In this document: in pieces, positions 1 through 42,825 of the stretch | Numbering within the stretch: position 1 is the stretch's first letter | Layout: every line of letters starts with the position of its first letter | Source of the DNA: Thauera phenylacetica B4P | GTDB taxonomy: Bacteria > Pseudomonadota > Gammaproteobacteria > Burkholderiales > Rhodocyclaceae | DNA length: 42,825 bases | Reading direction: 5' to 3' | NCBI RefSeq assembly: GCF_000310225.1 | Contig: NZ_AMXF01000011.1 | Location: 1-42,825 of the forward strand | Position numbers and translations under genes: made by a program | The notes under the pieces: generated by a model | What the model was told of the DNA's origin: nothing | The model's database searches: none | What the model saw: only the letters and a program-made list of their open reading frames with translations

Positions 1-468
1 CGTCACCGAGGCCTTGCCATCGGCCAGCGTCACCTTGGAGGCGAAGGTCGCCTGCGGCCAGCCCGCGAGCGCGGCGAGCATCTGCCCGGTCTGGTTGGCG
101 TCGTCGTCGATCGCCTGCTTGCCGCAGATCACCAGCTGCGGCTGTTCCTTGTCGCACACCGCCTTGAGCAGCTTGGCCACCGCCAGCGGCTGCAGCTCGA
201 CGTCGGTCTCGACCAGGATGCCGCGGTCGGCACCGATCGCCATCGCCGCGCGCAGGGTCTCCTGGCAGGCGCCCACGCCGCAGGACACCGCCACCACCTC
301 GGTGGCCACGCCCGCTTCCTTCAGGCGCACCGCCTCCTCGACGGAGATCTCGTCGAAGGGGTTCATGCTCATCTTGACGTTGGCCAGGTCCACGCCGCTG
401 CCGTCGGCCTTGACGCGAACCTTGACGTTGTAATCGACCACGCGCTTGACCGGTACGAGGATCTTCAT
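1..468 (-). CDS. etfB: Electron transfer flavoprotein beta subunit, partial (5' part only)
   Basis: The gene runs off the left edge of the window; 156 codons are present from ATG at 468. The N-terminus reads [20 protein letters not shown], a hallmark EtfB start, followed by a segment with [17 protein letters not shown] and an [13 protein letters not shown] stretch that fits the EtfB nucleotide-binding fold. EtfB with EtfA accepts electrons from acyl-CoA dehydrogenases and passes them to ETF:quinone oxidoreductase. The start lies 15 nt downstream of the stop of an acyl-CoA dehydrogenase, so the two are probably co-transcribed and this ETF may serve that enzyme. etfA would be expected just outside the window. 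Family call is secure. Confidence 0.93.
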
Positions 469-483
469 GTTTCGCGCCTCCGC

Positions 484-1656
484 TCAGTACGTGCCGAAAA
501 GGGCTTCGCCATGCTTCATCGCGCTGCGTGCGATGACCATGCGGTGGATCTCCGAGGCACCGTCGAAGATGCGGTAGATGCGGGCGTCGCGGTACATGCG
601 CTCGATCGGCATCTCGGCGCAGTAGCCCATGCCGCCGAACACCTGCACCGCACGGTCCGCCACACGGCCGAGCGTCTCGGCGGCGAAGACCTTGACCATC
701 GCGATCTTGTCGCGCGCATCGCGACCGGCGTCGATCGTCGAGGCGGCATCGAGCACCATCAGGCGTGCGGCGTTGATCTCGATCACGCTGTCGGCAATCA
801 TCTGCTGGACCATCTGGAAGTCCCCGATCGGCTTGCCGAACTGCTTGCGCTCCTTGGCGTAGCCGACCATCAGATCGAGCAGCCGCACCGACTTGCCCAC
901 CGCACGCGCGCCCACCTGACCGAGGCGCACGCGCCCCAGGGTCTCGAGGATCAGTCGGAACCCCTGGCCTTCGCCGCCGAGCAGGTTCTCGGGGCCGACC
1001 GGGACCTCGTCGAAGGCAAGCTCGACATGGCTGGTGCCGGTCAGCCCCATCATCTTCTGGTCGCGCCCGATGGTGAAGCCCGGCGTGCCCTTGTCCACCA
1101 GAAACAGCGAGATGCCCTTCGGGCCCTTGTCGGGATCGGTGACGGCCGAAACCATGAAGAAGTCGGAGAACTCGCCGTCGCTGATGAAGTGCTTCGTGCC
1201 GCTGATCTTCCAGCCCCCCTGCCCGTCGGCGACCGCCCGGGTCTTGATGCTGGCGGCGTCTGAACCGGCGCCGGGCTCGGTGATCGCGATCGAGAAGGTG
1301 CGCTCGCCGCGCACCGCCGGCTTCAGCCAGCGTTCGTGCTGGGCCGGGGTGCCGACTAGGAGGGTTTCATAGACGTTGCCGAAGGCGCGGCGGATCAGGA
1401 TGTCCTTGGCGTGACCGAACTGTTCCTCGCACAGCATGGTGTCGACCGCGGACAGGCCGCCACCGCCGAACTCTTCAGGGATGTTCATCGCGTACAGGCC
1501 GTTGGCCATCGACTTCTCGAACAGCGCACGCGCCTTCTCGGGCGCGAGGCGGCCGGTTTCCTCGATTTCATCCTCGAGCGGCAGCAGTTCGTTCTCGACG
1601 AAGCGGCGGACAGTCTCGACGAGCATCTTTTGTTCGGAACTCAGGTTCATATCCAT
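484..1656 (-). CDS. Acyl-CoA dehydrogenase family flavoprotein
   Basis: 390 aa, normal length for the family: N-terminal helical domain, middle beta domain with the FAD/substrate signature (ITEPGAGSDAAS, then GTKHFISDGEFSDFF) and C-terminal helical domain ending in YRDARIYRIFDGASEIHR. It would catalyse alpha,beta-dehydrogenation of an acyl-CoA and pass electrons to ETF; etfB follows after 15 nt. At the position of the usual catalytic Glu of medium-chain-type enzymes (IYEGT) this protein has Asp365 (IFDGA), a variation seen in some ACAD subfamilies, so the substrate may be unusual. A second in-frame ATG lies at 1650; a GGAG lies about 10 nt before the first ATG. The substrate cannot be read from the sequence; context suggests a carboxylic acid made by the neighbouring catabolic genes. 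Confidence 0.92.
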   Translation of the reverse strand: MDMNLSSEQKMLVETVRRFVENELLPLEDEIEETGRLAPEKARALFEKSMANGLYAMNIPEEFGGGGLSAVDTMLCEEQFGHAKDILIRRAFGNVYETLLVGTPAQHERWLKPAVRGERTFSIAITEPGAGSDAASIKTRAVADGQGGWKISGTKHFISDGEFSDFFMVSAVTDPDKGPKGISLFLVDKGTPGFTIGRDQKMMGLTGTSHVELAFDEVPVGPENLLGGEGQGFRLILETLGRVRLGQVGARAVGKSVRLLDLMVGYAKERKQFGKPIGDFQMVQQMIADSVIEINAARLMVLDAASTIDAGRDARDKIAMVKVFAAETLGRVADRAVQVFGGMGYCAEMPIERMYRDARIYRIFDGASEIHRMVIARSAMKHGEALFGTY

Positions 1657-1752
1657 TTCTTGCGGTCTCCAGGTGTACCCTCGGTGAGGCGGGACTGAGG
1701 CGGGAACGGGTGGGGCGTGCGGACAACGTGCGGGTCGGGCCTTCGCGGCCGC

Positions 1753-2571
1753 TCACCGCATGGAAGCGGGCCGCGGCGGCGCCGGATTGATGCTCTCGAG
1801 GTAGTCGGCCAGCGGCGCGAACGCGGAGAGCTCCTCGGCCGCCTGACGCAGTTCGGGAATCAGGGCCTCGATCGCCGCCTCGGTCAGGCGCACGCTCGGG
1901 CCGGCGACACTGACCACACCGCCGACGCGATCGGAACCCGGCGCGGCCACCGCGACAGCGCAGGACGACATGCCTGCCGCCCAGGTCTCGATCGCGCAGG
2001 CGTAGCCACGACGCCGCGTCTCGGCGACCTGGTGCATGACCTCGGCGATGGTCCTGGGGACGCGCGCGCCACGCTGCTCGAGCTGGGTGAAGCCCTGGCG
2101 GACGACATGTGCGATCGCCTCGTCCGCGGGAAGACTGGCAAGCCAGGCCATGCCGCTCGCCGAGCAGAACAGGGCTGCCTCGCCGCCCATGTCCGGATCG
2201 AAGCGCAAACCGCTGCGCGCACCCTGCGCCTTGGCGACGAAGGGCAGACGACCGTTGTCCACCACCGCGAGGCGAACCAGCTCGCCACAGGACTGCGCAA
2301 GGCGATTCAGCACCGGCTGCACCACTTCCAGGATGCCGCTGCCACCCAACAGGCGGAAGCCGAGCGACATCAGCCGGGTGGTCAGCAGATAGCGCCCCGA
2401 TTGCTCATCCTGGGCCACATAGCCCAGCTGGATGAACTCGGCGAGCAGGCGATGCACGCCGCTCTTGGGGATCTCCAGGCGATCCGCGATGTCCTGCAGG
2501 GGCAGTCCATGCGGACACTCTGCCAGGAGCTCCAGCACATTCATCGCACGCAACAGCAGACTCCCCGCCAT
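1753..2571 (-). CDS. IclR-family transcriptional regulator (IclR1)
   Basis: 272 aa from ATG 2571, which has a GAGGTG ribosome-binding site; an in-frame ATG at 2583 would add four residues. Residues ~5-65 form the winged helix (LPLQDIADRLEIPKSGVHRLL is the recognition region) and the rest is the IclR effector domain (SGMAWLASLP, GVVSVAGPSVRLT). IclR proteins of this type usually sense a pathway carboxylate or aromatic acid. It is divergent from the TIM-barrel gene at 2820, and the 248-nt region between them carries several GAAC/GTTC inverted repeats, the likely operators for self-regulation and for control of the TIM-barrel genes. The acyl-CoA dehydrogenase starts 96 nt downstream on the same strand and could be read through. 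Confidence 0.9.
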   Translation of the reverse strand: MAGSLLLRAMNVLELLAECPHGLPLQDIADRLEIPKSGVHRLLAEFIQLGYVAQDEQSGRYLLTTRLMSLGFRLLGGSGILEVVQPVLNRLAQSCGELVRLAVVDNGRLPFVAKAQGARSGLRFDPDMGGEAALFCSASGMAWLASLPADEAIAHVVRQGFTQLEQRGARVPRTIAEVMHQVAETRRRGYACAIETWAAGMSSCAVAVAAPGSDRVGGVVSVAGPSVRLTEAAIEALIPELRQAAEELSAFAPLADYLESINPAPPRPASMR

Positions 2572-2587
2572 CGAACACCTCATTTCT

Positions 2588-2600
2588 TGAACTTAGTTCC
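2588..2600. promoter_or_regulatory. Inverted repeat, putative IclR operator O1
   Basis: TGAACTTAGTTCC: GAAC-TTA-GTTC inverted repeat just upstream of the IclR1 start, in an AT-rich stretch. A degenerate copy (TGAACCTGAGTCC) lies 18 bp further on at 2606-2618. Function is inferred from recurrence of the same pattern at other promoters in this window. Confidence 0.55.
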
Positions 2601-2642
2601 ATTTTTGAACCTGAGTCCGATTTTGTCAATGTTTTTTTGAGC

Positions 2643-2655
2643 AGAACTACAGTTC
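2643..2655. promoter_or_regulatory. Inverted repeat, putative IclR operator O2
   Basis: AGAACTACAGTTC contains GAAC-TACA-GTTC, a perfect 4-bp-arm inverted repeat with a 4-nt spacer (the other sites have 3). It lies in the middle of the region between IclR1 and the first TIM-barrel gene. Confidence 0.45.
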
Positions 2656-2695
2656 GCCTGACGAAGCCTTTCTACCAAAAAAAGTTGCATTGAAC

Positions 2696-2708
2696 AGAAC
2701 TAAATTCT
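2696..2708. promoter_or_regulatory. Inverted repeat, putative IclR operator O3
   Basis: AGAACTAAATTCT matches the RGAAC-N3-RTTCY pattern and lies on the TIM-barrel side of the divergent promoter region. A further half-site (TGAAC) directly precedes it at 2691. Confidence 0.5.
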
Positions 2709-2819
2709 ATCTTAACGAAAACCGGCGGCCATCAAGCACCACCACCGCCCACCCTCGACAAAGAAAGAGCGCTCCCCTGCCGCATGAGCAGGATCACGCC
2801 CCTGCACGGAAACGGAGAC

Positions 2820-3629
2820 ATGGCGCACCGATTCTCCCTGGCTCGACCGGACGACCCACCCCACTCGCCTGCGGAGACCCTGCGGATCGCGATGCGCGCG
2901 GGTTACACCCACGCGAGTCTGCGGCTTGCCGACCTCGCGGCTGCCGCGTGGCCCTTCCTGCACCGCGACCGCGCCGGGGCCAACGGGGAGGTCCGCGCCA
3001 TCCTCGAGGACAACGGGATCCGGGTGCTCGATCTGGAGGGTGCGCCGATCGACGCCTTCAGCCCGCTCGACACCTTCCTGCCACTGCTCGAGACCGCAGC
3101 CAGGCTGGGCGCACGCCATGTCGTCGCGCGCATCGACGACACCGAACGCGAGCGCGCGACCGAGGCCTTCGCCAGACTGTGCGACCGCGCGCTCCCGTTC
3201 CGGCTGACGGTGGAGTTGTCCTGCGTCCATGGCAGCGCCACCCCCCGACTGGCCGCCGCCGCGGCGGTGGTCGGCGCGATCAACCGCCCGAACGCCGGCA
3301 TCCTGATCGACACGCTGGACTTCACCCGCGCCGGCGACGAGCCCGAGGAGCTGCGCAGGCTGCCCAAGGAGTGGTTCCATCTGGTCCGGGTGCGCGACGC
3401 CGCCTCCGCCGGATCGACCACCAACTGCCCCGCCGTGGTGCTCCCGGGCGAAGGCTCGGTCGACCTGCGCGGCATCCTCGATGCACTTCCCGCCGGGCTG
3501 CCCTACGCGCTGGTGCCGCCGCGCGCCGCGAACGCAGGCGCCGAGGAAGGGTGGGCACGCCGCTGCATCCTGGCCGCGCGCGACTGCATCGACGGTCTGC
3601 ACGGCATCCGGGACCTCCAGGCGGCATGA
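2820..3629 (+). CDS. Xylose-isomerase-like TIM-barrel protein with eroded metal site (TIM-A)
   Basis: 269 aa from ATG 2820, chosen because its start (MAHRFSLA) aligns with that of the paralogue TIM-B (MKQEFSLA); an upstream in-frame ATG at 2784 is possible, since the GGAGA before 2820 is very close. The two paralogues align without gaps over most of their length (e.g. NAGILIDTLDFTRAGDEP here, NAGLMIDMHHFHRAGDDP in TIM-B). In TIM-B the positions equivalent to the family metal ligands are E135, D165, H168, H191 and E239; here they are S134, D164, D167, R190 and V232, so only one is kept. By family it would be an isomerase, epimerase or dehydroshikimate-dehydratase-type enzyme, but it is unlikely to bind a divalent metal in the usual way. 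It may be a non-catalytic partner of TIM-B or a recruited binding protein. Confidence 0.8.
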   Translation: MAHRFSLARPDDPPHSPAETLRIAMRAGYTHASLRLADLAAAAWPFLHRDRAGANGEVRAILEDNGIRVLDLEGAPIDAFSPLDTFLPLLETAARLGARHVVARIDDTERERATEAFARLCDRALPFRLTVELSCVHGSATPRLAAAAAVVGAINRPNAGILIDTLDFTRAGDEPEELRRLPKEWFHLVRVRDAASAGSTTNCPAVVLPGEGSVDLRGILDALPAGLPYALVPPRAANAGAEEGWARRCILAARDCIDGLHGIRDLQAA

Positions 3630-3637
3630 GTTTCGAC

Positions 3638-3696
3638 GCGCGCGCGACAATGCGACACCCTCCTCCCTCCCTCTTCGTCGCGCGCGCCCTTTTCTT
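3638..3696 (+). terminator. Probable intrinsic terminator after TIM-A
   Basis: An 11-bp perfect stem, GCGCGCGCGAC (3638-3648) with GTCGCGCGCGC (3677-3687), followed by CCTTTTCTTCCC. It lies just past the TIM-A stop and suggests that TIM-B and the genes after it have their own promoter in 3690-3873. The 28-nt loop is long, so confidence is moderate. Confidence 0.5.
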
Positions 3697-3873
3697 CCCG
3701 ACGGCCGCGAGGCCTGCGCCGCAGTCGTGGCGCAGGCCTCGCCCCGGCACCGGCCGCCCATCGCGCTCGCCAAATGGACGCGACGCCAGCGGGCCACTAT
3801 CGTCATCAGGATGGCGGCGGACACCTCGTGTGGCGCCGTCGACGCAGCTCCCTTCACCCGAGCGGATCAGACC

Positions 3874-4692
3874 ATGAAACAGGAATTTTCTCTCGCCCAC
3901 CTCACCGTGCTGGGCTGCGCGCCCCCCGAGATGGTGTACATCGCGGCGCGCGCCGGATATGACTACGTCAGCATCCGCCCGATCTTCATGGGCCTGCCCG
4001 GGGAGCCGAACTACGCGCTCGCCGAGAACCGGCAGATGCTGGCGCAGACGCGGCGCGCGCTGACGTCGACCGGCGTGCGCGTTCACGACATCGAGCTCGC
4101 GCGCATCTTCGACGGGGTGACCGTGCGCGACTACCTGCCGGCGATGGAGGTCTCCGCCGAGCTCGGCGCCAAGGCGGTGCTGTCGTCGATCTGGGGTGGC
4201 GAGCGCGAGTACTACATCGAGAAATTCGCCGAGCTGTGCGACCTGGCCAAGCCCCTGGGCCTGAGCGTCGACCTCGAGTTCGTCCCGATCGCCGCGGTGC
4301 GCGACCTCGCCGGCGCGGCGGACGTGCTGCGCACGATCGACCGCGACAACGCCGGCCTGATGATCGACATGCACCACTTCCATCGCGCAGGCGACGACCC
4401 GGCGGCACTCGACGCGCTGCCGCGGGAGTGGTTCCATTTCGCCCATTTGTGCGACGCGCCGGCCGTGATCCCCACCGAACGTCAGGAGATGATCCGCATC
4501 CTGCGCGAGGCACGCATGTATGTCGGCGAGGGCGGCATCGACGTCGCCGGCATCCTCGCCCACATTCCGCACTGCGTGTATTCGATCGAGCTGCCCAACA
4601 AGGCCGCGCACGAGGAAATGGGCTACGCCGAACACGCCACCCGCTGTCTCGAAACCCTCAAGGCCTACCTCGCGCGCGACGCTCGCGCTTGA
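3874..4692 (+). CDS. Xylose-isomerase-like TIM-barrel enzyme, metal site intact (TIM-B)
   Basis: 272 aa; ATG 3874 gives an N-terminus that begins directly at strand beta1. The protein belongs to the AP-endonuclease-2 / sugar-phosphate isomerase superfamily that includes inosose dehydratase, hydroxypyruvate isomerase and 3-dehydroshikimate dehydratase. The expected Glu-Asp-His-Glu metal tetrad can be placed at E135 (VDLEF), D165 (LMIDMHHF), H191 (FAHLCDAP) and E239 (YSIELPN), with H168 as an additional active-site His. This spacing resembles 3-dehydroshikimate dehydratases of the AsbF/QuiC type, but substrate cannot be fixed by eye. The AroD homologue follows after 43 nt, so the two probably act in the same pathway. 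It is a paralogue of the degenerate TIM-A upstream. Confidence 0.85.
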   Translation: MKQEFSLAHLTVLGCAPPEMVYIAARAGYDYVSIRPIFMGLPGEPNYALAENRQMLAQTRRALTSTGVRVHDIELARIFDGVTVRDYLPAMEVSAELGAKAVLSSIWGGEREYYIEKFAELCDLAKPLGLSVDLEFVPIAAVRDLAGAADVLRTIDRDNAGLMIDMHHFHRAGDDPAALDALPREWFHFAHLCDAPAVIPTERQEMIRILREARMYVGEGGIDVAGILAHIPHCVYSIELPNKAAHEEMGYAEHATRCLETLKAYLARDARA

Positions 4693-4735
4693 GGCGCGGC
4701 ACATCGAAACATCCACAGGTTCTGGAGCGCATCGC

Positions 4736-5521
4736 ATGAAACACCCCCTGGTGCTCGACCCCGCCGGCCGCAAGCCCGGCGGCGAAACCCCGCTGATCTG
4801 CACCCCGCTGATCGGTCGCAGCAAGGAACGCCTGCTCGGCGAACTCGCCACCATCCTGCGCAAGAAGCCCGACATGCTGGAGTGGCGCGTCGACTGCTTC
4901 GACGCGGTCGCCGACACCGCAGCGGTGCTCGATGCGGCCGTCGCGCTGCGCGCCGCGGCCGCAGGCCTGCCGATGATCTTCACCTGCCGCAGCGCCGGCG
5001 AGGGTGGCCAGCCCACCGCCCTCGACGAGGCCGGCGTAGTCGCCCTGCTCGAGGCGGTGTGCGAAGGCGGGCTCGCCGAATGCATCGACTTCGAGCTCGG
5101 CAATTCGCCGGCCCATGTGCGCCGCGTGCGCGAATTCTCGCGCAAGGCCGACGTGAGCCTGATCCTGTCCTACCACCAGACCAGCTACACGCCCGGGCAG
5201 GAATTCCTCATCGACCGCTTCCTGGAGGCCGAACACCTCGGCGCCGACGTCGCCATGGTCCAGGTCCGGCCGCGCGACCGCGCCGACGTGCTGCGCCTGC
5301 TCGCCGCGACCTCAGAGGCCGACGCGAAGACCCGCATCCCGCTGATCTGCTCGGCGATCGGCCCGCTCGGTTCGGTCAGCCGCATGGTGGGCGGGCTGTT
5401 CGGTTCCTGCCTCACCTTCGCCGTGGGCGAGCACTCCTCGGCGCCCGGGCAGATTCCGGTAGGCGATCTCGTCAGCGTGTTCGACGTGATTCGTCGCGCG
5501 CGCGGTGGCGAGATGTTCTGA
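4736..5521 (+). CDS. Type I 3-dehydroquinate dehydratase homologue lacking the Schiff-base lysine
   Basis: 261 aa, preceded by a GGAG ribosome-binding site. The AroD (type I DHQase) fold is unmistakable: LEWRVDCF (E49, R51), FTCRSAGEGG (R85, E89), SYH with H147 equivalent to E. coli His143, SVSR with R216 equivalent to Arg213, and SAPGQI with S235/Q239 equivalent to Ser232/Gln236. The catalytic Lys170 of E. coli (GADIPKIAV) aligns with M174 in GADVAMVQV; the codon is ATG. All substrate-binding residues are present but the imine-forming residue is gone, so normal type I dehydratase chemistry is not expected. It lies between TIM-B and a ChrA pair and overlaps the first ChrA ORF by 17 nt. It may bind a dehydroquinate-like compound or catalyse a different lyase or isomerase reaction. 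Confidence 0.88.
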   Translation: MKHPLVLDPAGRKPGGETPLICTPLIGRSKERLLGELATILRKKPDMLEWRVDCFDAVADTAAVLDAAVALRAAAAGLPMIFTCRSAGEGGQPTALDEAGVVALLEAVCEGGLAECIDFELGNSPAHVRRVREFSRKADVSLILSYHQTSYTPGQEFLIDRFLEAEHLGADVAMVQVRPRDRADVLRLLAATSEADAKTRIPLICSAIGPLGSVSRMVGGLFGSCLTFAVGEHSSAPGQIPVGDLVSVFDVIRRARGGEMF

Positions 5522-6143
5522 GACCGTGCCGAATCCGGACGGCAAGTCGGGCGTAACCCCCGCGGCGGAAGCGGGCGCCACGCCCGGGTTGCTCGAACTC
5601 TTCCTCGCTTGCAGCCGCATCGGCCTGTCCGGCTTCGGCGGCGTGCTGCCCTTGCTGCGCCACATGCTGGTCGAGCAACGCCGCCTGCTCGACGGCCCCG
5701 AATTCAACGCCCTCCTCGGCCTGTGCCAGTTCCTGCCGGGCTCGAACGTGATCAACCTCGCGGTGTGCGTGGGCGCGCGCCTGCACGGCGTGCGCGGCGC
5801 CATCGTCGTGACCGCGGGGCTGCTGATCGCCCCCTTCGCGCTGATGATGGGGCTCGCCGCCCTCTACGGCCTGTGGGGCCATCTCGCCATCGTGCAGGAC
5901 ATGCTGCGAGGCATCGCGGCCGCCGGCGCCGGGCTGCTGTTCGCCACCGGGCTCAAGATGGCGCAGGCCATGCATGAACGCTGGCTTTACCTGCCCTTCG
6001 CCGTGCTCATCCTGGTGGCCATGGTGGTGCTGAAGCTGCCGCTGCCGCCGCTGATGCTCGCCCTGCTGGCCGTCACCGCCGGACTGGCATGGTGGCGCGC
6101 ACGCCGCGCGCTGGCGGAAGCCGGGAAGGTGCCGAGGCCATGA
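5505..6143 (+). CDS. chrA: ChrA-family transporter, N-terminal-type half (ChrA1)
   Basis: 212 aa, a single chromate-transporter domain (short-chain ChrA family; long ChrA proteins have two). It carries the family signatures SGFGGVLPLLRHMLVEQRR and CQFLPGSNVINLAV, followed by several hydrophobic segments to the C-terminus. ATG 5505 overlaps the end of the AroD homologue by 17 nt; GTG 5526 is an alternative start placed just after that stop. It also overlaps the second half-transporter by 4 nt, so the two are translationally coupled and likely form a heteromeric carrier in the inner membrane. The family is named for chromate efflux, but this placement inside a catabolic operon suggests an organic anion as the physiological substrate (inference). 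Confidence 0.85.
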   Translation: MARCSETVPNPDGKSGVTPAAEAGATPGLLELFLACSRIGLSGFGGVLPLLRHMLVEQRRLLDGPEFNALLGLCQFLPGSNVINLAVCVGARLHGVRGAIVVTAGLLIAPFALMMGLAALYGLWGHLAIVQDMLRGIAAAGAGLLFATGLKMAQAMHERWLYLPFAVLILVAMVVLKLPLPPLMLALLAVTAGLAWWRARRALAEAGKVPRP

Positions 6144-6664
6144 TCCTGCTGCTGCTCGACCTGTTCGTCCAGTTCGCGATCCTCAACGTGATCGCCTTCG
6201 GTGGCATCACCGCGCTGCTGCCGGAGCTTCACCGCCTGGTGGTGGAGCAGCGCATGTGGATGGACAGCACCACCTTCGCCCATCTGTTCGCGATCGCCCA
6301 GTCGGCACCCGGGCCGAACCTGCTCGTGGTGTCGCTGATCGGCTGGAAGGTCGCCGGCATTCCCGGCGCGATCGTCGCCACGCTGGCGATCAGCCTGCCG
6401 ATGAGCGTCTTCATCTACGTCTTCTACCGCCACTGGGAACGCTTTCGCACCGCACCCTGGCGCGCGGCGATCCAGGTCGGCGTCGCCCCGCTCGCGGTCG
6501 GCCTGGTGTGCGCCAGCGGCTGGCTGATCGCCGCCTCGGCCGGGCTCGACTACCGCGGCGTCGCGCTCGTCGTGGTGTGCACCGTGCTGATGTTCTACCG
6601 CCACTGGCACCCGCTGTGGTACATCGCCGCGGGCGCCGCGGCGGGGGCGGCGGGCCTCGTCTGA
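6140..6664 (+). CDS. chrA: ChrA-family transporter, C-terminal-type half (ChrA2)
   Basis: 174 aa starting at ATG 6140, which overlaps the ChrA1 stop as ATGA. It holds the second ChrA half domain: NVIAFGGITALLPELHR near residues 15-31 and IAQSAPGPNLLVVSLIGWK around residues 51-69 mirror the FGG and PGxN motifs of ChrA1, followed by hydrophobic membrane helices. It presumably pairs with ChrA1. It is the last gene of the plus-strand operon and converges on the ThDP enzyme gene; the strong hairpins at 6714-6793 lie between them. Confidence 0.85.
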   Translation: MILLLLDLFVQFAILNVIAFGGITALLPELHRLVVEQRMWMDSTTFAHLFAIAQSAPGPNLLVVSLIGWKVAGIPGAIVATLAISLPMSVFIYVFYRHWERFRTAPWRAAIQVGVAPLAVGLVCASGWLIAASAGLDYRGVALVVVCTVLMFYRHWHPLWYIAAGAAAGAAGLV

Positions 6665-6713
6665 AGGCACGGCGCCCCCACGGGCAAGCCCCCCGGGGTG
6701 CAAGAGCACGGAC

Positions 6714-6746
6714 AAAGCCCGCCCGATCTGTCGACCGGGCGGGCTC
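6714..6746. terminator. Bidirectional hairpin between ChrA2 and the ThDP enzyme
   Basis: A 10-bp stem, AGCCCGCCCG (6716-6725) with CGGGCGGGCT (6736-6745). On the minus strand it is followed by a short T run (TTTGTCC). Position between convergent genes supports a terminator. Confidence 0.6.
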
Positions 6747-6769
6747 CGAAGCGGATTCACGCAGGCTGA

Positions 6770-6793
6770 ACGCGGGCCCTGGCGGGCCCGCGT
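6770..6793. terminator. Second hairpin after the ThDP enzyme gene
   Basis: A 9-bp perfect stem, ACGCGGGCC (6770-6778) with GGCCCGCGT (6785-6793), 11 nt beyond the stop of the minus-strand ThDP gene. There is no T tract, so it may act as an RNA 3'-end stabiliser rather than a terminator on its own. Confidence 0.4.
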
Positions 6794-6804
6794 CGCGATC
6801 GCGC

Positions 6805-8568
6805 TCAGTCCGTGCTGACGTGCGATACGCCGCCGTCGGGCGAGTAGATGTCGAGGATGTTCCAGTGGCCGGTGGTGGGCACCGGGTTGTTCTTCATCGC
6901 GACATCGATCACGAAGGGCTTGTTCGACTTGACCGCACGTTCCAGCACCTCCTTGAACTCGGCGGCCGATTCCACCTTGACGCCCTCGGCGCCGTAGGCG
7001 CGCGCGACGGCGGCGAAGTCGGCCTGGTAGGGCTGGTCGTCCTTGCGGAAGAGCGTGCCGACGGTGGTGCCGTAGTGCGCCTTCTGCAGGCCGGCGATCG
7101 TGCCGAACGCGAAGTTGTTCATCACGATCCAGATCGCAGGGATGTCCTCTTCCACGGCGGTGGCGAGCATCGCCGGGTTCTGGCCGAAGCCGCCGTCACC
7201 GACCAGGGAGACGACCACGCGATCCGGGCAGGCGACCTTGGCACCGAGCGCGGCCGGGGCGCCGAAGCCCATGGTGGCGTAGCCGCCCGGGGTGAGGATG
7301 CTGCCCGGAGTGTAGATCGGGAACTGCTGGCCCACGCCGTTCTTGTTCCAGCCGACGTCGGTGGTGATGATCGCGTCGCGCGGCAGCACCTCGCGCACGA
7401 CCGAGAGGATGCGCTCAGGCATCATCGGGAAGCAGTCGTCCTCGACGAACTTCTGGTTGCCGGCGACGAAGGTCTTGCGGAACTCGGCGATCTCCTGGCG
7501 CAGGGCTTCATTGCGGCGCGGCTGCGGCAGCATCTCGCGGGCGACGCGGTTGAGCACCTTGAGCGCTTGCTTGAGATCGGCCACGGCGCCGATGGCGACC
7601 GGATAGTTGCGGCCGATCTCGGACGGGTCGATGTCGATGTGGATCAGCTTGCTCTTGTCGAAGTCGAAGGTGAACTCTTTCTCCCAGGAGCTGCAGTCGG
7701 CCTCGGCGAAGCGGGTGCCGACGCCGAACACCCAGTCGGCGTTCAGGCACTTGCCGTTGACCAGCTCGGTGCCCCAGAAGCCGGTCATGCCCAGGACGAG
7801 GTCGTGGTCGTCGGGCAGCACGCCCTTGCCCATCAGCGAGTGCGCGACCGGGATGCCCATGTGGTCGACGAAGGCCTTCAGCTCCTCGGCCGCGTCGGCG
7901 AGGATCACGCCACCGCCGGCCTGGATCACCGGGGCCTCGGCGTCGAGCAGGGCCTGCACGATCTGGCGTGCGGTCTCGTCGTCGATCGAGGGCTTGTTGA
8001 GCGCGCGGGTGTGTCTGGAGACGCGTTCGAACAGCGCGGGATCGATCTCGCGCGAGAAGAAGTCCATCGGCACGTTGACCAGCACCGGGCCGGGGCGGCC
8101 GCTCTCGGCGAGCTGGAAGGCCTTCTCCATGATCTCCGGGAACAGCTCCGGGGTGTCGACGCGCCAGGCGCGCTTGACGAAGGGGCGGTAGATCTCCCAC
8201 TGCGAGGCGTCCGCGTGCAGGTTGATCTCCTGGTGCGGGTGCTTGCCGTAGTAGTAGCTCGGAATGTCGCCGGCGATGACCACCATCGGGATCGAGTCGA
8301 GGGCCGCGTTGGCGACGCCCGTGGAGGCGTTGGTGAGGCCCGGGCCGAGGTGGCTGAGCACGACCGAGGCCTGCTTCTTCGCGCGTGCGTAACCATCGGC
8401 GGCGTGCGAGGCGATCTGCTCGTGGCGGGTGTTGATGAAGCGGATCTTGCTGCCCTCCAGCGCGTTGAGCACCGCGATGTTGGTGTGGCCGCACAGACCG
8501 AAGATGTGCTCGATGCCGCGGTTCTCGAGGTACCGGACGAGCTGGTGAGAGATCGTTTGCTTTTTCAT
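6805..8568 (-). CDS. Thiamine-diphosphate-dependent 2-oxoacid decarboxylase / acetolactate-synthase-like enzyme
   Basis: 587 aa from ATG 8568, which has a perfect AGGAGG site; the frame is open further upstream but lacks support. Three-domain POX/ALS architecture: the N-terminal Pyr domain has RHEQIASHAADGYARA with the catalytic Glu at residue 50; the C-terminal domain has the ThDP/Mg signature GDG-GFGQNP...-NN with the expected 24-residue spacing. It does not resemble oxalyl-CoA decarboxylase in its N-terminal motifs. The family decarboxylates 2-oxoacids or transfers the activated aldehyde. Directly upstream on the same strand are a citryl-CoA-lyase-like protein and a CoA-transferase, and an aldehyde dehydrogenase lies further upstream. 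The best guess is that it decarboxylates the 2-oxoacid released by the lyase to an aldehyde. Confidence 0.87.
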   Translation of the reverse strand: MKKQTISHQLVRYLENRGIEHIFGLCGHTNIAVLNALEGSKIRFINTRHEQIASHAADGYARAKKQASVVLSHLGPGLTNASTGVANAALDSIPMVVIAGDIPSYYYGKHPHQEINLHADASQWEIYRPFVKRAWRVDTPELFPEIMEKAFQLAESGRPGPVLVNVPMDFFSREIDPALFERVSRHTRALNKPSIDDETARQIVQALLDAEAPVIQAGGGVILADAAEELKAFVDHMGIPVAHSLMGKGVLPDDHDLVLGMTGFWGTELVNGKCLNADWVFGVGTRFAEADCSSWEKEFTFDFDKSKLIHIDIDPSEIGRNYPVAIGAVADLKQALKVLNRVAREMLPQPRRNEALRQEIAEFRKTFVAGNQKFVEDDCFPMMPERILSVVREVLPRDAIITTDVGWNKNGVGQQFPIYTPGSILTPGGYATMGFGAPAALGAKVACPDRVVVSLVGDGGFGQNPAMLATAVEEDIPAIWIVMNNFAFGTIAGLQKAHYGTTVGTLFRKDDQPYQADFAAVARAYGAEGVKVESAAEFKEVLERAVKSNKPFVIDVAMKNNPVPTTGHWNILDIYSPDGGVSHVSTD

Positions 8569-8668
8569 GTGTCGCCTCCTGGTTGGGATAGGGCTGCTGC
8601 TCGAATCTTGCGCCGTGTCTCGGCCGACGCTGCCTGGGGTACTGCGTTCGCGAATGCGCGGTGCGCGA

Positions 8669-9502
8669 TCAATCCTGCGGCGGCAGGCTGCGCCGCGCCG
8701 GACCGGCATAGGTGTAGGGAATGCTCTTGGGCATCGGGCCCTTGATGCGGCCGCCCTGCTGATGCTGCTCCCATGCGTGCGACAGGATGCCCACCGAGCG
8801 CGACAGGATGAACAGGCCGCGACCGAGCTCCGGCGCGAAGCCGAGTTCGGCGTAGATCACCGCGGTCGCACCGTCGATGTTCATCGGGATGCGCTTGCCC
8901 TTGCGGCGTTCGAGGACGCGCTCGACCTCGCGGCCGATGTCGACGTAGCGCCCGCTCACCGCCCCCTTGTCGCGCGCAGCTTCGGTGAGCGCCAGCAGAC
9001 GGCCCGAGCGCGGGTCGATCGGATGGAAGCGGTGACCGAAGCCGGGGATGACCTTGCCGTTCTCGGCCACCCAGGCGTCGAGCGCGAGCTCGACCGCCTG
9101 CCCGATCGGCTCGCCCGCGTCCATGCGACGCGCCACGTCGGCGTAGATCTCCATGCACTGCTGGCCGGCGCCGCCGTGGATGCCGGCGAGCACATTGACC
9201 GCCGAAGCCATGGCGTTGTTGAGCTCGACGCCGCAGGTGACGGCCATGCGCGAGATCGAGATCGACGGCGCCTGCGGGCCGTGATCGACCGCCGCCACCA
9301 GTGCGGCCTCGAGCAGGCCGGCCTGCTCGGGCGTGGGCAGATCGCCGCGCACCATCAGCCAGATCATCTGGGGGAAGCTGATGTTGCCGATCAGCTCCTC
9401 GATCGGATAGCCGCGGACGGCGATCTTGCCCGGGTGGATGTCGATGATCTCGGTGGTCCACCAGGCCTTGGCTTCCTGGACGATGTCTTCTGCGCTTTTC
9501 AT
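8669..9502 (-). CDS. Short citrate-synthase-family protein, citryl-CoA-lyase-like
   Basis: 277 aa from ATG 9502, two bases after the stop of the CoA-transferase, so the two are tightly coupled. It is much shorter than citrate synthase (about 430 aa) but keeps the catalytic core: H109 in LAGIHGGAGQ (CS His274), H157 in PGFGHRFHPIDPR (CS His320) and D210 in MNIDGATAVIYAELGF (CS Asp375). Short members are usually called citryl-CoA lyase and split a 3-hydroxy-3-carboxyacyl-CoA into acyl-CoA plus a 2-oxoacid. With the CoA-transferase making the thioester and the ThDP enzyme consuming an oxoacid, the lyase direction is more likely than synthesis. The substrate is unknown; a citramalate- or citrate-like acid is possible. 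Confidence 0.83.
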   Translation of the reverse strand: MKSAEDIVQEAKAWWTTEIIDIHPGKIAVRGYPIEELIGNISFPQMIWLMVRGDLPTPEQAGLLEAALVAAVDHGPQAPSISISRMAVTCGVELNNAMASAVNVLAGIHGGAGQQCMEIYADVARRMDAGEPIGQAVELALDAWVAENGKVIPGFGHRFHPIDPRSGRLLALTEAARDKGAVSGRYVDIGREVERVLERRKGKRIPMNIDGATAVIYAELGFAPELGRGLFILSRSVGILSHAWEQHQQGGRIKGPMPKSIPYTYAGPARRSLPPQD

Positions 9503-9504
9503 GG

Positions 9505-10707
9505 TCAGACCGCCTTGGCGTCGTGAAGTTGGGCGATTTCCGCAGCCGAGTAGCCGAGTTCCACAAGCAGGGAGTCGGTGTGCTCGCCGAGCTGCGGCGG
9601 CGGCGTGGCGACGTCGGGGTTGCCACCCGCCATCTTGAAGCCGGCGCGCACCAGGCTGATGTCGCGGCCGACGCCGGGCACCTGCTCGAAGTGCGCGAGC
9701 AGGTCGCGGGACTGGATCTGCGGATGGCCGAGGACCTGCGGCACGCTGAGCACCCGCCCGGCCGGCACGCCCAGCTTGGCGAGGATGGATTCCCACTCCG
9801 CGGCCGACTTGCCGGCGAGCCCGGCCTCGACCTCGACCTTGAGCGCCTTGCGATTGCGCTTGCGCGTCTCGCGCTCGGCGAAGCGCTCGTCGGTGGCGAG
9901 CTCGGGGCGACCGATCGCCTCGGCAAGGGCGACGAACTGCTCCTGCTTGTTGGCGGCGATGTTGAGCAGCCCCTCGCCGGTGCGGAAGGTGCCCGACGGC
10001 GCGGCGGTGAAGTTCTCGTTGCCCATGGGCACCGGCTCCTTGCCCGCGATGAGATAGTTCGAGACGATCCAGCCCATGGTGACGATCGTCGAGTCGAGCA
10101 TCGACACGTCGATGAACTCGCCCTCGCCGCTGCGGCTCTGGCGCACCAGCGCGGCCGCCACGGCGAACGCGGCGGTGATGCCGCCGATGGTGTCCGCCAC
10201 CGGGTAGCCCACGCGCAGCGGCGCGCTTTCGTGGTCGCCGGTGATGCTCATAACGCCGGACATGCCCTGCACGATCTGGTCGTAGGCCGGCGCATGACGC
10301 ATCGGCCCGCCCTGGCCGAAGCCGGAGATGGCGCAATAGACCAGCTTGGGGTTGGCTTTCTTGAGGATCTCGTAGCCGAGGCCGAGGCGGTCCATCACGC
10401 CGGGGCGGAAATTCTCGACGAGCACGTCGGCGGTGCGCACCAGGCGCAGCAACACTTCCTTGCCGGCATCGGACTTGAGGTTGAGGGTGAGCGACTTCTT
10501 GCCACCGTTCTGGGCGAGGAAGGAAGCGCCCATCTTCTTCTTGTTCAGTTCGGCATCGGCGCCGAGCTGGCGCGCCAGGTCGCCCGATTCGGGCACCTCC
10601 ACCTTGACCACATCGGCGCCGAGCAGGCCGAGCTGATAGGCGCAGAACGGCCCGGCGAGCACGTTGGTGAGGTCGAGTACGCGGACTCCGGAAAGTGCAG
10701 CGGTCAT
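9505..10707 (-). CDS. Class III (CaiB/BaiF) CoA-transferase, CaiB1
   Basis: 400 aa, full family length. The N-terminal signature reads SGVRVLDLTNVLAGPFCAYQ with GADVVKVE, and the catalytic Asp is in EGEFIDVSMLDS. VENFRPGVMDRLGLGY is the usual CoA-binding segment. Enzymes of this class move CoA between carboxylic acids (formyl-CoA:oxalate, succinyl-CoA:mesaconate and similar). It is the first gene of a minus-strand operon with the lyase (2-nt gap) and the ThDP enzyme. Two RGAAC-N3-RTTCY-like sites lie 60-105 nt before its ATG, suggesting IclR control. It would activate the acid that the lyase cleaves. A second, distinct CaiB gene lies at 17221-18471. Confidence 0.9.
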   Translation of the reverse strand: MTAALSGVRVLDLTNVLAGPFCAYQLGLLGADVVKVEVPESGDLARQLGADAELNKKKMGASFLAQNGGKKSLTLNLKSDAGKEVLLRLVRTADVLVENFRPGVMDRLGLGYEILKKANPKLVYCAISGFGQGGPMRHAPAYDQIVQGMSGVMSITGDHESAPLRVGYPVADTIGGITAAFAVAAALVRQSRSGEGEFIDVSMLDSTIVTMGWIVSNYLIAGKEPVPMGNENFTAAPSGTFRTGEGLLNIAANKQEQFVALAEAIGRPELATDERFAERETRKRNRKALKVEVEAGLAGKSAAEWESILAKLGVPAGRVLSVPQVLGHPQIQSRDLLAHFEQVPGVGRDISLVRAGFKMAGGNPDVATPPPQLGEHTDSLLVELGYSAAEIAQLHDAKAV

Positions 10708-10766
10708 GTGCTACCTCTTCTTGTGAGGATTCATCGATGAGGAACAGGTCTCCTGAATCCAATAAT

Positions 10767-10779
10767 AGAACGCAATTCC
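10767..10779. promoter_or_regulatory. Inverted repeat, putative IclR operator O4
   Basis: AGAACGCAATTCC fits RGAAC-N3-RTTCY. It lies 60 nt upstream of the CaiB1 start in an AT-richer stretch, and 32 bp (about three helical turns) from O5. Confidence 0.5.
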
Positions 10780-10798
10780 CGATATCGCAACTATTTTT

Positions 10799-10811
10799 GG
10801 AACTGCGTTTT
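10799..10811. promoter_or_regulatory. Inverted repeat, putative IclR operator O5
   Basis: GGAACTGCGTTTT matches RGAAC-N3-RTTCY with one mismatch (T for C in the right arm). Together with O4 it would form a tandem operator for the CaiB1-lyase-ThDP operon. Confidence 0.4.
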
Positions 10812-10858
10812 GTCTGACAGACCGATGCCGGCAAACTCCCGTGCGGTATGCCCGCCGC

Positions 10859-10912
10859 AGAAAAAAGACCGCCCGCAACGAGAGCGCGCTCTCGCCGCGG
10901 GCGGTCTTCTCC
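10859..10912 (-). terminator. Intrinsic terminator after the aldehyde dehydrogenase
   Basis: A 12-bp outer stem, AAGACCGCCCGC (10865-10876) with GCGGGCGGTCTT (10897-10908), encloses a perfect 14-bp palindrome GAGAGCGCGCTCTC. On the minus strand the stem is followed by TTTTTT, so it terminates transcription coming from the aldehyde dehydrogenase and separates it from the CaiB1 operon. Confidence 0.85.
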
Positions 10913-10951
10913 AAGGCGCGAACCTGCCTTGCCGGCCTGCCGAATCCGGGC

Positions 10952-12442
10952 TCAGCGGCGGATGAAGGGATTGGGGACGTCGAGGTCGGTCGAGATCCAC
11001 ACGCACTTGGTCTCGAGGTATTCCTTGATCGTCTCGCTGCCCGACTCGCGACCGATGCCGGAGCGCTTGAAGCCGCCGAAGGGCGCGGTGAAGCTGGTGG
11101 CGCGGTAATTGTTCACCCAGATCGTGCCGGCCTTGAGCTTGTCAGTCACCAGCATCGCGCGGTGCAGGCTCTGGGTCCACACGGCGCCGGCCAGGCCGTA
11201 GAGGACGTCGTTGCCGATGCGGATGGCGTCTTCCTCGTCCTTGAACTTGATCACCGACAGCACCGGGCCGAAGACTTCTTCCTGCGCGATGCGCATGCTG
11301 TTGTCGACCTCGGTGAAGATCGTCGGCTCGACGAACAGGCCTGCACCGAGGTCGGGACGCGCCTTGCCACCGAGCACGCATTTCGCACCCTCGGACTTGG
11401 CCACCTCGATGTAGCTCAGCACCTTCTCGAACTGAGGGCGGGTGGCGACCGGGCCGATCTGGGTGTCCATCTGCGTCGGGTCGCCGAGCTTGGCCTTGCT
11501 GACGAAATCGATCAGGCGGGCGATCAGCTCGTCGTGGATGGATTCCTGCACCAGCAGGCGCGAGCCGGCCTGGCAGCTCTGGCCGGTGGCGGCGAAGATG
11601 CCGGACACCACGCCCTTGACCGCCTGGTCGAGGTCGGCATCGTCGAACACGATGTTGGGCGACTTGCCACCGAGTTCGAGGGTGACCGTCTTGAGGCCCT
11701 TCGCGGCCTGCTCGTAGATCATCTGGCCGGCGATCTCGCCACCGGTGAAGCCGATGTGGGCGACGTCGGGATGCGCCACCAGCGGCTCGCCGACTTCCTT
11801 GCCGAAGCCGGTGACGACGTTGACCACACCCTTCGGAAAGCCGGCCTGCTCGAACAGCTTGCCGAGCTCGACCGCCGAGGCGGAGGTGAACTCGGACGGC
11901 TTGATCACCGCGGTGCAACCGGCGGCGAGCAGCGGCGCGAGCTTCCAGCTCGTGAGGGTGAGCGGCGAGTTCCACGGCGTGATCACCGCGACGACGCCCT
12001 TGGCCTCGTACTTGGTGTAGCAGAACACGCCCTTCTTGTCGGTCGGGATGACCTGGCTCTGCACCTTGTCGGCGAGACCGGCGTAGTACTGGAAGTACTG
12101 CCCCATGTAACGCACCTGGGCGACGACCTCGGAGGCCAGCTTGCCGTTGTCGCGCATCTCGATGTCGGCCAGGTGCTGGGCGTTGGCGATGATCAGGTCG
12201 CCGAGACGCCACAACAGGCGGCCGCGCTCGCTGGCGGTCATCTCGGGCCAGGCGCCCTTCTCGAAGGCGCGATGCGCGGCGGCGACGGCAGCCTGCACGT
12301 CGTCCTTGTTGCCGCGGGCGATCATCGCCCAGGCCTCGCCGGTGTAGGGATTCTCGGTCGGGAAGTACTCCCCCGAGGCCGGCGGCACGATCGCGCCGTC
12401 GATGTAGTTGCCGTAGTGCGGAAGGGTCGCGGTGTTTGCCAT
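10952..12442 (-). CDS. NAD(P)-dependent aldehyde dehydrogenase
   Basis: 496 aa, standard length. Motifs in order: TPWNSPLTL, FTGGEIAGQ (coenzyme site), LELGGKSPN with the general-base Glu, and GQSCQAGSR with the catalytic Cys; a PFGGFKRSGIGRE segment closes the protein. It oxidises an aldehyde to the acid. It is divergent from IclR2, with a perfect operator-like palindrome in the shared promoter region, and ends at a strong terminator ahead of the CoA-transferase/lyase/ThDP operon. The simplest reading is that it removes the aldehyde made by the ThDP enzyme. Exact substrate class (semialdehyde or simple aldehyde) cannot be told. Confidence 0.92.
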   Translation of the reverse strand: MANTATLPHYGNYIDGAIVPPASGEYFPTENPYTGEAWAMIARGNKDDVQAAVAAAHRAFEKGAWPEMTASERGRLLWRLGDLIIANAQHLADIEMRDNGKLASEVVAQVRYMGQYFQYYAGLADKVQSQVIPTDKKGVFCYTKYEAKGVVAVITPWNSPLTLTSWKLAPLLAAGCTAVIKPSEFTSASAVELGKLFEQAGFPKGVVNVVTGFGKEVGEPLVAHPDVAHIGFTGGEIAGQMIYEQAAKGLKTVTLELGGKSPNIVFDDADLDQAVKGVVSGIFAATGQSCQAGSRLLVQESIHDELIARLIDFVSKAKLGDPTQMDTQIGPVATRPQFEKVLSYIEVAKSEGAKCVLGGKARPDLGAGLFVEPTIFTEVDNSMRIAQEEVFGPVLSVIKFKDEEDAIRIGNDVLYGLAGAVWTQSLHRAMLVTDKLKAGTIWVNNYRATSFTAPFGGFKRSGIGRESGSETIKEYLETKCVWISTDLDVPNPFIRR

Positions 12443-12533
12443 TGATGTCTCCAGTCACGAATCGAACAGGCGCTCTTTCAGTCTCATTCACGCTGCCGCG
12501 AGAAGCCTGGCGCGGTTTCGTGTTTCGCTTATC

Positions 12534-12546
12534 AGAACTTGGTTCT
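12534..12546. promoter_or_regulatory. Perfect 13-bp palindromic site, putative IclR operator O6
   Basis: AGAACTTGGTTCT: perfect 5-bp arms around TTG, about 90 nt from the aldehyde dehydrogenase start and 195 nt from IclR2. This is the best copy of the motif shared with O1-O5. The rest of the 299-nt intergenic region holds an AT-rich stretch (12585-12600) but no other gene. Confidence 0.65.
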
Positions 12547-12741
12547 AGTATGGAGTATCATCTCGAGGGTTTCAAGCCGAATCTGTATTTTTTTTGGCCT
12601 GTCAAGCAGACGCACTCGAAGCGGGCTTCCGCCACGCCCGAGGCCCCTCGAAGCCGCGTCCGAACGCTGAAGGAGGGGCCGAATCCGGGCTATCATCCAC
12701 AGCGAAACAGGAACACTGTTCAACTAATTTGGCGCAAGAAC

Positions 12742-13464
12742 ATGAGCACAGAAGGTGTGGCATCGGTAGAGCGTGCGCTCTCCATCCTGGACGTTTTCAC
12801 CGACCGCGAGAAAAGCCTGACCCTGACCGAGATCTCCAAGCGGGCCGGGTTCTACAAGAGCACCACGCTCCGCCTGGCCGAGTCGCTGGAGAAATTCGGC
12901 TACCTGCGCCGCTTCGAGGACGGCACCTACATGATCGGCCCCAAGCCGCTCTTCCTCGGTTCGCTGTACCAGCGCCACTTCAGCACGCACGACTTCATCC
13001 CGCCGCTGATGCGCCGAATGTCCGAGGAACTGCGCGAGGGCATCTCCTTCTTCATTCGCGACGACAACCATCGCGTCTGCCTGCACCGGGTCGAGGCGCC
13101 GCGCTCGATCCGCGACACGATCCACGAGGGCGATGCCTTGCCGCTGACCGTGGGCGCCTCCGGGCACGTGCTGATGGCATTCAGCGGGATGAGCGGGGAA
13201 CGCTACGACCAGGTGCGCGCGCGCCTGTACGCGATCTCGCTCGGAGAGAGGGATCCCGAAACCTCGGCCGTCGCCGCCCCGGTGTTCTCCGGCGGGCAAA
13301 GGCTGGTGGGCGCGCTGACCGTTTCCGGGCCGCGCTACCGCCTGGACCAGGCCGCGCTGGAGGCGATCGTGCCGGCGCTGCAGCGTTACGCCGCCGAACT
13401 CACCGAAACCCTCGGGGGAGCCTGGCCGGGCAAGAGCGACGCCAAGCCGGCCGGCGCCGACTGA
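12742..13464 (+). CDS. IclR-family transcriptional regulator (IclR2)
   Basis: 240 aa from ATG 12742. The frame is open far upstream, but the IclR fold starts at VASVERALSILDVFTDREK, so the downstream start is right; its ribosome-binding site is weak. The winged helix covers residues ~5-65 (LTLTEISKRAGFYKSTTLRL) and the effector domain follows (GASGHVLMAFSG, GALTVSGPRYRLD). It is divergent from the aldehyde dehydrogenase and probably controls it. It is a different protein from IclR1, yet both regions carry the same operator-like sequence, so the two may cross-regulate or only one of them may read that site. Confidence 0.9.
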   Translation: MSTEGVASVERALSILDVFTDREKSLTLTEISKRAGFYKSTTLRLAESLEKFGYLRRFEDGTYMIGPKPLFLGSLYQRHFSTHDFIPPLMRRMSEELREGISFFIRDDNHRVCLHRVEAPRSIRDTIHEGDALPLTVGASGHVLMAFSGMSGERYDQVRARLYAISLGERDPETSAVAAPVFSGGQRLVGALTVSGPRYRLDQAALEAIVPALQRYAAELTETLGGAWPGKSDAKPAGAD

Positions 13465-13516
13465 AAGCGGGGAAAGCGCACCCCTGCCGCCACGCGGGAG
13501 AGATGCGCGCGCGGGC

Positions 13517-14392
13517 TCAGGCGCGGACGGCCGCGGGGATGCGGCGGCGCGGCAGATCGATGTGGCGCAACTGGTCGATCAGCCAGAGCAGGGATTCGCG
13601 CGCCTGATCGGCGACGAGCTCCGGCGGCAACTGGGCGAAATCGTCGTTGCAGGCGTTCAGATAGAAGCCGCCATGGAAACCGATCACGCGCAGGCGGCGG
13701 ATCAGCTCGAGCAACGACTCCGCATGACTGCCGTCGCCGGGAAAAACCCGGACGAAATCGCGCTCGCCGCGGGTCTGCTCTTGCGGATGAAGTGCGATCG
13801 CGTCACTGAGCCCGACCAGGAACAGGCGATCCCCGTAACACCGGTCCAGGGCATCGAGCCCGCGATCGGCGACGAAGAGGTGGCCGGTATCGATCGCCAG
13901 CCCCAGGTTCGCGCGCTCGGCGGCATTGACACGCTCCTCCGCACTCACCACGTCGCACGCCACCGCCGAGCCCGGGCGCCCCTGATAGGCGATATCGACC
14001 CCCTTGGGCACGGCGAGTGTCGCCAGCTTTGCGAGATCGCGCGCGACACGAACCGGATCGGCCGCCGCCTCGGGCACGCCGCTGGCCGAGACGAGCAACA
14101 TCGGCGCGCCAATCGCACGACACAGCCCGAGGAGTCCCTTCGCAACCGTCACCTTGTACTCGTGCAGTGGTCCTTCGAGTCCCTCGAAATCGCTCAGCTG
14201 GCGCAGCGCCTGCACGCGCACCCCGGCGCCGCGCACCAAGGCCACGGCGGCCTCCACGCCCTGCGGATGCCCCACCAGGTCGGACGCCGCGAACACCATG
14301 CGCCGGAACCCCCGGCTCACCGCTGCGTGCAGGCGCGCTTCCAGCGGGCCCGCCATCGAACTGGCATCCAGCGCGACAGAATCGAAATCCAA
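13517..14392 (-). CDS. QuiC-N-like TIM-barrel protein with altered metal ligands (TIM-C)
   Basis: 291 aa. The start is a TTG at 14392 with a strong AGGAGGG site 5 nt upstream; no ATG fits. The protein resembles the N-terminal half of 3-dehydroshikimate dehydratase QuiC: LSDFEG, NLGLAIDTGHLF, DRLFLVGLSDA, RDFVRVFPGDGS and NDDF lie in the same order. Compared with QuiC (from memory), the metal-ligand positions are Q137 for Glu, D168 kept, G194 for Gln and N246 for Glu; H171 and the active-site Arg (R215) are kept. Three of four ligands are therefore lost. It follows the HPPD-like VOC gene by 60 nt, matching the domain pair that is fused in QuiC but split here. Classic dehydroshikimate dehydratase activity is doubtful. 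Confidence 0.78.
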   Translation of the reverse strand: MDFDSVALDASSMAGPLEARLHAAVSRGFRRMVFAASDLVGHPQGVEAAVALVRGAGVRVQALRQLSDFEGLEGPLHEYKVTVAKGLLGLCRAIGAPMLLVSASGVPEAAADPVRVARDLAKLATLAVPKGVDIAYQGRPGSAVACDVVSAEERVNAAERANLGLAIDTGHLFVADRGLDALDRCYGDRLFLVGLSDAIALHPQEQTRGERDFVRVFPGDGSHAESLLELIRRLRVIGFHGGFYLNACNDDFAQLPPELVADQARESLLWLIDQLRHIDLPRRRIPAAVRA

Positions 14393-14452
14393 GCTTCCCT
14401 CCTGGAATCATTGCGAACGACCGCATCCGGGCGCCACACGCCCGGGCGGGGT

Positions 14453-15316
14453 TCAGACCTCGGTCGGCTTGCTCGCGACCAGCTCGAAAGTGGCGGAGCC
14501 GAGATACACCTGGGTGAGCGCACCGCGTTCACCCGGATGCAGATGCCCCTCGTCGATGAAGACCAGCCCCCGCTCGCGCAGCAGACGGGTCGCCTCCGGG
14601 ACGTCGGGTGCGCCGAAGCCGATACGCACCAGGCCTTCGTCCCAGTGGATGTCCTCGGCCCCCTCGGGCGGCTCGACGAGTTGCACGTAGAAACGACCAC
14701 AGGGGCTGCGCAACAGCGTGCCCTTGGGAAGGATGCCGACGAAGCTGCCCGGCGGCAGTTCGACGAAGCCGAGCAACTGACTGTAGAAATCCACCCACTC
14801 GCCGGTGCGGAAGGCCCCCACCGCCTGCACCAGTCCGAAATAATGCAGGCCGGCGATCGCGGGGGGGTTGGGATCCATGCCCGGCAAGGGCACGAAATCT
14901 ACGTCGTAGATGGAAAAATCCTTGTAGCGATCGACGAAGTAGATCGTGCTGTCGCCGCTGCCCAGGATGCCCGGGATGTTGAGCTCCATCGCAGCAGCCC
15001 GTCGCGGGATCTCCCAAGCGCCGGCGTCGAGCGAGTGACGCATCGCATGCGCCGCATCACGAACCCGGAAGGCCACCGCGGAGAGGTAGGTCGCGCCCGG
15101 CTCGGCGCTGGCCCCGTCGGCGTTCACGATCAGGTTCATAGCCCCCTGGCGGTACAGCACCACCTCGCGAGAACGATGGCGCGCCACCGGCGCGAAGCCC
15201 ATGAGCTGGAGCACACCACCCAGCGCCTGAGGCTTGCCGGTGACGAACTCGATGAACTCCACCCCATCCATGCCCAGGACATTCCGGGGTTCGGGAACCA
15301 GATCCAACGCAGTCAT
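14453..15316 (-). CDS. HPPD-like VOC-superfamily protein (QuiC C-terminal-domain type)
   Basis: 287 aa. The N-terminal VOC unit resembles 4-hydroxyphenylpyruvate dioxygenase (MDGVEFIEFV, LMGFAPVARHRSREVVLYRQG), and the C-terminal unit should hold the 2-His-1-Glu iron site. H158 (AGLHYFGL) and E278 (ATFELVAS) are present, but the middle His (HPPD pattern QHIA) aligns with R231 in GLVRIGFGAPDV. The iron triad is thus broken and dioxygenase activity is unlikely. In QuiC-type dehydroshikimate dehydratases a domain like this is fused behind the TIM barrel; here it is a separate gene upstream of TIM-C. An AAGG site precedes the ATG. It is part of the AroQ / TRAP-binding-protein gene run. Confidence 0.8.
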   Translation of the reverse strand: MTALDLVPEPRNVLGMDGVEFIEFVTGKPQALGGVLQLMGFAPVARHRSREVVLYRQGAMNLIVNADGASAEPGATYLSAVAFRVRDAAHAMRHSLDAGAWEIPRRAAAMELNIPGILGSGDSTIYFVDRYKDFSIYDVDFVPLPGMDPNPPAIAGLHYFGLVQAVGAFRTGEWVDFYSQLLGFVELPPGSFVGILPKGTLLRSPCGRFYVQLVEPPEGAEDIHWDEGLVRIGFGAPDVPEATRLLRERGLVFIDEGHLHPGERGALTQVYLGSATFELVASKPTEV

Positions 15317-15485
15317 TGCCGATACCTTGAGGAGAGAGCACGTCCGCAGCGGGTGCGGAACGCGTGCGTGCCCGGCTGCGGCCGGACGATAGCTCGAATC
15401 TACTCGAAACGCGCAGCCCGGCCAAGCAAGGGACGGTTGGCTGGATCCGCCCGGACCGATCCCCCCTCGATCGTCCAGGCCCGCC

Positions 15486-15923
15486 TCAGCGCAGCTTGCT
15501 GGCGATGAACTGCAACGCGAGGTTGTAGCCCATCGTCCCGAAACCGGCCATCACCGCCTCGGCGATATCCGAAAGATAGGAATGGTGGCGGAAGGGTTCG
15601 CGCTTGTGCACGTTGGAGATGTGCACTTCGACGAAGGGCAGGGCCACGCCATTGAAGGCATCGCGGATCGCCACGCTGGTGTGCGTATAGGCACCGGGAT
15701 TGATCAGCGCGAACTTCACGCCCTCGCTGCGCGTCTGGTGGATGCGCTCGACGATCGCACCTTCGTGATTGCTCTGGAAGCAGAGCACTTCGAGGCCGAG
15801 CTCGCCGCCCTGGGCGACCAGGCCGCTCTCGACGTCGGCCAGCGTGGTGGCGCCGTAGATATGGGGCTCGCGGGTGCCGAGCAGGTTGAGGTTGGGGCCG
15901 TTGATGACGAGGACCTTGCTCAT
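15486..15923 (-). CDS. aroQ: Type II 3-dehydroquinate dehydratase
   Basis: 145 aa, normal type II size, starting at ATG 15923 after GGAGA. All hallmark residues are visible: [12 protein letters not shown] with the catalytic Tyr and the active-loop Arg, [18 protein letters not shown] and FVEVHISN with the catalytic His. It dehydrates 3-dehydroquinate to 3-dehydroshikimate. In contrast to the AroD homologue at 4736, this enzyme looks fully competent. It lies between the TRAP binding protein and the QuiC-like VOC/TIM pair, which suggests quinate/shikimate catabolism rather than the biosynthetic role, although a housekeeping function cannot be excluded because no other dehydroquinase gene is visible here. 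Confidence 0.95.
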
Positions 15924-15986
15924 CGGGAATCTCCGGTGGTTCGTGCAATGGGTAGGACGGCAAATGGGTACGACTGCAAAAGCGAA

Positions 15987-16050
15987 GGGCCCGGCCACGC
16001 GGATGTACCGACGGCCAGGCCCGGATGGAACGAGCCTTGCTGCGTTCCGG
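15987..16050 (-). terminator. Hairpins between dctP and aroQ
   Basis: Reading the minus strand after the dctP stop, GGAACG pairs with CGTTCC (16027-16050), and an imperfect GGGCCTGGCC / GGCCGGGCCC stem follows (15987-16023) ahead of a T-rich TTCGCTTTTGC. They could attenuate transcription into aroQ or stabilise the dctP mRNA, as is common for abundant binding proteins. Confidence 0.4.
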
Positions 16051-16062
16051 GCTTGCTGCGGA

Positions 16063-17088
16063 TTACTTCGTCCGCAGCTTGGCGAGTTCCGCCTGCAGCT
16101 CGGTAACGACGTCGGCACCGACGGTGGCCGAGTGCTTCTCGATCACCGGCTTCATCTTCTCGCGCAGCTTTGCGACCTCTTCCGGCGGCAGCTCGGTGAC
16201 CTGCATGCCGGCCTTCTTGAGCGCTTCGAGGGCGGTCTCGCTTTGCTCGCGCGAGACCTTGCGCTGATGGGCGATCGCCTCCTTGGCCGCATCCTGGAAC
16301 ACTTTCTTCTCATCCGCGCTGAAGGTGTCCCACACCTTCTTGCTGATGATCATCGATTGCGGGTTGTACTGGTGGCGGGTCAGCGCGAGATGCTTCTGCA
16401 CCTCGGCGAACTTGTTCGCGAGGATCACGGTGACCGGGTTCTCCTGGCCATCGACCGCGCGCTGCTCGAGTGCGTTGAACACCTCGGGGAAGGCCAGCGC
16501 CACCGGGTTGGCACCGAGCGCCTGCACCCAGTCGAGGTTGATCGGGTTGGGGATCACGCGCAGCTTCAGGCCGGCGATGTCTTCCACCTTGTTGATCGGA
16601 CGCACGTTGTTGGTCAGATTGCGGAAGCCCAGCTCCCAGTAGCCGAGGGCGACGATGCCCTTTTCCTCGAGCCTGGCATGCAGCTTCTGGCCGAAGGGGC
16701 CGTCGACGACCGCGTCGACCTCGTCGGAGTTGTTGAACAGGAAAGGCAGGTCATAGACGCCGAGCGCCGGCACGTGCGAGGCGAGGATACCGGAGTTGAG
16801 CGCGGTCATCTCGATGGTGCCGCCCTGCAGGGCCGAGACCGTCTGCTGGTCGCCGCCGAGCACGCCACCCGCGAACACGCGCACCTTGATCTTGCCGCCG
16901 GTCTTCTCGCCGACCAGGTCGGCAAACTTCTGCGCGCCGACCTCCGCCGGGTGTCCCTTCGGGTTCTGGATGCCGAGGCGAAGCGTGCGCTCGGAGAAGC
17001 TCTGGGCATACGCGCCCATGCTGGCCACTCCCATCGCCAACGCAGCGGCAGCGGTCATTGCGGTCTTGATGAACATCCGTTTCTTCAT
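16063..17088 (-). CDS. TRAP transporter solute-binding protein, DctP family
   Basis: 341 aa from ATG 17088 with an AGGAG site; an upstream in-frame start at 17136 lacks support. Residues 1-28 are a Sec signal peptide ([19 protein letters not shown]...AYA-Q). The mature protein has DctP features: [27 protein letters not shown], and [11 protein letters not shown] with the Arg that normally clamps the substrate carboxylate. DctP proteins deliver organic acids to a DctQ/DctM membrane pair in the inner membrane. No dctQ or dctM lies in this window, so it is an orphan that must use a distant permease. Its position between a CoA-transferase and aroQ suggests a cyclic or branched carboxylate such as quinate (inference). 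Confidence 0.9.
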
Positions 17089-17220
17089 GGTCGATCTCCT
17101 CAGTGCCGGGACGGCGGGTACGCAATTGTCTTGCACGACTGCGTGCGTACCGGACGCAGTCGCACTGTATCTCAGACGGGACGCGCCGACCGCGCCCCGA
17201 TGCGGCGGGCCGGTGGAGCC

Positions 17221-18471
17221 TCAACCGAGGCCGAGCGCCGCGACCGCCTTCTCGGCGTGGAGCACACCGTCGCGGACCATCGCCTCGATCTGCTCGGGGG
17301 TATAGCCGAGTTCCGCAGCGAGCTTGCGGTTGTGCTGTCCCATCAGCGGCGCCGGCGTCGTCTGGGTGGTGTCGCACGCCGAGAACCGGAAGGGGAGGTT
17401 GGGCAGCCTGACCTTGCCGAGCACCGGATGATCCTGCTCGATCAGCATCCCGCGGGCCTGGATCTGCGGGTCCGCCAGCACTTCGTCGATACGCTGCACC
17501 TTGGCGCAGGGCACGTCGACCGCATCGAGCGCCGCCAGGCACTCGGCCGCGCTCATGCCGGCCACCCATGCACGCACCACGGGCAGGATCTCGAGGCGAT
17601 GCTCGTTGCGCCCCGCGGCGGTGTGGAGGCGCGCATCGGCGGCAAAGGCCGCGTTGCCCGTCTGACCGGCCACCAGGGCAGCGAAGCGCCTCCAGGCGTC
17701 GTCGACCTGCGCCGCGATCACCAGATGATCGCCGTCCTTCGCGGTGAAGACCCCGTACAGTGTCGAGGTCGGCAGATCGTGCCCGGTCTGCTGCGGGATC
17801 TCCTTGCCGCCCGACAGGGTGTAGCACTGCACCGCATATTCGTGCATCGACATCAGCGTGTCGTACAGCGCCATGTCGATGTGCTGGCCGCGGCCCGATT
17901 TGACCCGCCCCAGCAGCGCCGCACACACCGCCGCCACGCCATGGATGCCGGTGTACAGGTCACCGAGGGCGACCCGCAGCAGCGGCGGAGCCTCGCCCGG
18001 CTCGCCCACCATGGCCATGATGCCGCTCTTGGCCTCCGCGATCAGGCCGAAACCCGGTCGATGGGAATCGGGGCCGGTATGGCCGTAGGCGGAGATCGAG
18101 CAATACACCAACCCCGGATTCTGCTCGGCCAGTTTCTCGTAGCCGAGCCCCAACTTCTCGAGCGCGCCCGGGCGATAGTTCTCGACGAAGACGTCGGCCG
18201 AACGCACTAGCTTGTGCATCATCTCGAGCCCGCGCGGGTCCTTGATGTTGATGCAGACGCCCTCCTTGCCCATATTCTGCTGCAGGAAGTAGCCGCTCTG
18301 GCCCTGGATGAAATAGGGATGGTCGCGACCGGCGTCGCCGGAGGTCGGACGCTCGATCTTGATGACCTCCGCACCGAGCGCTGCCAGGCACCGGGTCAGG
18401 TAGGGGCCCGCGAGGAAGTGCGTGTAGTCGATGACACGAATGCCTGCGAGCGGAAGCTGCTGAGTTGCCAT
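17221..18471 (-). CDS. Class III (CaiB/BaiF) CoA-transferase, CaiB2
   Basis: 416 aa from ATG 18471; 15 more codons upstream are open but lie outside the conserved start LAGIRVIDYTHFLAGPYLTR. GAEVIKIERPTSGDAGRD, VENYRPGALEKLGLGYEKL and the catalytic Asp in HIDMALYDTLMS are typical. It transfers CoA to a carboxylic acid. It is first in a minus-strand run (CaiB2, DctP, AroQ, VOC, TIM-C) and divergent from the LysR gene, with a palindrome-rich 198-nt region between. Sequence differs clearly from CaiB1, so the two probably act on different acids. Confidence 0.88.
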   Translation of the reverse strand: MATQQLPLAGIRVIDYTHFLAGPYLTRCLAALGAEVIKIERPTSGDAGRDHPYFIQGQSGYFLQQNMGKEGVCINIKDPRGLEMMHKLVRSADVFVENYRPGALEKLGLGYEKLAEQNPGLVYCSISAYGHTGPDSHRPGFGLIAEAKSGIMAMVGEPGEAPPLLRVALGDLYTGIHGVAAVCAALLGRVKSGRGQHIDMALYDTLMSMHEYAVQCYTLSGGKEIPQQTGHDLPTSTLYGVFTAKDGDHLVIAAQVDDAWRRFAALVAGQTGNAAFAADARLHTAAGRNEHRLEILPVVRAWVAGMSAAECLAALDAVDVPCAKVQRIDEVLADPQIQARGMLIEQDHPVLGKVRLPNLPFRFSACDTTQTTPAPLMGQHNRKLAAELGYTPEQIEAMVRDGVLHAEKAVAALGLG

Positions 18472-18603
18472 GATGTCGAAGTCCGGTTCGGGTCCTGGAT
18501 CACCTGCGCCGAGCACTTATCCGCACATCGGCCAGACTGATTTGCAGCGCAAAGATAGGCCTCGCTTGAGCCCGCGTAAATGCAATGCCTGACATATAGT
18601 TCA

Positions 18604-18626
18604 TTGCGCTTCGCAATAGTATTGCT
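18604..18626. promoter_or_regulatory. Nested inverted repeats, putative LysR binding site
   Basis: ATTGC-GCTTC-GCAAT (18604-18618, fits the LysR T-N11-A rule) overlaps GCAATA-G-TATTGC (18614-18626). Three alternating half-sites lie side by side, 44 nt before the LysR start and about 135 nt before CaiB2. Confidence 0.6.
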
Positions 18627-18669
18627 AAAATCCAGCGTATTCAGGGCCTTGACCGAAACACGGTTCCGC

Positions 18670-19605
18670 ATGACGCACCCAAAAGAGATCGATGCCACGC
18701 TGATCGACGTCAAGCTTCTGCGTCTGCTCGACCTCCTCTACGACACCCGCAGCGTCACCCGCTGCGCCGAGCTGCTCGAACAGAGCCAGCCGACGATCAG
18801 CATCTGGCTGTCACGACTGCGCCGGGAGCTGCACGACCCCCTGTTCGTCCGCAGCGCCGAAGGCATGCTGCCGACGCCCCGCGCGGACGCCCTGATCGTC
18901 CATGTCCGCGACGCGCTCGCCGCGCTGCGCCGGCTCTCGGCACCGGAGCACGGCTTCGATCCCGCCAGTTCCGAGCGTCGCTTCCGCATCTGCATGACCG
19001 ACGCCAGCCATGTCACGATGCTGCCGCAACTGTTCGCCCATGTGCATGCGCTCGCCCCCTCGGTGACGCTCGAGGCGCTCGGCATCGCCGGCGGAACCGC
19101 CGGCCTGCTGCAGGCGGGCGAGGCGGACCTCGCGCTCGGCCTCGTGCCGGAGCTGGAATCGGGCTTCTACCAGCAAGCGCTGTATCCGCAGGACTGGATC
19201 TGCCTGGTCAACCGCTACCACCAGCGCATCGGCGAACAGTTGAATCTGGAGAGATATGGTCGCGAGGGACACGTCGGAATCCTTTCCGGGTCGGGCTCCA
19301 CCCTCCTGCGCGAGACGCTCAAGGCGCAGCAGGTCGAGCGCCGAGTCGCGATCGAACTCCCGGGCTTTCTCGGGCTGGCCGCGATCGTGTCCACGACCGA
19401 CCTGATCGCCACCGTTCCCCGCCACATCGGCAATGCGCTCGCCCGCAGCGCCAGCCTGAGGATCCTCCCCTGCCCGCTGCCGATCCCGCCCTTCATCGTC
19501 AAGCAGTACTGGCACGCGCGCTTCCACCACGACAGCGGCAACCGCTGGCTGCGCGAGATGTGCGTCTCGCTGTTCCAGCACGAGCCGCTGGCTGCGGCGT
19601 GCTGA
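18670..19605 (+). CDS. LysR-family transcriptional regulator
   Basis: 311 aa from ATG 18670. The N-terminal winged helix reads LRLLDLLYDTRSVTRCAELLEQSQPTISIWLSRLR in order (residues ~16-50), followed by the periplasmic-binding-protein-like effector domain (FRICMTDASHVTMLPQLF). The helix-turn-helix sequence is of the NodD/LinR-like branch (D-x-LL-x-L-x-x-L-Y). It is divergent from CaiB2 and likely activates the CaiB2-dctP-aroQ-VOC-TIM-C run through the nested palindromes in between. Its inducer is probably the imported acid or a CoA-independent intermediate. It converges with the permease gene, 18 nt apart. Confidence 0.9.
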   Translation: MTHPKEIDATLIDVKLLRLLDLLYDTRSVTRCAELLEQSQPTISIWLSRLRRELHDPLFVRSAEGMLPTPRADALIVHVRDALAALRRLSAPEHGFDPASSERRFRICMTDASHVTMLPQLFAHVHALAPSVTLEALGIAGGTAGLLQAGEADLALGLVPELESGFYQQALYPQDWICLVNRYHQRIGEQLNLERYGREGHVGILSGSGSTLLRETLKAQQVERRVAIELPGFLGLAAIVSTTDLIATVPRHIGNALARSASLRILPCPLPIPPFIVKQYWHARFHHDSGNRWLREMCVSLFQHEPLAAAC

Positions 19606-19623
19606 ACCGCGCGCGGCGCTCGC

Positions 19624-20586
19624 CTAGCGGAGATCCACGCCGGGGAACAGCGCCGAGCGGCTCGCCACCCAGATCCACAAGGTGATGCTGAAGAAGGACA
19701 CCACCGTGGTCAGCACCAACGCCGCGGCCGCCTCGCGCTCCAGCGCATATTGCTGGCTGAGGATCGGATAGATGCTGAACATGGGCATGCACCCGAACAG
19801 CACCGCGGCCATGCGCACCGCGGGCTCGATTCCCGGCACCAGCATCACCGCGGCCAGCACTGCGAGCGGGTGCACGCAAAGCTTCATGAAGCTCACCAGC
19901 GCCACACCGCCCAGCAACCCGCCCAGCACGACGCCGGCCAGGCTTCCGCCCACCACGAAGAGCGAGATGCCGGCCGAGCCCAGCGCTAGCATGTCGATCG
20001 CCTTCAGGACGGGCGCCGGCAGGGCGAGGCCGCTCAGCGAAGCGACAAACCCCGCGCTGATCGCCAGGATCATCGGGTTGCGCAGCAGGCGGCCGAGCGT
20101 GCGCGACAGTGCGCGCCAAAGCGTGGCGTCCCGGTTACCGAGCGTTTCGGCCGCCGCCAGCAGCAAGGGGAGCATCAGCAGGTTCTCGACGATGACCACC
20201 ATGGCCACGGCCAGCGAGGCGGTCGGCCCGAGCACCTGCAACACGACCGGCAGGCCGATGAACATGCTGTTCGACATCGACGACCCCATGCCCACGACCA
20301 CCGCCGCAAGGGAGTTGCGCCCCAGCACGAAGCGGGCCGCCGTCACTGCGACGGCAAACGCGAGCAGCGAGCCGATCAGATAGGCGAACAGCAAGCGCAG
20401 ATTGAGAATTTCCGCCACGCTGCTGCGCGTGAGGGTCAGGAAGAGCATCGCCGGCAAGGCGAACTGGATCACGAAGCGCCCGAGCACGCGAATCTCGACG
20501 GACGAGAACAGGCCGGCACGAACCGCGATGAAGCCGAGACCGATGATCAGGAAGATCGGCGTAGTGATGGCGAGGATGTCCAGCAT
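19624..20586 (-). CDS. AEC-family transporter (auxin efflux carrier / malonate permease type)
   Basis: 320 aa from ATG 20586; a TTG at 20604 would add six residues. The protein is hydrophobic throughout with about ten predicted helices in two halves; a conserved N-terminal helix (IFLIIGLGFIAVRAGLFS) and a GLPVVLQVLGP segment fit the AEC family (MdcF/YfdV-like). Such proteins carry small carboxylates across the inner membrane by secondary transport. It stands alone, 152 nt downstream of gltD on the same strand and convergent with LysR; it may supply or export an acid of the catabolic region. Confidence 0.85.
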   Translation of the reverse strand: MLDILAITTPIFLIIGLGFIAVRAGLFSSVEIRVLGRFVIQFALPAMLFLTLTRSSVAEILNLRLLFAYLIGSLLAFAVAVTAARFVLGRNSLAAVVVGMGSSMSNSMFIGLPVVLQVLGPTASLAVAMVVIVENLLMLPLLLAAAETLGNRDATLWRALSRTLGRLLRNPMILAISAGFVASLSGLALPAPVLKAIDMLALGSAGISLFVVGGSLAGVVLGGLLGGVALVSFMKLCVHPLAVLAAVMLVPGIEPAVRMAAVLFGCMPMFSIYPILSQQYALEREAAAALVLTTVVSFFSITLWIWVASRSALFPGVDLR

Positions 20587-20684
20587 GCGCTCGGGAGGCC
20601 CCAAAAGAAGAAAGGCGGCCCGAAGACCACCTTTCGTGAATCGCTCTGCCGCGGAGAATATCAGCGCTGCCAGCCAGTTTGGTA

Positions 20685-20709
20685 GACGCGACGCGACGCG
20701 ACGCGACGC
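20685..20709. repeat. GACGC pentanucleotide repeat, 5 copies
   Basis: Five perfect GACGC units followed by the small palindrome CGCGAGTCGCG, in the gap between gltD and the AEC permease gene. Length could vary between strains by slippage. Confidence 0.85.
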
Positions 20710-20738
20710 GAGTCGCGATGGCAGCGCCTCGCCCGCGC

Positions 20739-26885
<6,147 letters not shown>

Positions 26886-26974
26886 CTTCGATTCCTCAAA
26901 CGACACTCAAGATCACGCGCCCGGCGTCGGAAAAAATCGGCCACAAGGCCATCGCCGACAAACCGAACGCGCAC

Positions 26975-27006
26975 AAAAAAGCCGGGCGCGCGCGCACCGG
27001 CTTTGT
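26975..27006 (-). terminator. Intrinsic terminator in the gltB leader
   Basis: An 8-bp stem, AAAGCCGG (26978-26985) with CCGGCTTT (26997-27004), with loop GCGCGCGCGCA. Read on the minus strand it ends in TTTTTT, so it terminates minus-strand transcripts about 90 nt before gltB. It either ends the dgt transcript or attenuates the gltBD leader. Confidence 0.7.
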
Positions 27007-27010
27007 AGTC

Positions 27011-27027
27011 TGCACCAATCTGGTGCA
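27011..27027. promoter_or_regulatory. NtrC-like binding site upstream of gltB
   Basis: TGCACCAATCTGGTGCA is a perfect 7-bp-arm palindrome identical in pattern to NtrC boxes (TGCACC-N5-GGTGCA). A second, half-conserved copy, TGCACCATTTTGGACA, lies 63 bp further upstream (27074-27089). No convincing sigma-54 promoter was found by eye, so NtrC could act here as activator or repressor. Confidence 0.7.
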
Positions 27028-27195
27028 GAAACAGCGACTCGACGGGGTCGAAGGGCAGCCTTTTCAGGCCTCATGCACCATTTTGGACATCACCGTCCTG
27101 CTCGCTGCGGTCGAAAAAACTATACCCCCCAAAGCTCGCCGGATTCAACAGTTTTTTTGCACTGCGGCACGCGATGAAAACCCCAGCCGCGACGG

Positions 27196-28650
27196 TTCCT
27201 GCAGGCCCGCCGGCAGGCGCAAAGGCGGCGCGAAGGCGGTGCGAAGGCGGCGGCGGAGTTCTGGGCTCGCGTCGATCGCGGGGCCGCCGTGTTCGCAGCT
27301 GCCGCAGCTCCTACAGGAGGCGGGCGCGCGGTGGTTTTGTAGGAGCGCCGGCAGGCGCGAAGGCGGCGGCGAAATTCGGCGCTCGCGTCGATTGCGGGGT
27401 CGCCGTGTTCGCAGCTGCCGCAGCTCCTACAGGAGGCCGGGACGCGCGGTGGTTTTGTAGGAGCGCCGGCAGGCGCGAAGGCGGCGGTGGAATTCTGGGC
27501 TCGCGTCGATTGCGGGGGCGCCGTGTTCGCAGCTGCCGCAGCTCCTACAGGGGGCGGGGGCGCGGTGATTTTGTAGGAGCGCCGGCAGGCGCGAAGGCGG
27601 CGGCGGAATTCGGCGCTCGCGTCGATTGCGGGGTCGCCGTGTTCGCAGCTGCCGCAGCTCCTACAGGGGGCGGGCGCGCGGTGGTTTTGTAGGAGCGCCG
27701 GCAGGCGCGAAAGCGGCGGCGGATCCTGGGCTCGCGTCGATCGCGGGGCCGCCGTGTTCGCAGCTGCCGCAGCTCCTACAGGGGGCCGGGACGCGCGGTG
27801 GTTTTGTAGGAACGCCGGCAGGCGCGAAAGCGGCGGCGGATCCTGGGCTCGCGTCGATTGCGGGGTCGCCGTGTTCGCAGCTGCCGCAGCTCCTACAGGA
27901 GGCCGGGACGCGCGGTGGTTTTGTAGGAGCGCCGGCAGGCGCGAAGGCGGCGGCGAAATTCGGCGCTCGCGTCGATTGCGGGGTCGCCGTGTTCGCAGCT
28001 GCCGCAGCTCCTACAGGGGGCGGGCGCGCGGTGGTTTTGTAGGAGCGCCGGCAGGCGCGAAAGCGGCGGCGGAATTCTGGGCTCGCGTCGATTGCGGGGG
28101 CGCCGTGTTCGCAGCTGCCGCAGCTCCTACAGGGGGCCGGGGGGCGCGGTGATTTTGTAGGAGCGCCGGCAGGCGCGAAAGCGGAGGCGGAATTCTGGGC
28201 TCGCGTCGATTGCGGGGGCGCCGTGTTCGCAGCTGCCGCAGCTCCTACAGGGGGCGGGGGCGCGGTGATTTTGTAGGAGCGCCGGCAGGCGCGAAAGCGG
28301 CGGCGGAATTCTGGGCTCGCGTCGATTGCGGGGGCGCCGTGTTCGCAGCTGCCGCAGCTCCTACAGGGGGCGGGGGCGCGGTGATTTTGTAGGAGCGCCG
28401 GCAGGCGCGAAAGCGGCGGCGGAATTCTGGGCTCGCGTCGATTACGGGGCCGCTGTGTTCGCAGCTGCCGCAGCTCCTACAGGGGGCGGGGGGCGCGGTG
28501 GTTTTGTAGGAACGCCGGCAGGCGCGAAAGCGGCGGCGGATCCTGGGCTCGCGTCGATTGCGGGGGCGCCGTGTTCGCAGCTGCCGCAGCTCCTACAGGG
28601 GGCGGGGGGCGCGGTGGTTTTGTAGGAGCGCCGGCAGGCGCGAAAGCGGA
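27196..28650. repeat. REP/BIME tandem array, about 12 units of 116-118 bp
   Basis: This fills the gap between dgt and gltB; no gene is present. Each unit has one REP in plus orientation (GTAGGAGCGCCGGCAGGCGC, hairpin GCGCC-GGCA-GGCGC) and one of a second type in minus orientation (read on the minus strand, GTAGGAGCTGCGGCAGCTGC). Plus-type copies start at 27339, 27457, 27573, 27689, 27806, 27923, 28039, 28157, 28273, 28389, 28506 and 28622; a degenerate copy lies near 27197. Copies at 27806 and 28506 read GTAGGAAC. The spacer exists in GGAATTC and GGATCC versions. The GTAG head plus hairpin is the hallmark of REPs mobilised by RAYT transposases; no RAYT gene is in the window. Confidence 0.9.
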
Positions 28651-28695
28651 GGTGCCGGTGGCGACGGGCGGCGGTGTCAAGCACGAGGCCCCGCC

Positions 28696-28723
28696 TCACC
28701 CCTCACCCCTCACCCCTCACCCC
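28696..28723. repeat. TCACCCC heptamer, 4 tandem copies
   Basis: Four perfect TCACCCC units abut the dgt stop; the TCA of a fifth partial unit (28724-28726) is the dgt stop codon itself (TGA on the minus strand). Confidence 0.85.
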
Positions 28724-29848
28724 TCAATAAATCTCCCCCACCGCGAACAGCCGCCGGTGCTCCTTCATGGCGTAGCGGTCGGTCATGCCGGCGATGTAGT
28801 CGGCGATGGCGCGCGGCTTGTCCTCGCGCGCCATCGCCTGGTACTGCGGCGGCAGGATGTGGGGGTCGTCGGTGAAGGCGGTGAACAGGTCACCGACGAT
28901 GCGGCGGGCCTTGTTGGTCATGCGCAGCACCTGGTAATGGCGATAGAGCTTGTCGCGCAGGAAGACCTTGAGCTCGCGCAGGCGCGGCAGCAGCGCATCG
29001 GAATACGCCACCAGGCGCGGCGCGGCGTGGACGTCGGCGAGCGTCTCCACGCCCTCGGCGGCGATGTTGGCGCGGGTCTGCTCGATGAGGTCGATCACCA
29101 TCAGGTGGATCATGCGCCGCACCGTCTCGTTGATCAGCTTGCGCCCCGACAGCCCCGGCCAGCGCGCCTCGGCCTCGCGCCGCTGCACGGCGAAGATCGG
29201 CACCTCGTCGAGCTGCTCGAGGGTGATCAGCCCGGAGCGCAGGCCGTCGTCCACGTCGTGGTTGTTGTAGGCGATCTCGTCGGCGAGGTTGGCGAGCTGG
29301 GCCTCGAGCGAGGGCTGGGTGCCGTCGAGGAAGCGCTGGCCGAGCTCGCTGAGGCGCTCGGCGTTGGCGCGCGAGCAGTGCTTGAGGATGCCCTCGCGTG
29401 TCTCGAACATCAGGTTGAGCCCGTCGAAGCCGGCGTAGCGGTCCTCCAGCAGGTCCACCGTGCGCAGCGACTGCAGGTTGTGCTCGAAGCCGCCGAAGTC
29501 CTTCATGCAGGCGTTGAGCGCGTCCTGCCCGGCGTGGCCGAAGGGGGTGTGGCCGAGGTCGTGGGCGAGCGCGATCGACTCGGCGAGGTCCTCGTTGAGG
29601 CCGAGCTCGCGCGCGATGCCGCGGGTGAGCTGGGCGACCTCGATGCTGTGGGTTAGCCGGGTGCGGAAGAGATCGCCCTCGTGGTTCACGAACACCTGGG
29701 TCTTGTATTCCAGGCGGCGGAAGGCGGTGGAATGCACGATGCGGTCGCGGTCGCGCTGGAACTGGCCGCGGGCGACCGGGGCGGGCTCGTCATGGACGCG
29801 GCCGCGCGAGGCAGCCTCGGTGACGGCGTAGGGGGCGAGTTGCAGCAT
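28724..29848 (-). CDS. dgt: Deoxyguanosinetriphosphate triphosphohydrolase-like protein
   Basis: 374 aa HD-domain phosphohydrolase of the short dGTPase-like subfamily. The metal-binding residues are in [10 protein letters not shown] (His), [16 protein letters not shown] (His-Asp) and [10 protein letters not shown] (Asp); [21 protein letters not shown] near residue 31 is the family's dNTP-site segment, split here only by numbering. It hydrolyses dNTPs to the nucleoside plus triphosphate. It follows aroB on the same strand after 136 nt, an arrangement common in betaproteobacteria. Its 3' end runs into a heptamer repeat and the BIME array. Confidence 0.93.
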
Positions 29849-29984
29849 GCGGGCTCCTCAAGTGGCGCAGCAAGACAAAGACAGGCGGACCCTTCCCGCG
29901 GCTCGACTCGCGGGCGAGCCCGCCCCCACGGCAGCGCATCCCGCGACGAGAACACCCTCGCCCGCGCTCGCGCCTGCCGCGAGT

Positions 29985-31067
29985 TCAGCGGCAGCGCGCC
30001 TCGATCGCCGCGGCGATCTCGCCGGCCGGCGCCTCGCCGTGCATCACCGCGCGCCCGAGCGCGCGCAGCAACACCAGGCGCAGCTTGCCGGCCTCGACCT
30101 TCTTGTCGTGCGACATCAGCTCGACGTAGCGCTCGACGCCCATGCGCGGCCCCCACACCGGCAGGCGGGCACGCTCGAACAGCGCCTCGATGCGGGCCAC
30201 CGCGGCGGTATCGATCCAGCCCAGGCGGCGCGACAGCTCGGCGGCCATCATCGTGCCGGCGGCGACGGCCTCGCCGTGCAGCCATTCACCGTAGCCGAGG
30301 CCGGTTTCGATGGCGTGACCGAAGGTGTGGCCGAGGTTCAGCAGCGCGCGCTCGCCCTGCTCGGTCTCGTCGGCCGCCACCACCTCGGCCTTGTTGCGGC
30401 AGGAGCGCTCGATCGCCCACGCCAGCGCGTCGGTGTCGCGCGCCACCAGGCGGTCGAGGTTCGCCTCCAGCCAGGCGAGGAACTCGGGGTCGCGGATCAG
30501 CCCGTACTTGATCACCTCGGCCAGGCCGGCGGAGAGCTCGCGGTCGGGCAGGGTGTCGAGCGTGTCGATGTCGGCCAGCACCAGCCTGGGCTGGTAGAAG
30601 GCGCCGATCATGTTCTTGCCGAGCGGGTGGTTGATCGCGGTCTTGCCGCCCACCGAGGAGTCGACCTGCGACAGCAGCGTGGTCGGCACCTGGATGAAGG
30701 GCATGCCGCGCTGGTAGCACGCCGCGGCGAAGCCGCCCATGTCGCCCACCACCCCGCCGCCGAGCGCGACCAGGGTGGTCGAGCGCTCGCAACGTTCGGC
30801 AAGCAGCATGTCGAAGATACGATTGAGCGTCTCCCAGTCCTTGTGCGCCTCGCCGTCGGGCAGCACCACCGCTACGGTGCGCACGCCTGCGGCCTCCAGC
30901 CCGGCGCGCAGGCGCTCGAGGTAGAGTGGCCCGACCACCGTGTTGGTGACGATCGCGACGCGCTGCGTCTTGAGGTGGGGCAGGATCAGGTCGGCGCGCC
31001 CGAACAGGCCGCGGCCGATGTGGATGGGATAGGCGCGCTCGCCGAGCGCAACGTTCAGGGTCTGCAT
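29985..31067 (-). CDS. aroB: 3-dehydroquinate synthase
   Basis: 360 aa from ATG 31067 ([18 protein letters not shown]). NAD- and metal-site motifs are in place: [46 protein letters not shown] and [16 protein letters not shown]. It converts DAHP to 3-dehydroquinate in the shikimate pathway. The start overlaps the end of aroK by 13 nt. All key residues seem intact, in contrast to the altered shikimate-type proteins of the accessory half. Confidence 0.97.
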
Positions 31068-31585
31068 GTATCGGCCTTGTAGCGCGCGAGCGCCTCCTCG
31101 ATCTGGCGCACCATGTTGCCCGGGTTGCCGCGCCCGCCGGCGAGGATGATGTGGGCGGTCTCGCGATAGAGTGGGTCGCGCGCGCGGTGGAGTTCCTCGA
31201 TGCGCTGGCGCGGGTTGTCGACCTGCAGCAGCGGGCGGTTGCGGTCGTGGCGGGTACGCTCGAACAGAACCTGCGGAGGCACGTCGAGGTAGATCACGAT
31301 GCCACGCTCGCGCATCAGCTCGCGGTTGAGCGGCGTGGTGACGACCCCGCCACCGGTGGCGAGCACGAGGTCGGGCTCGCGGGTGAGTGCGTCGATCATC
31401 TGCGTCTCGCGGCGGCGGAAGCCGGCCTCGCCCTCGAGCTCGAAGATGGTCGGAATGCTGACGCCGGTGCGCGCCACGATCGCCTGGTCGCAATCGGCGA
31501 AGCGCATCCTGCGCCTGCGCGCCAGTTCCTTGCCGACCGTGGTCTTGCCGGCGCCCATCATGCCGATCAGTATCAGACAGCTCAC
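31055..31585 (-). CDS. aroK: Shikimate kinase
   Basis: 176 aa using GTG 31585 ([18 protein letters not shown]); no suitable ATG lies near the fold start. The Walker A (GMMGAGKTT), the shikimate-binding FADCDQ and GGGVV motifs and the lid Arg region ([11 protein letters not shown]) are visible. It phosphorylates shikimate with ATP. Downstream of pilQ by 88 nt and overlapping aroB, so it is probably partly transcribed from the pil promoter. Confidence 0.95.
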
Positions 31586-31673
31586 GCGTGACTCGCCGGA
31601 AATCCAGATGAAAAAGGGCGGGCATCCATGCCGGATGCCCGCCCCGCGGATTGTATCAGCAGATGCGCCGGAC

Positions 31674-33821
31674 TCAGCGCAGCGTGAGCGCGTCGGAGAC
31701 GATGCGCGGGGTGATGAAGACGAGGAGTTCGCGGCGCTCGGAGACGCGGGAGTTCGACTTGAATAGATGTCCCAGAACAGGAATATCCCCAAGGAGCGGC
31801 ACTTGCTGAGTGCTGTTGGTTTCGTTCTCCTCGTAGATACCGCCAATCACCACGGTTCCTCCGTTTTCAATAAGTACTTCGCTCTTCACTTTCTTCGTGT
31901 CGATTGCTGGCCCGGACCGCGTGTCTTCGCCACGCGAATCCTTGTTGACCTCTATCGTCAACTGGAGCCGGCCGTCCGGAGTGATCTGTGGCTTGACCTT
32001 CAGCGACAGCACCGCCTTCTTGAACGTCACACTGGTTGCACCGGAACTGGTCGCCTCTTCGTATGGAATTTCCGTTCCCTGCTCAATCAGCGCCTCCACC
32101 TGGTTGGCCGTCAGCACCCGAGGACTGGATATAAGGCGCCCACGCCCATCGGCGTCCAGCGCACTGAGTTCAAGATTCAGAAACCTCGTTGCGCTGTTGT
32201 TCCACAGCACCATCGACAACAGGCCGGGATTTGAGGCGCCCGCCGGCAGGTTGAGGTTCAGACCCGCCGGGTTCGCGTCGTCGACGCCGGCGACCTGACC
32301 CGCCATCGTCCGTGTGGCGCCGAGGCCGCCACCGAGCGTGCTGCGACGCACCGGCGCGCCATCCTCGGTGTAGCCGACGATGCGGCCGAAGGCCCCGCCC
32401 ACGCCCAGGCGCACGCCGAGGTCGCGAGCGAAGGTCTTGCTCGCCTCGACGATGCGCGCCTCGATCAGCACCTGGCGGGGCGCCACGTCGATCTCCTGCA
32501 CCAGTCGGCGCAGCGCCTGCAGCCGCGAACCGACATCGGTCACGAAGACCTTGTTGCTGCGCTCATCCACCACTACGCTGCCGCGCTTGGACAGCATGGT
32601 CTGGTCCTTGGCCTTGAGGAAATCGAAGATCTCCTTGGCCTTGTGGTAGTTGATCTGGAAGCTCTCGGTCTGCAGCGGCTCGAGGTCGTTGATCTGCGCC
32701 TTGGCCTCGAGCTGCAGCTTCTCGCGCGCGGCCAGCTCGTCACCCGGGGCGATCCAGATCACGTTGCCGTTCTTGCGCATGTCCAGGCCCTTGGCCTGCA
32801 GGATGATGTCGAGCGCCTGGTCCCAGGGCACGTCCTTCAGGCGCAGGGTCAGGTTTCCCTGCACCGAGTCGGAGGTGATGATGTTGAAGTCGGTGAAGTC
32901 GGCGATGACCTGCAGCACCGAGCGCACGTCCACGTTCTGGAAGTTGAGCGAGAGCTTCTCGCCCTTGTAGTCGCTGCGCCCGCCGCCGAGCTTGGTCGGG
33001 TCCTCGGCGACGCGACGCACCTCGAGCACGAAGCGGTTGTCGCTCTGGTAGGCGTTGTGCTCCCACAGGCCGTTGGGCGTCACGGTCAGGCGCACGCGGT
33101 CGCCCACCTGCTGGGCGGTCATCGAGGTGACCGGGGTGGCGAAGTCGGTGACGTCGGAGCGGCGGCGCAGGTGCTCGGGCAGCGCGGCGTGCAGGAAGTC
33201 GATGACGAGGTTCCCGCCCTGCTGGCGGATGTCGATGCCGGTATCCGGGGTCGACAGGTCGACCACCACGCGGCCTTCGCCGCCGGTACCGCGGCGGAAG
33301 TTGATGTCACGCACCGCCAGGCCGCCCGTCGCCGCCGCTACGGCGCGCGGCTCGGCGAAGTTGGCGGCGGCTTCGCTCACCACCGAGCCCTGCGCCGCGC
33401 GCGATGCGGCCGGCGAGAGCGCGATGATCAGGTCGCGACCCTGCACGCGCGCCTCGTAGGGGCTCATGCGGGTGAGGTTGAGCACCAGGCGGGTGCGGTC
33501 GCCCGCCTGCACGATGTTGGCGCTGCGCAGGTCGCCCTGGTCGATGGCCTGCACGTTGCGCCCGAGCGCATTCCCGGTGCCCGGAAAGTCGAAGGCGATG
33601 CGCGCCGGGTTGGCGACGCTGAAGCTCGCCGGCGGACTGGCGAGCGGTTCGCGCAGGGTCAGGCGCACGTAGATCGCACCGCCTTGCTCGGCGACCTCCA
33701 GCCCCTCGATCTGGTTGCTGAAGCTCTGCGTCTGCGATGCGTCCTGGGCCAGCACGGCGGGCGCGGGCGCCAGGCCTGCGAAAGCGGCTGCGATCAGCAG
33801 CACTCCGATGCGGTGTCTCAT
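31674..33821 (-). CDS. pilQ: Type IV pilus secretin PilQ
   Basis: 715 aa with a signal peptide (residues 1-25). AMIN domains that bind peptidoglycan occupy about residues 30-270, a secretin N/STN domain with VRSVLQVIADFTDFNII and LKDVPWDQALDIIL follows, then the N1 domain and the C-terminal secretin barrel (VLIEARIVEAS, VVIGGIYEENE, RRELLVFITPR). It forms the outer-membrane pore for the pilus. Last gene of pilMNOPQ, overlapping pilP by 4 nt. Bases ~31740-32240 (residues ~527-694) are visibly less GC-rich than the rest of the gene. Confidence 0.97.
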   Translation of the reverse strand: MRHRIGVLLIAAAFAGLAPAPAVLAQDASQTQSFSNQIEGLEVAEQGGAIYVRLTLREPLASPPASFSVANPARIAFDFPGTGNALGRNVQAIDQGDLRSANIVQAGDRTRLVLNLTRMSPYEARVQGRDLIIALSPAASRAAQGSVVSEAAANFAEPRAVAAATGGLAVRDINFRRGTGGEGRVVVDLSTPDTGIDIRQQGGNLVIDFLHAALPEHLRRRSDVTDFATPVTSMTAQQVGDRVRLTVTPNGLWEHNAYQSDNRFVLEVRRVAEDPTKLGGGRSDYKGEKLSLNFQNVDVRSVLQVIADFTDFNIITSDSVQGNLTLRLKDVPWDQALDIILQAKGLDMRKNGNVIWIAPGDELAAREKLQLEAKAQINDLEPLQTESFQINYHKAKEIFDFLKAKDQTMLSKRGSVVVDERSNKVFVTDVGSRLQALRRLVQEIDVAPRQVLIEARIVEASKTFARDLGVRLGVGGAFGRIVGYTEDGAPVRRSTLGGGLGATRTMAGQVAGVDDANPAGLNLNLPAGASNPGLLSMVLWNNSATRFLNLELSALDADGRGRLISSPRVLTANQVEALIEQGTEIPYEEATSSGATSVTFKKAVLSLKVKPQITPDGRLQLTIEVNKDSRGEDTRSGPAIDTKKVKSEVLIENGGTVVIGGIYEENETNSTQQVPLLGDIPVLGHLFKSNSRVSERRELLVFITPRIVSDALTLR

Positions 33822-34342
33822 TTTCCGGCCTCTCCGCGCTCCTGCAATTTCAGGTCGCTGACTTTTTCCACCCAGTCGCCATAGACATCCTCGACCAGTT
33901 CACGCAGCTTGATCTCGTTCTCGGTGACTTGCGTGATCACGCCGAAATTCTGTCCCATGTAGTTCCCGACCTTCACCTGATGCAGCACGGTCCCCGCCTT
34001 GACCAGCGCGTGGGTGTTGTTTCCCTGCATCAGCACGCCCACCATGTGCAGGGATTCGAGCGGAAAGGCCTCAAGCGGCTCGCGCCGGCGCTCGAGGTCG
34101 GGGCGCAGCGCACTGCCCGAGGCACGCCGCTCAGGCTCCATGCGTCCGATACGGAAGGGGTCGTCGCCCTGCGTGCCGGCATAGGCCACCACCGACACCT
34201 GGCGCAGCTCGGGCAGTGGTCGTACCGCCCCCCGCATGGTCTTCGCCTGCCCGTCCATCCAGGCCTTCAGGTCGTCCTGGCTGCCCCCCGTGCATCCGGC
34301 GAGCAGCACACAGGCGCCGATCAACGCGGCCCTGTTCATCAT
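33818..34342 (-). CDS. pilP: Type IV pilus assembly lipoprotein PilP
   Basis: 174 aa lipoprotein: lipobox LLAGC at residues ~13-17, then a disordered linker (SQDDLKAWMDGQAKTMRG) and a C-terminal beta domain (VGNYMGQNFGVITQVTENEIKL). Anchored in the inner membrane, it links the PilN/PilO pair to PilQ. ATGA overlaps with pilO and pilQ show translational coupling. Confidence 0.95.
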   Translation of the reverse strand: MMNRAALIGACVLLAGCTGGSQDDLKAWMDGQAKTMRGAVRPLPELRQVSVVAYAGTQGDDPFRIGRMEPERRASGSALRPDLERRREPLEAFPLESLHMVGVLMQGNNTHALVKAGTVLHQVKVGNYMGQNFGVITQVTENEIKLRELVEDVYGDWVEKVSDLKLQERGEAGK

Positions 34343-35022
34343 TTCTTCCCCTGCTTCGCGGCTTGGGCCGCCTGCGCCGCCTTGCGCTGCTGGGCGAGCT
34401 CTTCCTCGTCGAGGTAGCGGTAGGTCACCGCCTTGGCCTGCAACTTGAGCCGCCCGTCCTTGTCCGCCTCGATGCCGACATCGTTGAGGGTCACCATCCG
34501 CGGCATGCTCGCGAGGTCGGCGACGAACTCGCCGAGGTCGTGATAGATACCGGTCACCCGCACGTCGATCGGCATCTCGGCGTAGAACTCCTTGATCACG
34601 TCGGTCCCCGGCTTGAACAGCTCGAACTGGAGCCCGCGGCCCAGGCCGGCCTGGTTGATGTCGGAGAGCAGGGAGTCCATCTCGGCGCGATTGGGCAGCT
34701 GTTTGAGCAGGGCGCCGAACTGCCGGTCGATCTCTGCGAGCTGGCGACGGTGCTCCTCGAGATTCACCGCCTGGCGCTTCTTGGTATGCCAGCTCTCGCG
34801 CAACTGCACCTCTTCAGCCTCGCGCGCCGCCAGGGTCTTGACCTGATCCTGCCAGTCGAACCACCAGAATCCGGCCACCGTGAGCACCAGCAACAGGACC
34901 GCGACCACGATGCGGGGCGCGGTCGGCCACATGCCCGGGTCCTGCGGATCGAGCCCCTTGAAGTCTTCCGCCAAGCGGCGGAAATCGATACCTTCGCGCA
35001 ATGCGGCGAGATCGAAGCTCAT
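34339..35022 (-). CDS. pilO: Type IV pilus alignment protein PilO
   Basis: 227 aa: short cytoplasmic N-terminus, one membrane helix at about residues 38-55 (VVAVLLLVLTVAGFWWF), a coiled-coil stretch (EAEEVQLRESWHTKKRQAV) and a periplasmic ferredoxin-like domain. It dimerises with PilN and binds PilP. Somewhat charged C-terminal tail (EEELAQQRKAAQAAQAAKQG). Confidence 0.95.
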   Translation of the reverse strand: MSFDLAALREGIDFRRLAEDFKGLDPQDPGMWPTAPRIVVAVLLLVLTVAGFWWFDWQDQVKTLAAREAEEVQLRESWHTKKRQAVNLEEHRRQLAEIDRQFGALLKQLPNRAEMDSLLSDINQAGLGRGLQFELFKPGTDVIKEFYAEMPIDVRVTGIYHDLGEFVADLASMPRMVTLNDVGIEADKDGRLKLQAKAVTYRYLDEEELAQQRKAAQAAQAAKQGKK

Positions 35023-35624
35023 TTCTGCGCTCCCTTCGCGCCCGCTTTCGGCGCGCTTGCGCCCGCCTCGGGCTCGGCTTCGACCGGCGGCCGGATGGCG
35101 ATGTCGAGGGTAAATTCGCTCAAGCGGCGGTTGTCCTGCATGACCGCCTTGGCCTCGATCAGCCTCGGCTGCTCAAGGAAGGCCGAGGCCTCGACGTTGC
35201 GCATGAAATGCGACACCCGGGCGTTCGACTGCGCCAGCCCGACCACCCTGACCTGGCGCCCGGTCTGCTTGGTCGACTTGAGGTAGACCCCATCGGGCAG
35301 GCGCTGGGCCAGTTCGTTGAACAGATGCACGGTCTCCGCGCGCGTCCCCTGCAGCGACTCGATGACCTGCTTGCGCGCCAGCATCGCGTCGATCTGCTCG
35401 CGCAGGCGGCGGATCTCGGCGATGTCGCGGTCGATGCGGACGATCTCCTCCTTGAGGAAGGCGTTGCGCGCCTCCTGGTGCTCGATGTAGCCGGCGTAGA
35501 TCATGTGCACGCCGAAGCCGATCAGCGCGCCCAGCAGCACCATGCCTGCGGCGAGCGCGTAGAACTGCTGGCGGCGCTGGCGGCGCTTGGCGATCCGATG
35601 CGGAAGCAGGTTGATGCGGGTCAT
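35019..35624 (-). CDS. pilN: Type IV pilus alignment protein PilN
   Basis: 201 aa. The conserved N-terminus INLLPHR (residues 3-9) is the PilM-binding motif, followed by a membrane helix (~22-46), a coiled coil and a periplasmic domain. It couples cytoplasmic PilM to periplasmic PilO/PilP. It overlaps its neighbours by 4 nt on each side. Confidence 0.96.
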   Translation of the reverse strand: MTRINLLPHRIAKRRQRRQQFYALAAGMVLLGALIGFGVHMIYAGYIEHQEARNAFLKEEIVRIDRDIAEIRRLREQIDAMLARKQVIESLQGTRAETVHLFNELAQRLPDGVYLKSTKQTGRQVRVVGLAQSNARVSHFMRNVEASAFLEQPRLIEAKAVMQDNRRLSEFTLDIAIRPPVEAEPEAGASAPKAGAKGAQK

Positions 35625-36697
35625 GCGTCGGACCTCCGCAGCGCCAGGCCGCAGGCGACCATCAGCGCGGGCGCATCGGCGAGCAGCGCCTTCGGCCGCA
35701 CCTTGCTGCTCAGGGTCATGCCGGCGAAGGGATTGGCGATGAGCGTGTCGACCTGGGTACGCGCCGCGACCACATCGCCGAGCCCGGGCAGCACCGCACA
35801 GCCACCGGCGAGCACGACGTGGTCCACCTGGTTGAACGGTGTCGAAGTGAAGAAGAACTGCAGTGCACGCGAGACCTCGAGCGCGAGGCTGTCCATGAAG
35901 GGGCGCATGAGGTCGCGCGGATAGCTGTCCGGCAGCGAGCCCGCGCGCTTGGCCGACTCCGCCTCCTCGAAGCTCATGCCGTACTGGCGCGCGATGTCCT
36001 GGGTGAGCTGGCTGCCACCGAAGGCCTGCTCGCGCGAATAGATGGAGTGGCCGTTGCGGAACATGGTCACGTTCATGACCGAGGCGCCGATATCGACCAG
36101 CGCGATCACCTGATCGGCACCGCCACGCGGCAACTGGCGGCAGACGAGCTCAAGCGCGGATTCGGTGGCCAGCGACTCGACATCGACGATCACCGCCTTG
36201 AGCCCGGCCGCTTCGGCCACCGCTACGCGGTCCTCGACCTTGTCCTTGCGCGAGGCAGCGATCAGCACCTCGACGTCACCCGGGCTGCCGGGCGCGGGAC
36301 CGATACGCTGAAAATCGAGGTTGACCTCCTCGAGCGCGAAGGGAATGTATTGGTTGGCCTCGGCCTCGACCGCGAATTCCATCTCGGTCTCGCGCAGGCC
36401 ATCGGGGAGGATGATCTTCTTGGTGATGACCGACGAGGACGGCAGCGCCAGCGCCACGTTGCGCACGCTGGTGCCGAAGCGACGCAATGCGCGCCGCACG
36501 GCTTCGCTCACCGCATCGAGGTTGGCGATGTTGCCGTCGACCACCGCGTCGCGCGGCAAGGTCTCGACCGCATAGCGCTCCACTTTGTAAGCGTCCTTTT
36601 CCCCGCCCGATAGCTCGACGAGCTTCACGGATGAAGACGAGATATCGAGCCCGACGAGCTGGCGCGCCGAGGGCCTTAAAAAGGGGAGGTCGATCAC
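35621..36697 (-). CDS. pilM: Type IV pilus actin-like ATPase PilM
   Basis: 358 aa FtsA/actin-fold protein: LVGLDISSSSVKLVEL is the first phosphate loop, VIALVDIGASVMNVTMF the second, and VVLAGGCAVLPGLGD the adenosine motif. It sits at the inner face of the membrane and binds PilN. First gene of the operon; divergent from mrcA with 187 nt between, a typical betaproteobacterial and gammaproteobacterial layout. Confidence 0.96.
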   Translation of the reverse strand: MIDLPFLRPSARQLVGLDISSSSVKLVELSGGEKDAYKVERYAVETLPRDAVVDGNIANLDAVSEAVRRALRRFGTSVRNVALALPSSSVITKKIILPDGLRETEMEFAVEAEANQYIPFALEEVNLDFQRIGPAPGSPGDVEVLIAASRKDKVEDRVAVAEAAGLKAVIVDVESLATESALELVCRQLPRGGADQVIALVDIGASVMNVTMFRNGHSIYSREQAFGGSQLTQDIARQYGMSFEEAESAKRAGSLPDSYPRDLMRPFMDSLALEVSRALQFFFTSTPFNQVDHVVLAGGCAVLPGLGDVVAARTQVDTLIANPFAGMTLSSKVRPKALLADAPALMVACGLALRRSDA

Positions 36698-36748
36698 AAA
36701 GAAAACCCTTGAATTTCTTTATGTTACGCGCTGTTTTTCAACAAGGCT

Positions 36749-36760
36749 CTAGCATGCTAG
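36749..36760. promoter_or_regulatory. 12-bp palindrome in the pilM/mrcA promoter region
   Basis: CTAGCATGCTAG is a perfect palindrome 52 nt upstream of pilM. No regulator can be assigned; it may be a dimeric protein site. Confidence 0.35.
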
Positions 36761-36846
36761 CAACAAGCCATTGGGGTGTAAAGCAAACCCCGTCACGGTT
36801 GACATGCACTTACGGTCGGGCACGAGAGCCGGGCGGGCGCATCCCG

Positions 36847-36852
36847 TATAAT
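36847..36852 (+). promoter_or_regulatory. Probable -10 box of mrcA
   Basis: TATAAT 33 nt upstream of the mrcA ATG. The region 17 bp upstream has no good -35 match; TTGACA at 36799 is too distant (42 bp). Confidence 0.45.
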
Positions 36853-36884
36853 GCCGCTCCGCTCGAAACCATCCTGGATTGCCC

Positions 36885-39308
36885 ATGCGCTGGGTCCTGT
36901 ATCCGATTGCAGCGCTGTTCGCGCTGGCCGTTCTCGGCATCGCCACGCTCGCGGCGATGGCCTTCTTCGCCTGGCCCAAGCTGCCTGCGCTCGACACGCT
37001 CACCGACTACCGTCCGCGCGTTCCGCTCCGAGTATATACGGCCGATGGGCACCTCATCGGCGAGTTCGGCGAGGAGCGCCGTGACGTGGTTCGCATTGCC
37101 GAGGTTCCTTCCCACCTCAAGCACGCCATCCTCGCTGCGGAGGACGAGCGCTTCTACGAGCATCGCGGCATCGACCCCGTCGGCCTGGCGCGCGCGGCGC
37201 TCGCCAACCTGTCGTCCGGCGGACGCGGCCAGGGGGCCTCGACGATCACCATGCAGGTCGCGCGCAACTTCTTCCTCTCGCGCGAAAAGACCTACAACCG
37301 CAAGCTCTACGAGATCCTGCTCGCCCTCAAGATCGAGCAGAACCTGTCCAAGGACCAGATCCTCGAGCTCTACATCAACCAGATCTTCCTCGGCCAGCGC
37401 GCCTACGGCTTCGCCGCCGCAGCGCGTGCCTACTATGGCAAGACGCTCGACGAGCTCAGCCTGCCCGAGGCGGCGATGCTCGCCGGCCTGCCCAAGGCGC
37501 CCTCCGCCTTCAATCCGATCGTGAACCCGGCGCGCGCCGCCGTGCGCCAGCAATACGTGCTGCGCCGCATGCTCGAGGCGGGCTTCATCGCCCCGCAGCA
37601 ATACGAAGAAGCGCTCGTCTTCGCCACGCCGAAGCAGAGCCAGCGCGACATCGCCGCCGCCCGCCGGGTGCCGGACATCGTCGTGCCCGGCGACTACGTC
37701 GCCGAGATGGCGCGCCAGATCGCGGTGGAGCAGTTCGGCGAGCAGGCCTACGAGCTCGGGCTGCGCATCGTCACCACGGTCACCCGCAAGGACCAGGAGG
37801 CCGCCTATGCCGCGCTGCGCCGCGGCGTGTTCGACTACGACCGCCGCCATGGCTACCGCGGCCCGGAAGCCTTCGTCGACCTCCCTTCGGGCCGGGTCGC
37901 CGACGAGCAGCTGGACGAGGCACTCGGCGACTCCAGCGACCACGACGACCTGCTCGCGGCGCTGGTGCTCAAGGCCGGGCCGAAGGAAGTGCTCGTCTAT
38001 CGTCGCGGCCAGGAGATCCGCATCACCGGCAAGGGCCTGTCCTTCGTCGCGCCGATGTTGTCGGAAAAGGCGCCGCAGGCGCGCCGCGTGCGCCGCGGCG
38101 CGATCGTGCGCGTGCGCAACGCCGGCAAGGACAGTTGGGAACTCACTCAGCTCCCCGACGTGCAGGCCGCGCTGGTGGCGATCGACTCGCACAGCGGCGC
38201 GGTGCGCGCGCTGATCGGCGGCTTCGACTTCAACCGCAACAAGTTCAACCACGTGACCCAGGCGGTGCGCCAGCCGGGATCGAGCTTCAAGCCCTTCATC
38301 TTCTCGGCCGCGCTCGACCGTGAGTTCGGCCCGGGCAGCGTGCTCGAGGACAACCCGCTCTACTACCCGGCCGGCGTCACCGGCAGCAAGGCCTGGGAGC
38401 CGAAGAACTACGACGGGCGCTATTCCGGCCCGATGACGCTGCGCGACGGCCTGGCGCGCTCGAAGAACATGGTCTCGATCCGCCTGCTGGAGAAGATCAC
38501 CCCCGAGTACGCGCGTGACTACCTCGGCCGCTTCGGCTTCGATCCCGCGCAGAACCCGCCCTACCTCACCATGGCGCTCGGCGCGGGCGCCGCCACGCCG
38601 TGGCAGATGGCGGCCGGCTATGCGGTGTTCGCCAACGGCGGCTACCGCGTCGAGCCCTTCGTCATCAAGGAGATGTACGACGGCAGCGGGCGCCTGATCG
38701 CGCGCACCGACCCGCCGGTCGCGGGCCAGAGCGCGCCGCGGGTGATCGACGCGCGCAACGCCTGGCTGATGGATTCGATGATGCGCGACGTGGTGCAGCG
38801 CGGCACCGCCACGCGCGCGCGCAGCCTCAAGCGCGAGGATCTCGCCGGAAAGACGGGCACCACCAACGACTATGTGGACGCCTGGTTCTGCGGCTACCAC
38901 CCCGACCTCGTCGCGGTGAGCTGGGTCGGCCACAGCCAGCCGCGCAACCTCGGCAAGGGCGAGACCGGCGGCGCCGCGGCGCTGCCGATCTGGATCAACT
39001 ACATGGCGTCCGCGCTCGAAGGTGTGCCGCAGGTGGAGCTGCCTCGTCCCGACGGCCTGCGCCAGGTGCAGAACGGCCTCGGCACCCGCCAGGACTGGCA
39101 GTACGCCGAGTACGCCCCGCCGGCGCCGCCGCCGGTTCCGGACTGGCTGCGCGAGATGTTCGCCAACGACGGCGCACCGGCGATGGAGGCCGAAGCCGAG
39201 GCGATCCCGCCCGGCCCCGCCCCGCTGATCCTGCCGCCCCCCAGCCCGGCGCGCGCGCAGGCCCCCGCCCCGGTCGAAGAACGCCGCCCCACGCCGATCC
39301 GGCCGTAA
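36885..39308 (+). CDS. mrcA: Penicillin-binding protein 1A (bifunctional transglycosylase/transpeptidase)
   Basis: 807 aa from ATG 36885 (a TTG two codons earlier is possible). One membrane helix at ~4-27; GT51 transglycosylase domain with EDERFYEHRGID (catalytic Glu) and GQGASTITMQVARNFF; an OB-like insert; transpeptidase domain with S466-S-F-K469 (active Ser), SKN and K656-TGT. The C-terminus is a Pro/Ala-rich tail. It polymerises and crosslinks peptidoglycan in the periplasm. Divergent from the pil operon. Confidence 0.96.
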   Translation: MRWVLYPIAALFALAVLGIATLAAMAFFAWPKLPALDTLTDYRPRVPLRVYTADGHLIGEFGEERRDVVRIAEVPSHLKHAILAAEDERFYEHRGIDPVGLARAALANLSSGGRGQGASTITMQVARNFFLSREKTYNRKLYEILLALKIEQNLSKDQILELYINQIFLGQRAYGFAAAARAYYGKTLDELSLPEAAMLAGLPKAPSAFNPIVNPARAAVRQQYVLRRMLEAGFIAPQQYEEALVFATPKQSQRDIAAARRVPDIVVPGDYVAEMARQIAVEQFGEQAYELGLRIVTTVTRKDQEAAYAALRRGVFDYDRRHGYRGPEAFVDLPSGRVADEQLDEALGDSSDHDDLLAALVLKAGPKEVLVYRRGQEIRITGKGLSFVAPMLSEKAPQARRVRRGAIVRVRNAGKDSWELTQLPDVQAALVAIDSHSGAVRALIGGFDFNRNKFNHVTQAVRQPGSSFKPFIFSAALDREFGPGSVLEDNPLYYPAGVTGSKAWEPKNYDGRYSGPMTLRDGLARSKNMVSIRLLEKITPEYARDYLGRFGFDPAQNPPYLTMALGAGAATPWQMAAGYAVFANGGYRVEPFVIKEMYDGSGRLIARTDPPVAGQSAPRVIDARNAWLMDSMMRDVVQRGTATRARSLKREDLAGKTGTTNDYVDAWFCGYHPDLVAVSWVGHSQPRNLGKGETGGAAALPIWINYMASALEGVPQVELPRPDGLRQVQNGLGTRQDWQYAEYAPPAPPPVPDWLREMFANDGAPAMEAEAEAIPPGPAPLILPPPSPARAQAPAPVEERRPTPIRP

Positions 39309-39309
39309 C

Positions 39310-39630
39310 GGAAGCTTCGCGGCTTCCGTCGCTCCTGCAGGCACCCGAAGACACGCCAGCCCCCTGCAGGAGCGCCGGCAGGTGCGAAGGCGGCGGTGGA
39401 ATTCGGCGCAGGCGTCGATTGTGGAGTCGCCGTGTTCGCAGCTGCCGCAGCTCCTACAGGGGGCGGGACGCGCGGTGGCTTTGCAGGAGCGCCGGCAGGC
39501 GCGAAGGCGGGGGTGGAATTCGGCGCACGCGTCGATTGTGGAGTCGCCGTGTTCGCAGCTGCCGCAGCTCCTACAGGGGGCGGGACGCGCGGTGGCTTTG
39601 CAGGAGCGCCGGCAGGCGCGAAAGCGGCTG
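39310..39630. repeat. Second small REP/BIME array (2 units plus a partial)
   Basis: This fills the 338-nt gap between the convergent genes mrcA and cyaY. A GGAAGC-TTCGCG-GCTTCC hairpin (39310-39327) comes first, then plus-type REPs at 39365, 39483 and 39600, 117-118 bp apart, with minus-type REPs (ending GCTCCTAC) between. Same family as the array at 27196-28650, but the plus-type heads here read GCAG instead of GTAG. Confidence 0.88.
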
Positions 39631-39646
39631 GCCAGACCCGCCGCCC

Positions 39647-39973
39647 TCAATCGCGCCGTACCAGCCTCACCGCCTCGCCCGACTGCTCGCCCACCAGCGC
39701 GCCGAGCATCGCCCACAGCTCGCGGCCATCGCGCGTGTTGACCCAACTCCCCTCCTGCGGACGGAAGTGGAAGCCGCCCGACTTCGCCGCCACCCAGATC
39801 TCGCGTGCCGCGGTGTGGCGGTTGATGATCATCTTGCTGCCGTTGTCGAACTCGATCTCGAGGATGCCGCCCGGCTTCGGCTCGACGTCGAGCTCGGCGC
39901 CGCAGTCCTCCAGGGCGGTCTCGATGCGCGCCAGCTCGGCCTCGGCGAGCGCATTGAACGCAGACTCTTCCAT
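39647..39973 (-). CDS. cyaY: Frataxin-like iron donor/regulator CyaY
   Basis: 108 aa, full CyaY length, from ATG 39973. The acidic first helix (ESAFNALAEAELARIETALED) and the beta-sheet signature (NGSKMIINRHTAAREIWVAA, then GGFHFRP) are typical. It binds iron and modulates IscS-dependent Fe-S cluster assembly. Divergent from lptM-lysA with 45 nt between. Confidence 0.95.
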   Translation of the reverse strand: MEESAFNALAEAELARIETALEDCGAELDVEPKPGGILEIEFDNGSKMIINRHTAAREIWVAAKSGGFHFRPQEGSWVNTRDGRELWAMLGALVGEQSGEAVRLVRRD

Positions 39974-40018
39974 GCTGATTCCTTCTGTTAGCATTCCGGT
40001 TTTTTGCGAAGAACGGCG

Positions 40019-40216
40019 ATGCGAGCCACGATGCGAGTCCCGAAGCGAGTCCAACTCCCCGCGATCGCGCTTGCCTGCGCGCTGCTGTCGGCCTGCGGCA
40101 TCAAGGGTCCGCTCTACCTGCCGGCACCCGGCGCCACCGCGGCGCCTCCGGCGGGCGCCGATCATAGCAAACCCGTCGTGCCGAAGGACCTGATCAAGGA
40201 ATCGCCCCTCGAATGA
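40019..40216 (+). CDS. lptM: LPS translocon maturation chaperone LptM (YifL-type lipoprotein)
   Basis: 65 aa small lipoprotein. The signal peptide ends in LLSAC, and the Cys is followed by the family signature GIKGPLYLP. It helps oxidative assembly of LptD in the outer membrane. A TTG at 40004 would add five residues. It overlaps lysA by 4 nt (ATGA), the usual neighbourhood of this family. Confidence 0.9.
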   Translation: MRATMRVPKRVQLPAIALACALLSACGIKGPLYLPAPGATAAPPAGADHSKPVVPKDLIKESPLE

Positions 40217-41484
40217 ACGCCCCCGCCTCCCGCTGGCCCGCTCCCACCCTGTCCGCACGCGACGGCGCGCTCTGGCTCGAGGAGCTGCCGCTCGCCGAGA
40301 TCGCCGCGCGCTTCGGCACGCCCACCTATGTATACTCGCGCGCCGCGCTCGAAGCCGCCTTCGCGGCCTGGAAGGACGCGCTCGCCGGGCGCCGGGCGCT
40401 GGTGTGCTACGCGGTCAAGGCCAACTCCAACCTCGGCATCCTGTCGGTGTTCGCGCGCCTGGGCGCGGGCTTCGACATCGTCTCGGGCGGCGAGCTGGCG
40501 CGCGTGCTGGCCGCCGGCGGGCGTGCCGACAAGGTCGTGTTCTCCGGCGTCGGCAAGACGCGCGCCGAGATGCGCCAGGCGCTGCAGGCGGGCATCCGCT
40601 GCTTCAACGTCGAGTCGGCCGCCGAACTGGAGCACCTGAACGCCGTGGCGGGCGAGCTCGGCGTGCGCGCGCCGGTGTCGCTGCGCGTCAATCCGGACGT
40701 CGACCCGAAGACCCACCCCTACATCTCCACCGGCCTCAAGGGCAACAAGTTCGGCGTCGCCTTCGCCGACGCGCCGGCGCTCTATCGCCGCGCCGCGGCG
40801 CTGCCCAACCTGCGCATCACCGGCGTCGCCTGCCACATCGGCTCGCAGCTGCTCGACCGTGCGCCGATCGCCGAAGCCGCACAGAAGCTGCGCGACCTCG
40901 TCGAGGGCCTCGCCGCCGACGGCATCGCGCTCGAGCACATCGACCTCGGCGGCGGGCTGGGCATCCGCTACCGCGACGAGGCCCCGCCGCCGGTCGCGGA
41001 CTACCTCGCGCCGCTGCTGGAGGTCTTCGCCGGGCGCGAGGAAGAGCTCTGCTTCGAGCCCGGCCGCTCCCTGGTCGGCAACGCCGGCCTGCTGCTCACC
41101 CGCATCGAGTACCTCAAGCCGGGCGAGACCAAGAACTTCGCGATCGTCGACGCGGCCATGAACGACCTCGCCCGTCCGGCGCTCTACGACGCCTGGCACG
41201 ACGTGGTCGAGGTCGCCCCGCGCGCGCTCGCCCCCACCACCTACGACGTGGTCGGGCCGATCTGCGAGAGCGGCGACTTCCTCGCCCGCGAGCGCAGCCT
41301 CGCGGTGGCCGAGGGCGACCTGCTGGCGATCCTGTCGGCGGGCGCATACGGCATGACGATGGCCTCGAACTACAACACCCGCCCGCGCGCCGCCGAGATC
41401 CTGGTCGACGGCGCGAACGCGCACGTGGTGCGCGAACGCGAGACGGTGGAAGAGCTGTTCGCGCGCGAGCGCGTGGCGGAGTGA
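40213..41484 (+). CDS. lysA: Diaminopimelate decarboxylase
   Basis: 423 aa PLP enzyme of fold type III. The PLP-binding Lys is in CYAVKANSN, with HIGSQLLD, DLGGGLGIRY and the C-terminal PICESGDFLA (catalytic Cys) and GAYGMTMASNYN motifs in order. It makes L-lysine from meso-diaminopimelate. Translationally coupled to lptM. Confidence 0.97.
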   Translation: MNAPASRWPAPTLSARDGALWLEELPLAEIAARFGTPTYVYSRAALEAAFAAWKDALAGRRALVCYAVKANSNLGILSVFARLGAGFDIVSGGELARVLAAGGRADKVVFSGVGKTRAEMRQALQAGIRCFNVESAAELEHLNAVAGELGVRAPVSLRVNPDVDPKTHPYISTGLKGNKFGVAFADAPALYRRAAALPNLRITGVACHIGSQLLDRAPIAEAAQKLRDLVEGLAADGIALEHIDLGGGLGIRYRDEAPPPVADYLAPLLEVFAGREEELCFEPGRSLVGNAGLLLTRIEYLKPGETKNFAIVDAAMNDLARPALYDAWHDVVEVAPRALAPTTYDVVGPICESGDFLARERSLAVAEGDLLAILSAGAYGMTMASNYNTRPRAAEILVDGANAHVVRERETVEELFARERVAE

Positions 41485-41644
41485 ACGAAGACCAGGGCGG
41501 CGGGCGCCTGGCGGGCCGAGGCGGCGGGATTAGCCCGCAGAATTAGCCCGTGGGTCGGGGCGGTGGGTCGAGCCTACTGGCGCAGCCCCCCGCGATCGGC
41601 CCTCTGCCGGACCTTGCGAATCCGCCCCGCGTGCGGAGCCGGCC

Positions 41645-42001
41645 TCAGGCGCTCGCCTGTGGCTGCGGCGGCCGCACGCCCGCGTCGAACTCCTCGTTGA
41701 GCGCGCGTCCGAAGGCCTTCCAGGCCGGGCCGCCGTGGGTCTCGAAGCCGATCTCGGCGCTCTGGCGCATGTTCTGCAGCATCAGCTCGGAGAGGGCGAA
41801 GAGCTCGCCGGTGAGCTTGTCCTGGCGCTGCGGGCTGCGCAGCAGCTTCATCATGCAGGTGGGCGTGCAGCTCAGTGCCCGACGCGCAAGGTCGCGCATG
41901 CGCGTCGGGTCGTCCCAGTCGATGCCGATCGCGATCCCGCGCTTGAGGATCTCGCGCTCCAGCTCGTCCGCGGTGCGCGAGTAGTGTCCGAATCCGCTCA
42001 T
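41645..42001 (-). CDS. Uncharacterised 118-aa protein
   Basis: Start ATG 42001 (MSGFGHYSRTADELEREIL), 118 aa, mostly helical and charged, no signal peptide or membrane helix. Two features stand out: SCTPTCMMKLLRSPQR, with a CxxxC pair in the middle, and GFETHGGPAWKAFGRALNEEFD near the end. I do not recognise the family. It is convergent with lysA and divergent from the dacB homologue. Codon bias is like that of the neighbours and the frame is closed elsewhere, so it is probably a real gene. Confidence 0.65.
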   Translation of the reverse strand: MSGFGHYSRTADELEREILKRGIAIGIDWDDPTRMRDLARRALSCTPTCMMKLLRSPQRQDKLTGELFALSELMLQNMRQSAEIGFETHGGPAWKAFGRALNEEFDAGVRPPQPQASA

Positions 42002-42137
42002 CTTTCCGTCGTTGCCCGCCGCGCGACTGTCGCTGCGCCGCGGGTGTACCGCTCCGTATAGAATCCGCCGCGCGGCTGCGCCGGCGAAGCGCGCATTCTA
42101 GCGCCTCGCCGACAGGCGCTCGATCAGGATCCCTGAC

Positions 42138-42825
42138 ATGCTCATGAAGAATCTTTCCCTCTGCGTGATCTTCATCACCGGCCTGCTGCTGGTCGCGCCC
42201 GCCCATGCCGACAGCAACGCCCTGCCGCCGGGAGTGCGCCTGGCGCTCGACAACGCGCGCATCCCGGTGGAGACGGTGGCGGCCTGGAGCCAGCCGGTGG
42301 ACCGCCCCGCGCCGACGCTCGCGATCAACGCCACCGCGGCGATGAACCCGGCCTCGGTGATGAAGCTCGTCACCGCCTTCGCCGCACTCGAACGCCTCGG
42401 CCCCGCCCACACCTGGACGACCCGCATCGCCGGCGACGGCCCGCTCCGCGTGGGGGTGCTCGAGGGCAACCTCTACCTCGTCGGCGGCGCCGATCCCGTG
42501 CTCGGCTACGATCGCCTGTGGAAGATGCTGCGCCGCCTGCGCGCGCTCGGCGTCGAGCGCGTGGCCGGGGACATCGTGCTCGACGCCTCCGCGCTGCGCC
42601 TGCCGCCGCACGACCCCGACGCCTTCGACGGCCGCGGCCTGCGCCCTTACAACAGCGGGCCGCACGGCCTTTTGCTGCACTACAACACCTTGCTGCTCGG
42701 CCTGCATCCGGGCTCGGCGGCCAACGCGCCGGTCACCCTGGCCGCCGAGCCGCCGCTCGCCGGCCTCGTCATCGACAACCGCATCCTCACCTCGGACGCA
42801 CCCTGCGGCACCTGGTACCGCGACC
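42138..42825 (+). CDS. dacB: D-alanyl-D-alanine carboxypeptidase/endopeptidase (PBP4 family), partial
   Basis: The gene runs off the right edge; 229 codons are present from ATG 42138 (42144 is an alternative). Signal peptide up to AHA-DS (residues ~1-25), then the SxxK motif in MNPASVMKLVTAF with the nucleophilic Ser, and the start of the PBP4 insert domain (LEGNLYLVGGADPVLG, RPYNSGPHGLLLHYNT). Periplasmic peptidoglycan hydrolase. A TATAGAAT at 42057-42064 could be its -10 region. Confidence 0.92.
   Translation, partial: MLMKNLSLCVIFITGLLLVAPAHADSNALPPGVRLALDNARIPVETVAAWSQPVDRPAPTLAINATAAMNPASVMKLVTAFAALERLGPAHTWTTRIAGDGPLRVGVLEGNLYLVGGADPVLGYDRLWKMLRRLRALGVERVAGDIVLDASALRLPPHDPDAFDGRGLRPYNSGPHGLLLHYNTLLLGLHPGSAANAPVTLAAEPPLAGLVIDNRILTSDAPCGTWYRD

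Follow-up and report, generated by a model that had tools for sequence, protein, structure and literature searches.

According to the available part of PMC9902378, the type I 3-dehydroquinase reaction proceeds through a Schiff base on Lys, with a His assisting. A natural departure from this chemistry has been described in a fungus. In the accessible portion of PMC9074039, the dehydroquinase (DHQase) domain of Candida albicans Aro1, which lacks both the Lys and the His, is reported to be inactive by assay, and the type II enzyme Dqd1 can compensate. Here, a bacterial case is presented from the window, a stretch of 42,825 nucleotides of Thauera phenylacetica B4P, in which the Lys of a type I homologue is replaced by Met and the other contacts are kept. 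A natural bacterial enzyme of this kind raises the question of what a Schiff-base enzyme does without its nucleophile. Judged from its sequence, window AroD is, by slightly better than an even chance, a natural pseudo-dehydroquinase within a catabolic island, with the type II enzyme AroQ able to cover its reaction. The substrates of the island are probably hydroaromatic acids such as quinate or shikimate. The features are as follows.

1 to 468, minus strand: electron transfer flavoprotein (ETF) subunit, cut by the window start, 78% identical to Azoarcus sp. KH32C
484 to 1656, minus: acyl-CoA dehydrogenase, 86% to KH32C
1753 to 2583, minus: IclR-type regulator, divergent from the TIMa-TIMb-aroD-chrA row
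2784 to 3629, plus: TIMa, AP_endonuc_2 TIM barrel with three of four IolI-type metal-ligand positions lost and a long branch (profile, alignment, tree)
3874 to 4692, plus: TIMb, AP_endonuc_2 (IolI-like) TIM barrel with all four metal-ligand positions kept (profile, alignment)
4736 to 5521, plus: aroD, encoding a type I dehydroquinase homologue (AroD) whose Schiff-base Lys position holds Met, codon 5255-5257 (open reading frame, profiles, alignment)
5505 to 6143, plus: chromate-transporter (ChrA) half, overlapping the aroD end (profiles)
6089 to 6664, plus: second chromate-transporter half (profiles)
6805 to 8568, minus: ThDP enzyme (acetolactate-synthase-like), 86% to KH32C and 61-70% in 13 other clusters
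8669 to 9502, minus: citryl-CoA lyase (NF004864, 458.9 bits, cut-off 261)
9505 to 10707, minus: CoA-transferase family III
10952 to 12442, minus: aldehyde dehydrogenase
12742 to 13464, plus: second IclR-type regulator, 78% to KH32C (start approximate)
13517 to 14392, minus: TIM barrel matching the QuiC N-terminal part (58 bits)
14453 to 15316, minus: HPPD-like protein matching the QuiC middle (64 bits)
15486 to 15923, minus: AroQ, type II dehydroquinase, start taken at MSKVL (family cut-offs passed)
16063 to 17136, minus: TRAP solute receptor DctP

Met at the Schiff-base position and the pocket wall

The aroD frame is intact, running from an ATG at 4736 to a stop ending at 5521 and encoding a single domain of 261 amino acids, as a preliminary description of this DNA had it. 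Window AroD passes both curated cut-offs for type I 3-dehydroquinases, scoring 192.1 bits against Pfam DHquinase_I (cut-off 22.2) and 155.1 bits against NCBIfam aroD TIGR01093 (cut-off 139.3). When aligned to solved type I enzymes, M174 (codon ATG) stands opposite Lys170 of 1gqn, which confirms the correspondence proposed in the preliminary description. As the Schiff-base Lys170 is missing, we would not file window AroD functionally as a type I dehydroquinase. The seven residues named at the outset are all present, including H147 at the position of acid/base His143 and the substrate contacts E49, R51, R85, R216, S235, and Q239, which correspond to E46, R48, R82, R213, S232, and Q236 of Escherichia coli. 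A second assembly (L030, from a record whose title names a Thiobacillus MAG) matches the window at 99.91% identity across 11,175 bp and encodes the same AroD protein, with one of the 10 differing bases lying in aroD, where it is silent. Since the Met recurs in this assembly, it is not an isolated base-call error, and a base-call or assembly error as its origin is rejected.

The earlier statement that the known mechanism needs the Lys agrees with the Schiff base described in the available text of PMC9902378. Because the Lys is absent, normal dehydratase activity is unlikely; no Schiff base would form, and 3-dehydroquinate (DHQ) would not be dehydrated at a useful rate. It is highly improbable that window AroD still works as a dehydroquinase via another residue or another lysine, even though the His, Arg, and Glu contacts are kept, since Lys170 is the imine residue of the mechanism as the available part of PMC9902378 describes it and all seven lysines of the protein (2, 13, 30, 43, 44, 137, 198) lie outside the 18 active-site columns tabulated from the sequence alignment. 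Another Lys in the pocket was one of the findings named beforehand as fatal to the original interpretation, and the sequence alignment places none at the tabulated columns. The fold, the carboxylate and diol contacts, and H147 are retained, and window AroD would most likely still bind a hydroaromatic acid non-covalently.

The survey of the Lys column rests on 93 proteins placed from genome searches and one genome_contigs scan, of which 82 are distinct, window AroD included. The column holds K in 80 of these, one is a fragment ending before the site, and M occurs in window AroD only, in a count to which KH32C alone of 63 plasmid records contributes. L028, a 61-residue match not recovered by tblastn, is left out of all alignments, and the fragment L123 is left out of the tree. 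No row that extends to these positions departs from E49, R51, R85, E120, H147, R216, or Q239, and position 235 is S or T. Since these contacts are common to every relative, keeping them says little by itself about window AroD.

The preliminary description had asked whether a clade with Met exists. No such clade was found among 297 genomes of the family (28 with a match), 399 of the order (17), 369 of the class (6), the genera of G264 (28 genomes, 16 with a match), G604 (22, 14), and G006 (5, 3), or the six loci of the genome_contigs scan. The same is true of the 29 genomes of the window's own genus, of which the window's genome alone has a type I match. Because the searches at family, order, and class level sample larger groups evenly, and some genomes appear in more than one search, a Met relative may still exist elsewhere. 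In the tree, window AroD stands alone as one tip of a 16-row clade (98/92); the 15 other rows, all with Lys, form its sister group (99/86). That no second species with Met is found limits the pseudoenzyme, new-reaction, and decay readings alike.

The pocket beyond the named contacts is less conserved than the preliminary description held, as five or six wall positions are changed. Thirty-seven columns are conserved in at least 95% of 73 relatives (counts that leave out L123, L035, L051, and L055-L059); window AroD keeps 32 of these and departs at F149T, K174M, A176Q, M178R, and M208I. M206S is a sixth departure, at a column conserved at 86% when L055-L059 are left out. By alignment count, the E. 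coli counterparts of F149, K174, A176, M178, M208, and M206 are F145, K170, A172, M174, M205, and M203. Four of the six changes are to polar residues (T, Q, R, S), and the spacing suggests that the changed positions face the barrel interior, around the imine.

A second AroD group (L029, L127, L128) keeps the Lys and is changed at T83A, F149H, and A176V/I. Two of its three members adjoin ThDP and TIMb genes, the third lies at a contig end, and each of the three genomes carries a further, ordinary AroD.

The wall changes exceed what simple loss would need and could mark a new function, which counts against a mere pseudoenzyme. A neofunctionalised pocket would convert a pathway intermediate without Lys, using H147/E49 and R178/Q176 in, for example, an enolisation, isomerisation, or elimination. 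We regard this reading as rather unlikely, though it is kept alive by the clustering of the changes. All five departures fall within the seven 95%-conserved columns of stretches 143-149, 172-179, and 203-209 (hypergeometric 4.8e-5, for stretches picked post hoc). In leave-one-out counts over 74 proteins, window AroD has the most departures (five) at an ordinary overall divergence, followed by L052 with four and by L029, L127, L128, L034, L053, and L054 with three each, and 47 rows have none. It also fits a new reaction that the L029/L127/L128 group shares two changed columns, 149 and 176, with window AroD. However, the Met form is in no second species searched, so no conserved new site can be recognised, and the wall changes may simply follow loss of constraint. 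In addition, R at 178 also occurs in L055 and L056, distant relatives with Lys in which 208 varies too, so these two changes alone need not abolish function. The original proposal of a new reaction or a binding role is thus borne out in part: a retained role is plausible, but a new reaction is one option only, as an intact AroQ lies 10 kb away.

The type II enzyme AroQ and the question of decay

Under the pseudo-dehydroquinase reading, AroQ would supply the interconversion of DHQ and 3-dehydroshikimate (DHS) where needed, by a mechanism without a lysine. It is the genome's only type II match, as window aroD is its only type I match, in an assembly of 681 contigs from which a copy could have been missed, and it is the only intact dehydroquinase detected. 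At least one type II match is present in all 29 genus genomes, with two in one genome. Across the 29 other loci of the genus, identity to window AroQ is 76-88% in 28 (79-88% in 27 of these) and 48% in the remaining one. This last is L179, the only type II match of its genome, with an N-terminal motif unlike that of window AroQ. DctP adjoins aroQ in the window, as it does at two further loci of the genus (77%). A gltD-like gene, named by eye, lies beside aroQ in L165 and 4.6 kb from aroQ in the window, and accB, sought as a neighbour by its biotin-site motif, was not found in 32 loci with short flanks. The idea that AroQ is a catabolic newcomer is weakened, since the same AroQ is carried across the genus. 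It looks like a resident enzyme of the genus around which the catabolic genes have gathered, and its link to the aroD cluster may therefore be positional only.

The redundancy that AroQ creates would also permit recent loss, in which a superfluous aroD is drifting toward decay and is still open because the loss is recent. We consider this unlikely. That only one locus with Met is known would suit it, as would the state of TIMa, upstream in the same operon, which has lost three metal-ligand positions. TIMa has E to S and E to V changes at sites where the 11 other TIM proteins in the comparison all retain E, and an H to R change at a site that is H in seven of these and Q in four; the altered positions are presumably the IolI metal ligands. 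Its branch measures 1.15 against 0.10 for the KH32C sister, though its placement as a long branch is unsure. TIMa is likely a second pseudoenzyme, and part of the operon looks relaxed.

By the same measures, aroD in the same gene row does not appear relaxed. Its root-to-tip distance is 0.401, within the 0.308-0.564 of its 15 sisters, so it is not accelerated as TIMa is. Its frame is open, with a GC content by codon position of 0.72, 0.49, and 0.90, and neighbouring genes have third-position values (GC3) of 0.83-0.96. Moreover, most conserved columns are kept and the changes are not scattered. There are also no amino-acid differences to L030, though L030 is too close for a strong test. Since aroD has diverged no faster than its Lys-bearing sisters, a role may plausibly have been retained, and divergence rate and codon pattern together make decay over a long period unlikely. 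The earlier claim that the gene is not decaying is upheld to that extent, with recent loss staying a rival.

Related clusters and a possible pathway

Much of the window's cluster recurs on plasmid pAZKH of Azoarcus sp. KH32C (L096), which shares the ETF, acyl-CoA dehydrogenase, two IclR regulators, ChrA pair, ThDP enzyme, citryl-CoA lyase, and CoA transferase at 69-88% identity. TIMa and TIMb match the KH32C TIM barrel at 49% and 44%, and the window's aldehyde dehydrogenase, AroQ, and DctP have no match in the 40-kb KH32C stretch. In contrast to window AroD, the KH32C AroD has the Lys, is only 42% identical, and lies beside a shikimate dehydrogenase and a ThDP enzyme rather than ChrA. Since window AroD is closer to AroDs of other genera (53-60%) than to this one, it probably has a history separate from the rest of the cluster. 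The TIM-barrel/ChrA neighbourhood about which the preliminary description had asked is recovered only in part: a TIM barrel lies near some Lys-bearing relatives, but in the stretches searched the ChrA pair occurs only in the KH32C cluster, where aroD lies elsewhere.

A ThDP enzyme is present in eight of 22 AroD-centred stretches, which include KH32C and L107 and are in some cases cut by contig ends. Fourteen clusters outside the window, some from stretches fetched for TIMb, have a ThDP enzyme of at least 60% identity; as loci were picked by AroD or TIMb matches, the proportions among them are no census. A TIM barrel of the TIMa/TIMb kind occurs in all 14. AroD occurs in eight, always with Lys (L067, L096, L145, L147, L149, L150, L151, L152), AroQ in two (L100, L102), and neither dehydroquinase in four (L098, L099, L101, L105); only the window has both. 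Ten of the 14 were seen to have a shikimate-dehydrogenase-like gene (the exceptions being L067, L147, L149, and L152), and six to have citryl-CoA lyase (L096, L105, L147, L149, L150, L152). The window's own genome carries a second related gene set (L106, C47:1-16000) with two TIM barrels, an IclR regulator, a shikimate-dehydrogenase-like protein (33%), an aldehyde dehydrogenase (74% to its window counterpart), and a ThDP enzyme (50%). Further along the window, two plus-strand open frames (27626-28042 and 28326-28625) share nearly the same first 30 residues, suggesting a repeated stretch.

Anaerobes ferment hydroaromatic compounds. The cluster might encode an undescribed oxygen-independent, non-aromatising breakdown of quinate and shikimate, in which AroD, freed by AroQ, was reshaped without the Lys for a pathway intermediate, a proposal that we put forward as speculative and improbable as a whole. 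Quinate would first give DHQ, from which an IolE/IolI-like TIM barrel would remove water to yield a ring 1,2-dione (3,4-dione). The ThDP enzyme would then open this ring by hydrolysis to homocitrate semialdehyde, in the manner of IolD and cyclohexane-1,2-dione hydrolase. Homocitryl-CoA would then be made by aldehyde dehydrogenase and CoA transferase in the window, or by a CoA-acylating aldehyde dehydrogenase in some related clusters, and cleaved by citryl-CoA lyase to acetyl-CoA and 2-oxoglutarate. Shikimate would enter through hydration of DHS to DHQ by AroD or AroQ.

The lyase step draws support from a score well over the citryl-CoA lyase cut-off and from the best solved relative, which is a citryl-CoA lyase (135.7 bits, against 75.7 for citrate synthase). 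Two gene solutions for acyl-CoA formation also seem to exist: in L147 the lyase is preceded by an aldehyde dehydrogenase nearest acylating types (SauS model, 468 bits, below the cut-off of 600), with a gene similar by eye in L152, and the window instead pairs an ordinary aldehyde dehydrogenase with a CoA transferase. However, the ThDP enzyme shows no particular kinship with ring hydrolases. Among its solved relatives acetolactate synthase scores best (271.5 bits), and with 176.6 bits for cyclohexane-1,2-dione hydrolase its identity as that hydrolase proper is unsupported. Citryl-CoA lyase is seen in fewer than half of the clusters, KH32C is without the aldehyde dehydrogenase in the stretch read, and the QuiC-like pair allows ordinary aromatisation to protocatechuate. 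In this pair, the TIM barrel and the HPPD-like protein are separate genes (13517-15316, minus strand), both well below the QuiC model cut-off. Among the matches listed from the open-access PMC literature, no title or abstract names a non-aromatising quinate route or its genes, a weak negative. The recurrent pairing of a ThDP enzyme with an IolI-like TIM barrel, to which part of the clusters add shikimate dehydrogenase, citryl-CoA lyase, or a type I or type II dehydroquinase, nevertheless offers a testable proposal for O2-free hydroaromatic ring opening.

Comparison with known systems

The fungal quinate repressor (QutR/QA-1S/QutX) is, as we take it, a non-catalytic relative of shikimate-pathway domains that acts in quinate regulation. 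QutR-type repressors consist of fused AROM-derived domains. Window AroD does not have this architecture, being one domain of 261 amino acids beside separate IclR regulators. The domain origin of the fungal repressor is not settled by the available part of PMC12610400.

The Lys-bearing sisters (15 rows, e.g., L133, L129, L130, L131, L038, L017) are 53-60% identical to window AroD and have the same contacts and His. They differ in that all keep the Lys and the F149/A176/M178/M206/M208 wall. Among the eight with fetched surroundings, L147, L149, and L150 lie near genes for a ThDP enzyme, citryl-CoA lyase, and a TIM barrel. The AroD chain of PDB 3nnt and 4iuo resembles window AroD in having Met at 170, with the other contacts kept in the alignment. 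Both entries are presumably an engineered Salmonella K170M mutant with a non-covalent ligand and an otherwise wild-type wall. The term K170M gave no match in the open-access PMC literature.

The nearest natural case with an assay behind it is C. albicans Aro1, which, going by the accessible portion of PMC9074039, is likewise a type I domain that has naturally lost the catalytic Lys, and for which a type II enzyme can compensate. It differs from window AroD in being part of a fungal multi-domain protein, in having lost the His as well (to Gln), and in that its inactivity was shown by assay. Window AroD shares with Aro1 the natural loss of the Lys and departs from it in keeping H147; AroQ, which passes its family cut-offs, is a candidate for a compensating type II enzyme.
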